Part shown: in pieces, positions 1 through 47,402 of the stretch
Layout of the letters: every line of letters starts with the position of its first letter
Position numbering within the stretch: the stretch's first letter is position 1
Source of the DNA: a virus
Length of the DNA stretch: 47,402 nucleotides
IMG/VR virus record: IMGVR_UViG_3300049432_000020
Coordinates: 1-47,402 of that record
Direction: 5' to 3' (one strand)
Position numbers and translations under genes: made by a program
Notes under the pieces: model-generated
Databases searched by the model: none
What the model saw: only the letters and a program-made list of their open reading frames with translations
Told to the model about the DNA's origin: nothing

Positions 1-147
1 AAGCAGCACGGCGAAACGCAGGCCGACACCTGCGCCCGTTCCGGCGTCGGCTTCGGCTACGCCAGCCTGTCCCGGGTCGAAGAAGGCAAGCGTCACCTGA
101 CGATCCCCGAAGCGACGAAACTCGCCTCCTACTTCAACACCACCGTC
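1..147. repeat. Left copy of the 147-bp terminal direct repeat
   Basis: Bases 1-147 match 47256-47402 at 146 of 147 positions. The only difference is T at 127 versus G at 47382. The repeat lies inside one open reading frame that continues across both ends, so it most simply marks circularisation of the assembly. True packaged terminal repeats usually lie outside a single short gene, although a packaged repeat cannot be excluded. Confidence 0.95.
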
Positions 148-417
148 GACAAGATCATCATCAAAGCGCCGGCCGTCGAGACCGAACAGGCATGGCTCGG
201 CAACCAGTCGGCCACTAGCGAACACTGGCTCGGCAACCCCTCGCCCGCCCTGTTCGCCGTCCCCGAGCGGGACGAACCCGCGACGACACTGCCCTTCAGC
301 GCCGAACGCTCGATCATCATCGACCGAGACAACCCCCTCACCCCCGAGCAGTATCGTGAGCAGGTTTGGATTCCCTACCTCGAAACCCGATATTCCGCCG
401 ACCTGAAAGCAAGCTGA
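1..417 (+). CDS. XRE-family HTH repressor-like protein, C-terminal part
   Basis: The frame is open from base 1 to the TGA at 415-417. It begins within the HTH domain (KQHGETQADTC...) and ends with a region of about 90 aa, rich in Pro, Asp and Glu, that I do not recognise. There is no S24 peptidase or LexA-like Ser-Lys dyad, so SOS-type self-cleavage is not suggested. The N-terminal 20 residues lie at 47196-47255. At codon 43 of this part (127-129) the left copy reads TCC (Ser), while the right copy of the repeat reads GCC (Ala). The downstream gene starts 7 bp after the stop. Confidence 0.8.
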   Translation, partial: KQHGETQADTCARSGVGFGYASLSRVEEGKRHLTIPEATKLASYFNTTVDKIIIKAPAVETEQAWLGNQSATSEHWLGNPSPALFAVPERDEPATTLPFSAERSIIIDRDNPLTPEQYREQVWIPYLETRYSADLKAS

Positions 418-424
418 CCCGACC

Positions 425-616
425 ATGCCCCGCAAGACCGAAACCATCCACACCGAATACCGCGGCCTCACCGCCGACGGCCAGGTCGTCAAAGAATCCC
501 GCTACCTGAACACCGTCAAACGCTACATGCGCCCCCACCCCGACGGCGTGATCGAGCAACGCGATCTCGTCGGCTACTACACCCCCTGGACCCCCACAAA
601 GAAAGACGACCAGTGA
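425..616 (+). CDS. Small hypothetical protein (63 aa)
   Basis: A basic and polar 63-aa protein, starting MPRKTETIHTEYRGLTADGQ and ending PTKKDDQ. No domain was recognised. It begins 7 bp after the repressor-like gene and its stop overlaps the GTG of the next gene (GTGA), so it is probably cotranscribed with that regulator. Reality is supported by codon pattern and gap-free packing; function is unknown. Confidence 0.7.
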   Translation: MPRKTETIHTEYRGLTADGQVVKESRYLNTVKRYMRPHPDGVIEQRDLVGYYTPWTPTKKDDQ

Positions 617-885
617 GTGCGCAGCCGGCCGAGCCGATGGGCGCGGCGATGACCGTCGTCTTCGACTCGGCCACTAGTTTCGCTGACGTCCCGAACCTAC
701 TCGGCTACCACCCCGGCCCGACAGCCCTGCACGGCTGGCTGACGATGAAACTCGCCCCCATCGCCGTAAGGAAGCGACTCAAACCCGGCTGGCACGTCAC
801 CATCACCGGCCTGACCGGCGCACTCAACGACCGGCACGGCAAAGAACTAATCACCTTCGAAATCACCAAAGGACACCGGCTATGA
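613..885 (+). CDS. Hypothetical protein (90 aa)
   Basis: The GTG at 613 overlaps the previous TGA. The body contains LLGYHPGPTALHGWLTMKLA and HVTITGLTGALNDRHGKELI, which suggests a small beta-rich fold, but no family was recognised. An internal ATG (MTVVFDS, 649) is an alternative start. The stop overlaps the next ATG (ATGA at 882). Confidence 0.7.
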   Translation: MSAQPAEPMGAAMTVVFDSATSFADVPNLLGYHPGPTALHGWLTMKLAPIAVRKRLKPGWHVTITGLTGALNDRHGKELITFEITKGHRL

Positions 886-1085
886 ACGGCTACGAACTCG
901 TCGAACGACCCCGCTGCACGCCCTACTACTGGCGCGAAGTTGACCCGACCGCCGAAAGTCTGATCGAAGCGTTGAGGCTACTCCCCGCTGACACAAAGCT
1001 CGAAGTCCAGACCGGCCCCGAGCAGGTCGGCGACCCGACGAACGTGACCTACTGGCCGACCCGCAAGCAAGCGAGCATCGGATGA
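882..1085 (+). CDS. Hypothetical protein (67 aa)
   Basis: An acidic 67-aa product starting MNGYELVERPRCTPYYWREV. No domain recognised. It overlaps both neighbours by 4 bp (ATGA), as expected in a translationally coupled array of accessory genes. Confidence 0.7.
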   Translation: MNGYELVERPRCTPYYWREVDPTAESLIEALRLLPADTKLEVQTGPEQVGDPTNVTYWPTRKQASIG

Positions 1086-1237
1086 ACGCCCTCGCCTGGC
1101 TGCTGCTCGCCGCGCTGGCCATCGTGCCCGTAGCCGGCCTGTTCATCACCCGACCCCGACCGACCCGCTGCGCCTGCGGGCAGTTCAACCTTCCCCGCGC
1201 CGAACAGTGTTTCGACTGCACCACCGCGATAGACTGA
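1082..1237 (+). CDS. Small membrane protein with Cys pairs (51 aa)
   Basis: The ATG at 1082 overlaps the preceding stop. Residues about 3-22 (ALAWLLLAALAIVPVAGLFI) form one hydrophobic segment. A short tail follows with a CAC pair and a CFDC pair, compatible with a half zinc ribbon, so this is probably a single-span inner-membrane protein with a cytoplasmic metal-binding tail. Orientation is inferred from the Arg-rich flank (TRPRPTR). Function unknown. Confidence 0.65.
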   Translation: MNALAWLLLAALAIVPVAGLFITRPRPTRCACGQFNLPRAEQCFDCTTAID

Positions 1238-1252
1238 TAGAACCATTCAAAC
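1236..1252 (+). promoter_or_regulatory. Operator-like 17-mer before the 1275 gene (weak copy)
   Basis: GATAGAAC-C-ATTCAAAC matches the right half of the dispersed consensus GTTTGAAC-N-GTTCAAAC at seven of eight bases. It lies just after the stop of the 51-aa gene and 22 bp before the next ATG. No convincing -35/-10 pair is visible upstream. Confidence 0.4.
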
Positions 1253-1274
1253 AAAGTAGATAGGTTGCCAGACC

Positions 1275-1538
1275 ATGCCGAAGACCCCGACCAACTACCT
1301 GCGCGTCGCTAAAGACAATCTCACGTCCCCGCCCTATGGCACCACTCATGAGCAAATGGCCGGGCGCATGGCGGGGGCGCAAGCCGCGGCCCTGATTGAA
1401 CTCGCCGAGCAGCAGCAGACCGCGAACCTGATCGCCTACATGCAGGCGGCGTATCGTGGCGGGCTTGCGTATCGCCCAAGCCCCGAAGTCCTGAAGTCCG
1501 TACAGGCGGACGTTGAAGAACGGCTCGGGCTGGCATGA
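1275..1538 (+). CDS. Hypothetical protein (87 aa)
   Basis: An 87-aa, mostly alpha-helical protein with the Ala-rich helix GRMAGAQAAALIELAEQQQ and a C-terminal VEERLGLA. It starts 37 bp after the previous gene, behind a weak operator-like 17-mer, so it may head a transcription unit. Function unknown. Confidence 0.7.
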   Translation: MPKTPTNYLRVAKDNLTSPPYGTTHEQMAGRMAGAQAAALIELAEQQQTANLIAYMQAAYRGGLAYRPSPEVLKSVQADVEERLGLA

Positions 1539-1651
1539 GCGCCGGCCCGGTCGAGATCCCGGTACTCGCCGGGCAACTGTCCATCGACGAAGTGCTAGGG
1601 GAAGGCGAGACCGATGCCGTGCATGAAGCGACCGTTCAACACCGAGACTGA
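1535..1651 (+). CDS. Very small hypothetical protein (38 aa)
   Basis: The ATG at 1535 overlaps the previous stop by 4 bp. The frame encodes MSAGPVEIPVLAGQLSIDEV..., and its 3' end overlaps the next gene (1614) by 38 bp. The acidic first half reads like a real peptide, but the long overlap lowers confidence. Confidence 0.4.
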   Translation: MSAGPVEIPVLAGQLSIDEVLGEGETDAVHEATVQHRD

Positions 1652-1877
1652 CGCCCTCGCGAACCAGGCCCGCATGAACCGCCGCCGCGGGACCGGGCCG
1701 ACGTCACAGGTCGCCTACCCCTGCCCCGACTGCATGGAAGACGGGCCGGTCACCTGGCACCTACGCACCGAACGCCCCATCGAAGGCAAGATACTGAAGC
1801 TGCGGGGGCCGAAGCGCCGCCGACCATCAGCCCGGCCGTGGGAAGACGAAGACCTCGAAGGGAAATGGGCAGCATGA
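1614..1877 (+). CDS. Small Cys-containing basic protein (87 aa)
   Basis: The ATG at 1614 is preceded by GGGGAAGG (1598-1605) at good spacing. The product has a CPDC pair (YPCPDCMEDGPVTW), a basic patch (GPKRRRPSARP) and an acidic tail. A zinc-ribbon-like nucleic-acid-binding role is possible but unproven. The stop overlaps the next ATG. Confidence 0.65.
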   Translation: MPCMKRPFNTETDALANQARMNRRRGTGPTSQVAYPCPDCMEDGPVTWHLRTERPIEGKILKLRGPKRRRPSARPWEDEDLEGKWAA

Positions 1878-2140
1878 AACGAATCGTCGAAGTCCTCAAG
1901 GCTCACCCCGAATGGACATGGAGCCAGGAATACGACGTCGTCGGTTGTGAGGGCTGCGACTGGACTAAGCCGATCCGGTGGGACGACAAAGCGGCGGACA
2001 TATTCCGCGAACATCAGGCAAAGATGATCGAAGCCGAAGGGTACGACCAGCTATGCCCCAACTGCGAACACCCGATACGGCTGCACTCTCACCGCTTGGG
2101 TTGCACTCGCTGCGACTGCCGCCCGGGGCCGAAGCCATGA
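1874..2140 (+). CDS. Zinc-ribbon-like protein (88 aa)
   Basis: The protein has CEGC, CPNC and C-T-R-C-D-C clusters spaced as in small zinc-binding proteins. The N-terminal part resembles a Trp-rich helix (HPEWTWSQEYDVVGCEGCDW), and a WDDKAADIFREHQ helix follows. Zinc binding is inferred from Cys spacing only. It overlaps both neighbours by 4 bp. Confidence 0.65.
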   Translation: MKRIVEVLKAHPEWTWSQEYDVVGCEGCDWTKPIRWDDKAADIFREHQAKMIEAEGYDQLCPNCEHPIRLHSHRLGCTRCDCRPGPKP

Positions 2141-2259
2141 GCGGGGATCTGCGTTACCTGCTCGACCTCGGCCTGACCATCGAAGAAATCGCCCACCGCG
2201 CCGGCCGCACCCCACTCGCCATAACCAAAGAACTCGAAAAGGAACAAGACAATGAGTAA
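2137..2259 (+). CDS. Mini HTH protein (40 aa)
   Basis: The sequence LRYLLDLGLTIEEIAHRAG followed by TPLAITKELEKE has the spacing of a bare helix-turn-helix (turn near LGLTIEEIA, second helix TPLAITKEL). At 40 aa it is only the core of such a domain and may act as a dimer or antagonist. The ATG overlaps the previous stop. Confidence 0.55.
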   Translation: MSGDLRYLLDLGLTIEEIAHRAGRTPLAITKELEKEQDNE

Positions 2260-2446
2260 GCCCACATTTGAAGAGACCGTCGATAAGGCGGCGCAAGCCG
2301 TATATGCCAAGACTCCAACCGCAGGCGCGGTTCAGTGGGATCTACTGCCGCGGAACGTGCAGAAAGAGATCCGCGACGTTGCCCGTACCGCTATCACCGT
2401 TGCCCTAGTAGACCTGCGCGATTCAATAGCAGGCAGCGACCGATGA
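2252..2446 (+). CDS. Hypothetical protein (64 aa)
   Basis: A helical 64-aa protein (FEETVDKAAQAVYAK; WDLLPRNVQKEIRDVARTA). It overlaps the preceding mini-HTH gene by 8 bp; AAGGAACAAG provides a Shine-Dalgarno. No family recognised. Confidence 0.65.
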   Translation: MSKPTFEETVDKAAQAVYAKTPTAGAVQWDLLPRNVQKEIRDVARTAITVALVDLRDSIAGSDR

Positions 2447-2613
2447 CAATGACGAAAAACCTGAATGAAGACGGGCGTTACGGCCCCGACCCCGTCGACT
2501 GGGGCGCCGAGTGTGTCAAAGCCTACGACGAATACGTGGCCAGGCACTATCGGCGGCAAACCTGGCGGCACCGGTTCGCGCTGGTCTTCGGCTGGTTGCG
2601 GGGCAACAAGTGA
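2443..2613 (+). CDS. Hypothetical protein (56 aa)
   Basis: Begins MTMTKNLNEDGRYGPDPVDW, with a basic aromatic end (HYRRQTWRHRFALVFGWLRG) that could be amphipathic and membrane-associated. The start overlaps the previous stop by 4 bp. Function unknown. Confidence 0.6.
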   Translation: MTMTKNLNEDGRYGPDPVDWGAECVKAYDEYVARHYRRQTWRHRFALVFGWLRGNK

Positions 2614-2981
2614 CCGGCCCGACGCATGATGTGTACTACGGGGGCAGCAGGGACGGGCAGCGGTGGCCGCTCGACTCGACGGTGACGACCGAAGAAGTCA
2701 TGACCGGCGCCGGGGACGTGTACCAGCATCACCCCGGCTTCGACACCGACCAGGAACGGGCCTGGCTCGCCGTCCCATCCATCCAGCCGACGGCCGCGTC
2801 TGGCGTGCATGTCGAGCCGCAGCAGGGGAAGAAGTACCTGACCCTCGCCGATCTCCGCACGCTGCTGACCGCGGCCGAACGCATGGGCCACGCACCCGAC
2901 GCGGTCCTGCACGCCCGGGTCGCCTGGCGGGGGCAGGTTCTAACACTCGGAATAAAAGCCACCGAACAGGGCACTAAATGA
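2610..2981 (+). CDS. Hypothetical protein (123 aa)
   Basis: A GTG start at 2610 overlaps the previous stop. The C-terminal half contains YLTLADLRTLLTAAERMGHA followed by a beta-rich end (AVLHARVAWRGQVLTLGIKA). This resembles small phage proteins of unknown role with a helix-plus-sheet fold. Overlaps the next ATG by 4 bp. Confidence 0.65.
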   Translation: MTGPTHDVYYGGSRDGQRWPLDSTVTTEEVMTGAGDVYQHHPGFDTDQERAWLAVPSIQPTAASGVHVEPQQGKKYLTLADLRTLLTAAERMGHAPDAVLHARVAWRGQVLTLGIKATEQGTK

Positions 2982-3685
2982 CCGCCAGATACCGCTACCA
3001 TCGCGGCCTGCAAGTCGCTGCCGACGTCTACCAGGACGACACCGGCCGAACGATCACCCTCGAAGGCGTCAGCCACGTCGCCGACGCCGACTTCTGGCTC
3101 GCACTATCCAGCCGGCTAGCGTTCGCCGAAGGTAACAACGGCGCCGAGATCCACTTCGAAGGCGTCGGGAAAGACGTCGAGAACCCGCCAAAGCTAGGAC
3201 TCGACTACGCCGCGTTTGCTGAATCGCTCGGGCTGGTCGCCCAAAAACCCGGCCTAACCTACCGCGATACGTGGAAGCGCACCGATATAGAACTGTCCGA
3301 AATCCTGGCCCACATCAGCCCCGAACGGCTCGCCAAGCACGAAAAGACCGCAGCCGAAGCCGAACACATGCTGCTGCACGCCGCCGAGTCGCGGGCCTTC
3401 CGACGCGGCCTGCACTGGGGACTGATCATCATACTCGCGATCTACTCGGGATCAAGGCTGCGGACGTCAACGTTCGGCGTGCCCGCGTCCGTGATACTGG
3501 ACAGGCGGAACATGCTCGCCGCCTGCGCCGCAATGAACACCGACCGGGACGTCGTCGCCGTATGGGGCGCTAACCATCTGCCGGGCATCGGGAAGCTGCT
3601 GCGCCGAGCTGGGTTCAGGAGGGTCTCCCGGCACTGGTCGACGGCGATCACACCCCCGGCTAAGAGGGGTGCCCGGAGCCTGTAG
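2978..3685 (+). CDS. TraB/TIKI-like domain protein (235 aa)
   Basis: The C-terminal part carries VVAVWGANHLPGIGKLLRRA, with H200 in a G-x-x-H-x-x-G-I context. Together with the upstream RNMLAA motif this is the signature I associate with the TraB/PrgY/TIKI superfamily of putative membrane-associated metalloproteases. The N-terminal IHFEGV segment may supply the second motif. A hydrophobic stretch (LHWGLIIILAIYSG) near residues 147-160 could be a membrane segment. The family's role in phages is unsettled; relatives act on peptide pheromones or Wnt. It ends its operon and is followed by an intrinsic terminator. Family membership is inferred from motifs only. Confidence 0.55.
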   Translation: MTARYRYHRGLQVAADVYQDDTGRTITLEGVSHVADADFWLALSSRLAFAEGNNGAEIHFEGVGKDVENPPKLGLDYAAFAESLGLVAQKPGLTYRDTWKRTDIELSEILAHISPERLAKHEKTAAEAEHMLLHAAESRAFRRGLHWGLIIILAIYSGSRLRTSTFGVPASVILDRRNMLAACAAMNTDRDVVAVWGANHLPGIGKLLRRAGFRRVSRHWSTAITPPAKRGARSL

Positions 3686-3710
3686 GATAAACGTCGCTGG
3701 GGATAGCTCA

Positions 3711-3747
3711 AGAAAAGGGGTCGACCATAAGGTCGGCCCCTTCTTTT
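3711..3747 (+). terminator. Intrinsic terminator after the TraB-like gene
   Basis: A 12-bp stem (3715-3726 with 3731-3742, one G-U pair) with loop ATAA is followed by CTTTTG. It ends the rightward array that began near 47039. Confidence 0.85.
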
Positions 3748-3769
3748 GTGCCTTACTGGCGGGTAGGTA

Positions 3770-3853
3770 GTTTGAACCGCATAAACTAAGTACACGGCCC
3801 GGCGTGTCTAAGTAGCCATGTAGGTAGTGCTGGTACGTTTGACCCGTAGCAAC
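3770..3853 (+). promoter_or_regulatory. Two operator-like 17-mers before the 3903 gene
   Basis: GTTTGAAC-C-GCATAAAC lies at 3770-3786 and GTTTGACC-C-GTAGCAAC at 3837-3853, both resembling the dispersed operator. Each follows a copy of GTAGGTAGT (3763-3771 and 3820-3828), so the segment looks like a diverged tandem duplication. A clear -10/-35 pair was not assigned. The rest of the 217-bp gap 3686-3902 holds only the terminator and a Shine-Dalgarno (GGAAGG near 3889). Confidence 0.5.
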
Positions 3854-3902
3854 ATTCTTCGCCCTGTTGGGGGGCCACGCCCGTTGGAAGGTCTCGAATA
3901 AA

Positions 3903-4562
3903 ATGATCACAAGATGCTGCCCCGCCTGCGCCCGTAGGCACGCTCAACTCATTAGCGCTAACTGCCCCGTCTGCCAGGGATACGGCACCGTCACCCTCGG
4001 CGCCGCCGCCCTGTCCATGCACGAACCCGCCACCGTCTCGACCGCCGTCGAAATCGCGATCGAAGCCGGCTCCCGCACCATCGACACGAAACTCACCCTC
4101 TCCGATGACCGCATCGACCCGCTGCGGTTGGTCATGGAAACCCTCGCCGACGCCGGCATCATCAACATGCCCACCAGTGGCAGGTCGAAGGCACTCGCGC
4201 CCCGCCGCCGCCTGCACCTGGTCCCCGACAACGCCGTCTCGCCACTGGACCTCGCCGCCGAATACGTCCCCACCGCCACCGAACGCGACCACACCCTAAC
4301 CGCCGCCCCCGCCTACACCTACCAAGAGCACGAACGCCCCAACGCTAGGGGCCTGCCCGTCCTCTCAGCGAACGGCTACCCGTCCCACACCGCCCGCATC
4401 ACCGACCCCATGACCCCCGGGAACGACACAGCCGAAACACACCGGCAGCGCCGCAACCAGCACCGCAACGCCGTCGTCCTCGTCGAAGCCGCCCCCAAAG
4501 TCGTGTCCATCAAAGCCCGCCAGGAAGCGAAGAAGGATGTCGTCAGGAAAATCGCCGCATGA
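3903..4562 (+). CDS. Hypothetical protein with N-terminal zinc finger (219 aa)
   Basis: The ATG at 3903 is preceded by GGAAGG. Residues 5-26 contain CCPAC and CPVC pairs (ITRCCPACARRHAQ; SANCPVCQGYG), a zinc-finger-like motif. The remainder is rich in Ala, Thr and His and looks partly disordered, ending in a basic helix (SIKARQEAKKDVVRKIAA). It begins the second left-arm operon behind two operator-like sites and overlaps the HNH gene by 4 bp. A nucleic-acid-binding role is plausible; no family recognised. Confidence 0.65.
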   Translation: MITRCCPACARRHAQLISANCPVCQGYGTVTLGAAALSMHEPATVSTAVEIAIEAGSRTIDTKLTLSDDRIDPLRLVMETLADAGIINMPTSGRSKALAPRRRLHLVPDNAVSPLDLAAEYVPTATERDHTLTAAPAYTYQEHERPNARGLPVLSANGYPSHTARITDPMTPGNDTAETHRQRRNQHRNAVVLVEAAPKVVSIKARQEAKKDVVRKIAA

Positions 4563-5071
4563 GAACCCCCGACGACCTCCGCAAATCCATCGACAAACGC
4601 ACCCAGCCCGGCGCTAACGGTTGCCTGATCTGGACCGGGGCGCTCGACTCGGACGGCTACCCCAAGATCAACGTCGGCCGGGAAGTGATCAACGGGCCAG
4701 ACAAGCGCCGCCAGGTTCACCGCGTTAACTGGGAACTGATCAACGGCCCCGTCCCAGCCGGGTACGAACTCGCCCGGCACGGCTGCACGAACCGGCGCTG
4801 CATCGAACCCCTGCACCTGACACTCAACGAGTACAAAGGCAAAGCCGGGCGAATCGCGCAGGATCAGAACATCGACCCGACCGTCTACCGCTGCGGCCAT
4901 GACCGCACCCCCGAGAACACCTACCTCAGCGGCGACTATCCCTACTGCAAGACCTGCAGCAAGGCCCGATCCCGCGAACGATGCCGCCGCTGGCGCGCCC
5001 GCCACCCGGACAAGACCCGCGAATACAACGAAACCCGACGCACCGCCCACAAGACAGGAATCGCCGCATGA
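4559..5071 (+). CDS. HNH endonuclease (170 aa)
   Basis: The N-terminal half matches the HNH_3 type. C-L-I-W-T-G-A-L-D-S-D-G-Y is followed by the VHRVNWELINGPVPAGYELA helix-strand, then RHGCTNRRCIEPLHLTL. The first His lies in HRVNW and the metal-site His in RHGC and EPLHL. A C-terminal zinc ribbon follows (YRCGHDRTPENTYLSGDYPYCKTC) with a strongly basic tail. Such proteins are either free-standing homing endonucleases or packaging-associated nicking nucleases. This one is far from terL, so a homing or selfish role is at least as likely. It overlaps both neighbours by 4 bp. Confidence 0.85.
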   Translation: MRTPDDLRKSIDKRTQPGANGCLIWTGALDSDGYPKINVGREVINGPDKRRQVHRVNWELINGPVPAGYELARHGCTNRRCIEPLHLTLNEYKGKAGRIAQDQNIDPTVYRCGHDRTPENTYLSGDYPYCKTCSKARSRERCRRWRARHPDKTREYNETRRTAHKTGIAA

Positions 5072-5481
5072 CCACCACCACGAAGCACCGCAAGCCAGCC
5101 GCTATCGCCGCCGCCCTCGCCGCGACAGCCGCCCTCCTAACCGGCTGCGCCCCCGCCGCCGACCGGGCATCAGAGAACCTCTCCACAGCCGCCGACAACT
5201 TCGAAATCAACCGCCGCATCGTGTTCTTCAACGGCATCACCGACAAATACCTGCTGACCATCGAAGGCCGCTGCGCGATCAAGCCCGACGGCGGGAAGCT
5301 CGACGTGACCTGCCGCATCGGGGCCGACCAGTACAAAAAGCATTTCTTGGGCCTGAGCGATAACGTGTCCTACTTCGTCGAGCAGTTAGACGCCGCCGAC
5401 GTCAGCGTCTACCACTACCGGGTCATCTTCAAGCCCGAGAACATCGTGCCCGAACTCAACATCGACGCAGGGAAGCAGTAA
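5068..5481 (+). CDS. Putative lipoprotein, superinfection-exclusion candidate (137 aa)
   Basis: A basic N-region (MTTTTKHRK) and an Ala-rich hydrophobic core lead to the lipobox LLTGC (Cys about residue 28), giving a type II signal peptide. The mature part is beta-rich (RRIVFFNGITDKYLLTIEG; KLDVTCRIGADQYKKHF; SVYHYRVIFKPENI), as expected for a small sandwich domain anchored outside the membrane. Phage lipoproteins of this size often block DNA entry of related phages. The superinfection role is inference; the signal peptide is directly visible. Coupled to the HNH gene (ATGA). Confidence 0.7.
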   Translation: MTTTTKHRKPAAIAAALAATAALLTGCAPAADRASENLSTAADNFEINRRIVFFNGITDKYLLTIEGRCAIKPDGGKLDVTCRIGADQYKKHFLGLSDNVSYFVEQLDAADVSVYHYRVIFKPENIVPELNIDAGKQ

Positions 5482-5762
5482 TGACCGCGCCCACGTATGA
5501 AGAACTGCTCGCCGAGAACGAACGCCTGACCACCCTGAACCGCGGCCTCGCGAACCAGGTCGTCAACATGTCCGACACCCTGCAAGCATCAGCCCGACAG
5601 ATCACCGCCGACGCCTGGGGCAAGGGCCACGAAGACGGGTTCTGGAACGGGCGCATGTCGTCACACGCGACCGCACTCGAAGCCGAACTGATCGGCAAGG
5701 AACACGCCGAAGCGAACAACCCGTACCGTCAGCCCGTCGAGACCTTCGGGGCCGACGCGTGA
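5481..5762 (+). CDS. Coiled-coil hypothetical protein (93 aa)
   Basis: The ATG overlaps the lipoprotein stop (TAATG). Residues 5-35 (YEELLAENERLTTLNRGLANQ) have heptad spacing typical of a coiled coil. The rest includes GKGHEDGFWNGRMSSHA. Function unknown; probably an oligomer. Confidence 0.7.
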   Translation: MTAPTYEELLAENERLTTLNRGLANQVVNMSDTLQASARQITADAWGKGHEDGFWNGRMSSHATALEAELIGKEHAEANNPYRQPVETFGADA

Positions 5763-5920
5763 GTACGGCGCGCGTGTTTTGGGGAGTGTTCCTGATCCTG
5801 CTATGCGTCATAGGCGCGCTCGATTACTTCGTGCGGGGCGTGGACAACGCGCTCATACTGCTAGCCCTCACGGCCAGCGGGTCACTCGGGATCGGCCTGT
5901 TGTATGGGCGCGTAGACTAG
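5759..5920 (+). CDS. Small two-helix membrane protein (53 aa)
   Basis: A GTG start at 5759 overlaps the previous stop by 4 bp. Two hydrophobic segments are visible (VFWGVFLILLCVIGALDYFV and ALILLALTASGSLGIGLLYG) separated by a short charged loop. It is the last rightward gene before the terminator at 5947. Size and topology would also suit a holin-like protein, but it is remote from the endolysin. Confidence 0.65.
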   Translation: MSTARVFWGVFLILLCVIGALDYFVRGVDNALILLALTASGSLGIGLLYGRVD

Positions 5921-5946
5921 CCACGCATGATGTTTCCGCAGATGCA

Positions 5947-5980
5947 GAACGACCCCGAACCGCATGGCTCGGGGTCGTTC
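5947..5980 (+). terminator. Hairpin terminator between convergent genes
   Basis: A perfect 12-bp stem, GAACGACCCCGA (5947-5958) with TCGGGGTCGTTC (5969-5980). No long T tract follows. Its position between the last rightward early gene and the leftward HTH gene suits transcription termination from either side. Confidence 0.75.
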
Positions 5981-6024
5981 CTCGTGTAGCTGGATCTTGG
6001 GGGACTTTGCTACGAACCCTCAGT

Positions 6025-6339
6025 CTATACGGTCGCCAGTGCCCGGCGAGTAATGACGGGGACCGGGGCGGTCACGTTTCCCCGGCCGGGCCGGTTCTTA
6101 TTCCACGCGTCAATTGTCGACCGGAACCATAGCGGGGACTGGCCGGCGTACCGGTCAGGCTCGGGCAGGTCGCCGGGGCGCACGTGGTTGGGGTCGCCGG
6201 TCCTGGCCGCGAGTTTGCGGTGGTGCACGGCGCGGGCGTTGTAGGCGCGGATCGACTCAAGACCTACACCGATGTATTCGGCGAGTTCTTCGTAGTCGAG
6301 CAGGTCGCCGGGTTGTGGCGTGTTATTTGTTGTAGCCAT
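6025..6339 (-). CDS. HTH DNA-binding protein, AlpA/excisionase-like (104 aa)
   Basis: Residues 14-35 (LDYEELAEYIGVGLESIRAY) form a winged-HTH start of the MerR/excisionase type. The C-terminal region has the pattern P-x-W-x-x-x-T-I-x-x-W-x-x-x-R-P-G-R-G, common in small regulators of actinobacterial mobile elements. It is one of only two leftward genes and lies between the early and late arms. The predicted -10 (TAGAAT, 6351-6346) is six bases from the ATG, so the mRNA should be leaderless. Roles considered are a late-switch regulator, an excisionase (but no integrase was seen) or a second repressor. HTH identity is seen; role is inferred. Confidence 0.8.
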   Translation of the reverse strand: MATTNNTPQPGDLLDYEELAEYIGVGLESIRAYNARAVHHRKLAARTGDPNHVRPGDLPEPDRYAGQSPLWFRSTIDAWNKNRPGRGNVTAPVPVITRRALATV

Positions 6340-6373
6340 GCGAACATTCTACCTTATCTGTTGGGCGCAGTAA
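6340..6373 (-). promoter_or_regulatory. Leaderless promoter of the leftward HTH gene
   Basis: On the minus strand TTACTG (6373-6368), a 16-bp spacer and TAGAAT (6351-6346) are followed six bases later by the ATG (6339). The start site should coincide with the start codon. In the rest of the 347-bp gap 6340-6686 I see a half operator-like GGTCAAAC (6471-6478), late promoter a and no gene. A cos or pac site could lie here, but nothing proves it. Confidence 0.6.
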
Positions 6374-6613
6374 GTCTTACGAACGGTACAGCATTTGCAC
6401 CCGTACGGGGATGGGTGTTAGGGGCGTGTCCGCCGAAACATCGTTATATCTACTGTTTCATAGTCTCGCCGGTCAAACAAAGTGACAAAAAGTAGCCTTA
6501 GCGATGCCAGAAATGTTTGTTAGTCCCGTCACAACCGCGTAACCCCCGAACCAAACCAACCCCAAACCGGGAACCCCTCAAACATTCCACCGCTCAGAAC
6601 GTCCCCAACGCCT

Positions 6614-6645
6614 TCCCACACCACCCCCACCAGTTCCGGCATGCT
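6614..6645 (+). promoter_or_regulatory. Late promoter a (terminase)
   Basis: TCCCACAC at 6614, then 18 bp, then CATGCT (6640-6645). This matches the eleven-member late motif. The predicted start near 6652 leaves a leader of about 35 nt with AGGAAGGGG ahead of the small-terminase ATG. Confidence 0.7.
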
Positions 6646-6686
6646 CAAGCCCAGACACACCCGAACTAGGAAGGGGACCGCCCACC

Positions 6687-7199
6687 ATGCCCCGCAACGA
6701 CCACTCCGGTAAATCCGGCCCGCCCACGAACAAGAAAGTCGTCACGCCCGGCAGCATGGCCCGCGACGACCGGCTCGAAGAAGCCCTACGCCTGCGCCGC
6801 TACGGCTTCGACTACCAACAAATCGCCGACACCCCCTGGGCTGACGGCCCCAAAGGCACGCTCTACGGCGGCGACCGGCACAACGCCCGCCGCGCGATCG
6901 TCAACGCCCGGAACGACACCATCAGGGAAGCCGCCGACGAAGTCCGGCAGTACGAAGTCGACCGGCTCGACATGATGCTCGTCGGACTGGCCGATAAAGG
7001 GTTGTTCGAAGGCGAACCCGAGATCGTCCGCGCCGGCCTGTCCATCATCGCGACCCGGGCGAAGCTGCTCGGCCTGAACGCCCCGACCGAGATCAACCAG
7101 CGCGGCGGCGGCAGCGTGCAACTGATCGTCGACCCGACCGCGATCGGCAAATCGGGGATGGACGTCGCGACGTTGGAGATCTCCGAGACCAACGAATAA
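6687..7199 (+). CDS. terS: Terminase small subunit (170 aa)
   Basis: This is the probable DNA-recognition subunit of the packaging motor. The N-terminal half has an HTH-like segment (RLEEALRLRRYGFDYQQIAD) followed by helices (ARRAIVNARNDTIREAADEV) and an oligomerisation helix (YEVDRLDMMLVGLADKGLF). This layout is usual for TerS. It lies immediately before terL, overlapping by 1 bp (TAATG), which is the strongest evidence. AGGAAGGGG precedes the ATG. The disordered tail ends VATLEISETNE. Confidence 0.85.
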   Translation: MPRNDHSGKSGPPTNKKVVTPGSMARDDRLEEALRLRRYGFDYQQIADTPWADGPKGTLYGGDRHNARRAIVNARNDTIREAADEVRQYEVDRLDMMLVGLADKGLFEGEPEIVRAGLSIIATRAKLLGLNAPTEINQRGGGSVQLIVDPTAIGKSGMDVATLEISETNE

Positions 7200-8656
7200 T
7201 GTTCGACGAAGACAGGCCCATCACGAAAGTCGTCTACGACTACGAGCCGCACCCGAAGCAGGCGCAGGCCCACGCGATCCACGTTGACGAACTGATGTAC
7301 GGCGGCAGCGCAGGCGGCGGCAAAAGCCGTTTCGGCCGTGCTGAAGCGGTCCTCGCGTGTATGCAGGTCCCCGGCCTGGCCGCGATCATCTTCCGCCGCA
7401 CCTTCCCCGACCTGAACCGTTCCGTCGTGGGGCCTTTGCTCGAAGAGATCCCGCAGGAACTCGGCTACTACCACCGCTCGGATCATAAGTGGTACTTCAC
7501 GAACGGGTCCACGCTCGAACTCGGACACCTGCAGTCAGCGAAGGATCTCGACAAGTACCAGGGCGCCGAACTGCAACTCATTGTCTTCGAAGAAGCCACC
7601 CATTTCACCGAGCATCAGTTCCGCTATCTGAAGTCCCGACTCAGGGCCGCAGGCAAGGTCAAGGCCCGGATGGAAGAACTCGGGATCAGGCCCCGCATGA
7701 TCCTGACCGCCAACCCGGGCGGCGTCGGGCATCACTGGGTCAAGAACCGCTTCGTTGACCCGGCCCCGCCGCTGACCGTGTTCCGGGCTAAGCCGTCGAA
7801 GAAGCAGCCGAACCCGCCAACCCGGTGCTATGTCCCGGCCCGCGTGTCCGATAACCCGTCGGTCGATGACGGGTACGTCGATAACCTGCACTCGCTACCG
7901 GAGAACCTGCGGAAAGCGTTGCTCGATGGGAACTGGGACGTCCTCGACGGCGTGCGCTTCCCGTCGTTCAGCCGCGACGTGCATGTCATCGAGCCGGGGA
8001 TGCTGCCGATCCCGCACTTCGGCTATCAGCGGGCGGTCGGCATCGACTACGGATCTTCGGCGCCGTTCGTGGCGTTGTGGGGGGCGAAGCTCTCCGATGA
8101 CCTGGTCGTGATCTACCGCGAAGTCGACGGCAAGGGCCTGACCCCCCGGCAACAGGCCGAACTCATTAGGGACAGTGAAGCGCCCGACGAGCGCATGCCC
8201 GGCCGGCCCCTGCCGCTGGTGCTTGACCCGTCGATGTGGGCGCGGTCCATCAACAACCCGCTAGCCGTCGCGTCCGGGGACACCCCGCCGCCCGGATCAA
8301 TCGCGTCCTACTACCACGAAGTGTTCGGCTCGGCCGTGTCCAAGGCCCGGAACGACCGGATCGGCGGCTGGGCGCTCGTCGAAGAACAGCTACGTGTGCG
8401 CGACGACGGCCTGCCCCGGCTGCTGATCCACTCGACATGCGTGAACCTGATCAAGACCCTGCCGGCCGTCCCACGCGACAGGAAGAACCCCGACGACGTC
8501 GACACGACCAGCGATGACCACTGGGCTGACGCTGCCCGGTATCTCCTAATGGAGCTAATCGGTAAGGCCCCGGTGCATTCGTTCGACGCGCAGCAATGGG
8601 CGAAGGGCCGGAACGTGTCGACCGTGACCGGGGATCTCGGGAAGGCCCGACTCTAG
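7199..8656 (+). CDS. terL: Terminase large subunit (485 aa)
   Basis: ATP-driven packaging motor and headful or cos nuclease. The Walker A-like GGSAGGGKS (35-43), Walker B with catalytic carboxylates LIVFEEA (127-133), and the coupling motif TANPGG near residue 166 make up the ATPase. The C-terminal RNase H-like nuclease begins VGIDYGSSAPF (D283), with later acidic residues including LVLDPSMW and SDDHWADAARYL. Length is normal for the family. It is coupled to terS and followed after 43 bp by the portal gene. Confidence 0.97.
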   Translation: MFDEDRPITKVVYDYEPHPKQAQAHAIHVDELMYGGSAGGGKSRFGRAEAVLACMQVPGLAAIIFRRTFPDLNRSVVGPLLEEIPQELGYYHRSDHKWYFTNGSTLELGHLQSAKDLDKYQGAELQLIVFEEATHFTEHQFRYLKSRLRAAGKVKARMEELGIRPRMILTANPGGVGHHWVKNRFVDPAPPLTVFRAKPSKKQPNPPTRCYVPARVSDNPSVDDGYVDNLHSLPENLRKALLDGNWDVLDGVRFPSFSRDVHVIEPGMLPIPHFGYQRAVGIDYGSSAPFVALWGAKLSDDLVVIYREVDGKGLTPRQQAELIRDSEAPDERMPGRPLPLVLDPSMWARSINNPLAVASGDTPPPGSIASYYHEVFGSAVSKARNDRIGGWALVEEQLRVRDDGLPRLLIHSTCVNLIKTLPAVPRDRKNPDDVDTTSDDHWADAARYLLMELIGKAPVHSFDAQQWAKGRNVSTVTGDLGKARL

Positions 8657-8661
8657 GCCCC

Positions 8662-8693
8662 TCCCACACGGCCCGGCCCGTTCCGGGGATGGT
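8662..8693 (+). promoter_or_regulatory. Late promoter b (portal)
   Basis: TCCCACAC at 8662 and GATGGT at 8688-8693. The motif starts exactly 38 nt before the portal ATG at 8700, so the transcript is predicted to start at or next to the start codon. Confidence 0.7.
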
Positions 8694-8699
8694 GGGGGC

Positions 8700-10295
8700 A
8701 TGGTTGTTAAAGCAGAGCCGGAAATCGGCACACCGGGCGGCATCGCGATCAATGCCGAATCGAAGTCGGCGTCGTCGTTCGTGATTGAGCCGCTGGACCC
8801 GAACCCCGATCTGCACTTCCCCGCGTCGATCGCGGTCTACGACGAAATGCGCAGCACTGACGGGCAGGTCGGGTCACTGTTGTCCGCGATTAACCTGCCG
8901 ATCCTGGCCGCGCGCTGGCAACTGACGGGCGCGAACGTCCGCCCTGAGATCATGAAATTCGTGCAAACCGAACTCGGTTTGGAAGTCCCCGACGAAGCCC
9001 TCGAACGGCGCCGGGGCCAGGGTATTGTCTGGCTTGATCACCTGGAATCGGCTTTGCTGGCGTTGCCGTTCGGGTTCATGCCCTTCGAGCAGGTCTATGA
9101 GGCAGGCCCGCCCACCAGTGAGCAGGAAGGCATCGGCGAGAACATGCTGCTGCACCTGCGGAAGCTCGCCCCGCGCCTGCCCCGCACGATCTCCACGATC
9201 CATGTCGGCCGCGACGGCGGTCTCGCCGGCATCAGTCAGCCCCCGCTTGATCCGAAGGCGAAGGATGAAATCTTCATCCCGGTCGAACGCCTGGTCTACT
9301 ACTGCCACAAAAGGGAAGGCGCCGACTGGTCGGGCCGGTCCATCCTGCGGACGGTCTATAAGAACTGGATGATCGGGGACAAGCTGCTGCGGTTGTCCGC
9401 GCAGATCGTCGAGCGTAACGGGATGGGCATCCCCGTCGTGAAGTACGACCCCGCGCAGGTCCCCAAGACGCAGGCCGATCAGATCGTGCAGGACCTCCGC
9501 GCCGGAGCGACGGCGGGCGTGTCACTGCCCCCGGGAACGACGCTGGAACTGCTCGGCGTGACCGGGTCCACGGTCGACCCGTTGCCGCACATGAAGTACC
9601 ACGACGAGAAGATCGCCGAGAGCGCCCTCGCGATGTTCAAAACGTTGGGCCATGACAGCGGCGCCCGGTCGCTGGGGGACACGTTCGTCGATATCTTCAC
9701 GCAGGCCGTGCAGTCCATCGCGAACTACTTCGCCAGGGTCGCGACCGAACACATTATCAGGGATCTCGTCGAACTGAACTTCGGCCCCGAAGAACCCTAC
9801 CCGACCCTGACGGCCGGCGACCTGTCGGCGAACCGGGCGATCACCACGACCGCGCTGAAGGAACTCGTCGACGCGAAGATCATCGTGCCCGACGAACCCC
9901 TCGAAGCGTTCATGCGCTCCGCGAACGGCCTGCCCGCCGCCGACCCCGACACCGCCAGGGCCGAAGCCGCTGCTGCTGCCGGGACTGATCCGGCCGATGA
10001 CCTGCTGAAGCGGGCGAACTTCGCCGGCACCATGATCAGGTCGGGCTTCGACCCTGCGGCGTCGATGGAAGGCGCCGGCCTGCCCGAGATCAAGCACCTT
10101 GGGCTGTTGCCGGTCACGCTGCAGCCCCCGGCCGCTGGCACGGACCTCGATAACGCCGTCGACCCCGCGGCGGCGACAGCAGGCCCGCAGTCGTCCCCTG
10201 CGCAGTTGGCCGAAGGCGCGCATCCGAAGTTGTCCCGGCTCGAAGCGATCATGACCGAACTCGCCGAGTACCGGGCCGGGAACCATGTGCGCTAA
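8700..10295 (+). CDS. Portal protein, Mu gp29-like (DUF935 type, 531 aa)
   Basis: This forms the dodecameric portal at one capsid vertex. The sequence follows the Mu gp29/DUF935 pattern: DGQVGSLLSAINLPILAARW near residue 60, FGFMPFEQVYE near 125, IPVERLVYYCHKREGADWSGRSIL near 195-220, then YKNWMIGDKLLRLSAQIVERNGMGIPVVKY. The C-terminal region is Ala-rich. Position between terL and the MuF gene is classical. It overlaps the MuF gene by 11 bp. Confidence 0.93.
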   Translation: MVVKAEPEIGTPGGIAINAESKSASSFVIEPLDPNPDLHFPASIAVYDEMRSTDGQVGSLLSAINLPILAARWQLTGANVRPEIMKFVQTELGLEVPDEALERRRGQGIVWLDHLESALLALPFGFMPFEQVYEAGPPTSEQEGIGENMLLHLRKLAPRLPRTISTIHVGRDGGLAGISQPPLDPKAKDEIFIPVERLVYYCHKREGADWSGRSILRTVYKNWMIGDKLLRLSAQIVERNGMGIPVVKYDPAQVPKTQADQIVQDLRAGATAGVSLPPGTTLELLGVTGSTVDPLPHMKYHDEKIAESALAMFKTLGHDSGARSLGDTFVDIFTQAVQSIANYFARVATEHIIRDLVELNFGPEEPYPTLTAGDLSANRAITTTALKELVDAKIIVPDEPLEAFMRSANGLPAADPDTARAEAAAAAGTDPADDLLKRANFAGTMIRSGFDPAASMEGAGLPEIKHLGLLPVTLQPPAAGTDLDNAVDPAAATAGPQSSPAQLAEGAHPKLSRLEAIMTELAEYRAGNHVR

Positions 10296-12654
10296 GTGCG
10301 ACACGCTCGAACATGACCTGACCGTCGAAGTGATGCTCGCCGCGGCCGAACGTGAACTGATCCTCGCGCAAACCGAGACGGGCGAGTCGGTCCCGCAGGC
10401 TGTCCGGCCGTTGTCGGCGGCTGAGAAGCGGGCGAAAATGCGGTTCGGCGAGATCCACGAACTCGAAGAATCAGCGGCCGAAGAAGCAGCTAAGTTACTG
10501 GCCAGTAACGCGCAGGTTTACATAATGGCCATTATCGGCGCAATTTTCGGCTCCGAAGACTCCGTAGCGCCGGCTCAGGTCGTCGACGCGGTCGAGACCA
10601 TCAACAGGGCGCAGCCGGCCGACGTCATCGCCGAGACCGAACGTTCGCAACATGCCATGTCTCATATTCTAGGGCAGGTCTATGCCGGGGCCGCGCAAAT
10701 CGTGATCGGCGAAGCGTTGCGTCAGGGCGTGAAGAAAACCCCGAAACCGTTCAAGCCCGACCCGGAACGGTTCGGCCCGGTCGCGAAGGCCGTCGCGCTG
10801 CATCCCTGGACCCGGCTGACGTCCAAGCTGCAGGCGGACATGCTCGAACCCCGCACCCTCGCCCAGCCGTCCATCGCGAAGACCGATGTGCAGGCGGATC
10901 TCGAAGCGATCCCGCTCGACGGCGCGGTCGACCTCGCCCGCCAGTCGATCCACACCGCGCACGGCGCCGGCCGGGTCGAAGCGGCCGAGACCATGGCCCC
11001 CGAAGAAATCTACGCCTCCGAACTGCTCGACGGTGAGACGTGCGACGCCTGCGCCCGGGTCGACGGCAAAGACTACGACACCATGACCGAAGCGAAAACC
11101 GAATACGAGACGGGCGGCTACGGGGCCTGCAAGGGCGGCGCCCGCTGCCGCGGCACGCTGGTCTTCCAGTACAGCGGGTTCGGCGTCGACGCGCCCGCAG
11201 CGGCCCCCGCACCGGCACCGCATCCCGCGGCCGAGCAGAAGCCCGCGCCGAAGCCTGTCGACCCGACCGCGACGCCCTGGGGCCGCAAGGTCGTAGACGC
11301 GAAGAAGCAACTGCCCGACGACCCGAAGAAGCTCGGCTACCGCACCGAAACCCCTGACACGAAGAAGCTGATCGCCGAAGAACGCGCCCGCGTCATCGCC
11401 GAAGCCGGCGCCGACCTGCCCGAACTGAAGCGCCGAGCCGCCGAGATTAAGGCGAAAATGGCCGAACTCGACGAGATCAACGAACGACTGTTCTACCCGC
11501 CGGCCAAATGGCCCGCCGACCTGCTGCCCCTGGCCCGCAAACTCGGGATCTCGCGTAAGTCCCCGAAGAACGCCGTCGACTTCGTGCGGGACGCCCGGCG
11601 CGAACTGTGGGAAATGGATCTCGACGCGAGTAGCGCGGTCGCACGGCTCGAACGCAACCTGAACGACGTCGAAGAATACGTCAAGAAGTACAAGCTGCGC
11701 GAAGGTACGCGCAAGGTCGACGACCTGCTGCCCGACGGCAACCTCGGCGCAGACACCGAGAAGGCCCTGACCGCCGTGCTCGACGCCGGTGAAGCCCTCG
11801 ACAACGAACTGCAGGCCCGCATCGCCCGCAAACTGGCCGGCGAAGGGTTTAGCACAAAAGAACTTGACGCGCTGACCGACCGCATGAACGCCGCCTATAA
11901 GGAGTTCGCCACGGCCGGCCCCGACACGGTGGAAGCGGCGCACGCGGCCTGGATGAAGATCGCCAGAGAACATACGGCGATGAAGAACCGGCCCGCCGTG
12001 ATCCGGTCGGAAGAAGCGAAGGCGCTGATCGCCGAAGTGCGGGCCGTCGGCGGCGGCGCCCGCCCGGCATACCTGCGCGGCGAAGGCTTCGCCGACAGTG
12101 CGGCGCAGGCGATGGAAACCTCGCACAAGTATTACCCCGACGAGTGGAATGACCACCTGACGAAGTTCACGCCGGAAGTGAAGCTCGGCATCAACGAACG
12201 CGGCTATAACTCCGCGGGCCGTGAAATCATGCTTTCGCCTGACCGCGGCAAGGCGAACCTGTCGGGCGAGTTCGGGGCGGTCTCGGTTCATGAGATGGGG
12301 CACACGATGGAACTCGCCGTGCCAGGCCTGTCCAATCTCGAATGGGCGTTCCATTACTACCGTTCAGACAAGATCAAGCGGGTCGACGGTTCGGTCGAAC
12401 TGAAGGCGCCCTATGACCTGTACGGCGGCAGTACCGGGCACCAGGAACTCGCCCACGCCGATAAGTGGTCGAACGACTACACCGGCAAAAGCTACCGCAG
12501 CGGCAACGAACCCGGCGCCCTGTCTCAGTGGGAAATCTTTCAGACCGGCATCGAAAGTTTGTTTGAAGGGTCGGTATATTTCGAGCGGCGCGGTAGCCTT
12601 GGGGAAGACGCCGAGTTCCGGCGATTTATCTTGGGAGTGCTAAGTGTCCTCTAA
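10285..12654 (+). CDS. MuF head-morphogenesis protein fused to a zincin metallopeptidase (789 aa)
   Basis: Residues about 1-300 are a MuF/SPP1 gp7-like minor head protein, ending with its Cys cluster (C253, C256 in ETCDACARVDGK; C282 and C288), followed by a Pro/Ala linker (about 305-330). A long charged helical region runs to about 590. The last 200 residues are a metallopeptidase: H669-E-M-G-H673, with downstream acidic residues in QWEIFQTGIESL (E750, E757) as third-ligand candidates. MuF proteins ride in the capsid and some are injected. MuF proteins with C-terminal toxin-like enzymes are known as a polymorphic-toxin class in temperate phages, so an injected or packaged protease is proposed. 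Its target is unknown. Typical MuF proteins are 300-500 aa, so this one is long. Confidence 0.88.
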   Translation: MCAKCDTLEHDLTVEVMLAAAERELILAQTETGESVPQAVRPLSAAEKRAKMRFGEIHELEESAAEEAAKLLASNAQVYIMAIIGAIFGSEDSVAPAQVVDAVETINRAQPADVIAETERSQHAMSHILGQVYAGAAQIVIGEALRQGVKKTPKPFKPDPERFGPVAKAVALHPWTRLTSKLQADMLEPRTLAQPSIAKTDVQADLEAIPLDGAVDLARQSIHTAHGAGRVEAAETMAPEEIYASELLDGETCDACARVDGKDYDTMTEAKTEYETGGYGACKGGARCRGTLVFQYSGFGVDAPAAAPAPAPHPAAEQKPAPKPVDPTATPWGRKVVDAKKQLPDDPKKLGYRTETPDTKKLIAEERARVIAEAGADLPELKRRAAEIKAKMAELDEINERLFYPPAKWPADLLPLARKLGISRKSPKNAVDFVRDARRELWEMDLDASSAVARLERNLNDVEEYVKKYKLREGTRKVDDLLPDGNLGADTEKALTAVLDAGEALDNELQARIARKLAGEGFSTKELDALTDRMNAAYKEFATAGPDTVEAAHAAWMKIAREHTAMKNRPAVIRSEEAKALIAEVRAVGGGARPAYLRGEGFADSAAQAMETSHKYYPDEWNDHLTKFTPEVKLGINERGYNSAGREIMLSPDRGKANLSGEFGAVSVHEMGHTMELAVPGLSNLEWAFHYYRSDKIKRVDGSVELKAPYDLYGGSTGHQELAHADKWSNDYTGKSYRSGNEPGALSQWEIFQTGIESLFEGSVYFERRGSLGEDAEFRRFILGVLSVL

Positions 12655-12925
12655 GCCCTGGCTCGCGATGCTGTCAGACGGGCGACTGATCCGATGGTCG
12701 GAAGATCCGCCCTACGTCGACGGCGACGACATGCTCGCGCCGGTCATCCTCGAACGCCTGAAGGGCGAAGGCTCGATCGCACTGACCCCCGTCGGCCCGG
12801 TCGTCGATCTCGATCCTGCCGACCCGCTGGCGGTCATGGCCGTGCTGCGCGAGATCGACCCGAAGGTGATGCTAAGCCCCGCCGCGCCGAAGGCTGCGCC
12901 CGTACCGCCTGGCGCCGTGTCCTAA
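12644..12925 (+). CDS. Hypothetical protein coupled to the MuF-peptidase gene (93 aa)
   Basis: A GTG start with GGGAG upstream lies inside the end of the MuF-peptidase gene (11-bp overlap), so translation is coupled. The product (PWLAMLSDGRLIRWSEDPP; DDMLAPVILERLKGEGSIAL) is acidic and soluble with no membrane segment. Its place directly behind a toxin-like fusion makes it a candidate immunity or chaperone protein for the peptidase. A minor head component is the alternative. No family recognised. Confidence 0.7.
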   Translation: MSSKPWLAMLSDGRLIRWSEDPPYVDGDDMLAPVILERLKGEGSIALTPVGPVVDLDPADPLAVMAVLREIDPKVMLSPAAPKAAPVPPGAVS

Positions 12926-12933
12926 CATCGTGA

Positions 12934-12953
12934 TATGTTTGACCCGTTCAAAC
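12934..12953 (+). promoter_or_regulatory. Operator-type promoter of the rightward moron cassette
   Basis: TATGTT (12934-12939) overlaps the operator-like 17-mer GTTTGACC-C-GTTCAAAC (12937-12953), nearly a perfect palindrome. No good TTGACA lies 17 bp upstream, so the promoter may be weak or activated. The arrangement (-10 abutting operator) repeats that of the early promoters. Confidence 0.55.
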
Positions 12954-12979
12954 AAACCATCGATGAAAGGTCGCCAGCC

Positions 12980-13294
12980 ATGTCGAACGAAAAGCCCTAC
13001 ACTGACGAAGAATTTCAGGCCATGATGACCGCGGCCGAAGCGATCCACACCGCGACATGCGACCCCAAAGGGCTGCATGAGTGGAAGCACTGCATCGCCG
13101 GCCGGTCACTGGTGAACATGGCAACCATCGAAGCGATCCGCCACCTGCGCCAGTTCCCCCGGGACGCAGCGAAGGCACGACTGATCCTTCACGACTACTG
13201 CTGCATGAGCGGCTGCACTGGCGACGGCGCTGCCGACCACGCGAAGCGCCAGTCAAAGACCGTCGCGGCGCTACGTAAGCATCTGGCGGCCTAG
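12980..13294 (+). CDS. Moron-like hypothetical protein (104 aa)
   Basis: The ATG at 12980 is chosen because GAAAGG precedes it; an upstream in-frame ATG at 12935 would sit inside the operator. The product is helical with many Cys and His residues (TATCDPKGLHEWKHC; LILHDYCCMSGCTGDGAADH), which could bind a metal. The gene has its own operator-type promoter and intrinsic terminator, and it separates the MuF gene from the protease gene. No structural-protein family was recognised, so it is read as a self-contained accessory gene. Confidence 0.75.
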   Translation: MSNEKPYTDEEFQAMMTAAEAIHTATCDPKGLHEWKHCIAGRSLVNMATIEAIRHLRQFPRDAAKARLILHDYCCMSGCTGDGAADHAKRQSKTVAALRKHLAA

Positions 13295-13304
13295 AACCAC
13301 CCCG

Positions 13305-13333
13305 AAGCGCCCGGCACTGGCCGGGCGCTTTTT
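13305..13333 (+). terminator. Intrinsic terminator of the rightward moron
   Basis: A perfect 11-bp stem, AAGCGCCCGGC (13305-13315) with GCCGGGCGCTT (13320-13330), loop ACTG, followed by TTT. It closes the cassette immediately before late promoter c. Confidence 0.9.
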
Positions 13334-13351
13334 CGTGCCCAGAAACAGCCT

Positions 13352-13383
13352 TCCCACACGCCCGGGCCGGGCCGTTGCACCCT
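13352..13383 (+). promoter_or_regulatory. Late promoter c (protease/scaffold)
   Basis: TCCCACAC at 13352 and CACCCT at 13378-13383. The motif starts exactly 38 nt before the ATG at 13390. No Shine-Dalgarno is seen before that ATG (CACCCTGCCCTT), consistent with a leaderless mRNA. Confidence 0.75.
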
Positions 13384-13389
13384 GCCCTT

Positions 13390-14493
13390 ATGACTATTGA
13401 GACGACGACCATCAAGGGCGTGCAGCTTGTCCGGGCTGGGACGTGGGGCGGGATGACCGGGCAGTCGACGATCACCCCGGCGCACCTGGCCGACGCCGTC
13501 GCCGCGTACGGTGACCCAGAGATCGACCATGCCGTGATCAAGATCGGGCACGACGGGGACTTGAACCTCGCGACCGGGCACCCCGCGGCGGGCTGGGTTG
13601 AGAACCTGAAGCTTTCCGATGACAAGCAGACCTTGATCGGGGATCTCGTTGACATGCCGGCGAAGCTCGCGGCGATCATGCGGAAGGCGTACCGCCGCCG
13701 CTCGGTTGAAATGTCCCTGGGCGTGACGACCCCGTCGGGGAAGAAGTACGCCGCCGCGCTGACCGGGTTGGCTTTGCTTGGGGCGAAGGCCCCGGCCGTG
13801 AAGGGCCTCGCCGACGTGTTGGAGTTCTATGCGTCCGAGAACCCGGGCACCGATGACGAGTCGACCCGGGACCAGGTCGTCGCGTTCGCCGTCGAAGGTG
13901 AGCCGGACACGGCGCCCGTCCCACACGCGCCCGACGGCGCGGGTAACGGTGGGGATGGAAGTAATACACCTGACGAAAGGGGCGCCGACGTGGCACTCTC
14001 TGAAGCACTGAAGAAGAAGCTCGGCCTGCCCGACGACGCAACTGACGAGCAGGTCGAAGCCGCGCTCGAAGCCGCTGAACTCGCCGCACCAGCCGCCGAG
14101 CCTGAAACCCCCGCCGCACCCGCCGAGCAGGCACCCGCAGCCCCGGCCGCACCCGTCGACGGTAAGACTGAACTCGCCGAAGGCGACGTCGTCAAGGTCT
14201 CGAAGGTCGTCTTCGCTGACATGCAGGCGCAGCTTGCCACGCTCACCACCGAGCGCGCAGCCGACCGCAAGAACAAGGCCCTCGACAACGCCATTGCTAC
14301 CGGCCGCATCAGCCCGGCCGAGCGCGTACAGTTCGCCGCCGTCCTCGACGCCAACGAAGAAGCCGGCATCACCCTGCTCTCGTCCCTGGCCCCCCGGATC
14401 GCGACCATCGAACTCGGCGCCGACCACGCCCCGCAGGCCGACGCGGACGCCGACAAAGAACTTCTTCGCCTGGCCGAAGAAGCCGGAATCTGA
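13390..14493 (+). CDS. Mu I-like capsid maturation protease with scaffold domain (367 aa)
   Basis: Residues 1-155 resemble the phage Mu I-protein protease (VQLVRAGTWGG; HAVIKIGHDGDLN; PAAGWVENLKL; KAYRRRSVEMSLGV). The rest is an acidic Ala/Pro-rich region and a coiled coil (DMQAQLATLTTERAADRKNK), typical of scaffolds. It sits directly before the decoration and capsid genes. The ATG at 13390 is preferred over an upstream TTG because of the 38-nt promoter spacing. An internal promoter, Shine-Dalgarno and GTG at 13990 should also yield the scaffold alone. Confidence 0.88.
   Translation: MTIETTTIKGVQLVRAGTWGGMTGQSTITPAHLADAVAAYGDPEIDHAVIKIGHDGDLNLATGHPAAGWVENLKLSDDKQTLIGDLVDMPAKLAAIMRKAYRRRSVEMSLGVTTPSGKKYAAALTGLALLGAKAPAVKGLADVLEFYASENPGTDDESTRDQVVAFAVEGEPDTAPVPHAPDGAGNGGDGSNTPDERGADVALSEALKKKLGLPDDATDEQVEAALEAAELAAPAAEPETPAAPAEQAPAAPAAPVDGKTELAEGDVVKVSKVVFADMQAQLATLTTERAADRKNKALDNAIATGRISPAERVQFAAVLDANEEAGITLLSSLAPRIATIELGADHAPQADADADKELLRLAEEAGI
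13919..13950 (+). promoter_or_regulatory. Late promoter d, internal to the protease gene
   Basis: TCCCACAC at 13919 and AACGGT at 13945-13950 lie in the protease-scaffold linker region. The predicted start near 13957 is about 33 nt before the internal GTG at 13990, with GAAAGGGG between them. Confidence 0.65.
13990..14493 (+). CDS. Scaffold protein from an internal start (167 aa)
   Basis: GTG at 13990, in frame with the protease gene, is preceded at 7-nt spacing by GAAAGGGG (13975-13982) and by late promoter d. The product starts VALSEALKKKLGLPDDATDEQ and contains the acidic linker and coiled coil without the protease domain. In phage Mu the scaffold Z is likewise made from within gene I by an internal start, so the parallel is strong. 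Expression is inferred. Confidence 0.75.
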   Translation: MALSEALKKKLGLPDDATDEQVEAALEAAELAAPAAEPETPAAPAEQAPAAPAAPVDGKTELAEGDVVKVSKVVFADMQAQLATLTTERAADRKNKALDNAIATGRISPAERVQFAAVLDANEEAGITLLSSLAPRIATIELGADHAPQADADADKELLRLAEEAGI

Positions 14494-14526
14494 ACCGGCT
14501 CGCCGGTCTAATCGAAAGGTAACAAA

Positions 14527-14916
14527 ATGGCTATGTTTGGCAATGCTGACCAGGCTTTTCAGGTCTTCAGTGACCCGGCAGCGACGACCTGCAAGGCGTC
14601 CGGTGCTATCACCGGTAAGCGCTTCGTGAAGCTCGTCGCGGGCGGCACCTTCCAGCAGCCCAAGGTCGCCCTGTGCGGCGCGGGCGAGCAGGCGTTCGGC
14701 GTCGCAGCCTACACCGTCGCCGATGGCGAGTCGGTGACCGTCGTTCACGACAACACCTACACCGTCACCGCGGGCACGAACCTGACCGCCCCGCTTGAGA
14801 TCCAGTCCGACGCCACCGGCAAGGCAATCGCCCTCGCCGCTGGCAAGCGTCTCGGGTCGATCTACTCCGATGCCGTCGCCGCTGGTGACGCAGCCGTTCG
14901 CCTGACCGGCCTCTAA
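14527..14916 (+). CDS. Capsid decoration protein, DUF2190-like (129 aa)
   Basis: A small beta-rich protein (VFSDPAATTCKASGAITGKRFVKLV; AFGVAAYTVADGESVTVVHD) between scaffold and major capsid. Both fold pattern and position match DUF2190-type head decoration or fiber-like proteins that stabilise the mature capsid. GAAAGG precedes the ATG. Confidence 0.8.
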   Translation: MAMFGNADQAFQVFSDPAATTCKASGAITGKRFVKLVAGGTFQQPKVALCGAGEQAFGVAAYTVADGESVTVVHDNTYTVTAGTNLTAPLEIQSDATGKAIALAAGKRLGSIYSDAVAAGDAAVRLTGL

Positions 14917-14934
14917 GAGACTTAGGAAAATCTC

Positions 14935-15819
14935 ATGACTCTGACCTACCCCGCAGGCGCCCCGACCACGCTCGGCACCCGCCTGACCGTTGACCGGCTG
15001 CTGAAGTCCCCGACCGTGCTGCAGAAGCGCATCGTGCCGGACAATACCCCGTTCCTGTCCGAGCTTCTGTTCCGGCCCGGCAGCACCGACTCGGGCACCA
15101 TCATCTACGCCGAGTCCGAAACTGAGGACCGCTACCCTAGCCGTGGCGACATTCAGGAAATCGCGCCGGGCGCCGCTTACCCGATGGTCGATTCCGAAGA
15201 AGGCGCGGACAAGGTTGCACTGTCGACCAAGTTCGGTGCCGGGTTCGTCGTCACCGACGAAGCGAAGCGACGGAACAACCTGAACGTCATCGCGAAGGGC
15301 ACGCAGAAGGTCCGCAACGCCCTGCTGCGTCAGGACGCCGCCCGCTGCCTGGCCGTCTTCGAAGCGAAGGTACCCACCGTACCCAGTGTGGGCGCCTGGA
15401 CGACCACGAAGATCTGGAAGACCGACCTGCTGCAGGCAAAGGCCACCATCGCCGGCCTGCGCCTGGGTTACGCCCCGGATACCGTGCTGATCAGCCCGGC
15501 GACCGAGACGAAGCTGCTGCTGCTCGATGACCTGCAGAACTGGTCCCCGCGCGAGAACAAGGCCCTGAACCCGCTCTACGCCCCCAGCATTGCCGGGCTG
15601 CTCGGGTTCAACTGGGTCGTCAACGAGTTCGTCGATGACGATCAGGCGATCCTGCTGCAGACCAACGTGACCGGCGCGAACATCATCGAGCAGGACTACA
15701 GCGTCCGCGTCGCCCGCGAGGAAACCCGCGGCCGCGACGTCGTGATCGCCGACAAGTGGTCCGTGCCGATCATCGACGAGCCCGGCTCTGCGCTGGTCAT
15801 CACCGGAATCGCGTCCTAG
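14935..15819 (+). CDS. Major capsid protein (294 aa)
   Basis: Position after protease/scaffold and decoration genes, size, and sequence support an HK97-fold capsid subunit. Segments include LLSKSPTV-like LLKSPTVLQKRIVPDNTPFL, SEEGADKVALSTKFGAGFVV, and the C-terminal NIIEQDYSVRVAREETRGRD. TTAGGAAAA precedes the ATG. Alternatives are unlikely given the module order. Confidence 0.92.
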   Translation: MTLTYPAGAPTTLGTRLTVDRLLKSPTVLQKRIVPDNTPFLSELLFRPGSTDSGTIIYAESETEDRYPSRGDIQEIAPGAAYPMVDSEEGADKVALSTKFGAGFVVTDEAKRRNNLNVIAKGTQKVRNALLRQDAARCLAVFEAKVPTVPSVGAWTTTKIWKTDLLQAKATIAGLRLGYAPDTVLISPATETKLLLLDDLQNWSPRENKALNPLYAPSIAGLLGFNWVVNEFVDDDQAILLQTNVTGANIIEQDYSVRVAREETRGRDVVIADKWSVPIIDEPGSALVITGIAS

Positions 15820-16199
15820 TGGCCGGGCCGCGGAAGCCCGCCGAGACGGGAACCGAAGTGAAGACCAGCAGCGTCGAGACTGACGTCACCGCCGCGACGG
15901 GCGACGCGGTCGAAGCCGCCGAGACGGTCCCTGCGGGCGATCCCCGCGAGTCCGCGCTGCAGGCGCTTCTTTACGGGAAGGCCGACCCGGTCATCACCCC
16001 CGAGACCATCGTCGAAGTCGATACGTCCAACGTGATCGACTTCGGCGGGAAGTCGAAGGCCGTTGTTGAGTCGTCCCGGTACAACCAGTTCGTCGACGGC
16101 GTGTTCAAGCAGGCCCGCAAGGGCCAGGTCATCGCCACCGACGCGGACAACCTGAAACGCGGAATCCGCCTCAAGGCGCTCCGCAAGCTGGAAGGCTAA
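15819..16199 (+). CDS. Head protein of unknown role (126 aa)
   Basis: A GTG overlapping the capsid stop (TAGTG) is taken as the start; a second GTG at 15858 with better Shine-Dalgarno context is possible. The N-terminal half is low-complexity (Thr, Glu, Ala). The conserved-looking C-terminal half is VIDFGGKSKAVVESSRYNQF followed by a basic helix. Probably a head-tail joining or capsid-associated protein by position. Confidence 0.7.
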   Translation: MAGPRKPAETGTEVKTSSVETDVTAATGDAVEAAETVPAGDPRESALQALLYGKADPVITPETIVEVDTSNVIDFGGKSKAVVESSRYNQFVDGVFKQARKGQVIATDADNLKRGIRLKALRKLEG

Positions 16200-16205
16200 A
16201 CCCCT

Positions 16206-16697
16206 ATGGCAGTCGAACAGACTGCCGGTACCGCGTGGGGCGTCACCGTCGAAGAAGTTTCGGCGCTGGCGCCCCACGTCACTATCGGCGAAACCCCGGA
16301 CACCCCGGTCGATGACACGTTCCATATCCCGGCTGACCGGAAGATCACGGTCAACGAAGTCGAAGGGTTCATCAGGGACGTCGCCGGGCGCGTGTCCCTG
16401 CGCCTCGCCGACCTCGACAGGCTCACCGACGACGCCCGGGTTGGCGTGGTCGCGCAGGCGGCGCACGACGCGGTCCTGAACGGTGCCGGGTCATACCTGG
16501 TCGCCGCGGCGTTCCCGGCCGGGCAGATCAACAACGACGGCGGCTACGCCGCTGTGCTGTGGGCTAGGTATGAGTCGGCGCTCGAAGGCGCGGTCACGAC
16601 CCTGACGGGCTGGGTCGACGCGATCGTCCCCGAACCAGCCGGGACCGTGTCGGGGTTCTTCCCGGCCCCGATGTTCCCCGACGGCGTCAGGTACTAG
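16206..16697 (+). CDS. Head-tail connector protein (163 aa)
   Basis: A helical protein (VNEVEGFIRDVAGRVSLRLADL; DDARVGVVAQAAHDAVLNGAG) in the slot of the first head-completion adaptor after the capsid gene. That helix bundle pattern suits gp6/gp15-like connectors. Assigned mainly by position. Confidence 0.7.
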   Translation: MAVEQTAGTAWGVTVEEVSALAPHVTIGETPDTPVDDTFHIPADRKITVNEVEGFIRDVAGRVSLRLADLDRLTDDARVGVVAQAAHDAVLNGAGSYLVAAAFPAGQINNDGGYAAVLWARYESALEGAVTTLTGWVDAIVPEPAGTVSGFFPAPMFPDGVRY

Positions 16698-16701
16698 CAC
16701 C

Positions 16702-17175
16702 GTGTCTGTCCTGTCGTTTGATTCGGCCGGGTTCGACCCGTTCTCCCTGATGCTGGAACGGTGGCAGGACAATCTCGGCGACGCGACCCCCGCGTTCGAA
16801 GCTATGGCCGAATATCAGACGACGGTCGTGAACAAGCGCCAGTTCGATCAGCAGGGCACGGCCGAGACCGGGGGCAAATGGTCGCCCCTGTCGCCCCTGT
16901 ATGGCCGGTGGAAGGCCCGGGTCCGTCCGGGCCGGCCGCTCATGGTCTTCGACGGGGACTTGCGCGCGTCGTTGACGGTCCCCGGTAAGGGCATCTACTA
17001 CATAACCCCGACGTCGATGACGGTCGGCACCGCCGCCCCGTACGCGATCTACCATCAGAAAGGCACGCCCATGATGCCCGCCCGCCCCCTGCTCGGCGCC
17101 CCGCGGAAGGCCGATACCCGGCACTTCGCGAAGATCCTGCAGCGCTGGATCATCGAGTCAAGGGTTGACGCCTGA
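16702..17175 (+). CDS. Mu gpG-like virion morphogenesis protein (157 aa)
   Basis: GTG start. The motif run GGKWSPLSPLYGRWKAR, LMVFDGDLRASLTV, YAIYHQKGTPMMPARPLLG is the signature of Mu gpG / P2 gpS tail-completion proteins (the H-Q-K-G-x-x-M-P-A-R-P core). These act at the head-tail interface or tail completion. It overlaps the next ATG by 1 bp. Confidence 0.88.
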   Translation: MSVLSFDSAGFDPFSLMLERWQDNLGDATPAFEAMAEYQTTVVNKRQFDQQGTAETGGKWSPLSPLYGRWKARVRPGRPLMVFDGDLRASLTVPGKGIYYITPTSMTVGTAAPYAIYHQKGTPMMPARPLLGAPRKADTRHFAKILQRWIIESRVDA

Positions 17176-17768
17176 TGCTCGGCCCCGAAGGCGTGACCCG
17201 CGGCGTGACCCGCCAGGCAAAACTAACCCTCCCAGCCAGGCTCGCCGAGTTCCGCGAACGGTACGAGACGAGTGTCGCGGATCTGCCCGACTTCCACACC
17301 GTCTATTCCGACGGCGTGAACGCCCTGTCGATAGAGAAGTTCCCCGCCCTCGTCGTCGTCATCCCGTCCACGACCGGGAAAATCGACAACCGCACCACCG
17401 ATATCGACGCCGGCTTCGAAGAATATTCCTACCGCTACACGGTGCGCCTGTTCGCCTACGTCATGGGAGATTCGGAAGGGGCGACGTCGCTCGCGATCAA
17501 GCGCTACACCCTGGCCGTCCGCGAAGCGTTCCTGAACGCGAAGATCCTGCCCGTCGACGACGACAACTCCGCGCAGGTCGACCCGATGACCGTCGTCGAA
17601 TCCTACTCAGAACTCGCCCCGAAGGACACGAAGTATCTCGCCGCCTCCTACGTGCAGTTCGAAGTCGTCACCGCCGAACGGCTGCACTTCGAACAGCGCT
17701 TCGGGGATACCCCGGCCGTCATCGAAGTCGGCGCCGGACTGGAACAACACCCCCACTTCGCCGAGTGA
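17175..17768 (+). CDS. Tail terminator-like protein (197 aa)
   Basis: An alpha/beta protein (FPALVVVIPSTTGKIDNRTTD; YSYRYTVRLFAYVMGDSE; TKYLAASYVQFEVVTAERL) in the position of gpJ/gpU-type tail terminators, between the gpG-like gene and the sheath. Size and strand pattern fit. Identity is by position and fold impression. Confidence 0.65.
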   Translation: MLGPEGVTRGVTRQAKLTLPARLAEFRERYETSVADLPDFHTVYSDGVNALSIEKFPALVVVIPSTTGKIDNRTTDIDAGFEEYSYRYTVRLFAYVMGDSEGATSLAIKRYTLAVREAFLNAKILPVDDDNSAQVDPMTVVESYSELAPKDTKYLAASYVQFEVVTAERLHFEQRFGDTPAVIEVGAGLEQHPHFAE

Positions 17769-17788
17769 CCGGGCGGACACGCGCCCCG

Positions 17789-17820
17789 TCCCACACGCCC
17801 CGAACGCCCCGGGCAATGGT
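17789..17820 (+). promoter_or_regulatory. Late promoter e (tail genes)
   Basis: TCCCACAC at 17789 and AATGGT at 17815-17820. The motif begins exactly 38 nt before the ATG at 17827 and drives the sheath/tube genes. Confidence 0.72.
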
Positions 17821-17826
17821 GGTCTC

Positions 17827-18057
17827 ATGAGCGGCAGCATACGACTACACAACCCGGGCCAGTTCGAGCAGGTCATCGACGACGCCGGTCACGTCCTGGC
17901 GGGCGGCGAAAGCCGTGTCGTGGACGAGACCGACGCTTACACGAACCTTCTGATCGAGCGCGGCGTCATCCTGTCCGCGCCGTCTGAACCGAGCCTGATC
18001 GCCAGGCGCAAGCAAAAACCCCCCACGCCGGCTGACGGCACGAAGGAAGGTAACTGA
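17827..18057 (+). CDS. Small DUF2635-like protein ahead of the sheath (76 aa)
   Basis: A 76-aa protein (IRLHNPGQFEQVIDDAGHVL; AYTNLLIERGVILSAP) directly before the sheath gene, like Mu gp38 (DUF2635), which occupies the same place and has a similar V-x-D-x-x-G...LLxxG layout. Role unknown; probably tail assembly. Confidence 0.65.
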   Translation: MSGSIRLHNPGQFEQVIDDAGHVLAGGESRVVDETDAYTNLLIERGVILSAPSEPSLIARRKQKPPTPADGTKEGN

Positions 18058-18059
18058 CC

Positions 18060-19508
18060 ATGACGTCAATCGGCGTACAAGTAACCACGAAGCTTAGCTC
18101 GGGGCCGTCGAATGTCGGCACACAGTCGGGGCGTCTGCATGTCGCCGGGCTGACCGCGTTCGGCCCGGCTGATAAGTCCGTGACTGTTGACAGTATCGCG
18201 AAGTTCATCGCCGTGTTCGGCGACCGCACCGCGTACAGCAGCAACCTGTTCGACACGGCCCGGCTCTACTTCGAAGAAGGCGGCAACGAACTCGTCGTCT
18301 CGCGTGTGACCGGCCCGGCCGCGACGAAGGGCGCCCTCACTCTGAAGGACACGGCCGACGTCAACACGGTCAAGGTCGAAGCGAAAGACCCCGGCGCGCA
18401 CGCCTCCGATTACACGGTGCAGGTCACAAACAACGGTGCGACGTTCGACGTCGTGCTGCGCCGCTCCGGCGTGACCCTGACCACCTATGCGGGCCTGACG
18501 TCCCCTGCTGACTTCGTGCAGAAGGCCGCGACGAACCCCTACGTCAACGTCACATCCCTCGGCTCGGTTACGGCCGCGCCGGGCGATTCGCCGAAGACCC
18601 TCGCCGCGACCGCGATCACCGCGGGCACCGACGACCGTGCAGCCGTCACGGCCGAGCATGTTATCGCCGCGCTCGACGCCGGCACCGGGGCAGAAGGCGG
18701 CGCCGTCGCGGCGCCGGGCTACACCGTCACGCAGATCGGCTCGCTGCTCGCCGACCACGCCGCCCGCACCGGCAAGATCGCCCTGCTCGCACTGCCGTCC
18801 ACGTCGACCCCGGAAGAAGCCGTCGCGGCTGCGGCGACCCTGGCCGCTGACCCGAACGGCGCCTACGCCGGGATCTTCTACCCGCACCTGGTCATCCCCG
18901 ACGGCGGCGCGACCCGCACCATCAGCCCTGAAGGCTACGTCGCCGCTGTCCGGGCACGCGCCCATAGGGATACGGGCTTCTGGCAGGTACCGGCCGGTGA
19001 CCGTGCCCGCACCCGCTGGGTTCTCGGCGCGACCGTGCAGATCGACACCCCCCTGAACGACACCCTCGCCGACGCACTGGTGAACGGCATCGTCACGACC
19101 GGCGCATCGGTCCGGCTCTACGGCTGGCAGTCACTTTCGACTGACCGGGAAAACCTGGGCATGCTGACCGCCCGCGACGCGCTGAACAACCTGACGCTGT
19201 CGGTGAAGAACGCCCTCGAACCGTTCGTGTTCGCCACGAACGACGGCAAGGGCATGCTCCGCAGCTTCGTCGAGTCCGCCGTCGTCGGCGTGCTGGACCC
19301 GATCGCGAAGCGTAACGGCTTCTACGCCCTGTTGGTCGACGACCAGGAAATCGACCCCGGTTACAAGGTCGTCGTCGACGAGTCGCTGAACCCGATCACC
19401 GCGCAGGCCGAAAACAAGGTCGTCGTCGCGATCAGCGTCCGGCTGGCACCGACCGCGCAGCTAATTCAGGTCGAAATCATCAAAGTGCCGCTCGCCGGTA
19501 CGGTCTAG
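18060..19508 (+). CDS. Contractile tail sheath protein (482 aa)
   Basis: Mu gpL-type sheath subunit. It shows the domain order of the family: N-terminal strand handshake, an inserted variable domain (about 90-190), then KIALLALPSTSTPEEAVAAA and YAGIFYPHLVIPDG. The conserved C-terminal part runs VRLYGWQSLSTDRENLGMLTA, GKGMLRSFVESAVVGVLDPI and the final VVAISVRLAPTAQLIQVEI strand. It shows that the phage is a myovirus. Confidence 0.95.
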   Translation: MTSIGVQVTTKLSSGPSNVGTQSGRLHVAGLTAFGPADKSVTVDSIAKFIAVFGDRTAYSSNLFDTARLYFEEGGNELVVSRVTGPAATKGALTLKDTADVNTVKVEAKDPGAHASDYTVQVTNNGATFDVVLRRSGVTLTTYAGLTSPADFVQKAATNPYVNVTSLGSVTAAPGDSPKTLAATAITAGTDDRAAVTAEHVIAALDAGTGAEGGAVAAPGYTVTQIGSLLADHAARTGKIALLALPSTSTPEEAVAAAATLAADPNGAYAGIFYPHLVIPDGGATRTISPEGYVAAVRARAHRDTGFWQVPAGDRARTRWVLGATVQIDTPLNDTLADALVNGIVTTGASVRLYGWQSLSTDRENLGMLTARDALNNLTLSVKNALEPFVFATNDGKGMLRSFVESAVVGVLDPIAKRNGFYALLVDDQEIDPGYKVVVDESLNPITAQAENKVVVAISVRLAPTAQLIQVEIIKVPLAGTV

Positions 19509-19520
19509 GAAGGCTAAGCA

Positions 19521-19943
19521 ATGACTATTACCACGGCTGAGAAGGCCACCAAGCGGCAATACCTCGTCACCGTTGAAGGCATCCCCGGTACCTGGCGTAC
19601 CTTCGGCGGCGGCGCCGGCACGGCATCGGTCACGAAGGACTACGACGGCGGCTCGGATCGGGCGGATCTGCTCGCCGGCCCGCCCGAGTGGGACGATATT
19701 GAAGTGGTCCGCACGATCGCCCCGTCACGCGATGACGTGTGGGTTGGTCAGTTGCGGAAGCTGATCGGCCGCGGCCGGTTCAACGTCACGAAGCAGTCGA
19801 CCGACGCTAACTGGACTAAGGTCGGCAAGCCCACGACGTACCCGAACTGCCTGCTCGTTGGGTTGCAGGAACCCGAGACCGACGCATCAAGCTCTGATGC
19901 TGCCGAGATCACCCTGACCCTCGCCACGTCCGGCCCGGCCTGA
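19521..19943 (+). CDS. Tail tube protein (140 aa)
   Basis: This follows the sheath gene directly, as the tube always does in such clusters. The beta-rich sequence (YLVTVEGIPGTWRTFGGGAG; DIEVVRTIAPSRDDVWVGQL; ITLTLATSGPA) fits the tube fold (Hcp/gpM-like). It is followed by a hairpin-rich intergenic region. Confidence 0.85.
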   Translation: MTITTAEKATKRQYLVTVEGIPGTWRTFGGGAGTASVTKDYDGGSDRADLLAGPPEWDDIEVVRTIAPSRDDVWVGQLRKLIGRGRFNVTKQSTDANWTKVGKPTTYPNCLLVGLQEPETDASSSDAAEITLTLATSGPA

Positions 19944-19961
19944 TCTTAGGCCCCCTAATCC

Positions 19962-19995
19962 CCCGCCGACCTGTTGGGCGCAGGTAGTCGGCGGG
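19962..19995 (+). terminator. Hairpin after the tail tube gene
   Basis: A perfect 9-bp stem, CCCGCCGAC (19962-19970) with GTCGGCGGG (19987-19995), possibly extended by CTG/CAG. There is no T tract, so it may attenuate rather than terminate. It is 19 nt after the tube stop. Confidence 0.6.
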
Positions 19996-20004
19996 CTGTG
20001 AAAA

Positions 20005-20067
20005 GTTGTGGGACGGTTTCCCTCTCGTTCGGCCTGCTCAGTGCCAACACGGAAGCCGTCCCACAAC
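20005..20067 (+). repeat. 17-bp inverted repeat overlapping late promoter f
   Basis: Bases 20005-20021 (GTTGTGGGACGGTTTCC) pair with 20051-20067 (GGAAGCCGTCCCACAAC) with one G-U pair and a 29-nt loop. The right arm contains the TCCCACAA box of late promoter f. With the hairpin at 19962 it fills the 205-bp gap between tube and chaperone genes. Confidence 0.85.
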
Positions 20068-20090
20068 CATGTCTAGGCCCGGGCGATGCT
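20059..20090 (+). promoter_or_regulatory. Late promoter f (tail assembly chaperones, tape measure)
   Basis: TCCCACAA at 20059 and GATGCT at 20085-20090. The predicted start near 20097 leaves a leader of about 52 nt with AAAGGGAA before the ATG at 20149. Confidence 0.68.
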
Positions 20091-20148
20091 CAGTGGACAG
20101 GACCGGCCGACCCGCGACCGGGCACTGAGCATAAAGGGAATTGGACAC

Positions 20149-20724
20149 ATGACTACTTACGGAACACCGGCCCCCGACCTGACCGACGACGGCGACCTGA
20201 CCATCCGGCCGCTGAACGGCGACGAACTCGGCTACGCCCCGGCTGCTGCATCACCGGCAGGGGGCGGCGACTCGCTGCTCGACGAACTGCTCGGCCTCGC
20301 GAAGCAGGCCGTCTCGAACCTTCAGAAGTTCCCCGTCACGCACCGCCCGGGCGGCTGGGTTCTGGAATTTGACGCCGTCGTCGCCGAACACGAAATCAAG
20401 CGCTACCGGAAGGCGTCGATGGGCGCGAAGAAGAAGCCCGAAGACGCCGACATGAGTGTTGGTAACGCGATGGTGCTGATCGAGAAGAACACCGGCATCT
20501 TCAAGCGCATCGACGGGGGCCTGAAGCAGATCAACACCCTCGACGGGTCGCCGCTGCTGCTCAACTCCGAAGAGTTCCTGAACGCCTTCGGGAAGGGCGC
20601 GAACGCGCACGTCGCCGTCCGTAAGTTCCTGGGCGACGCCGAAACGAACGCGCTCGGCCAGTCCGTCCTCAAAGAAGCCGGCTGGGGCGAAGACCTCGAA
20701 CCGCTGGACCCTACCGAAGCCTGA
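20149..20724 (+). CDS. Tail assembly chaperone, short form (191 aa)
   Basis: The ATG at 20149 has AAAGGGAA upstream. Size, acidic N-terminus and position between tube and tape measure mark it as the gpG-like chaperone that coats the tape measure during tail assembly. Central motif: FPVTHRPGGWVLEFDAVVAEHE. A second reading frame in the -1 phase overlaps its end and provides the long form. Confidence 0.85.
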   Translation: MTTYGTPAPDLTDDGDLTIRPLNGDELGYAPAAASPAGGGDSLLDELLGLAKQAVSNLQKFPVTHRPGGWVLEFDAVVAEHEIKRYRKASMGAKKKPEDADMSVGNAMVLIEKNTGIFKRIDGGLKQINTLDGSPLLLNSEEFLNAFGKGANAHVAVRKFLGDAETNALGQSVLKEAGWGEDLEPLDPTEA

Positions 20725-20906
20725 CCGAATGGCTCGCCGACTCGCCGCACTTCCAAGAGCAGGCCCGGGTCGCCGAGCGCATCGGGGTCGACCCGGTCAC
20801 CGTCCTGACCGAAAGGGACTGGCGGCGCCGGTCGGTCAGGACGGCGGCGGCGATCGTCCTGTGGGCTGACGACGAAAAACGCGACAAAGCAACCAACAAA
20901 AAGTAA
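20703..20906 (+). CDS. Tail assembly chaperone -1 frameshift extension
   Basis: An open frame in the -1 phase relative to the 20149 gene runs past its TGA to TAA at 20904-20906. It encodes LTEWLADSPHFQEQARVAER, GVDPVTVLTERDW and TAAAIVLWADDEKRDKATNK and has no start of its own. This is the expected G-T arrangement of long-tailed phages. The exact slip site was not settled: G-GAC-CCT at 20706-20712 is a candidate but not a canonical X-XXY-YYZ heptamer. The coordinates give the region read in the -1 frame after that candidate. Confidence 0.8.
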   Translation, partial: AGPYRSLTEWLADSPHFQEQARVAERIGVDPVTVLTERDWRRRSVRTAAAIVLWADDEKRDKATNKK

Positions 20907-20927
20907 CCAGGGAAGGGGGCGCACATC

Positions 20928-23900
20928 ATGGCCGAAGAGACCGTCACGATAACCGCCGCACTCAAAGACCAAATGAGCGCCCCCCTTGACCAGGTGAAGA
21001 AGAAGGTCGACGGGGTCACTGACGCCGTCGTGACCGGCTCGCGGAAGCAGTCGGCCGCGGCGGATAAGTCGACGGCGCAGATCGGCGGGTCGATCGGGAA
21101 ACAGAACCGGTTATTCGCCGGGATGCAGTCGACCGTGTCGCGGGCCACGACCGGCACGTCGCGGCTGTTCTCTGGCATGGCCGGGGCGATCCGCCGCAGC
21201 CTAGATGGACTGCCCGAGTACAGCAGCAAGCAGGGCGAGAAGACCGCCAGCGCCTTCGGGAACTCGATGAAGTCCGGCATGAAGCTCGCGGCGGGCGCGG
21301 TCGCGACGTACTTCGGCGCGCAAATGATCGGCGGCTTCGTCGCCGAAGCGGGTAGGGCGTCTGACGCGACCGATAAGTTCAAGGCGACGATGAACTTCGC
21401 CGGGATCGACACGAAAGGAATCGACGCCGCGACGAAGGCTTCGAAGGCCTACGCCGATCAGACCGTCTACGACCTGCCCACGATTCAGAACACCTTCGCG
21501 CAGTTGGCCTCGAACGGCGTCAAGGGCTACGAGGGTATTACGAAGGCCGCGGGTAACCTGAACGCCGTCGCGGGCGGCAACGCCGAGACCTTCAAGAGCG
21601 TTTCGCGCACCCTGACGCAGTCAGCCGGCGCGGGCAAACTCATGACTGAGGATTGGAACATGCTCGCCGACGCGATCCCCGGCGCGTCCGGGCCGCTGCA
21701 GAAGGCCATGAAAGAAGCCGGCGCCTTCGAGGGCAACTTCAAAAAGGCGATGGAAAACGGCGAGATCAGCGCCGACGAATTTCAGTCGGCGATCATGAAG
21801 CTCGGAAATCAGCCGATCGCTGTCGAAGCCGCGAAGTCGACGAAGACCTTCGAAGGCGCGCTCGGCAACCTGAACGCGACGATCAACTCGAAACTCATGT
21901 CGGCGCTGGACAAGATCAAGCCCGCCGCGACGATAGCTATCGGCGCCCTGTCGACCGGTCTCGGGAAGGCTTTGGACTGGGCCGGCGACGCCGCGCAGGG
22001 ACTCTATGACCTGATCGTAAAGGGCGACTTCAGCGGCGCGTTCTCCCGTGCGTTCAACGTCGAAGAAGACAGCCCCCTCGTTGATCTGCTGTTCGATCTC
22101 CGCGAAGCCGCCGTGAAGCTGCCCGACCTGGTCGGGAAGGTAGCGACTAAACTCTACGAACTGCGCACCCCGATCGGGATTATCGTCGGGCTGATTACCG
22201 CCGTGTTCATCCCGCACTGGGCCGCACTCGCGACCGCCGCGCTGCTCAGCGCCGGGAAGCAGAAGACCGCGTGGATCATCACGCAAACACAGGCGACGAA
22301 AGCCGCCGCGGTCCACTCGGGCGCGGTCATGGTGATGATCGGCGGCTGGATCGCACTCGGCGCTCAGGCAACATGGCACGCGCTGAAGGTCGCCGCGGCA
22401 TGGCTGATCGCGATGGGACCGGTCGGCTGGATCATCGCCGGGCTGGTCGCTATCGGCGCCGCCCTTGTCTGGGCCTACAACAATGTCGATTGGTTCCGGG
22501 CCGGGGTTGACGCCGCGTTCAAGTGGATCGGCGAAGCCGTCCAGAATGTCGGCAAGTGGTTCACCGAAGCCTTCCAGAATGTCGTGAACTGGTGGAACAC
22601 GACCCTGCTGCCCGCGATACAGGCCGTCGGCAAGTGGTTCACCGACGTCTTCAACGGTGTCATCGGCTGGTGGAACGGCACGCTGCTGCCCGCGATCTCC
22701 GCGGTCGGTCAATGGTTCAGCGACATGTTCACGCAGGTCGGTAATTTCCTGCGCGACTTCGTCGGGTTCTTCGTCGACGGCTGGGGTATGCTCGTCGACT
22801 TTTTCAACGGCGTCCTGATGCCCGCGATTCAGGCCGTCGGCGACTTCTTCGCCCCGATTCTGGACTGGATCAACCGGCTGATCTGGAACGCGATGACGAT
22901 CGCCGTGTTCCTGTTCCAAAAACTCGTGGACTTCTGGAACGGTGTGCTGCTGCCCGCCGTCCGCGGCCTCGCCGACTGGTTCACGTCGGTCTTTACCTGG
23001 CTTTGGGAGGGTGTGCTGAAGCCGATGATCGACAACACGGTCGCGGGGTTCCAAGCCCTCGGCGATTTCCTGGCGACTATCTTCAATTGGATCTGGACGT
23101 TCGCTATCCGCCCGGTCGTCGACTTCATCGTCGGCGCGTTCCGGTCCCTCGTCGATTTTTGGAACCTGACCCTGATCCCGGCGTTCCAAGCCGTCGGGGA
23201 CTTCATCGGGACCGTCATGAACTGGATCTACACGACCCTGATCAAACCGGTCATCGACTTCATCGTCGCCGCGTTCCGCTCGATCGTGGACTTCTGGAAC
23301 CTGACCCTGATCCCCGGCCTGCAGGCCCTCAGCGATTTCATCGGCACGACCATGACGTGGATCTACGAAACCCTGATCAAACCCGTCATCGACCTGATCG
23401 TCGCGGCCTTCACCACCCTAACTGACTTCTGGAACAACACCCTCTCGCCGATGATCACGACCGTCGCGGGATGGTTCTCCGACACGATCGGCGGCGCGAT
23501 CAACGGGGTCGGGGACTTTATCGACGACCTGAAGAAAGGCTTCGACGCGTTCATCAAGTTCTGGTCTGACACGCTGAAGCCCGTCGTCGACGCGATCGCC
23601 GACGCGTTCAACATCGTGAAGGACGCGATCAACGGCGCCCTGGACGGCATCGGGAAGTTCGCGAACAACCCGCTCGGCGGCATTCAGGACATGCTCGGCA
23701 TACAGAAGGACGAGAACGGGCAGGGCATCATGCCCACGAACAGCGGCGGCGGCGTCTACCCCGGCAACGGTGTCCGGTTCGCCGGGGGCGGCGTCCTCGG
23801 CGGCTACGCCCCGGGCCGCGACTCGATCCTCGCCCGCCTGTCCCCGGGCGAGTCCGTCCTGGTACCGGAACTGACCCGGGCGATCGGGCCGCAGAACATC

Positions 23901-24134
23901 ATGGCCGCGAACGCTGCAGCGTCCGGTGGACGCCCCGCAGGTTCCGGCCCGGCACTCACGTCAGGGCACTCGGGCGCGGCCCGCAGCGGGGCGGCAGGCG
24001 CCGGGACGCAGGTTATCAACGCCCCGGTCACGATCACCGTGAACGCCCCGAATGGGGTAGGCGCCGCTGAACTCGATCAGATCCGCGCGGCCGTCGAAGA
24101 AATCTTCGACAACGAACGACGAAGGAGCTACTAG
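20928..24134 (+). CDS. Tape measure protein (1068 aa)
   Basis: This is the longest gene of the tail cluster and sets tail length (about 160 nm at the usual 1.5 angstrom per residue, an inference). The N-terminal coiled region is followed by the tape-measure motif ATMNFAGIDTKGIDAATKAS...YDLPTIQNTFAQLASNGVKG. Hydrophobic segments lie at about 415-445 and 465-520. There is a Trp-rich region (about 530-850) with 45-aa repeats, and a C-terminal Gly-rich GGGVLGGYAPGRDSILARLS that is common in actinophage tape measures. GGAAGGGGG precedes the ATG. Confidence 0.95.
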   Translation: MAEETVTITAALKDQMSAPLDQVKKKVDGVTDAVVTGSRKQSAAADKSTAQIGGSIGKQNRLFAGMQSTVSRATTGTSRLFSGMAGAIRRSLDGLPEYSSKQGEKTASAFGNSMKSGMKLAAGAVATYFGAQMIGGFVAEAGRASDATDKFKATMNFAGIDTKGIDAATKASKAYADQTVYDLPTIQNTFAQLASNGVKGYEGITKAAGNLNAVAGGNAETFKSVSRTLTQSAGAGKLMTEDWNMLADAIPGASGPLQKAMKEAGAFEGNFKKAMENGEISADEFQSAIMKLGNQPIAVEAAKSTKTFEGALGNLNATINSKLMSALDKIKPAATIAIGALSTGLGKALDWAGDAAQGLYDLIVKGDFSGAFSRAFNVEEDSPLVDLLFDLREAAVKLPDLVGKVATKLYELRTPIGIIVGLITAVFIPHWAALATAALLSAGKQKTAWIITQTQATKAAAVHSGAVMVMIGGWIALGAQATWHALKVAAAWLIAMGPVGWIIAGLVAIGAALVWAYNNVDWFRAGVDAAFKWIGEAVQNVGKWFTEAFQNVVNWWNTTLLPAIQAVGKWFTDVFNGVIGWWNGTLLPAISAVGQWFSDMFTQVGNFLRDFVGFFVDGWGMLVDFFNGVLMPAIQAVGDFFAPILDWINRLIWNAMTIAVFLFQKLVDFWNGVLLPAVRGLADWFTSVFTWLWEGVLKPMIDNTVAGFQALGDFLATIFNWIWTFAIRPVVDFIVGAFRSLVDFWNLTLIPAFQAVGDFIGTVMNWIYTTLIKPVIDFIVAAFRSIVDFWNLTLIPGLQALSDFIGTTMTWIYETLIKPVIDLIVAAFTTLTDFWNNTLSPMITTVAGWFSDTIGGAINGVGDFIDDLKKGFDAFIKFWSDTLKPVVDAIADAFNIVKDAINGALDGIGKFANNPLGGIQDMLGIQKDENGQGIMPTNSGGGVYPGNGVRFAGGGVLGGYAPGRDSILARLSPGESVLVPELTRAIGPQNIMAANAAASGGRPAGSGPALTSGHSGAARSGAAGAGTQVINAPVTITVNAPNGVGAAELDQIRAAVEEIFDNERRRSY
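23026..23430 (+). repeat. Three 135-bp repeat units in the tape measure gene
   Basis: Units 23026-23160, 23161-23295 and 23296-23430 (45 codons each) align, the last two most closely. Each encodes a form of DFWNLTLIP..QA..DFIG...WIYTTLIKPVIDFIVAAF. Related but shorter Trp-Asn modules occur upstream (22580-22940). Tandem duplication or loss of units would change tail length by about 7 nm per unit. Confidence 0.85.
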
Positions 24135-24137
24135 GAC

Positions 24138-24800
24138 ATGGTTCGGGTACTGGTAAACAGGGCACACCGGTCGTCAACGATGATCGTCACCACCGAAAAC
24201 GGGAAACGCTACAGCCTGCACTCGTCGCCGTCGACCTTCGAGCACGGCGAAGTCGCCCAGTTCGGCAGCATCGAGCGCGAAGGCATGAAGCCGATTACCC
24301 GGATCACGGCCCCCGGGCTGCGCACCCTGTCGTTTACGCACCGCATCGGGGTACTCGACTACCGGGCATCAGCCGAACACCTGATCACCCCGTTGACGAA
24401 CCTCGCCCGGTCGGGGCAGAAGGTCCGCTTCGTCGGCGGCTCACCCGGCTACGAACAGGGCGTGTGGTGGAACATCAAGGCGATGCCCGTCAGTGTTGAG
24501 CAGCGTTCGGCCGACAACCGGATCAGCCGCGCGGTCCTGTCTTGGTCCCTCGAAGAAGCCGTCGACGTGACGACCAACATCGTCCGCCCGCTGCCCAAGC
24601 CCAAGCCGCCCGCGCCTGTGGTGAAGAAGGCCGCGGTCAGGCAGCACCGCGTCGTCAAGGGCGATACCCTGTGGGATCTCGCCGCGAAGTACCTGCGCAA
24701 CCCGCTGCGGTGGAAGGAAATCTATTTCCTGAACGCGAAGATCATTCGCGATCCACATTGGATTTTTCCTGGCCAGGTCTTCAAGATCCCGGCGAAGTAG
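24138..24800 (+). CDS. LysM-domain baseplate protein (220 aa)
   Basis: The C-terminal 55 residues form a LysM module (HRVVKGDTLWDLAAKYLRNP, then EIYFLNAKI and FPGQVFKIPA), which binds peptidoglycan N-acetylglucosamine. The N-terminal 150 residues resemble the XkdP / T4 gp53-like baseplate wedge-hub adaptor. It directly follows the tape measure and abuts the hub gene, consistent with an inner-baseplate component. Confidence 0.88.
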   Translation: MVRVLVNRAHRSSTMIVTTENGKRYSLHSSPSTFEHGEVAQFGSIEREGMKPITRITAPGLRTLSFTHRIGVLDYRASAEHLITPLTNLARSGQKVRFVGGSPGYEQGVWWNIKAMPVSVEQRSADNRISRAVLSWSLEEAVDVTTNIVRPLPKPKPPAPVVKKAAVRQHRVVKGDTLWDLAAKYLRNPLRWKEIYFLNAKIIRDPHWIFPGQVFKIPAK

Positions 24801-26147
24801 ATGGGGACGACACTTGACGGTGCCCGGCTGAAGCAGATCACCGTTTCGGGTACGAACATTTCGGCGCAGCTTGCGGGCGCATGCGTCGCCGCCTCGCTGT
24901 CGATCTCGAACAGCCAGGTCACAGAAATGTCGCTCGCATTCCAAGACAGCCCCGACGCTGACCTGTTCACGTCGAAGCTGTTCGCCCGGGGCGCGTCGAT
25001 CCGGTACGGCGACTGGTATTTGGTTGCGGACGGGGTCGAGTTCGGCCCCGGCGCGGCCGGCCCCGTTCTCAGGGTGACGGCGCCGTCGAAGTTCGTCACC
25101 GCGCTGCGGAAGCAGACCGGCGCGAAGTCCTGGGGCACCGTGCCCGTCTCGTCCTGGGTCAAGTCCGTCGCCGAGTCCGTCGGGATGAAAGCGCTGGTGC
25201 AGCCCGGCCTCGGGTCGAAAACGATCGCCCGGCAGGCCCCCGCCAGCGGTCAGCCGGCCGAAAACACGTGGGACGTCCTGACGCAGCAGTCCCGCGAAGC
25301 CGGCACGTGGCTGTTCGAGTACGGTGCGACGCTGGTCTTCGCGAAACCGTCCTACCTGGTCAAGGCGACCTGGCCGCGTAGGACGTGGGCGCTGACTTGG
25401 AATGACTGGTTCAGCTACTCCCCGGGCATGACGGGGATGCCGACGTATCGGGATGACCCGAGCGCGGAACTCCCCGAGACGCTGACCGTGAAGCTGGTCT
25501 CGGCGGACGCGGATCAGGCCCGGCCCGGGGACGCGTTGACGTTGAACGGGGCGAACGCCGGCCCTATGGCGGGGACGTGGATCGTGAACGCCGTCGCGTT
25601 TCCGTTGAAGGTCGCGGACGCGGTCACGCTGACCTGTCAGCGGCCGATCGACCCGGCCGTGGAACCTCCGCGCACCGACACGGCGGCGACGTCCACAACG
25701 GGCAGCAAGACGGCTACCAGCGGCGGCAGTAGCAGCAGCGGGACGGTCACGCCCGGCGCGGCGTCCGCGTTCGACCGGTTCATGGGCAAATACAACGGCG
25801 TCGCGATCGATCACGACGGGGCGTTCGGTGCGCAGTGCGTCGACCTGACCATGCGCTACGCGTCCGAAGTGTTCGGCGTGAACGTGAACGGCAACGGCAA
25901 CCAGTGGTACGCGAACGGCGCCGCGTCCGGCGCGTTCTACCAGGTCGGGGCCGGCGCGACCCCGCAGAAGGGCGATATTGCCTGCTGGGGTAGTTTCTAC
26001 GGCGGCGGCTATGGGCACGTCGCGATCGTCATCAGCGACGCGGGCGGTTCGATCCGCGTGCTGACGCAGAACCCCGGCGCGACGCACGTCGACAACCTCA
26101 GCAAGCAGGGCCTACAGGGCTACCTGCGCCCGAAGAAAGCGGTATAG
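24801..26147 (+). CDS. Tail hub protein fused to a CHAP peptidoglycan hydrolase (448 aa)
   Basis: Residues 1-285 are a gp27/gpD/XkdQ-like hub (ISNSQVTEMSLAFQDSPDAD; YGDWYLVADGVEFGPG; GDALTLNGANAGPMAGTW). A Ser/Thr/Gly linker (about 290-320) leads to a CHAP domain: C346 in GAQCVDLTMRY, then GDIACWG and H406 in YGHVAIV, which form the catalytic Cys-His pair. CHAP enzymes cut peptidoglycan as amidases or endopeptidases, so this is a tail-borne lysin for entry. It starts at the base after the LysM gene's stop. Confidence 0.92.
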   Translation: MGTTLDGARLKQITVSGTNISAQLAGACVAASLSISNSQVTEMSLAFQDSPDADLFTSKLFARGASIRYGDWYLVADGVEFGPGAAGPVLRVTAPSKFVTALRKQTGAKSWGTVPVSSWVKSVAESVGMKALVQPGLGSKTIARQAPASGQPAENTWDVLTQQSREAGTWLFEYGATLVFAKPSYLVKATWPRRTWALTWNDWFSYSPGMTGMPTYRDDPSAELPETLTVKLVSADADQARPGDALTLNGANAGPMAGTWIVNAVAFPLKVADAVTLTCQRPIDPAVEPPRTDTAATSTTGSKTATSGGSSSSGTVTPGAASAFDRFMGKYNGVAIDHDGAFGAQCVDLTMRYASEVFGVNVNGNGNQWYANGAASGAFYQVGAGATPQKGDIACWGSFYGGGYGHVAIVISDAGGSIRVLTQNPGATHVDNLSKQGLQGYLRPKKAV

Positions 26148-26150
26148 GCG

Positions 26151-26555
26151 ATGACTGTTTGGGCTGGACTGATCGTAAGCAGGGTGCTTAGGCTGGCGGA
26201 TTCGCTGCTGCCAACCGGGACCGACTGTGACGCGTTGCTCGCGGCAGGGGACGGGCCGCGGCTGGAACTCGCCGAACCCCTCGCCTTGGCCGCGGCGGCG
26301 CAGGGCATTGAGATCCCCCGCGTCGACGAACACCTGCGGCTGTTCCTGGCCGTCCGCAACACATCGACGACCGTCGATCTGGCGGTGCGCGGCCTGGTCG
26401 TCGCGCTCGGCGACGGCAGGCTCGGCCTGACGGTCGGGCGGGGCCGTGTGGTCGAGTCGTATGGTGACGGGTTGACGGTCATCATCGACCCGGGCGCCGG
26501 CAGGTATGCCGAAGCGTTCAAGGTGCCCGGCGTGCAGCTACTCGGCGGCGCATAA
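26151..26555 (+). CDS. Baseplate-region hypothetical protein (134 aa)
   Basis: A beta-rich 134-aa protein (AVRNTSTTVDLAVRGLVVAL; DGLTVIIDPGAGRYAEAFKV) in the place of XkdR/DUF2577-region genes. The stop overlaps the next ATG by 1 bp. Specific family not recognised. Confidence 0.7.
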   Translation: MTVWAGLIVSRVLRLADSLLPTGTDCDALLAAGDGPRLELAEPLALAAAAQGIEIPRVDEHLRLFLAVRNTSTTVDLAVRGLVVALGDGRLGLTVGRGRVVESYGDGLTVIIDPGAGRYAEAFKVPGVQLLGGA

Positions 26556-26812
26556 TGAGCGCGATCAGTCAGGCCATGCGCGCACCCCGCCCGGCGCACC
26601 CGTCCGGCAGGAACGCTATCCCGTCGATCTGGCGCGGCATCATCGTCGAAACCTACACCGACGGCACGGTCGGGGCGCTCGTCCCGTCACTGTTCGCTGA
26701 TCAGGCCGTCAGGATGCCGTGCGTCGTCGCCGGACTGGTCGCCGGGGACAGGGTCATACTCGCCGCGATTGAGGGCCGCAGCGACGACCTGATCGTCATC
26801 GCCCCCGGATAA
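26555..26812 (+). CDS. Baseplate-region small protein, OB/spike-like (85 aa)
   Basis: An 85-aa beta-rich protein (SIWRGIIVETYTDGTVGALVPS; MPCVVAGLVAGDRVILAAIEG) with the strand pattern of a small OB fold, as in gpV/gp5 N-domains or DUF2577 proteins. Assigned to the baseplate by position. It ends next to the convergent moron terminator. Confidence 0.65.
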   Translation: MSAISQAMRAPRPAHPSGRNAIPSIWRGIIVETYTDGTVGALVPSLFADQAVRMPCVVAGLVAGDRVILAAIEGRSDDLIVIAPG

Positions 26813-26842
26813 AAGGAAAAGCCCCCGGCGTTTGCCGGGGGC
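26811..26842 (-). terminator. Intrinsic terminator of the leftward moron
   Basis: A perfect 9-bp stem GCCCCCGGC (26821-26829) with GCCGGGGGC (26834-26842). Read leftward it is followed by TTTTCCTTTT (26820-26811), a strong intrinsic terminator. Rightward it lacks a T tract. Confidence 0.9.
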
Positions 26843-26852
26843 CGGTTGTGGC

Positions 26853-27206
26853 TTAGATGCCGTAGTGGTCGCGGAACTCTTGGACGCTGGCGAAGGTGTT
26901 GCTCGCCTGTAGTTTGATCGTGTCTCCTGCTTTGTCGATGGTCTTGAAGATGCTCTTGAATCGCCTGATGCCGGTTTCGTTAGTGCCGCCGTTGCTGCCG
27001 TTCGGGAGTATGCCAGCCGATGCCCTGACGACGTATTCCGTGATCGCTGGCGTCGTTGCGGTTGCCGACGTCAGCAGGCGGTTCGCTTGCATCTTGGACG
27101 ACGTCGCGAAGGTGTTTTGCAGTGCCCACGCTTCTTCGGCGGTTTCGAACTTGGGTGAGCGTATTTCGATGGAGTATTCGCCTGCGGTCAGCGTGTAGAT
27201 GGTCAT
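26853..27206 (-). CDS. Leftward moron-like hypothetical protein (117 aa)
   Basis: The ATG at 27206 (minus strand) has AAAGGG upstream at good spacing; a GTG three bases earlier is an alternative. The protein (MTIYTLTAGEYSIEIRSPKF; TAEEAWALQNTFATSSKMQ; RRFKSIFKTIDKAGDTIKL) is Thr/Ser-rich and soluble, and matches no virion family I recognise. It is the only leftward gene within the late operon and has its own operator-type promoter and terminator. It is therefore a moron candidate for host takeover, exclusion or defence inhibition. Confidence 0.8.
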   Translation of the reverse strand: MTIYTLTAGEYSIEIRSPKFETAEEAWALQNTFATSSKMQANRLLTSATATTPAITEYVVRASAGILPNGSNGGTNETGIRRFKSIFKTIDKAGDTIKLQASNTFASVQEFRDHYGI

Positions 27207-27223
27207 CACATTTCCCTTTGATT

Positions 27224-27270
27224 GATTGAACCGTTAGAACAAACCTAAACCCTGCGGTTAGCACTGTCAA
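27224..27270 (-). promoter_or_regulatory. Operator-type promoter of the leftward moron
   Basis: On the minus strand TTGACA (27270-27265), a 17-bp spacer and TAGGTT (27247-27242) are followed by the operator GTTCTAAC-G-GTTCAATC (27240-27224). This is one of the best members of the early-promoter family. Its -35 lies back to back with late promoter g. Confidence 0.82.
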
Positions 27271-27274
27271 GCCT

Positions 27275-27306
27275 TCCCACAACCGGCACCCCCGGCGCTA
27301 CACGCT
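27275..27306 (+). promoter_or_regulatory. Late promoter g (fibre/lysis block)
   Basis: TCCCACAA at 27275 and CACGCT at 27301-27306, 38 nt before the ATG at 27313. It restarts rightward late transcription after the leftward cassette. Confidence 0.75.
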
Positions 27307-27312
27307 GGGGGC

Positions 27313-28275
27313 ATGGCGATTATCGAGACGCTTCGGCTGGCGCTGAAGAAATACACATCAGGCGGCGACCCGCACCCCACCCGGGCCGAGTTCAACACCA
27401 TGATCGACGCGCTCGAAAACAACGTCGGCATGTTCAGCCAGGGCATCACGTCCGCCCGGCCCGCTGCCGGGAAGATCGGCCGCGAATACTGGGACACCGA
27501 AGCGAACCGCAAATACTACGACGACGGGACCGCCTGGCGGGATCTGAATCCGAACGGCGGCGGCGGCGCCGGGGCGAAAGTCACGCCCGGGATCAACGGC
27601 ATCGAAGGCGTCTCGGCCCGCTCCGCGCGCGCTGACCATACGCACCGCATCGACCTTGTGACCGGTTCCGCTCACGGTGCCATGTCCGCCGCGGATAAGG
27701 CGAAGCTCGACACCGCCACATCAGCCGCGACCGGCAACGCCCTGGTGCAGCGCGACGCGAACGCTAGGGTCAGCGTCAACACCCCCACGTCCGCGACGCA
27801 CGCCACCACGAAGGCCTATGTCGACGGGCTGATCACCGAAGCCGCGAACTACGTCGACGCGCAGGTCGGCCCCGGCCTGACCGTGACCCGCCACGAACCC
27901 CTAGACTTTGCCGGCTACGACACCCGCGGCGATATTTGGTCGGTTGACCTGGTCAATAAGACCGTCGTGATCGGGAACGTGTCGATCACTAGGACGGCGT
28001 CGCCGAACATCACGATCGCCGGGGGCGACGTCGCTCACACGATCTTGGGGCAGTTCATCCCGACCAGCCTGAAAGACCTGCGCCCGACCTCTGACGTGGC
28101 GGGCATCCTGAACATGTCGAACATGATCGGCGCCGGGCAGTATGAACGTATTCAGACGTTCGTTAATCAGACGACCGGGCAGATCGGTGTCCGCGGCGAC
28201 GGCACGGCCGGGACGCTGTGGCGTACCGGTGGCAGCGTGAACGTGTCCTTCACCTATCTGATCGATCCGGCATGA
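27313..28275 (+). CDS. Tail fibre-like protein (320 aa)
   Basis: The N-terminal part is typical of actinophage fibre/appendage proteins: GREYWDTEANRKYYDDGTAW (a short collagen-binding-like DGTAWR motif), then GAHGAMSAADKAKLDTATSA and THATTKAYVDGLI, which are trimeric-fibre building blocks. The C-terminal 130 residues are beta-rich. Probably part of the adsorption apparatus. It overlaps the next gene by 4 bp. Confidence 0.78.
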   Translation: MAIIETLRLALKKYTSGGDPHPTRAEFNTMIDALENNVGMFSQGITSARPAAGKIGREYWDTEANRKYYDDGTAWRDLNPNGGGGAGAKVTPGINGIEGVSARSARADHTHRIDLVTGSAHGAMSAADKAKLDTATSAATGNALVQRDANARVSVNTPTSATHATTKAYVDGLITEAANYVDAQVGPGLTVTRHEPLDFAGYDTRGDIWSVDLVNKTVVIGNVSITRTASPNITIAGGDVAHTILGQFIPTSLKDLRPTSDVAGILNMSNMIGAGQYERIQTFVNQTTGQIGVRGDGTAGTLWRTGGSVNVSFTYLIDPA

Positions 28276-28742
28276 ACCGGCTACGCGGGCTAATGACGGC
28301 TGTCGGGCGGTTGACCCGCGTCGACTGGGCGTTCGTGCATTTCAAGGCCGCGCTGGGGATCATGCTGATGACCCCGCTAGTGCAGTTGGATTCGATCAAG
28401 CATTCGACGACGGTCTGGTTCCTGTGCATCTGGGCGACCCTGACCCTAATCGGGTTCTGGGTCAGCGTCGTCGGTTTGGTCATGTCCGCGCAGAAGTACG
28501 ACACCCGGCACAAAGGCTTCGCCGTCGAAATGACCGGCCTTGTCCTGCTGATGCTCGGCCCGGCCGTGTTCGCCGCGATACAGGCCGGGATCTGGTACGA
28601 AACCGGGCAGCAGAAGGCCGTCGCGATCACGTTCTGCTACGTCATCATGGCCGCGATCTTCGCCCGGATGGTCATGGTCAAGGGCGCCGCGAAGTCTAGG
28701 ACCGTGATCTACCGCTACACAGAAGAAGTAGAGAATGATTGA
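28272..28742 (+). CDS. Membrane protein, four predicted spans (156 aa)
   Basis: Hydrophobic segments at about 24-38 (AALGIMLMTPLVQL), 46-68 (TVWFLCIWATLTLIGFWVSVVG), 86-104 (TGLVLLMLGPAVFAAIQAG) and 114-132 (AVAITFCYVIMAAIFARMV) are visible. It lies before the endolysin, so a lysis accessory or holin-partner role is possible. No family recognised. The ATG overlaps the fibre gene stop. Confidence 0.75.
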   Translation: MNRLRGLMTAVGRLTRVDWAFVHFKAALGIMLMTPLVQLDSIKHSTTVWFLCIWATLTLIGFWVSVVGLVMSAQKYDTRHKGFAVEMTGLVLLMLGPAVFAAIQAGIWYETGQQKAVAITFCYVIMAAIFARMVMVKGAAKSRTVIYRYTEEVEND

Positions 28743-29196
28743 TCCTGGCCTGGCGGTGCTGGCCGTCGTCGTGTTCGCCGTGTCCGAGACCGACCCGGCG
28801 CTGCCGATGCCGTTGCCGATGATCCTCGGGATCTTCACGCTCGTCGGCGGTATCGTCACCGCGGTCGTCACGGCGATCAGTAAGAAGTGGCGCACCCCGG
28901 CCGATGACAGGGAAGACCGCAGGTTCGGCGTCGAAGCCGACGAACGTTTGTTGCAACGGTTCGAGAACATGCTCAAAGAACGCGACACGAAGTTCACCGA
29001 GTTAGAGCAGAAGTTCGAAGACCTGAAGTCAAAAGTCGAAGGGTACCAGCGGGAACGCACCGTGCTGATCGACTTTATTTACGCTGTCGTCAGGATCGTG
29101 CGGGATCTCGGGGCGATCAATGAGATCCCGCGCCCGCCGCAGGGGATCTTCATCAGCGGGCACCCGTCGAACGACCGGCAGGACAGCGACGCCTAA
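28735..29196 (+). CDS. Membrane-anchored coiled-coil protein (153 aa)
   Basis: Hydrophobic segments near residues 5-18 and 28-48 (PMILGIFTLVGGIVTAVVTA) are followed by a charged coiled coil (ADERLLQRFENMLKERDTKF; TELEQKFEDLKSKVEGY). A further amphipathic region ends the protein. Such anchored coiled coils beside lysis genes can act as spanin-like or holin-modulating proteins; this role is inference. It overlaps the previous gene by 8 bp. Confidence 0.72.
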   Translation: MIDPGLAVLAVVVFAVSETDPALPMPLPMILGIFTLVGGIVTAVVTAISKKWRTPADDREDRRFGVEADERLLQRFENMLKERDTKFTELEQKFEDLKSKVEGYQRERTVLIDFIYAVVRIVRDLGAINEIPRPPQGIFISGHPSNDRQDSDA

Positions 29197-29200
29197 GCCT

Positions 29201-29232
29201 TCCCACACCGGGAACAGCGCCGCCGCCACCCT
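29201..29232 (+). promoter_or_regulatory. Late promoter h (endolysin)
   Basis: TCCCACAC at 29201 and CACCCT at 29227-29232, exactly 38 nt before the endolysin ATG at 29239. No Shine-Dalgarno precedes that ATG, so a leaderless mRNA is favoured. Confidence 0.78.
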
Positions 29233-29238
29233 AGACGC

Positions 29239-30213
29239 ATGACCTTCTACCTGCTCGACCATAAGCAGCCCAACACGCAGCAGTGGGGATACCCCCGCCG
29301 CGGCGCGTCCCTGTCCGGTACGTGCATCATTCATACCGCCGAGTGCGCGATGGACTTCGACGGCGCCGATAGCTCGGCCGAGAACTGCGCGTCGTTCATC
29401 AACGGCCGTTTCGATTACGGCAGTTATCACACGCTCGTCGATTCTGACTCGATCATCGAAATGATCCCGTATGAATACGAAGCGTGGCAGGACTCCGAAA
29501 CGAACCCCTGGGCCGTTGGCCTGTCGTGCGCGGTGCAGGCTGACAACTGGCACCTGATCCCCGCCGACCGCCGCGACGGGATCTACCGTAACCTCGCTTG
29601 GGCCGCGGCCGACTTCGTGACCTACATGGCAACGAAGGGCATCACGGTCCCACTGCGCAGGATCACCGGGGCGCAGGCGCGCGCGAAAGTCCCCGGCTTC
29701 TGCGCCCACGGCGACTCCGGTGTTGACCGGCACGACCCCGGCGCTCAATTCGACTGGGCGCTGTTCTTCACCTACACCGCACAAGCACTCGGCGGCGCCA
29801 CCCTGGCCCCGCAAAGCACCACGACCAACCCCGATTGGACTGACATGTTTTCATCCCTGAAAGACTTCAAAGAAGCCGTCGCCGAATCCGTGTGGGGCGT
29901 CCTCGAAGGCCCCCGCGGCAAGAAAGCCATACAACAGGCCGTGTGGGGTTTCGCCGGCGGCAAGCGCAACGGCAAGGCCGTGACCGTCTGGCGCGACACC
30001 GTCGATAGCAACACCCTCGGCCGGCAGCTTATCGCCGACGTGGAAGCACTGAAGGAAGTCGTCAAGCAGCAGGCCGCGAACCCCGGCAGCGCCGTCGACT
30101 ACGACGAAGTGCAGCGCCGCGTCGAAGCCGGGCTGCAGGCGAAGGTCGACAGCATCGTCCAGACGCAGGAAACCACGACAACCGAGATCCAGTTGCAGAA
30201 GGACGCCGCCTGA
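29239..30213 (+). CDS. Endolysin, N-acetylmuramoyl-L-alanine amidase (324 aa)
   Basis: An Amidase_2 domain spans residues about 20-185. H32 in IIHTAE is a zinc ligand, YHTLVDSDSIIEMIPYEYEA is the conserved core, and H157 in FCAHGDSGVDRHDPGAQFDW supplies the remaining site together with D166. It cleaves the lactyl-amide bond of peptidoglycan at lysis. The C-terminal 130 residues (helical, ending in a coiled coil) probably bind the wall or oligomerise. It overlaps the holin by 1 bp. Confidence 0.93.
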   Translation: MTFYLLDHKQPNTQQWGYPRRGASLSGTCIIHTAECAMDFDGADSSAENCASFINGRFDYGSYHTLVDSDSIIEMIPYEYEAWQDSETNPWAVGLSCAVQADNWHLIPADRRDGIYRNLAWAAADFVTYMATKGITVPLRRITGAQARAKVPGFCAHGDSGVDRHDPGAQFDWALFFTYTAQALGGATLAPQSTTTNPDWTDMFSSLKDFKEAVAESVWGVLEGPRGKKAIQQAVWGFAGGKRNGKAVTVWRDTVDSNTLGRQLIADVEALKEVVKQQAANPGSAVDYDEVQRRVEAGLQAKVDSIVQTQETTTTEIQLQKDAA

Positions 30214-30530
30214 TGGGCGCGCACGAAGCGGTCCCTACGTCGACGCAGTCCGCGTTCCCGGGCCGGGCGGCGATCCGTACCGCCGTGCAGGTCGGCATCC
30301 CGGCGTTCGTCGGGCTGCTGGTCATCCTGCCCCCGGTCATTCAGACCGTGCTCGATGGGTTCGGCCGGCACCTGCCCCCCGAACTGTATGGGCTGCTGGT
30401 CACGGCCGCGATCGTGATCACGTCCGCGTCCGCGACGATCGCCCGGGTCGCCGCGATCCCCGGCGTGATCGACTGGACCCGCCGCTACCTGTCCTGGCTG
30501 GCGCCTGACGATAAGAAGCCGTCAGCCTAA
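30213..30530 (+). CDS. Holin (105 aa)
   Basis: Two hydrophobic segments (AFVGLLVILPPVIQTVL and GLLVTAAIVITSASATIARVAA) joined by a short loop, and a charged C-terminus (APDDKKPSA), match small two-span actinophage holins. It directly follows the amidase, which it would release to the wall. Confidence 0.85.
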   Translation: MGAHEAVPTSTQSAFPGRAAIRTAVQVGIPAFVGLLVILPPVIQTVLDGFGRHLPPELYGLLVTAAIVITSASATIARVAAIPGVIDWTRRYLSWLAPDDKKPSA

Positions 30531-30534
30531 GCCT

Positions 30535-30566
30535 TCCCACAAGCTCGAAGCGCCGTCGGCCACGAT
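30535..30566 (+). promoter_or_regulatory. Late promoter i (outer baseplate genes)
   Basis: TCCCACAA at 30535 and CACGAT at 30561-30566, exactly 38 nt before the ATG at 30573, which lacks a Shine-Dalgarno. Confidence 0.76.
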
Positions 30567-30572
30567 CAACAC

Positions 30573-30893
30573 ATGGCTGACGGCGCTTTGAGTTTTCCCT
30601 TCAGGCTGACCCCGACGGGGTCGGTCGCTACTGTCGAGCGCGGATCAGATGCCGAGATCGACGAAGCGATCGCCGTGCTGTGCCTGACGACCATCGGCGA
30701 ACGCCGCATGCGCCCGACCTACGGCGTGCCCGACCCGGCCTTCGCTGGTTTGCATGTCGGCGACGTGCAGGTCGGTTTGGATGAACACGGCCCCGAAGGT
30801 GTCATCGTCGTCGCGGTCGAGTCTGACCCGATCAACAATTCACAGGAAGTCGCCGATATTACCTGGTCGCGCGACGCGGAAGGCACCGAGTAA
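30573..30893 (+). CDS. gp25/GPW-like baseplate wedge protein (106 aa)
   Basis: This matches the T4 gp25 / P2 gpW lysozyme-fold wedge family: FPFRLTPTGSVATVERGSDAEI, the conserved TIGERRMRPTYGV with the E-R-x-M-R-P core, and a short strand-rich end. It is the sheath-initiation wedge subunit. It overlaps the baseplate J gene by 1 bp. Confidence 0.92.
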   Translation: MADGALSFPFRLTPTGSVATVERGSDAEIDEAIAVLCLTTIGERRMRPTYGVPDPAFAGLHVGDVQVGLDEHGPEGVIVVAVESDPINNSQEVADITWSRDAEGTE

Positions 30894-32020
30894 TGAGCGA
30901 AGCGTTCGACGTCCCCGAGTTGGAGACCCTGCGGCTGATGCAGTCGGGCACCGAAGTCGACCTCGTCGACGCCGCGGTGACGCATATCCAGTCGGTCATG
31001 CCCGAATGGGTTCCACGTGGCGGGAACACCGAACTTGTCCTGCTCGAAGCGTTGGCGATCATGCTCGGCCCCGAGATCCTGTCGTTGCAGCTTGTCGGGC
31101 CGCGCGTGACGGAGCAGCTTGTCGGGTTGATGGGCACGGTCAGGTCTGAGGGCGTCGAAGCCCGCGGCCGGGTCGAGTTCACCGTGACCAACTCGAACCC
31201 GGTTCAGGTGATCCCGGCCGGCACCCGCCTGCGCCTGGCCCTTGATACGTCGATTGAGACCGTGGATCTGTTCACGACCGAAGACCTCAGCATTATCACG
31301 TCGGAAACCTTGACGGGTCAGGTCAACGTGATCGCCGACCGGATCGGGTCGATGCCGAACGGCTCACCGAACGGCGCGCCCCTGGCCGTCGTCGATAACC
31401 TGCCCTTCATCGAATCCGCCGCCCTCGCCGCCGCCTTGTTGGGCGGGTTGGACGAAGAAGACGACGACGTCTTCAACGGCCGCGCCGCCGCCACACTCGC
31501 CCGGCAAAACTCCACACTCGTTCACCCTGAGCAGTTCCAATACGCGGCCCTGTCCCGGGTCGGGATCGGCCGCGCCCTGACCCTGGACAACTACGACCCC
31601 GCCGCGCCCGGCGTCACGACTTACGGGCACGTCACGGTCGCCGTCGCGGATCTCGAAGGACAGGCCGTCGGCGAACCCACGATGACCGAAACCCGCAACG
31701 ACCTCGCCGAACAGGCCCTCGCGTCACTCTCGATCCATGTGATCGCCCCGACCTACACCCCCGTCGACATAGCCGTCACCGTCAAAGCGATGCCCGGCTG
31801 GGCGCCGGCTGACGTCGAAGCGTCCGTGACCGCCGCCCTGACCGCATGGATCAACCCCCTGACATGGGCATGGGAAGACGCCGCGACGCAGTTCGAGATC
31901 GTCACGATCGTCGGCAACGCCCCCGGCGTGCGGGAAGTCACCGCCGCCCCGGCGACGATCACCCTGACCGGCGTCGCACCCCTCCCCACCCTCGGCGACA
32001 TAACTGTGACGGTGATCTAA
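30893..32020 (+). CDS. Baseplate J-like wedge protein (375 aa)
   Basis: Family pattern of Mu gp47 / P2 gpJ: an N-terminal helical part (VTHIQSVMPEWVPRGGNTELVLLEALAIML), the strand region with VQVIPAGTRLRLALD, and the downstream PEQFQYAALSRVGIGRALTL. The C-terminal part is DIAVTVKAMPGWAPADVEAS, and it ends with the ITLTGVAPLPTLGDITVTVI strands. Forms the wedge that links hub and fibres. Confidence 0.93.
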   Translation: MSEAFDVPELETLRLMQSGTEVDLVDAAVTHIQSVMPEWVPRGGNTELVLLEALAIMLGPEILSLQLVGPRVTEQLVGLMGTVRSEGVEARGRVEFTVTNSNPVQVIPAGTRLRLALDTSIETVDLFTTEDLSIITSETLTGQVNVIADRIGSMPNGSPNGAPLAVVDNLPFIESAALAAALLGGLDEEDDDVFNGRAAATLARQNSTLVHPEQFQYAALSRVGIGRALTLDNYDPAAPGVTTYGHVTVAVADLEGQAVGEPTMTETRNDLAEQALASLSIHVIAPTYTPVDIAVTVKAMPGWAPADVEASVTAALTAWINPLTWAWEDAATQFEIVTIVGNAPGVREVTAAPATITLTGVAPLPTLGDITVTVI

Positions 32021-32021
32021 G

Positions 32022-33128
32022 GTGACCGTGACAGGCGTCCCCGTCCACTCATTCACGCTGCGCTGGTGGGAATCGCTGCCCGCCGCCTACCGGGCGGCTG
32101 ACGCGGTACAGGAAGCCCCGGGCCTGCTCTACCAGGTCGGGTTCAACTCCGAGCCGCTGTTCATCAAGGGACTCGACGGCTGGACCGTGACCCCGGTCGA
32201 GCAGGCCGAAGACTTCGTGACCCTGAAATTCACGCGGGCGTTCAGCATGATCGACGTCGCGCAGCCGGTCGTCTTTCAGGCCTGGTGGACCGCCGACGCC
32301 CCGGGCGCGACCCTGTCGTTGAACCTGGTCGACGGTGTCGGCCGTGACCTTGGGACGCATGACTTCGTTGACCTGGTCGAAGGCGACGGCGACGACACCC
32401 TGATAGGGACGCTCGCCGCGGCCGAACCGATCACGGCGACGCTGATTTTTGGGTCGCCGATCGATGACGGCGGTTTGCTCTTCAAGATCCGCGGCGTGAA
32501 CGTCGGGCACCGCGCCGTCGACTTCGACGCGCTGCCCGGCAACGTGATCTCGTCCCGCTACCCGCTGCTCAGGTATATGGAGGGCGTCGGGCAGATCGCC
32601 GGGCAGGTCCGCGACCTGTCCGACGGTTTGTGGGGCGGCGAGTTCCTGGAACCTGACAACACCCCCGACACCGCTTTGCGCTGGGTCGCGCAGATGATGG
32701 GCGTACCCAAGACCGTTCGCGACCTGCCGAGCGCCGATCTGCGCGCCTACCTCGTGGATCTCGCCGAGAACGGCCGGCCCGCGTCCGGCACGCGCCGGGA
32801 TATTGCGAACGCCGCCCGCCAGTTCCTTACCGGCACGAAGCAGACGGTCATGGTCCCGCACCCGACCCGGCTGCACTCACTGGTCATGCTCGTCAAGCAG
32901 GACGAACTACCCGGCGCCGACGTGGATCTCCCCGCCGCCCTCGCCACCCTGGTCGCCGGGGTCAGGGCGACCGGCGTCGTCCCTGCCGGACATGAACTCA
33001 CGGCTCAGGTCGCCGCCGCGTCGTGGGATGCCTGGGAAGCCTCCGCCGGCACGACCTGGACCGATCGTGAAGCCGCCGCCCGTACTTGGACCGAAGCCGA
33101 TTCGCTCGGCGTCACCATCGAAGAATAG
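32022..33128 (+). CDS. gpI-like tail protein (368 aa)
   Basis: GTG start after GATCTAAG. The second half has LLRYMEGVGQIAGQVRDLSDGLWGGEFL and DTALRWVAQMMGVPKTVRDLP, the hallmark of P2 gpI / Mu gp48 / XkdU proteins that follow baseplate J. The N-terminal 160 residues are an extra beta-domain not usual in the short forms. A Trp-rich C-terminus (SWDAWEASAGTTWTD) ends it. It probably attaches fibres to wedges. Confidence 0.85.
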   Translation: MTVTGVPVHSFTLRWWESLPAAYRAADAVQEAPGLLYQVGFNSEPLFIKGLDGWTVTPVEQAEDFVTLKFTRAFSMIDVAQPVVFQAWWTADAPGATLSLNLVDGVGRDLGTHDFVDLVEGDGDDTLIGTLAAAEPITATLIFGSPIDDGGLLFKIRGVNVGHRAVDFDALPGNVISSRYPLLRYMEGVGQIAGQVRDLSDGLWGGEFLEPDNTPDTALRWVAQMMGVPKTVRDLPSADLRAYLVDLAENGRPASGTRRDIANAARQFLTGTKQTVMVPHPTRLHSLVMLVKQDELPGADVDLPAALATLVAGVRATGVVPAGHELTAQVAAASWDAWEASAGTTWTDREAAARTWTEADSLGVTIEE

Positions 33129-33139
33129 GAAACCCGATC

Positions 33140-33565
33140 ATGGCAGACAGTACAGGGGTTCAGGTCTTCGTCGGCCCGGCGAACCAGTTGGAGCTAGGCG
33201 ACGTCGTGACCGGCCCGCCTGCGGTCACGTTGGAAACCGTCAGCGACCGGTTGCAACGGTTGCACCTGTCGATCCCGGCGCCGACGCAGGAAGTCATCGA
33301 TTCCGCCGCGGGGGCGCAGGTCGCGGCCGAAGCCGCCGCCCTCGACGCCGAAGCCGCGCAAACCGCGGCAGCAGCAGCAGCGGCGTCAGCCACCACGTCG
33401 GCGACCAGCGCCGCGGGATCACTCACCGCCGCGCAGACAGCGCAGGCAGCGGCGCAAGCAGCCGAAGCGGCGCTCACCGACGAAGCACTCGACGCCGCCG
33501 TGCTCCGGGTCATCACCCCCGCGACGCTGCTGATCGACACCGACGGAAGGCCCTACTTTGCCTAA
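33140..33565 (+). CDS. Ala-rich tail fibre segment protein (141 aa)
   Basis: The ATG at 33140 follows GGAAACC. The N-terminal 50 residues form a small domain. Residues about 55-115 are a long Ala/Gln/Glu helix (AGAQVAAEAAALDAEAAQTA...), typical of trimeric coiled-coil fibre shafts. It ends with LLIDTDGRPYFA, a tag shared with the next gene. Probably a tail-fibre connector. Confidence 0.75.
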   Translation: MADSTGVQVFVGPANQLELGDVVTGPPAVTLETVSDRLQRLHLSIPAPTQEVIDSAAGAQVAAEAAALDAEAAQTAAAAAAASATTSATSAAGSLTAAQTAQAAAQAAEAALTDEALDAAVLRVITPATLLIDTDGRPYFA

Positions 33566-33950
33566 CGTCCGCTTCTACCGCACCACCCTGACCAGTACCG
33601 GGGCGCACGTCCCCGCGACCGGGCGCATCAGGTTCAGACCATCGAAGCGGCTCACGATCGAAGGCGCACCCGACAACGTCGTGACCCCGGCGCCGTTCAC
33701 CGAACCCTTCGTCGCGGGACTGGTCGAAGTCACCATCGCCGCGACGTCCCCCGGCTGGGCGTGGCGGGTCGACGAGTCCGTCGACGGCGTCCGCGACGAA
33801 ACCTATTTCGTCATCGTGCCCGACGTTCCCGGCCCGCTCGACGACACCGACCTCGTCAGGGTCCACCCGGGAATCCTGACACCCAACCCCGCGCCCGCTG
33901 ACGCCGTCACGTTCCTGCTCGACACCGACGGCCGACCCTACTTCTCCTAA
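33558..33950 (+). CDS. Small fibre-associated beta protein (130 aa)
   Basis: The TTG at 33558 is used as start, overlapping the previous gene by 8 bp and preceded by GGAAGG. The product is beta-rich (VEVTIAATSPGWAWRVDESV; RDETYFVIVPDVPGPLDDTD) and ends LLDTDGRPYFS, nearly the same tag as its neighbour. Probably a fibre or baseplate connector. Confidence 0.7.
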   Translation: MPNVRFYRTTLTSTGAHVPATGRIRFRPSKRLTIEGAPDNVVTPAPFTEPFVAGLVEVTIAATSPGWAWRVDESVDGVRDETYFVIVPDVPGPLDDTDLVRVHPGILTPNPAPADAVTFLLDTDGRPYFS

Positions 33951-33970
33951 CCCCCTGAAAGGGCTTCATC

Positions 33971-35866
33971 ATGGTTGCACCCGCTAGCAAACGAATCCTG
34001 CTCGAATCCGACAAGGCCGCGGCGAACGGTGTCGCGACGCTCGGCGCCGACTCGAAGATCCCCGACGGGCAGTTCCCGACCCGGCTCGGCACGCCGGCAC
34101 TCGACGCGAAATATCAGTCGGTCGAGAACGCCCCCGTTAACGCCGTCATCCACGGCGCCGACCCTACCGGGACAAGCGACTCGACCGCCGCGATTCAGGC
34201 CGCAATCAACAAAGCCGCCGCCACCGCTGGGCTCGGGTCCGGCGCCCGGAAAGTCGTACTGCCCGGCACGTCGCTGCTCGCGCAGGCGACCTACCGCATC
34301 GACGGCCGGGTCGTGATCCCGAAATTCGTCACCCTCGAAGGCGAATCGTCGATGATCACGATCAAATGCGGCACGGCAACAGCAGGCATCGACGTCGGCG
34401 ACGGCGTGAACGTCCCCTACCAGTCCGAACTAAACAACATCACGATCAACGCGAACTTCATCGCGAACAACCCGCTGGTCTACAACAAGGTCTCGGAACT
34501 CTATTCCGAGCGTATTTTCGTTACGAACATCACCGACGCCGGGCAGGGCATCAAGGTCGTCGACTGCCTCGGCCTGACACTGAACAAGCCCTCGATCTCG
34601 CGGAACAGCGTGCAGCCGCACGGCATCGGCGTCGGTATCCGGGTCACCGGGTCGTCGGCCGGGTTCATCGTGATCCGCGATCAGAACTTCTTCAACCTGA
34701 AAGACGCGATCCGCTTCGAAACGGGCTGCTCGAACATGGTCGTCGACGCCGGCTGGAACGAATGGATCACGAACTACATGACCGTCGCGACGACCGCGTT
34801 CGCGTCGTTCGGGCAACTGATCACCGATCACGGTCACTTCACCGGGACCGACCCGACACACCGCCTGTTCAACCTCGAAAAGGCTGACAACGGCATCACC
34901 ATCAATAAGGCGCGATGGTTTCAGTCCTGGTTCATCGGCGCGGCCACGAACTCGGCACTGATCGACCTGTCGGCCGTCCCGAACACGGCCGGCACGACTG
35001 ACTTCGCGATCGACGAATGCTCATGGAACCTCGGCGCGTCCGCGACGATCCTCGCGAAGCACGCTTCGACGCCCTGGTATCAGACCTATGTGCGGATCAG
35101 GAACTTTAAATCGATGCCGTTCGCGAAGCTTCCCGTCCACGGCGCAGACTGCCAGGTGACGGCCGAGTCGTCGCTGGGCTGGAACCGGTACGCGAACGGC
35201 CTGTCGGTGAACGGCGACCCTGCCCGCGTCGACGGTCACGTCAAATGGAACGCCGCGACAAAACGCATGCAGGTCGACACCACGAACACCGGGTCATACT
35301 CGGATATCCCGGTCGTGGGCGATTACTCGTCGGCGTCTTCCGTGGCGGGCCTGAACGCCGTGTTCGCCACTGGCAGCTACTACACGCCCCGCGGGGCGCG
35401 CAGTGCGTTCGCGGCAACGGCTGACCGGCTGACTGTCGTCCCGTTCCATGTCCCGAAGAATCAGCAGTTCATTAGGATCGGCGCCGAAGTCACGGTCGCG
35501 GCTGCGGCGTCGTCGATCCGGCTGGGTATTTACAACATCGGCTCCAACGGCCTGCCGACGACCCTGGTACTGGATGCCGGGACGATCGATTCGTCAACGA
35601 CGGGCGCGAAGGAACTAACGATCGATGTGACCCTGCCGGGCGGCCTGTATGGCCTGGCGGCGGTCGCGCAGGGCGGCGCCCCGACGGTCAGGACGATCAC
35701 GGGCGGCGGCGGGCTGGACGTCGGGAACGGGTCGCTCGCATCGTCGACGCAGTCGAACCCGAACACAGGGTTCTACGCGGCGGGCGTGTCCGGGCCGCTG
35801 CCGGCGACTTTCTCCCTGACCGACCGGTCGCTGTCCCCGATGCTGGTCGCGTTGCGCACCGCGTAG
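33971..35866 (+). CDS. Tailspike with pectate-lyase-like beta-helix (631 aa)
   Basis: After an N-terminal connector of about 55 residues (including LGADSKIPDGQFPTRLG) comes the classic spike start AVIHGADPTGTSDSTAAIQA, then right-handed beta-helix repeats to about residue 440 (TLEGESSMITIKCG; SELNNITINANFIANN; CLGLTLNKPSISRNS). The C-terminal 190 residues form a beta-sandwich (RIGAEVTVAAAASSIRLGIY; GGLYGLAAVAQGGAPTV), perhaps a receptor-binding head. It probably binds or cleaves a cell-surface glycan. Last gene of the late region. Confidence 0.88.
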   Translation: MVAPASKRILLESDKAAANGVATLGADSKIPDGQFPTRLGTPALDAKYQSVENAPVNAVIHGADPTGTSDSTAAIQAAINKAAATAGLGSGARKVVLPGTSLLAQATYRIDGRVVIPKFVTLEGESSMITIKCGTATAGIDVGDGVNVPYQSELNNITINANFIANNPLVYNKVSELYSERIFVTNITDAGQGIKVVDCLGLTLNKPSISRNSVQPHGIGVGIRVTGSSAGFIVIRDQNFFNLKDAIRFETGCSNMVVDAGWNEWITNYMTVATTAFASFGQLITDHGHFTGTDPTHRLFNLEKADNGITINKARWFQSWFIGAATNSALIDLSAVPNTAGTTDFAIDECSWNLGASATILAKHASTPWYQTYVRIRNFKSMPFAKLPVHGADCQVTAESSLGWNRYANGLSVNGDPARVDGHVKWNAATKRMQVDTTNTGSYSDIPVVGDYSSASSVAGLNAVFATGSYYTPRGARSAFAATADRLTVVPFHVPKNQQFIRIGAEVTVAAAASSIRLGIYNIGSNGLPTTLVLDAGTIDSSTTGAKELTIDVTLPGGLYGLAAVAQGGAPTVRTITGGGGLDVGNGSLASSTQSNPNTGFYAAGVSGPLPATFSLTDRSLSPMLVALRTA

Positions 35867-35873
35867 GAATGCC

Positions 35874-35914
35874 CGAAGGCCCGCCCCGTGATCAGTGGGG
35901 GCGGGCCTTCGTTT
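35874..35914 (+). terminator. Intrinsic terminator at the end of the late region
   Basis: A perfect 14-bp stem, 35874-35887 with 35898-35911 (CGAAGGCCCGCCCC and its complement), followed by TTTC. It separates late structural genes from the early block. Confidence 0.92.
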
Positions 35915-36019
35915 CACCCGACATAGGTGTTGTCGCCAGACCTTTCTACTGTAGCGCGCGGCGTTGACACGCGCCTTCCCCCGGCCGGTATCACGATCCT
36001 GCGATTGTCGTGTTTGGGC

Positions 36020-36066
36020 TTGCGGTCATCGTAATAACACGCTAGGTTTGTTCTAGCGGTTAAATA
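36020..36066 (+). promoter_or_regulatory. Operator-type promoter of the recombination genes
   Basis: TTGCGG (36020-36025), a 17-bp spacer containing GTAATAA (36031-36037), and TAGGTT (36043-36048), followed by operator GTTCTAGC-G-GTTAAATA (36050-36066). The leader to the ATG at 36109 includes GAAAGGAA. Nothing else was seen in the 242-bp gap 35867-36108 apart from the terminator. Confidence 0.8.
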
Positions 36067-36108
36067 CATGAAGCCGCTGAAACAAAGTAACCGAAAGGAA
36101 TTGTCGCC

Positions 36109-36471
36109 ATGTTGCCAGACCGGGCAGACACCGCCGCAGTCGTCACCGAAGCCGTCAACAAAGCCGCCGAATACTGGGGCACCGAGTTCGACACCGAACA
36201 CACCGAACTGAACAAACTCCACGTCGCCGACATAGTCATCACCCGCGCCGAATTTCAGGAACTCGTCGAAGCCCGCATCGCGATCGACTGGGCAGACCAG
36301 CACGCCGACCTGACCCGCTACGGCGGTTCGGATAACGCAGACTGGTTCACCCGCTCCGAGTTCATCCGGGAACAGCGCGAAGAATGGTTCGGGCCGATCA
36401 TGCACCGCGTCGTCACCCGGACCCGCACCCGCCGCCAGTTCGAGACCGACGACCTGATGGTCGCGGCGTGA
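36109..36471 (+). CDS. Hypothetical early protein (120 aa)
   Basis: An acidic, helical 120-aa protein (AAVVTEAVNKAAEYWGTEFD; ITRAEFQELVEARIAIDWAD; FIREQREEWFGPIMHRVVTR), first in the block driven by the promoter at 36020. No family recognised. The stop overlaps the next GTG by 4 bp. Confidence 0.75.
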   Translation: MLPDRADTAAVVTEAVNKAAEYWGTEFDTEHTELNKLHVADIVITRAEFQELVEARIAIDWADQHADLTRYGGSDNADWFTRSEFIREQREEWFGPIMHRVVTRTRTRRQFETDDLMVAA

Positions 36472-36584
36472 AGGGCCTGCGCCTGACCGCCCGCGGCGAG
36501 ACCGTCGTCGCCGCCGCCAAACTTTTTTGCATCGCCGTGACGCTTATCTGCGCGTGGGCGATCCTGACCATGATCGGACTGTGA
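36468..36584 (+). CDS. Single-span membrane peptide (38 aa)
   Basis: GTG at 36468 overlaps the previous stop (GTGA). After a basic N-terminus (KGLRLTARGE), one hydrophobic stretch reads LFCIAVTLICAWAILTMIGL. Too short for a domain. Possibly an inner-membrane host-interaction peptide. Confidence 0.55.
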   Translation: MKGLRLTARGETVVAAAKLFCIAVTLICAWAILTMIGL

Positions 36585-36588
36585 CCCC

Positions 36589-37413
36589 ATGAGCTTGCGT
36601 TTCCTACCCAAGTCCCACCAGTACCGCATGACCGCCCACCCCGGCCCGGCACACAAGACCGACAACCCTGAACTGCGGGCGACCGGCGCGACGACCATCA
36701 TCGGCGGCGGCATCCCGAAACCCAACCTGATCTACTGGGCCGGGAAGACCGTCGCCGAATACGTCCGCGACAACCCGGCCGAAGTCGAACTGCTCCGCAA
36801 CCGCGACGACCTCGACATGGTCACCGAACTCGCGAAGGTACCCAACCAGGTCCGCGACGCGGCTGGCGTCCGCGGGACCGAGATCCACGACTACGCCGAA
36901 GACCTGCTCCACGGCCGCGAAGTCGAAGTACCCGACGAACTGCGCCCCTACGTCGACGGCTACCTGAAGCTGATCGACGAATGGGACATAACCCCGGTCC
37001 TGACCGAAACGTCGGTCGGGAACCGGAAGGACTGGTACGTCGGCCGGCTCGACTCCATCGTCCGCATCGGGGCGCTCGGGAACTGCCTGGTCCTGCTCGA
37101 CTGGAAGACCAGCCGCGGCGTGTACGGCGAAACCGCGCTGCAGACCGCCGCCTACGCGAAGGCCGAGTTCTACGTCACCGACGAAGACCCGAACACCGAG
37201 ATCCCGCTGCCCCTGGTCGACCGGACGATGGTCTGCCACATCACCCCCGACGGGTCATTCCTGTATGACCTGGCCCGCAACCGGGTCGAGATCGACCGTC
37301 ACTACGACCTGTTCATCGCCGCTGCTTTCACCGCGAAGACGGCGAAGGAACGCGACAGCATCATAACCGAACCACTCGAACTCCCAACCCATGAAATGAG
37401 CGCCGCAGCATGA
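36589..37413 (+). CDS. Cas4/RecB-like PD-(D/E)XK exonuclease (274 aa)
   Basis: Nuclease core: D155 in GRLDSIVRIG, D171-W-K173 in VLLDWKTSRG, and the RecB-family motif IV Q185-T-A-A-Y189, in the correct order and spacing. No Fe-S cysteine cluster typical of Cas4 was seen, so it is a RecB-like or YqaJ-type phage exonuclease. It probably resects double-strand ends to load RecT, whose gene overlaps its end by 4 bp. Confidence 0.85.
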   Translation: MSLRFLPKSHQYRMTAHPGPAHKTDNPELRATGATTIIGGGIPKPNLIYWAGKTVAEYVRDNPAEVELLRNRDDLDMVTELAKVPNQVRDAAGVRGTEIHDYAEDLLHGREVEVPDELRPYVDGYLKLIDEWDITPVLTETSVGNRKDWYVGRLDSIVRIGALGNCLVLLDWKTSRGVYGETALQTAAYAKAEFYVTDEDPNTEIPLPLVDRTMVCHITPDGSFLYDLARNRVEIDRHYDLFIAAAFTAKTAKERDSIITEPLELPTHEMSAAA

Positions 37414-38453
37414 CCGAACTCGCCCTGAACCCCGCCGCTAACGCAGCCCTCGCCGCCCCGTCCGCGGCTGTTGTTGACCTGCAGATGTGGGCGTCTGAAC
37501 TGACCGCCGCCTACAGCATCGGCAAGGCCCTCGCGTCGACCGACTTCGTCCCCGCCTCGTTGAAGACACAGTCAGGCGGGCGTCCGAAAGAGTTGGAGCA
37601 GGTCGCCGAGAACGTCGCCGCCTGCATCCTCGCCGGCAAGGCCCTCGGCCTGGACCCGATGAACTCCATTCAGAACATCTTCGTCGTGCACGGCCGGCCC
37701 GCGATGTACGCCCGGACTATGGCCGCGCTGGTCATGGCCGCGGGTCATGAGATCCGCCGCGCCGAAGCGACCGAGCAGCGCGTGATCTACCGTGGCCGTC
37801 GTAAGGGCGAGACCGAGTGGACCGAAGTCGAATGGACGATCGCCCGCGCCACGAAGGCCGGGTACATGACGAACAAGAAGTACCAGACCGACCCGATCGC
37901 GATGCTGACCGCGAAGTGCCAGTCTGAGATTTGCCGGGTCATCGCCCCGGACGTGCTGACCGGTATCGCCGCGACGTCGGTCGAAGAAGTCGAGTTGGAT
38001 GATCTCGGCGAAGTCACCACCGACGCCCCCGCAGCGGCCCCGGCGAAGGCGAAGGTGCAGCGCAAGATCCGCCAGGCACCCGCCCCGGTCGCCCCGGCTG
38101 CGGTCGCTGAAGCGCCCCGCGACGACGAGCCTGTCGACGACGAAGCCGACGCCCTTGCCGAAGCCGCCGACGACACGACCGGCGAACTGCCCGAACCCGA
38201 GCAGGGCGAACAGGTCGAGCAGTCCGAATGGGTGGACGAAAACCAGCCCGGGCCGCTCTGCTCGGCAGACCAGCAAAAGGGCTTGCAGGAAGCCCTGAAG
38301 GCCGCTGGCTACAACGGCCGGGTCAACATCATGAACCGGGTCAGCGAACACGTTGGCCGGGCCGTCGCCGCGTCGAAGGAACTCACCGCGATCGAAGCCG
38401 AAGAACTAACACTCGTGCTGCTTGCCGAAGCATCAGCCCCCGGCGCGGCATGA
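37410..38453 (+). CDS. RecT-family single-strand annealing protein (347 aa)
   Basis: The core region about 60-200 has the RecT pattern: ENVAACILAGKALGLDPMNS, QNIFVVHGRPAMYARTMAAL, and IARATKAGYMTNKKYQTDPI followed by MLTAKCQSEICRVIAPDVL. The C-terminal half is an acidic, Pro/Ala-rich linker ending in a small helical domain (SADQQKGLQEALKAAGYNG). It anneals single strands made by the neighbouring exonuclease, giving RecE/RecT-type recombination and concatemer formation. Confidence 0.88.
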   Translation: MTELALNPAANAALAAPSAAVVDLQMWASELTAAYSIGKALASTDFVPASLKTQSGGRPKELEQVAENVAACILAGKALGLDPMNSIQNIFVVHGRPAMYARTMAALVMAAGHEIRRAEATEQRVIYRGRRKGETEWTEVEWTIARATKAGYMTNKKYQTDPIAMLTAKCQSEICRVIAPDVLTGIAATSVEEVELDDLGEVTTDAPAAAPAKAKVQRKIRQAPAPVAPAAVAEAPRDDEPVDDEADALAEAADDTTGELPEPEQGEQVEQSEWVDENQPGPLCSADQQKGLQEALKAAGYNGRVNIMNRVSEHVGRAVAASKELTAIEAEELTLVLLAEASAPGAA

Positions 38454-38692
38454 CCATGACCGAATCGAACCGCGGGCCGGGCTACCAAAAAGGATCAGCC
38501 CGGCCCGCGGCCAAACTCACCGAAGCCGACGTCGAACAGATCCGCCAGGACGCCGCCCACGGCATGACGCAACGCGCGATCGCCGACGCCTACGGCATCA
38601 GCCAAGGCCTAGTCAGCGGCATCGTCAACGGCAGGCGTTGGAAGCACGCCGACGGCCCGATCAGACTCACCAGCGAACAGGAAACGAATTGA
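38450..38692 (+). CDS. Small HTH protein (80 aa)
   Basis: Residues 24-62 (AKLTEADVEQIRQDAAHGMT, QRAIADAYGISQGLVSGIVN) form a textbook helix-turn-helix with the following GRRWKH, as in small phage regulators and homing-endonuclease DNA-binding modules (IENR1-like). The ATG overlaps the recT stop; a second ATG lies two codons on. Possible regulator of the recombination genes. Confidence 0.75.
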   Translation: MTMTESNRGPGYQKGSARPAAKLTEADVEQIRQDAAHGMTQRAIADAYGISQGLVSGIVNGRRWKHADGPIRLTSEQETN

Positions 38693-38943
38693 CCCGCCCA
38701 CCACGTAACGCCTACATCCCCGGACAGCCGCTACACCCCAACCTGCACACCGTCGGCCGGCCCGTGACCCTGTTCATCCCCGGCGCCGAACTCATGGAAG
38801 CCGGGCACGTCGCCCGCGTCAACATCATCGACGACGTCGACCTCAGATACGACATACGGGTCAGCAGCGGCGCAACCTACCGCGACGTCAAGCTCGGCAC
38901 GCTGATGAACCCGCAGCCCAACACCTTCGTATTCGCACCCTAG
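38689..38943 (+). CDS. Hypothetical protein (84 aa)
   Basis: A TTG start at 38689 overlaps the previous stop and has AGGAAAC upstream. The product (LHTVGRPVTLFIPGAELMEA; VNIIDDVDLRYDIRVSSGAT; NTFVFAP) looks like a small beta-barrel. Function unknown. Confidence 0.65.
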   Translation: MTRPPRNAYIPGQPLHPNLHTVGRPVTLFIPGAELMEAGHVARVNIIDDVDLRYDIRVSSGATYRDVKLGTLMNPQPNTFVFAP

Positions 38944-38958
38944 ACAGGACAAAACAAC

Positions 38959-39504
38959 ATGGCAGGCGAGACCACGCTGACACTGATCGGCAACCTGACG
39001 AACGACCCCGAACTGCGGTTCACCCCGAGCGGCGCCGCCGTCGCGAACTTCACCGTCGCTTCAACCCCGAAGACCTTCGACCGGAACAGCAACGAATGGA
39101 AAGACGGCGAGACCCTGTTCATGCGGTGCGCCGCGTGGAAGGAACTCGGCGAGAACGTCGCCGAGTCCCTGACGAAGGGCATGCGTGTCGTCGTGACGGG
39201 GCGGCTGAAGTCCCGCACCTATGACACGAAGGAAGGCGAGAAGCGCACGGTCATGGAACTCGAAATCGACGAGATCGGCCCGTCACTGCGCTGGGCGACG
39301 GCGAAGGTCGCGCGCGCTAACCGCCAGGCAGGCGGCTCGGGCGGCTTCAGCGGCAACACCGGCCAGGGCAGTAACGGCGGCGGCTCATGGGGCGGCAACA
39401 AGCCGGCGACCAGTCAGCCGGCCGAAGATCCCTGGGCGACCCCCGGCAGCAGCGCGAACGCGGGCGGCTGGGGCAACGGCCCCGAGTCCGAGCCGCCCTT
39501 CTAA
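38959..39504 (+). CDS. ssb: Single-stranded DNA-binding protein (181 aa)
   Basis: The N-terminal 110 residues form the SSB OB fold ([60 protein letters not shown]). A Gly/Ser/Asn-rich linker leads to a final PESEPPF, a variant of the protein-interacting acidic tip. It coats single strands in replication and RecT recombination. Phage SSBs of this length are common. Confidence 0.95.
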
Positions 39505-39511
39505 GCCGTCA

Positions 39512-39543
39512 TCCCACACGCGCCGACGCCAGCGGCGCACCAT
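39512..39543 (+). promoter_or_regulatory. Late-type promoter j (before nrdH)
   Basis: TCCCACAC at 39512 and CACCAT at 39538-39543. The predicted start near 39550 leaves a 77-nt leader to the nrdH ATG. It is one of two late-type copies found in the early region. Confidence 0.6.
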
Positions 39544-39626
39544 CACCTATAGAGACGACGGGCATGCGTTCTTCCACACGCGGCCCGTCGTCTGGCCCAT
39601 CCCCCGAACACCTGAAAGTCGCCTGA

Positions 39627-39953
39627 ATGGAACCCGACATTATGCCCCGCGAAAGCGAAGTCAGCATCACCCTTTACTCGCAGCCTGGTTGTGTCCAGTG
39701 CAACGCGATCAAACGCAAGTTCAAGGCCGAAGGGCTGGTCGAAGGCGAAGACTTCACCATCGTCGACGTGTCCCTGCCCGAGAACGAAGGCGACCTGCTC
39801 GCGATCAAGTCACTCGGCTACCTGAAGGTACCGGTCACGTTCGTCAACGACGACCACTTCGAAGGCTACGACGTGAACAAGATCGCCGACGCGATCGCCC
39901 GGCAGCGCCGCACGAAGCTGCATGTCGTACCCGACCTGGCCGTCGCCGTATGA
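39627..39953 (+). CDS. nrdH: NrdH-like glutaredoxin (108 aa)
   Basis: A thioredoxin-fold redoxin with the active-site pair C22-V-Q-C25 after ITLYSQPG, the cis-Pro region YLKVPVTFVND, and the typical C-terminal helix. NrdH proteins donate electrons to class Ib ribonucleotide reductase and so raise dNTP supply. No phage reductase gene was seen, so it would serve the host enzyme. An internal ATG at 39642 is an alternative start. Confidence 0.9.
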   Translation: MEPDIMPRESEVSITLYSQPGCVQCNAIKRKFKAEGLVEGEDFTIVDVSLPENEGDLLAIKSLGYLKVPVTFVNDDHFEGYDVNKIADAIARQRRTKLHVVPDLAVAV

Positions 39954-40054
39954 GCGCCGAGACGGTCGACGTCAGGACCGCCGAGAAAGCCGAACGCTGC
40001 CCCGCCTGCCGCATGTTCATAACCAACTCGCAACCGGACTGCCGATGTAGCTGA
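39950..40054 (+). CDS. Tiny zinc-finger-like protein (34 aa)
   Basis: The ATG overlaps the nrdH stop (ATGA). The peptide ETVDVRTAEKAERCPACRMF ends DCRCS, giving one CPAC and one CRC pair, enough for a single zinc site. Too short for firm calls. It ends before the terminator at 40070. Confidence 0.5.
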   Translation: MSAETVDVRTAEKAERCPACRMFITNSQPDCRCS

Positions 40055-40069
40055 CCAGGCCCGCAGAAC

Positions 40070-40104
40070 GCCGCCTAGCCCCTTTACCGGGCTGGGCGGC
40101 TTTT
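40070..40104 (+). terminator. Intrinsic terminator after nrdH block
   Basis: A 12-bp stem, GCCGCCTAGCCC (40070-40081) with GGGCTGGGCGGC (40089-40100), one T-G pair, followed by TTTT. It ends the block begun at 36020. Confidence 0.9.
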
Positions 40105-40119
40105 GCCGTCTGATTGATT

Positions 40120-40148
40120 TTGACGGTTCTAACATTCGTGTATAGTGA
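40120..40148 (+). promoter_or_regulatory. Promoter of the replication block (operator half in spacer)
   Basis: TTGACG (40120-40125) with TATAGT (40141-40146, 15-bp spacer) or TAGTGA (40143-40148, 17 bp). The operator half GTTCTAAC (40126-40133) sits in the spacer rather than at the start site, unlike the other copies. The leader contains AGGAAAGGAAAG before the ATG at 40181. Confidence 0.6.
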
Positions 40149-40180
40149 CTAGGACAGGGATAGGAAAGGAAAGTACAGCA

Positions 40181-40441
40181 ATGACAAGCACCGAATGGGA
40201 ACACCGACCAGGCCCCGAGCGCGAGAAATACCGCGATCTCGTCGAACACCTGAAAGCGCACCCCCGCGAATGGGTAAAGGTACGCACCGCCCCGAGCGAC
40301 GCCGCAGCATGGTCAGCCGCGTATCAGATCAACACCGGCCGCAGGGCCGCATTCCGGCCCGCTGAAGACTTCGAAGCGTACACAGCCGGCCCCGACGTCA
40401 TGGCCCGCTACATCGGCAAAACCGACCCGAAAGGCGCCTAA
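40181..40441 (+). CDS. Hypothetical protein preceding the initiator (86 aa)
   Basis: The ATG at 40181 follows a strong GGAAAGGAAAG. The product (ERPKYRDL-like EREKYRDLVEHLKAHPREWV; AAWSAAYQINTGRRAAFRPA) is mixed-charge with a C-terminal GPDVMARYIGK. It heads the replication operon; function unknown. Confidence 0.75.
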   Translation: MTSTEWEHRPGPEREKYRDLVEHLKAHPREWVKVRTAPSDAAAWSAAYQINTGRRAAFRPAEDFEAYTAGPDVMARYIGKTDPKGA

Positions 40442-40446
40442 CCCTC

Positions 40447-41346
40447 ATGGCCCGTATACGGCAGATCAAGCCCGAGTTCTGGTCGTCACCATCGACCGCC
40501 AGCGCTTCGGCAGTCGCGCGGCTGCTGTTCATTGCTATGTGGAACTGGGCCGACGACAGCGGCCACGGAACGGCGAACCTGAAGGAACTCGAAGGCTTCG
40601 CATTCCCGCACGACGACGTCGCAGAACTCAGCGGCGGAAAATGTCGGAACTTCCGACACTGTGTAGCGGAAGTTGCGGAGTGCTTCGGAGTGGTCTTCTA
40701 CAACGTCCGCGGACGCATGTATTACGAGATCCCGTCCTGGCAGAACCACCAGCGCAACGAACGGCTCGCTAAGGGCAAGTTTCCCCTGCCCGCAGAGGGC
40801 GAAATCGTTGAAATGACGCGGGATTTAGACCCTAGTGTCGGAAATTCTCGGAAAGTGTCGGAAGTTCCGACACACAATCACGGAAGTTCCGTCGCTGTAT
40901 CAGAGGAACAGAGGGTCATAGTTTCAGAGGGTCATGGGGGTGTTGTTCCGTTACGTAACTACAGTCACCAGGAACTCGCGAAACTTTCGCACAACGACCG
41001 AAACAAGATCGTCAACCGCGTGATCAGCGAATTCACCGACACCGTCCCTTCGATCAAATTCCCCTCGAAGACCCTGTCAGACCTGAAGGCGCAGATCTCG
41101 GTCAGCGTGCAGGACGGCATCGAACTGCAGCACATCGCCCGCGGTCTCGAACTCTGGAACGAAGCAGGCTACCCCGCGACCACGCTGCACACGTCCATCA
41201 TGCAAGCGCAGCGCGAAGCCAACGGCGGCAACGCCTACGGCTCACCCCGCCCCCGACGCGCGACAGGAACCGAACGCGCAATCGCAACCCTTGACCTCGC
41301 AACCCAAATCCAGCAGGAAGAAGAAGACCACGATGTTGCTTTCTGA
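40447..41346 (+). CDS. Replication initiation protein, winged-helix type (299 aa)
   Basis: The N-terminus (MARIRQIKPEFW, ARLLFIAMWNWADDSGHGTA) is the typical start of phage O-like/DnaD-like initiators, whose winged helix binds the origin. A flexible linker (about 125-165) follows, and a C-terminal helical region (TLSDLKAQISVSVQDGIELQ) likely contacts the helicase loader. The gene contains iteron-like palindromes, as lambda O contains its origin. It overlaps the loader gene by 14 bp. Confidence 0.82.
   Translation: MARIRQIKPEFWSSPSTASASAVARLLFIAMWNWADDSGHGTANLKELEGFAFPHDDVAELSGGKCRNFRHCVAEVAECFGVVFYNVRGRMYYEIPSWQNHQRNERLAKGKFPLPAEGEIVEMTRDLDPSVGNSRKVSEVPTHNHGSSVAVSEEQRVIVSEGHGGVVPLRNYSHQELAKLSHNDRNKIVNRVISEFTDTVPSIKFPSKTLSDLKAQISVSVQDGIELQHIARGLELWNEAGYPATTLHTSIMQAQREANGGNAYGSPRPRRATGTERAIATLDLATQIQQEEEDHDVAF
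40642..40935 (+). other. Candidate replication origin (iteron-like palindromes inside the initiator gene)
   Basis: TGTCGGAA-C-TTCCGACA (40642-40658) and GTGTCGGAA-G-TTCCGACAC (40855-40873) are perfect palindromes of one unit. ACGGAA-G-TTCCGT (40880-40892) is a shorter copy, and TGTCGGAAATTC (40836-40847) plus CGGAAGTTGC (40667-40676) are partial copies. A direct repeat CAGAGGGTCAT (40909-40919 and 40925-40935) and locally lower GC follow. The segment encodes the protein's linker. Origin function is inferred from the lambda O parallel. Confidence 0.65.
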
Positions 41347-41680
41347 GACAGCGAAGATCCTCGCCAAAGTCCAGTTGCTCGACAACCGCACCGTCGACCG
41401 CATCACCGTCGATGCATGGCACGAAGTCATCGGACACCTGGACTTCCGCGACGCCCTTGCCGGACTCGCCGCCCACCGCGCCGAATCGACCGACTACCTG
41501 ATGCCGGCACACCTGATCACGCAGGCAAGGAAAGCCCGCAGACTGCGCGAAGTCCACGAATCCCGGCAGCGGGCGATCGACGTCGCCCGCGAACGCGAAG
41601 CACTCGGCCCGCACGCAACCCCGATCCAAGTCGCCGAACTCCGCAATTCACTGAACACCGTACTGAAGTCAGTCAGCTAA
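41333..41680 (+). CDS. Helicase loader, G39P-like (115 aa)
   Basis: The ATG at 41333, within the initiator's end and after AGGAAGAAGAAG, is preferred to an upstream frame start. The pattern NRTVDRITVDAWHEVIGHLD, FRDALAGLAAHRAESTDYLM, PAHLI is that of the SPP1 G39P loader/inhibitor family (helix, T-x-x-A-W, then the Pro-containing turn). It would load the host or a phage replicative helicase onto the origin. No helicase gene was seen, so host DnaB is the likely partner. Confidence 0.75.
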   Translation: MLLSETAKILAKVQLLDNRTVDRITVDAWHEVIGHLDFRDALAGLAAHRAESTDYLMPAHLITQARKARRLREVHESRQRAIDVAREREALGPHATPIQVAELRNSLNTVLKSVS

Positions 41681-41681
41681 C

Positions 41682-41697
41682 CCGCCCCGCCAGGCAC
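41682..41697 (+). repeat. 16-bp gene-border repeat, copy 1
   Basis: CCGCCCCGCCAGGCAC follows a stop codon here and recurs exactly at 44137-44152, also directly after a TAA. In both places a GAAGAA...CCCGACATGAC start follows within 40 bp. Confidence 0.85.
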
Positions 41698-41716
41698 ATC
41701 ACAGGAAGAACCCGAC

Positions 41717-42082
41717 ATGACCTACACCCGCAAGCAGGCAGCACCGGCCCCCACGAAGGCCGAGATTGAAGCAGCCAGACACGAAGCGATCAAAGCCCGC
41801 GCCGAGCTTCACAACCTCACCACCGCCACGACAGCACTCAACGGCAAGATCGCCGACGCGAAAACAGACCTCACCACAGCCCGCGAAACGTTGACGAAGA
41901 TCCTGATCGAAATCGAAGTCACCCGCGCCCAAGCCGAAGCCGTCCTGACCGCGCCCCCCGTCCGCATCCTGCCCCCACCCCGCCACGGCGGCGCCCTCGG
42001 CCTACGCCGCGCAGCCAGGGAAATCGCCGACCACGAAAAAGCGAAGACCAACGCCGCCCGCCGACTCAAGGCAGTCGTCTGA
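41717..42082 (+). CDS. Coiled-coil hypothetical protein (121 aa)
   Basis: Most of the protein (TKAEIEAARHEAIKARAELH; AKTDLTTARETLTKILIEIE) is predicted coiled coil from its heptad pattern, with a basic C-terminus (LRRAAREIADHEKAKTNAAR). Role unknown. AGGAAGAACC precedes the ATG. Confidence 0.72.
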   Translation: MTYTRKQAAPAPTKAEIEAARHEAIKARAELHNLTTATTALNGKIADAKTDLTTARETLTKILIEIEVTRAQAEAVLTAPPVRILPPPRHGGALGLRRAAREIADHEKAKTNAARRLKAVV

Positions 42083-42453
42083 TGCCCGGCCCGAAGCCCC
42101 GCGTCGACCGCGACGAGTTCGCCAGGCTCAACGCCGAAGGCTGGACCATCCCCCGCCTCGCCGAACACTTCAACATCACCCCGACCTACGTCAGCCGGCT
42201 ACGCACGAAACTCGGCATCCGAACCCCCAACCTGCTCGACCTCACACCCGAACGCCTCGCCACCATCGAAGCGATGCTCAACGACGGCATGTCCTTCAAA
42301 GAAATCCATAGGACCGAAGGCGCCGACATGGAAACCCTCCGCAAACACTTCCCCGGCCGCGGCTGGACCCTCGAACAAGCCAACGAACACCGCGCCACCA
42401 TCCGAACCCTGCGGCCCCTGATCCGCCGCAACAACCTCAAAACCGCAGCATGA
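42082..42453 (+). CDS. HTH DNA-binding protein (123 aa)
   Basis: Residues 8-40 (RDEFARLNAEGWTIPRLAEH, NITPTYVSRLRTKLGI) form a clear helix-turn-helix with recognition helix PTYVSRLRTKL. A second helical part repeats the theme (ATIEAMLNDGMSFKEIHRTE). This looks like a small regulator or a terminase-type DNA-binding domain. The base composition is strikingly C-rich. It overlaps both neighbours. Confidence 0.75.
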   Translation: MPGPKPRVDRDEFARLNAEGWTIPRLAEHFNITPTYVSRLRTKLGIRTPNLLDLTPERLATIEAMLNDGMSFKEIHRTEGADMETLRKHFPGRGWTLEQANEHRATIRTLRPLIRRNNLKTAA

Positions 42454-42731
42454 GCAGCACACCAGCCCAACGCCACGCCGCCGCAGCCGCCAGAACCGCC
42501 AACCTCATCGAAGAAATCGAATACCTCGCCACCTACAACCTCGGCGAAGCCAACATCACCCAAACCCTCGGCCTCAAACGCCAATCCATCGAACGCCGCC
42601 TACACCGCGCAGGACGCGCCGACCTACTCCCCCGCCTCTACCCCACCATCGCCGAAACCAACGAAGCCCGCGCCCACGCCACCTACTACCGCCGCATCGC
42701 CAACAACGACCAAGACAGGCCCGCAGCATGA
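42450..42731 (+). CDS. HTH-like hypothetical protein (93 aa)
   Basis: The region IEEIEYLATYNLGEANITQT followed by LGLKRQSIERRLHRAG matches a resolvase-like helix-turn-helix. The remainder (YPTIAETNEARAHATYYRRI) is helical. The coding strand is very C- and A-rich and poor in G, unlike the flanking genes. Possible regulator; coupled to the resolvase gene (ATGA). Confidence 0.68.
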   Translation: MSSTPAQRHAAAAARTANLIEEIEYLATYNLGEANITQTLGLKRQSIERRLHRAGRADLLPRLYPTIAETNEARAHATYYRRIANNDQDRPAA

Positions 42732-43351
42732 CCACCCACCACGACACCCAAAAAGACCGACACCGACCCGACAAGCAGGCCGCGGCGATCGCCAGGCTGC
42801 GCGAAAAGGGCCTCGGACTCGCACCGCATGTCGAAGGCGGGAAGATCGTTGGGTCGAAGCGTTCGGGTAAACAACCGGCTGGGAAAGGCGGCAGCGTGGC
42901 TGTCAGCGTCCCGCAGGTACCTAGTGACACAATCCCCCGTCCTGCCAAAACTGGGGGCTTAGCAAGCGCTATCCCGGGTAGTGTGTTTGAACTGCTGATT
43001 CCCGCGCCGGCCGAGTTCCTGAACGCGAACCGGGATAAATCCCTGCACTGGGCACCGAAAGCCGACCGGGTTAGAGCCTGGCGGGCAGCAGCCGCCCGCG
43101 AAGCGATCCTGACCGGCCTGCCGAAGGGGTTGCCCCGGGTTCAGATCGACGCCTACCTGATCAAACCCCGGGCGAACAGGTTCGACCCGGCGAATTGGGC
43201 GCCGACGGCGAAGGCGTGTGTCGACGGCATGGTCGACGCGGGCGTGACCGAAGACGACGACCGGCACCATGTCGCCGGGCCGTTCATGCACGACGGGGGG
43301 AAGGGTGAGCCTGCGTTACGGGTTGTCGTCACGGTGTTGACTCCATCGTAA
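42728..43351 (+). CDS. rusA: RusA-family Holliday junction resolvase with N-terminal extension (207 aa)
   Basis: Residues about 85-207 are RusA-like: IPAPAEFLNANRDKSLHWAP, then VQIDAYLIKPRANRFDPANW, and the metal-binding core ACVDGMVDAGVTEDDDRHHV with its acidic residues. The N-terminal 84 residues are a basic, low-complexity extension not seen in usual RusA proteins (about 120-140 aa). The gene switches from C-rich to G-rich coding near 42775. It resolves recombination and replication junctions before packaging. Confidence 0.87.
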   Translation: MTTHHDTQKDRHRPDKQAAAIARLREKGLGLAPHVEGGKIVGSKRSGKQPAGKGGSVAVSVPQVPSDTIPRPAKTGGLASAIPGSVFELLIPAPAEFLNANRDKSLHWAPKADRVRAWRAAAAREAILTGLPKGLPRVQIDAYLIKPRANRFDPANWAPTAKACVDGMVDAGVTEDDDRHHVAGPFMHDGGKGEPALRVVVTVLTPS

Positions 43352-43382
43352 TAAGTGCTAAGTTTGTTCTAACAGTTCAAAC
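43337..43382 (+). promoter_or_regulatory. Operator-type promoter (best match of the family)
   Basis: TTGACT (43337-43342), a 16-bp spacer with GTAATAA (43348-43354), and TAAGTT (43359-43364), followed by operator GTTCTAAC-A-GTTCAAAC (43366-43382). It lies across the end of rusA and drives the 43401 gene. Confidence 0.82.
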
Positions 43383-43400
43383 CGAAAGAAGGGTAGCTTG

Positions 43401-43553
43401 ATGAAAGAAATCACGATCAACTGCACATGGCAGTCACGCCACGTCATCACCGTCCCCGATAACTTCAAGATCCCCGAGACGCTCGCCGAGTTCCCCGATG
43501 ACGTCCTCGAAGAACTCACATCAGACACCGCCGAACTAACCGACTGGGAGTAA
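43401..43553 (+). CDS. Small acidic hypothetical protein (50 aa)
   Basis: The ATG at 43401 is preceded by GAAAGAAGGG. The 50-aa product (MKEITINCTWQSRHVITVPD; FPDDVLEELTSDTAELTDWE) is strongly acidic, so it could mimic DNA or bind a basic host protein. It is the first gene behind a strong operator-type promoter, a typical place for a host-takeover or inhibitor peptide. Function unproven. Confidence 0.75.
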   Translation: MKEITINCTWQSRHVITVPDNFKIPETLAEFPDDVLEELTSDTAELTDWE

Positions 43554-43555
43554 CC

Positions 43556-43945
43556 ATGTCCGCGATATTCAAGAATCTCCCCGGCCGTTGGCCAGTAGGG
43601 CACACACCCAAGCCGACAGCCGACGAGCACTTCGAAAAGCACGGCTGCGATAGCAGCCTGCACCCCGGCGACTGCCTAGCTAACTGGCCCGCCCCCGTAA
43701 CCCCGCCGCTGCCCCGGGTTGTCGGCACGATCGACGCCCGGCGGAACCTTCCGCACATGACCATCCTGCGCGTGCAGACCGGCGCCGCCGCCCAAATCAT
43801 CAACGACGGGGACGCGCACCACCTGTCCTACGCCGGCTCGGATCTCGTCGACTACCTCGATATGGAGTCCCTGAACTGGGACCGCGAATCACTCGACAGT
43901 CTGCGCCGCATGCTGCCCGCCGTCATAGTGGACATGCCAGCATGA
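43556..43945 (+). CDS. Hypothetical protein (129 aa)
   Basis: A 129-aa protein with CDSSLHPGDC and, in the second half, TGAAAQIINDGDAHHLSYAG. Start two bases after the preceding stop. No family recognised; probable early accessory function. Confidence 0.72.
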   Translation: MSAIFKNLPGRWPVGHTPKPTADEHFEKHGCDSSLHPGDCLANWPAPVTPPLPRVVGTIDARRNLPHMTILRVQTGAAAQIINDGDAHHLSYAGSDLVDYLDMESLNWDRESLDSLRRMLPAVIVDMPA

Positions 43946-44136
43946 GCGCCCGTTACGAGTTCAAAGTCGGACCAGCCAACCGCCACTCCGAGTACGCAGA
44001 CCCGGTCACCGTCCTAGCCGACAGCTACCCCGAGGCGAAAGCGAAAGCCGTAGCGTTCCGCGGATACCGCCCACAGGACAGCAAAGTGTGGCTGATCCGC
44101 ATTGAAGAAGTACCGCCCGCAACCACCGCACCATAA
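43942..44136 (+). CDS. Hypothetical protein (64 aa)
   Basis: A small alpha/beta protein (YEFKVGPANRHSEYADPVTV; LADSYPEAKAKAVAFRGYRP; WLIRIEEV) whose ATG overlaps the previous stop. The strand-helix-strand pattern is clear but no family is recognised. Confidence 0.7.
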   Translation: MSARYEFKVGPANRHSEYADPVTVLADSYPEAKAKAVAFRGYRPQDSKVWLIRIEEVPPATTAP

Positions 44137-44152
44137 CCGCCCCGCCAGGCAC
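44137..44152 (+). repeat. 16-bp gene-border repeat, copy 2
   Basis: An exact second copy of CCGCCCCGCCAGGCAC (41682-41697), again directly after a stop codon and upstream of a similar translation start. Confidence 0.85.
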
Positions 44153-44189
44153 CACGCATCACCCCGGTCTCAGCCGAAAGAAGCCCGAC

Positions 44190-44426
44190 ATGACACACGA
44201 ACACTCACTCGAATCAGCACTCGCCCTCGCCGAGAACGTCGACGAAGACGCCCACGACTACCGCACCGTCCGCGAACTCAAAATCCAGCTACGCGCCCTG
44301 GTCAAAGATCAGGAAACCTTCGGCCTACCCGCAACCGTCCCCCACCTGATCGCCAAACTCCGCAACCTGCCCCCCGAAACCATCGCCACCATCTACCCCG
44401 AACCGAAAGGCCAGGCCGCAGCATGA
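44190..44426 (+). CDS. Hypothetical helical protein (78 aa)
   Basis: An acidic helical protein (LESALALAENVDEDAHDYRT; VRELKIQLRALVKDQETFGL) with GAAAGAAG before the ATG. No family recognised. It ends GQAAA at a CCGCAGCATGA junction with the next gene. Confidence 0.7.
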   Translation: MTHEHSLESALALAENVDEDAHDYRTVRELKIQLRALVKDQETFGLPATVPHLIAKLRNLPPETIATIYPEPKGQAAA

Positions 44427-44899
44427 ACACCACGCCAGACACCGAAACCAACGAAGCCGTCGGGCAGCTATGCGACGCCGCGCTGATGTGGGAAGGGTCG
44501 CTCGAAGCCCCCGCAGACTTCCCCGGCACCCTGACCGAAGCCTTCGCCCCGATCGTCGCCGAGATCCGCCGCCACGCCGCCGCCGACGCACTCAAACAAC
44601 AGGCGCAAGCGCTTCGGCAAGTGAACCGCAACTACCTGAAGCAGCTACAGGGCTACGAACACGGCAGCGACGCCTACAAACTGACCTTCGCCCGCGGCCA
44701 ACAGGTCAGCGCCGACGCCCGCCGACTCGAAAACGCCGCGCACGACGTCATCGCCGAAGGGTGGGAGCACACCTGTTACGCGACCTGGGCAGCTACCCGC
44801 GACGACCCCGGCTACGGCTGCGACAACCCCGTCGAGCAGGAGGGCGACTACTGCAGCAAGCACGAACCCGAAGACGACGAAGATCGCTGGGCCGAGTAG
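44423..44899 (+). CDS. Hypothetical protein with C-terminal Cys/His cluster (158 aa)
   Basis: The first 110 residues are helical (AEIRRHAAADALKQQAQALR; YKLTFARGQQVSADARRLEN). The C-terminus has C-Y-A-T-W...YGCDNPVEQEGDYCSKHEPE, a pattern of Cys and His that fits a small zinc site. It overlaps neighbours through ATGA and TAGTG. Function unknown. Confidence 0.7.
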   Translation: MNTTPDTETNEAVGQLCDAALMWEGSLEAPADFPGTLTEAFAPIVAEIRRHAAADALKQQAQALRQVNRNYLKQLQGYEHGSDAYKLTFARGQQVSADARRLENAAHDVIAEGWEHTCYATWAATRDDPGYGCDNPVEQEGDYCSKHEPEDDEDRWAE

Positions 44900-45093
44900 T
44901 GCGCGGCTGGTTCCGGCGCCGCCCCCGCCCCGCTGAAGACCCGAACCCGGCGACTCTGATCAGCCCATCAGACATAGCCGTCAAAACCGCACACGGCCTA
45001 TCAACCGCCGAATGGTTGGCACTCACCCCCGACGAACAACGCGACGCCCGCAACGGCGTCGTCGCCGCCCTCAACGAAAGGCACGCAGCATGA
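44899..45093 (+). CDS. Hypothetical protein (64 aa)
   Basis: GTG overlaps the previous stop (TAGTG). After a very basic start (RGWFRRRPRP) comes VKTAHGLSTAEWLALTPDEQ and a helix ending NERHAA. Possibly nucleic-acid-binding. No family recognised. Confidence 0.6.
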   Translation: MRGWFRRRPRPAEDPNPATLISPSDIAVKTAHGLSTAEWLALTPDEQRDARNGVVAALNERHAA

Positions 45094-45314
45094 CCGAGCA
45101 GCACCCAGTCGCCCGGCCCGTTTACGTCCTCGAAGTCGGCGAGTCCATGTCAAAACAGATCCGCATCTGCCGGGCGCTGAAAGTCCTGCACGGCCCCGGC
45201 GTCACCTGGCACGACGTTGGCGACTACCAGGTCTTCTTCACCCCCGGCGACCACTGCGGCTGCTTGGATTGCAACCGCCACCTACACGAACTGATCCGCG
45301 GGATACACCCATGA
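45090..45314 (+). CDS. Hypothetical protein (74 aa)
   Basis: The protein YVLEVGESMSKQIRICRALK, HDVGDYQVFFTPGDHCGCLD has a CGCLDC cluster near the end that could bind zinc. GAAAGG precedes the overlapping ATG. Function unknown. Confidence 0.65.
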   Translation: MTEQHPVARPVYVLEVGESMSKQIRICRALKVLHGPGVTWHDVGDYQVFFTPGDHCGCLDCNRHLHELIRGIHP

Positions 45315-45436
45315 TTGCGCGAAGGCTGGACCGGCTGACGTGCCTGGTCATCGGGCATGAATGGTTCTATCAGGACGGCGGCAGGCTGCGGCACTGCTGC
45401 ATCTGCCACAAGCACGAACGGATCACCGAACCATGA
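45311..45436 (+). CDS. Tiny Cys/His protein (41 aa)
   Basis: The ATG overlaps the previous stop by 4 bp. RRLDRLTCLVIGHEWFYQDG and RHCCICHKHERI give a C...H...CC-x-x-CH arrangement, compatible with one zinc site. Similar mini-proteins are frequent in actinophage early regions. Confidence 0.55.
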   Translation: MIARRLDRLTCLVIGHEWFYQDGGRLRHCCICHKHERITEP

Positions 45437-45744
45437 GCGGCGGGCCGGCGTGGCGGCGGGATCATAACCCCGCCGCGCGGCCCCTCGCCTGCAACGGCCG
45501 CTACGGCAAGTCAGGGGCCGAACGTCACCGCCGCGAAGGAACCACCCCCTGCCGGCGTTGCAAGGCGTCAGCGGCGCACTGGGCACGGGAGAAGCGCCGC
45601 GGCGGTCTTAGGCCCCGCAAGCTGGCCCCGTGCGGCACCCCGGCGGCGGCGAACCGGCACCGCAGACTCGGCGAACCCGTCGACTTCGCCTGCTTAGTGG
45701 CCGAAGCGAACTACCGCACCGAGCTACGGCAACGCGCCGCCTAG
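45433..45744 (+). CDS. Protein with duplicated Cys/RHRR zinc-like repeat (103 aa)
   Basis: Two similar halves are visible: LACNGRYGKSGAERHRREGT with PCRRC, and APCGTPAAANRHRRLGEPVD with a final C. Each reads C-G-x...A-x-x-RHRR-x-G-E/T, as in short actinobacterial Cys motifs of unknown function. The second half lacks the closing CxxC. Probably nucleic-acid- or metal-binding. Confidence 0.68.
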   Translation: MSGGPAWRRDHNPAARPLACNGRYGKSGAERHRREGTTPCRRCKASAAHWAREKRRGGLRPRKLAPCGTPAAANRHRRLGEPVDFACLVAEANYRTELRQRAA

Positions 45745-45754
45745 TTTCGTGTCG

Positions 45755-45786
45755 TCCCACACACTCACGCCGGGGGGCGTGATGCT
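45755..45786 (+). promoter_or_regulatory. Late-type promoter k
   Basis: TCCCACAC at 45755 and GATGCT at 45781-45786, 11 bp after a stop codon. The predicted start near 45793 gives a 48-nt leader with GAAGG before the ATG at 45841. Confidence 0.62.
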
Positions 45787-45840
45787 CACCACACAACACA
45801 ACCGGCGCCCACAACGCCCAAGAGTTCAAAGAAGGTCTCA

Positions 45841-46287
45841 ATGATGAATGCCCTCAACACCACCGACCCGACCCCGCCGTGCGTCTGCGGCTGGAACACC
45901 CCCGACCACAACGGCGAAGTCAACACCGAACGGACCTGCCCCGCCGTGAAAGCCGCGACGAAGCAGTTGTTCGACCAGGGCTACAGCACGACCAAACAGA
46001 CCCGGTGGTCGAACTACTACGTCGACCCCGACGACGTCGCGATCATCGTCCTGAACGCGGTGCAGGCGCAGCAGGCCGAAGCCCTCGCCGCCCTCGCCGA
46101 GCAGTTTGAACCCGAAGCGGAGACCGCGTCGATCGAAGAGCAGATCGCCGACGTCATCCCGATCCGCAGGGTCAGCGTCAAAACGTCGTCGTCGCCGCTG
46201 AACCTGGACCCGCACGAATCGTATTACCGGCCCCCCTACATTGGCCGCGCCGACGAGCACCGGCCGGCACTCGACCAGGCAGCATAG
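45841..46287 (+). CDS. Hypothetical protein (148 aa)
   Basis: The N-terminus has CVCGWNTPDHNGEVNTERTC (a possible zinc site), followed by KQTRWSNYYVDPDDVAIIVL, a long helix and a disordered tail. GAAGG lies 6 nt before the first of two adjacent ATGs. It is cotranscribed with the HTH gene behind late-type promoter k. Confidence 0.7.
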   Translation: MMNALNTTDPTPPCVCGWNTPDHNGEVNTERTCPAVKAATKQLFDQGYSTTKQTRWSNYYVDPDDVAIIVLNAVQAQQAEALAALAEQFEPEAETASIEEQIADVIPIRRVSVKTSSSPLNLDPHESYYRPPYIGRADEHRPALDQAA

Positions 46288-46544
46288 TGACCGAGCAGCT
46301 TTGGACCACCGGGGATATTGCGGCGCGGCTTGGGATCGGCAAGTCTGGCGTGTCGAACTGGGGGTACCCCGGACGCCGGCAAGTGCCCGAACCGTTCGCC
46401 GTGACCCAGGCCGGGGTTAGGTTGTGGACCGCCGAGCAGGCTGAAGAGATCATCGCCGGTTACACCGTCTGGCGGACAGCCCGCGACGCTCAACGGGAAG
46501 ACAGGCAACGCGCCGAACGCGCCCTGCAATTGCTCGTCGGATAA
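46287..46544 (+). CDS. MerR/AlpA-type HTH regulator (85 aa)
   Basis: GTG overlaps the previous stop (TAGTG). Residues 5-53 (LWTTGDIAARLGIGKSGVSN, W, RQVPEPFAVTQAGVRLWTAE) form a winged HTH of the DNA-binding MerR_1/AlpA type. The rest is a charged helix. Under late-type promoter k it could act late in infection, for instance on early promoters. That role is inferred. Confidence 0.8.
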   Translation: MTEQLWTTGDIAARLGIGKSGVSNWGYPGRRQVPEPFAVTQAGVRLWTAEQAEEIIAGYTVWRTARDAQREDRQRAERALQLLVG

Positions 46545-46548
46545 ACGA

Positions 46549-46578
46549 AAGGCCCCCGCTCGATAAAGCGGGGGCCTT
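46549..46578 (+). terminator. Hairpin terminator 1 of a tandem pair
   Basis: A perfect 12-bp stem, AAGGCCCCCGCT (46549-46560) with AGCGGGGGCCTT (46567-46578), loop CGATAA. No T tract follows; a second hairpin lies 54 bp on. Confidence 0.8.
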
Positions 46579-46631
46579 CCTGTCCGGAAAACGGACTGTT
46601 CCAAAGTGAACCCTTGAACCACCAGCGTAAC

Positions 46632-46663
46632 AGGCCGGGCGTCCCCCAATGGGCGCCCGGCCT
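46632..46663 (+). terminator. Hairpin terminator 2 of a tandem pair
   Basis: A 10-bp stem, AGGCCGGGCG (46632-46641) with CGCCCGGCCT (46654-46663), with more inner pairs. The two hairpins fill the 135-bp gap between the HTH gene and the 46680 gene. Confidence 0.75.
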
Positions 46664-46679
46664 TCCCCATGATCAGCCC

Positions 46680-46952
46680 ATGCCCACGAACGCGCAAGCC
46701 GCCCTTCAAGCCGCCGCCACCGTCTACAGCGGGGGCCGCGGCCACACAACACCCGCAGCCGTGAAGATCCTCGCCGAGTCCTTCAAGAAATGGCTAGACC
46801 ACCAGGACGCCACCGAGCAGCCCGAGCCTGAGCAGCGCGACACGCAGCTTGACGCGATGGTCGAACGGGCCGAACCGACGGCCCCGCCCGAGTTGCATAA
46901 GGATATTCGCGAAGAACCGATATACCGGGCCGGGCAGCGCGTCGGGTTCTAG
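46680..46952 (+). CDS. Hypothetical protein (90 aa)
   Basis: An Ala-rich helical start (NAQAALQAAATVYSGGRGHT; AAVKILAESFKKWLDHQDAT) is followed by an acidic disordered region. The ATG directly follows the second hairpin, with no good Shine-Dalgarno (CCCATGATCAGCCC). Function unknown. Confidence 0.6.
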   Translation: MPTNAQAALQAAATVYSGGRGHTTPAAVKILAESFKKWLDHQDATEQPEPEQRDTQLDAMVERAEPTAPPELHKDIREEPIYRAGQRVGF

Positions 46953-46999
46953 TTGACATGGTAATAACCCGGCTGTATGTTTGTTCTAACCGGTCAAAC
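46953..46999 (+). promoter_or_regulatory. Operator-type promoter of the repressor-like operon
   Basis: TTGACA (46953-46958), a 17-bp spacer containing GTAATAA (46961-46967) and TATGTT (46976-46981), followed by operator GTTCTAAC-C-GGTCAAAC (46983-46999). It lies upstream of the 47039 gene and the repressor-like gene, so negative autoregulation is plausible. Confidence 0.82.
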
Positions 47000-47038
47000 A
47001 CACGACCGGCCATAGCCCTCGCCAGACAGGAACCCCGC

Positions 47039-47179
47039 ATGAGCAACGACCGCACCCCCGAAGACCAGGCCGACTACGACGCGAAGGTCGACCAGATCGC
47101 CGCCACGCCAGCCCCGAAGCTGGTCGCCGGCCCGTTCGCCTACCACCGCCCCGTCACCACCCACAGCCCGAGCAACTAG
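47039..47179 (+). CDS. Small hypothetical protein (46 aa)
   Basis: A 46-aa product (MSNDRTPEDQADYDAKVDQI, AFYHRP-like PFAYHRPVTTH) between the operator-type promoter and the repressor-like gene, 16 bp before the latter. CAGGAA lies near the start. Function unknown; possibly a leader gene. Confidence 0.65.
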   Translation: MSNDRTPEDQADYDAKVDQIAATPAPKLVAGPFAYHRPVTTHSPSN

Positions 47180-47195
47180 ACAGGACCGCCAGACC

Positions 47196-47402
47196 ATGAA
47201 ATACACCCCGACCGAGTCCGACCGGCTGACCGGTATCCGAGTCCGCCAGCTACGCAAGCAGCACGGCGAAACGCAGGCCGACACCTGCGCCCGTTCCGGC
47301 GTCGGCTTCGGCTACGCCAGCCTGTCCCGGGTCGAAGAAGGCAAGCGTCACCTGACGATCCCCGAAGCGACGAAACTCGCCGCCTACTTCAACACCACCG
47401 TC
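47196..47402 (+). CDS. XRE-family HTH repressor-like protein, N-terminal part (continues at base 1)
   Basis: ATG at 47196 opens a frame that runs off the right end and continues in frame at the left end. Joined through the 147-bp repeat it encodes 158 aa. Residues about 10-68 form an HTH_3-type domain: RLTGIRVRQLRKQHGETQ, then SLSRVEEGKRHLTIPEATKLA. In lambda-cI-like and Cro-like regulators these are the scaffold and recognition helices. The gene is the second in a short operon behind the operator-type promoter at 46953-46999, so it may autoregulate. It is the best candidate for the protein binding the dispersed 17-bp operators. That assignment is inference; a general early regulator is the alternative. 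Confidence 0.8.
   Translation, partial: MKYTPTESDRLTGIRVRQLRKQHGETQADTCARSGVGFGYASLSRVEEGKRHLTIPEATKLAAYFNTTV
47256..47402. repeat. Right copy of the 147-bp terminal direct repeat
   Basis: This is the second copy of bases 1-147, offset by 47255. The one mismatch (G at 47382) changes residue 63 of the repressor-like protein to Ala; the left copy encodes Ser. The unit genome length implied is 47255 bp. Confidence 0.95.

Follow-up and report, generated by a model that had tools for sequence, protein, structure and literature searches.

A predicted nested scaffold gene with its own late promoter inside the protease gene of Arthrobacter myophages

Introduction

The procapsid needs scaffold in excess over protease, and herpesviruses and tailed phages share capsid assembly logic. 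In phage lambda (C/Nu3), the scaffold is nested in frame in the protease gene (PMC5513430 mentions a scaffold-protease fusion), and the locus described here resembles it in its in-frame nested scaffold. The lambda C protease belongs to a family different from that of the present protease, and we know of no internal promoter for lambda C/Nu3. Mu-type phages are thought to obtain the scaffold excess through internal translation starts. To our knowledge, a promoter within a phage protease gene is not known, and our literature search returned no phage case of one, such a search being weak as evidence of absence.

In the Mu-like phage KS10, the scaffold lies in frame within the protease gene and is made via an internal start (PMC2628397), and in PaMx73, also Mu-like, the nested scaffold starts at Val177 (PMC4378225). 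The Arthrobacter phage gene resembles Mu I/Z, KS10 and PaMx73 in encoding a protease of family PF10123 with a C-terminal scaffold, whose predicted in-frame start has its own Shine-Dalgarno sequence. The difference is that those systems were reported with an internal translation start only, whereas the Arthrobacter phages appear to add a late promoter.

In HSV, UL26.5 has its own promoter inside the UL26 protease coding region, and the scaffold is abundant in B-capsids while UL26 products are scarcer (PMC2949831); PMC4498786 cites Liu and Roizman 1991 for the UL26.5 promoter within UL26. The likeness to UL26/UL26.5 lies in a scaffold gene that shares reading frame and 3' end with the protease gene and in a promoter inside the protease codons, for which the evidence here comes from sequence. 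HSV differs in using a eukaryotic promoter and 3'-coterminal mRNAs, whereas the promoter predicted here is of bacterial type and its unit would reach the decoration and capsid genes.

Results

Genomic context and domain organization

The window, that is, the whole stretch of DNA analysed (47,402 nt), is a 47.4-kb IMG/VR record of an Arthrobacter myophage. Apart from one mismatch (position 127), its ends (1-147 and 47256-47402) carry the same 147 nt, a repeat to be expected if the assembly is circular or terminally redundant. In the structural region, 72 Arthrobacter phage records matched at 60-80% DNA identity, and Vibakivirus, Marthavirus and Ayohtrevirus were among these relatives. The protease-scaffold gene (13390-14493, + strand) starts with ATG and encodes 367 aa. 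The protein matched Pfam PF10123 Mu-like_Pro (E=1e-13, 52 bits with a cut-off of 25.2) over residues 63-358, covering both the protease and the scaffold parts, and the PHROG head maturation protease phrog_3894 (6e-91). PF10123 is named after Mu I, and on these matches the protein is a member of the Mu I/Z kind. The search of bacterial and archaeal genomes returned no relative. The gene is a single CDS in the annotation of every relative whose gene table was read.

In the AlphaFold2 model of the 367-aa protein (mean pLDDT 72, pTM 0.39), the domains were mostly confident and the linkers were not. Residues 1-148 (13390-13833, + strand) formed a mostly confident beta-rich protease domain, in which H54, S105 and E107 are invariant. 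The linker follows (residues 149-200, 13834-13989, + strand), and residues 149-197 are predicted to be disordered (pLDDT < 50). Since the C-terminal helical part of the model begins at 197, codon 201 lies at a domain boundary. The nearest viral folds included annotated prohead proteases and protease-scaffold proteins. Sequence and fold searches of the PDB gave no meaningful match to the protein; with the full model (pTM 0.39), no PDB fold reached E<=0.001, and no herpesvirus assemblin (S21) was among the 50 matches listed.

A class of late promoters with a 39-nt spacing

In eleven sequences (the window and relatives), the distance from the base preceding the box to the ATG of a long ORF was exactly 39 nt for 36 TCCCAC[AC] boxes, while the next commonest offset accounted for at most 3 sites. 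The sites were picked by box and ATG only. With the A of the ATG as +1, all 36 had A-11 and all 36 had T-7, neither of which was used for selection; in bacterial -10 elements, no other positions are as well conserved as these two. The fixed 39-nt spacing and the invariant A-11/T-7 indicate a promoter class with its own -35-type box, usually giving leaderless mRNA. By A-11 and T-7, the -10 element is of sigma-70 type at 36/36 leaderless sites and at 20/20 of the internal sites described below, but TTGACA with a 16-18 nt spacer was not found, the box being TCCCACA at -38 to -32.

The pattern TCCCACM-N20-A-N3-T occurred at 11 sites in the window, all on the + (coding) strand, compared with a chance expectation of 0.43 and a maximum of 3 in 100 shuffles. 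Most of them head operons. TCCCACA was found 39 nt before the ATG, on the + strand, at the predicted leaderless promoters of the portal gene (8661-8700), the gene at 27313 (27274-27313), the endolysin gene (29200-29239) and the baseplate gene (30534-30573). The full-length protease gene has a promoter of this kind at 13351-13390 (+ strand), with TTCCCACA as -35 and CACCCT as -10 (13378-13383); its predicted +1 is the A of ATG 13390, and it is without an upstream ACAC. Other members of the class are separated from a start by 50-90 nt, with a leader that carries a Shine-Dalgarno sequence; examples are the sites before the tail chaperone (20058) and the terminase small subunit (6613).

A motif of this kind might also be an operator at which a phage repressor halts transcription. 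In actinophages, stoperators are repeated short directional sites, which speaks for this reading. We nevertheless consider this highly improbable, because the 39-nt distance to starts, A-11/T-7 and the purine at +1 are promoter properties, and 11/11 window sites share the coding strand and mostly stand at the head of operons. A promoter class remains the preferred reading.

Class sites were also seen in the early/middle region (window 39511 and 45754; L009:13167 and L009:20667), and they precede a possible non-coding stretch and genes without assigned function. An inverted repeat, GACGACGGGC..GCCCGTCGTC, lies 3' of site 39511. Pfam and PHROG scans of the middle- and late-region proteins revealed no sigma factor. 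Weak regulator candidates were a D5-like DNA-binding protein (42082-42453, phrog_664/323) and a partial WhiB-like protein (45361-45744), either of which could read the TCCCACA box. A literature search found no promoter study of these phages, and the word "promoter" is absent from a survey of 46 Arthrobacter phages.

Just 5' of the protease promoter, an intrinsic terminator (13304-13331, + strand) consists of a 12-bp stem followed by a T-rich tail, with an RNA fold of -25.2 kcal/mol (z -3.4). Such a terminator would insulate the protease unit from the portal unit. A similar hairpin is present in some relatives, not all, and insulation is therefore left out of the general claim.

A member of the class inside the protease gene

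The internal late promoter (13906-13957, + strand) lies within the linker codons. It comprises an upstream element GACACG (13906-13911, + strand; -51 to -46), the -35-type box GTCCCACA (13918-13925, + strand), kept in all close relatives, the -10 element AACGGT (13945-13950, + strand) with invariant A-11 and T-7, and a predicted transcription start at G 13957 (+ strand), whose register is set by the 36 leaderless promoters. The preliminary description had proposed a late promoter at 13919-13950, and TCCCAC...T indeed occupies these positions. The promoter was present in 21/21 non-redundant sequences, the box being a variant in one of them; within this set, proteins are down to 33-44% identical to that of the window, and linker length varies around the promoter. 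A-11 and T-7 were found at 20/20 internal sites and a purine at +1 at 19/20 (A-11/T-7 21/21 in the codon analysis), counts that are not independent trials, as the phages share ancestry.

A simple sigma-70/terminator scan missed both the internal promoter and the terminator at 13304-13331; it is blind to the former because the -35 is not TTGACA. A loose pattern, GTCCCACA..GAAAGG..GTG, was also run over viral contigs and was dropped, the matches listed being mostly unrelated.

In the close relatives with a readable gene, the internal box is translated in frame as V-P-(H/Q), I (L038) and P (L005) being rare variants; in the linker peptide, V177 is nearly invariant and D173, T174 and P178 are fully so. 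This pattern would suit selection on a DT-x-x-VP(H/Q) peptide, for example a protease autocleavage site, with the DNA match as a by-product. The codon analysis covered 21 non-redundant sequences and 257 columns with at least ten four-fold codons, over which mean third-base identity was 0.457 (sd 0.159). The six most conserved four-fold columns were codons 187, 177, 176, 178, 174 and 201, which belong to -7T (187), the internal start (201), the upstream element, and the box together with the bases flanking it on the 5' side. At codon 187 the residue varies among G, A, S and P, while the third base is T in all 21; Pro178 is CCA in 20/21, although CCA makes up only 7% of Pro codons. That the promoter bases are the most conserved synonymous positions indicates selection on the DNA, not only on the peptide. 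In synonymous resampling (same proteins, family codon usage), an internal-type site arose anywhere in the gene in 0.2-1.1% of draws, whereas the observed site is exact in 20/21; the 21st, that of Klausavirus DrYang (33% protein identity), differs by one base in the box (GTCCCCCA) and has A-11, T-7, a Shine-Dalgarno sequence and ATG.

At 17776 and 20046, the DNA string is found again with unchanged spacing, there in intergenic DNA. RACAC-N7-GTCCCACA-N20-A-N3-T matched three window sites (13906, 17776 and 20046) and none in 100 shuffles. This recurrence, together with the disorder of the peptide region, again points to selection on the DNA. The fixed third bases (GTC, CCA, ACG, and NNT where the residue is G/A/S/P) and the copies in non-coding DNA before the sheath and tail genes leave peptide selection with a negligible share of our belief, and a DNA signal in the linker codons is the reading carried forward.

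An internal Shine-Dalgarno sequence and start codon

Downstream of the predicted +1, GAAAGGGG (13975-13982, + strand) forms a Shine-Dalgarno sequence kept across relatives as a DNA signal, and a GTG at 13990, codon 201 of the protease gene, would start a nested scaffold gene (13990-14493, + strand) encoding 167 aa (17.1 kDa). The preliminary description had given both elements: GAAAGGGG and its coordinates proved correct, and GTG 13990 is in frame with ATG 13390. A Shine-Dalgarno sequence and an in-frame start lie 30-51 nt past the predicted +1 in 21/21 sequences (GTG 14, ATG 7). GAAAGG is conserved in three different reading phases, and in L004 and L005 it is shifted relative to the window, so the peptide changes while the DNA signal persists. 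Thus conservation in every close relative examined, synonymous constraint and exchange between GTG and ATG support promoter, Shine-Dalgarno sequence and start as DNA signals. The likeness to a Mu-like gene I with an in-frame internal start, drawn in the same description, is upheld by the PF10123 match and by a start after the protease domain in 21/21.

The 167-aa product is acidic (pI 4.3). The preliminary claim that it contains only an acidic linker and a coiled coil is too narrow: in the model, two helices make up a short N-terminal piece, and there are also a disordered stretch rich in Ala and Pro, one helix of 32 residues and three shorter ones. We infer that this protein acts as scaffold. 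The nested gene, apparently a hidden one, is listed in none of the gene tables of relatives that were read.

Unlike DrYang, the other distant family members (L041-L056; Gordonia, Corynebacterium and Rhodococcus phages) lack the internal promoter. In L040, an intermediate, the protease-scaffold gene (3468-4775) has an internal Shine-Dalgarno sequence and ATG (codon 228) without the promoter box. This points to the internal start as the older feature and to the promoter as a later gain.

The ACAC subclass and the predicted transcription unit

ACAC at -50 to -47 was present in 20/20 internal promoters, 15/15 promoters of pre-sheath/sheath/tube genes and 12/12 of the tail chaperone, but in only 2/19 protease, 0/19 portal and 3/11 fibre/lysis/baseplate promoters. 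The internal promoter is, by its sequence, of the type heading other major structural operons, unlike the protease's own promoter. In the window, the ACAC-subclass promoter of the pre-sheath, sheath and tube genes is intergenic (17776-17827, + strand), with a box-to-ATG span of 17788-17827 and +1 on ATG 17827; that of the tail assembly chaperone gene (20046-20097, + strand) has a leader of about 52 nt. The chaperone promoter implies a gene start near 20149, not 20086, the ATG at 20086 of a longer ORF being inside the promoter. The upstream element is a copy of the box's ACACG, placed 16 nt further upstream, and might offer a second point of contact to the factor that reads TCCCACA.

No further class site was found between the internal promoter and 17776 in the window, and none before the capsid gene in relatives. 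The genes for the decoration (cement) protein (14527-14916, + strand; PF09956) and the major capsid protein (14935-15819, + strand; PF25209, phrog_1650) should therefore depend on the internal promoter or on read-through from 13390, and the internal promoter should drive scaffold, decoration and major capsid protein together. An internal promoter had been proposed as dedicated to the scaffold; the promoter stands, but its predicted unit includes the two shell genes.

This layout raises the possibility that the promoter serves the decoration and major capsid genes, with the GTG unused or incidental and scaffold released only by cleavage of the full-length protein. In its favour, neither the window nor the relatives have another promoter of the class from 13957 up to the capsid gene. 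We judge it unlikely, as GTG or ATG is kept in 21/21 and GAAAGG through phase shifts, beyond what the peptide would require, and the third base of codon 201 ranks in the top six for constraint. Moreover, several distant family members that lack the promoter have internal starts with a Shine-Dalgarno sequence, and internal starts are reported for the Mu-like phages KS10 (PMC2628397) and PaMx73 (PMC4378225).

Discussion

These results very probably describe a nested scaffold gene with its own late promoter, Shine-Dalgarno sequence and GTG, an arrangement that would yield more scaffold and shell protein than protease. A late promoter in the codons of the disordered linker would start transcription at about 13957. 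With ribosomes loading at GAAAGGGG, translation would begin at GTG 13990 and yield an acidic, helical scaffold of 167 aa that lacks the protease; the transcript would run on into the decoration and major capsid genes. Full-length protease would come from its own leaderless transcript starting at 13390. The internal promoter most likely fires more strongly, because it has the ACAC subclass sequence common to the sheath and chaperone operons and mostly absent from protease and portal promoters, and scaffold and shell proteins would then exceed protease.

The conservation of the predicted signals suggests that they are used. The ACAC subclass is probably stronger than the non-ACAC subclass, and promoter class and gene layout together argue for more scaffold than protease. 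We somewhat favour a two-class late promoter code, in which a basal class serves catalytic or low-copy genes, an ACACG-added class serves high-copy structural operons, and the copy in the protease linker sets the ratio of scaffold and capsid to protease by transcription. The basal class in such a code consists of TCCCACA and a -10 element and is mostly leaderless.

The expression arrangement appears to be new for phages and to work like UL26/UL26.5, without evidence of common descent. The promoter code is simple and predicts operon starts to the base in these phages. The locus also offers a clean case in which the "conserved peptide" of a disordered linker is really a DNA signal. As a clade of tailed phages appears to have a promoter nested in the protease gene, the same solution would be found on both sides of the phage-herpesvirus divide.

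What the first reader, a model, noticed from the sequence alone, without database searches (positions are those of the whole stretch)
40642..40935. Iteron-like origin embedded in the initiator gene
Repeated perfect palindromes of TGTCGGAA-N-TTCCGACA, shorter copies and a direct repeat CAGAGGGTCAT cluster in the linker-coding part of the initiator gene, where GC falls locally. Lambda and many relatives keep their origin inside gene O. Palindromic rather than plain direct iterons are unusual for this class and imply a dimeric initiator.
Basis: partly seen in the sequence, partly recalled or inferred. Interest (0 to 1): 0.72.

Follow-up and report, generated by a model that had tools for sequence, protein, structure and literature searches.

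The report
Replication origin inside phage initiator gene
A phage related to Arthrobacter phages appears to carry its DNA replication start site inside the gene for the protein that starts replication; this arrangement is known from phage lambda and staphylococcal plasmids, but here many relatives also share a one-stranded repeat array and a distant matching site, neither of which I found described.

Summary
The repeats are real. Two perfect 17-bp palindromes (40642, 40856), two partial copies (40836, 40878) and a direct-repeat block lie in the gene 40447-41346, a phrog_2149 replication initiator. They exceed synonymous-shuffle expectation, and this is the top inverted-repeat cluster of the 47.4-kb record. 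Relatives show the pattern is DNA-level and built like an origin. Most of 131 non-redundant homologs carry, on the coding strand only, a tandem array of GGA-starting 5-8 bp units behind lineage-specific iterons in linker codons. A matching remote iteron sits near codon 65 in about half, helically phased to the linker iterons (the window itself is off phase). Iterons travel with the N-terminal domain, not the C-terminal one. Best reading: a lambda/RepA_N-like origin, with the array as unwinding or strand-specific loading element (inferred). No replication was measured. Possibly new: the strand-specific array and the phased remote site.

The parts
40447..41346 (+). replication initiator gene, 299 aa (phrog_2149, 'replication initiation protein')
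   Evidence: phrog_2149 E 1.1e-48 over residues 2-290; tblastn to 282 phage records, several annotated replication initiation protein / RepA-like initiator
40447..40830 (+). codons 1-128: N-terminal winged-helix-like DNA-binding domain
   Evidence: AF2 block pLDDT mostly 76-98; nearest chains RepA_N-type initiator domains 4pql, 4pt7, 5kbj, Z 5.8-6.3; Foldseek rank 1-2 5kbj, E 0.24
40642..40658 (.). remote iteron R1, perfect 17-bp palindrome TGTCGGAACTTCCGACA, codons 66-71
   Evidence: loop at residues 62-68 in the model
40664..40680 (.). possible second remote box R2 (10/16), 22 bp from R1, as L3 is from L2
   Evidence: 43-nt repeat D1 40635-40677 / 40849-40891, 79% identity; score by itself at background level
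40836..40852 (.). linker iteron L1, imperfect (12/16)
40856..40872 (.). linker iteron L2, perfect palindrome (19 bp with flanks, 40855-40873)
40878..40894 (.). linker iteron L3, partial (12/16; core CGGAAGTTCCG 40881-40891)
40901..40940 (+). decayed tandem array of five 8-bp units in register (CAGAGGAA/CAGAGGGT/CATAGTTT/CAGAGGGT/CATGGGGG), counterpart of (CAGGGGAA)n in relatives
   Evidence: best match in the whole record, both strands, to a unit matrix built from other phages; p 0.001 against synonymous shuffles; gap-free register with Persistence, Cashline, Matteo
40837..40947 (+). codons 131-167: predicted disordered linker, almost coextensive with L1-L3 and the array
   Evidence: pLDDT under 50 at residues 131-167
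40810..41019 (.). local GC minimum, about 0.50
40966..41337 (+). codons 174-297: helical C-terminal domain, presumed replisome-recruiting part
   Evidence: model; some family members have a DnaT-like C-terminal domain
41333..41680 (+). next gene (ORF also open from TTG 41291); phrog_6055, unknown function, very weak helicase-loader match
   Evidence: phrog_6055 E 2.9e-14; phrog_2289 helicase loader only E 0.07

Best explanation
The segment 40642-40940 is the phage's replication origin, carried inside the initiator gene. The N-terminal winged-helix domain, probably as a dimer, binds the palindromic iterons R1 and L1-L3 (inferred). Bound initiators would bring remote and linker iterons together by looping or wrapping, strain the 50% GC segment and open the DNA at the adjacent array. 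The array, a run of GGA-type 5-8 bp units on the coding strand in relatives and decayed here, would serve as unwinding element or as strand-specific landing site for the initiator or helicase loader, much as lambda's AT-rich region or DnaA-trios do. The variable C-terminal domain would then recruit host helicase or primase. Shown by sequence: DNA-level conservation, fixed order, strand specificity, iterons inherited with the N-terminal domain, helical phasing in the family. Inferred: protein binding, looping, opening and loading.
For: Initiator family match. Repeats exceed synonymous shuffles (z over 3 on at least one measure) in 96% of 48 initiator genes against 20% of 157 other ORFs; lambda gene O passes the same test and lambda P does not. 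GGA chain of 5 or more on the coding strand in 73% of 131 homologs, 0% on the template strand, 0.2% of outside stretches; chain of 4 or more 81% against 9% after synonymous shuffling. Searching viral DNA with 24 nt of the array alone, of 80 loci held 76 lie in this initiator superfamily, always on the coding strand. Array kept where the C-terminal domain is missing (L089, L090, L094, L105, L153; in L192 beyond the stop codon). Remote copy of the gene's own iteron near codon 65: match of 10 nt or more in 52%, none of the control means; distance to linker iterons periodic at 10.5 bp, p 0.0005 also after thinning. Iterons follow the N-terminal, not the C-terminal domain (partial correlation 0.39 against 0.05). 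Window: linker codons coextensive with L1-L3 and array. Precedents: lambda O and pSK41 Rep.
Against: No replication or binding data. GC skew does not switch. No DnaA box in the window apart from one 1-mismatch site far away at 5839. The window's array is decayed (no GGA chain) and its remote spacing (214 and 194 bp from the box positions) is about 0.3-0.4 turn off the family phase. The hairpin found 3' of many arrays is not significant here. Iteron/N-terminal co-inheritance could be physical linkage alone. Structural matches to RepA_N domains are weak (Z under 8).
Confidence: 0.84

Rival explanations
1. The palindromes are operators: the initiator or another dimeric regulator binds them to control its own gene or downstream genes, with no origin function.
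For: Palindromes are typical repressor sites; initiators often autoregulate; the N-terminal domain also resembles BlaI/MecI- and Fur-type winged helices.
Against: Sites lie 195-450 bp inside the gene; no sigma-70-like promoter found at 39900-41400 (a weak test for this host); it does not explain the adjacent strand-specific array, its near-exclusive tie to initiators, or the similar placing of the origins in lambda O and pSK41 Rep. Both roles may coexist.
Confidence: 0.08
2. It is an origin, but the array works through nucleic-acid structure: the G-rich non-template strand gives an R-loop or G-quadruplex during rightward transcription, which opens or primes the origin. This competes only with the loading step of the best explanation.
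For: Motifs of four runs of 3 or more G cover 1.4% of coding-strand bases in initiators against 0.05% outside, with no enrichment on the template strand; units GGGGAACA, GGGATA, GGGAAA fit.
Against: Units such as GGATCAA and GGACCTA, and the window's own decayed array, have few runs of 3 G; only 49 of 131 homologs hold the full motif; the CCC family has the G-rich side on the template strand.
Confidence: 0.2
3. The array and linker repeats are neutral slippage products in an unconstrained protein linker, or a recombination joint for swapping domains.
For: The linker is disordered; domain exchange joints lie at or near the array.
Against: One strand only and one trinucleotide foremost of 64, non-triplet periods, array kept without a C-terminal domain, and remote iterons phased at 10.5 bp are not expected from slippage. 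A joint may be a by-product.
Confidence: 0.06
4. The array acts in the mRNA, as SD-like GGA stretches that pause ribosomes at the domain boundary.
For: GGA lies on the mRNA strand and at the domain boundary.
Against: The array persists where there is no second domain, up to or past the stop codon; the second initiator family has CCC on the mRNA strand at the same place.
Confidence: 0.04

Closest known systems
Bacteriophage lambda ori in gene O
   Same: Iterons inside the initiator gene at codons about 117-145; each iteron an inverted repeat, O a dimer; opening element next to the iterons (PMC7466680)
   Different: Lambda has an AT-rich region and no GGA chain; a remote iteron was not looked for in lambda; sequence relation to O not shown
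RepA_N plasmid initiators (pSK41 Rep and relatives)
   Same: Winged-helix N-terminal domain, origin in the central linker codons, separate C-terminal replisome-recruiting domain; pPR9 shows N-terminal domain plus origin replaced by a phage type (PMC5703833); nearest solved structures 4pql, 4pt7, 5kbj
   Different: No detectable sequence match; the passages of that review that I read mention no strand-specific G array or phased remote site
DnaA-trio and DnaD recognition element
   Same: Short strand-specific motifs beside double-stranded initiator sites (PMC10797057, PMC10201434)
   Different: Other sequences, trio period 3, chromosomal; the analogy for the GGA array is inferred
RepA-mediated origins of extrachromosomal mycobacterial prophages
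   Same: Phage initiator with N-terminal HTH; the authors suspect the origin lies just upstream of or inside repA (PMC7157519)
   Different: They identified no repeats there; relation of that RepA to this family not tested here

Membership tests
phrog_2149 phage replication initiators | profile match over most of the protein | tested here: met
   E 1.1e-48, residues 2-290
phrog_2149 phage replication initiators | GGA-unit array on the coding strand after the iterons (trait found here) | tested here: inconclusive
   strict GGA chain absent in the window, but a decayed 8-bp register array is the record's best match
lambda-type origin within the initiator gene | cluster of similar inverted-repeat iterons in the gene's middle | tested here: met
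lambda-type origin within the initiator gene | iterons bound by the gene's own product as a dimer | not testable with these tools
   needs a binding assay
lambda-type origin within the initiator gene | low-melting element beside the iterons | tested here: inconclusive
   GC 0.50 against 0.65, less extreme than an AT-rich tract
RepA_N (PF06970) initiators | sequence match to the RepA_N domain | tested here: not met
   no Pfam family for the protein; only DnaT among 43 homologs
RepA_N (PF06970) initiators | N-terminal fold | tested here: inconclusive
   among the top VIA rows but Z only 5.3-6.3; Foldseek E 0.24
any in-gene origin | supports autonomous replication | not testable with these tools
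   needs cloning

The most novel reading that the evidence does not exclude
A superfamily of phage initiators in actinobacterial, proteobacterial and other hosts uses an undescribed origin type: palindromic iterons, a helically phased remote iteron in the codons of a loop of the DNA-binding domain, and a directional array of GGA units on one strand that is read as single-stranded DNA to load the helicase on a fixed strand (a phage counterpart of DnaA-trios).
Probability: 0.35. Interest if true: 0.82.

Novelty: new variant of a known kind. Interest (0 to 1): 0.62.

Why it matters
If right, origins can be read straight from sequence in hundreds of phages and prophages that have no mapped origin, and the variable segments of their initiators are shaped by the DNA sites they must encode. 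The strand-specific array gives a direct test of how phage helicases are placed on one strand, and joint exchange of N-terminal domain and iterons explains how related phages change replication specificity.

Tried and rejected
GC skew as origin marker: nearly all negative, no switch. DnaA boxes: none near the gene in the window; an inverted pair just after the array only in L032 and L042. Hairpin after the array: enriched in the family (0.39 against 0.15) and in the CCC family (0.64 against 0.15) but not in the window. Remote site in the CCC family: not found. Rfam: nothing at gathering score. Sequence search of the PDB: nothing useful. G-quadruplex as sole explanation: full motif in only 49 of 131. 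Papers with the array sequence: no relevant one; absence in this library is not proof of novelty. The 40664 box is at background level by score. Families not listed by the fold search are not excluded.

Full report
Observation. The window is a whole virus record of 47,402 bases, related to Arthrobacter phages Jinkies, Hirko and Vibaki. The palindrome TGTCGGAA-N-TTCCGACA is perfect at 40642 and 40856 and nowhere else with up to 3 mismatches. Partial copies lie at 40836 and 40878 (12/16 each). The gene has 40 inverted 8-mer pairs against 13.4 expected when synonymous codons are shuffled, two perfect palindromes arise in 4 of 1000 shuffles, and 40601-40900 is the top of 943 windows for inverted 9-mers.

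The gene. 40447-41346 is a phrog_2149 replication initiator with relatives annotated as replication initiation or RepA-like proteins. A model built on 46 sequences gives an N-terminal domain (1-128), a disordered linker (131-167, pLDDT under 50) and a helical C-terminal domain. The linker codons, 40837-40947, are almost exactly L1-L3 plus the array. R1 falls at a loop (residues 62-68) of the N-terminal domain. The nearest solved structures for residues 3-100 are RepA_N-type initiator domains (4pql, 4pt7, 5kbj), but with middling Z of 5.8-6.3, level with general winged-helix repressors.

Family test. In 48 initiator genes the same repeat statistic is high in 96% against 20% of 157 other ORFs of the same loci. 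Lambda gene O, a known origin-bearing gene, passes; lambda P does not. Each lineage has its own palindrome. In Cashline the core CGGAACTTCCG lies at nearly the same place as in the window but in another reading frame, so the amino acids do not explain it.

The array. Behind the iterons most homologs have a tandem array of units starting with GGA, period 5, 6, 7 or 8. A chain of five or more GGA spaced 5-8 nt is on the coding strand in 73% of 131 non-redundant homologs, on the template strand in none, and in 0.2% of outside stretches; GGA ranks first of 64 trinucleotides. Homologs that end after the N-terminal domain keep the array at the end of the gene, followed in several by an SF2-like helicase gene (by eye); in L192 it lies past the stop codon. 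So it is a DNA element, not a protein linker. The window's array is decayed: five 8-bp units in exact register at 40901-40940, the best match of the record to a matrix from other phages, aligned without gaps to Persistence, Cashline and Matteo.

Remote iteron. The region of codons 12-90 shares a match of 10 nt or more with the same gene's linker in 52% of homologs; controls with other genes' linkers or synonymous shuffles average 8 nt; positions cluster at codons 57-76. Distances to the linker copies are periodic, best at 10.5 bp out of 4-30 bp, p 0.0005, also after thinning to 34. This suggests that the two lie on one face of the helix and are bridged. The window, at 214 and 194 bp, is off this phase, so the claim is for the family.

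Exchange. Iteron words are shared when N-terminal domains are alike even if C-terminal domains differ (for example L027/L035/L038), and not when only the C-terminal domain is shared (L013/L046). The window gene itself looks like a mosaic: 40600-40801 is 74% identical to Gordonia phages, 40901-40960 77% to Arthrobacter phage Persistence. At the same locus Jinkies has another initiator family with palindromes and a CCC array, and Hirko/Vibaki a third initiator with direct repeats just after the gene. Linkage alone could give part of this pattern.

Interpretation. Origins inside initiator genes are known: lambda O, whose iterons are each inverted repeats and whose initiator is a dimer (PMC7466680), and pSK41 Rep, where the origin is in the linker codons and, in pPR9, N-terminal domain and origin differ together (PMC5703833). 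What I could not find described is the strand-specific array and the phased remote iteron (limited library). The array may be an unwinding element, a single-strand landing site like DnaA-trios or the DnaD element, or an R-loop/G-quadruplex former. I favour the landing or unwinding role because GGA spacing is more general than G-runs. This step is inferred.

Limits. No binding or replication data exist here; GC skew and DnaA boxes give no support in the window; statistics over homologs are not fully independent even after thinning.

Noticed in passing
L213-L284 and L043 (Jinkies gp48 type, phrog_2447): A second initiator family carries a CCC array (CCCGA, CCCGAA, CCCAT units) on the coding strand in the linker, often preceded by palindromes and followed by a hairpin with a CTAAAG- or CTGACG-like loop.
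   Followed up: partly
L103, L104, L194, L097 and others, just 3' of the GGA array: Hairpin within 80 nt after the array in 39% against 15% expected; role unknown, perhaps priming or loading.
   Followed up: partly
L044:12060-12180, L045:9190-9320: Hirko and Vibaki have a third initiator type (phrog_3171) with direct repeats like GAAACCCTTCGATAAA just after the gene, a likely separate origin type at the same locus.
   Followed up: no
L089, L090, L094, L105: Initiators reduced to the N-terminal domain, ending soon after the array, followed by an SF2-like helicase gene: a possible different way of recruiting the helicase.
   Followed up: partly
L032 and L042, codons 170-178: Perfect inverted pair of DnaA boxes (TTATCCACA) soon after the array in two prophage-type contigs.
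   Followed up: partly
L037, L038: The reading frame seems to change after the array, giving a different C-terminal sequence: indels at the array, real or sequencing error.
   Followed up: no
window 22351-23500: Strongest direct-repeat region of the record.
   Followed up: no
window 10494 and 12078: The only other perfect palindromes with arms of 8 or more (GTTACTGGCCAGTAAC, CGGCGAAGGCTTCGCCG).
   Followed up: no
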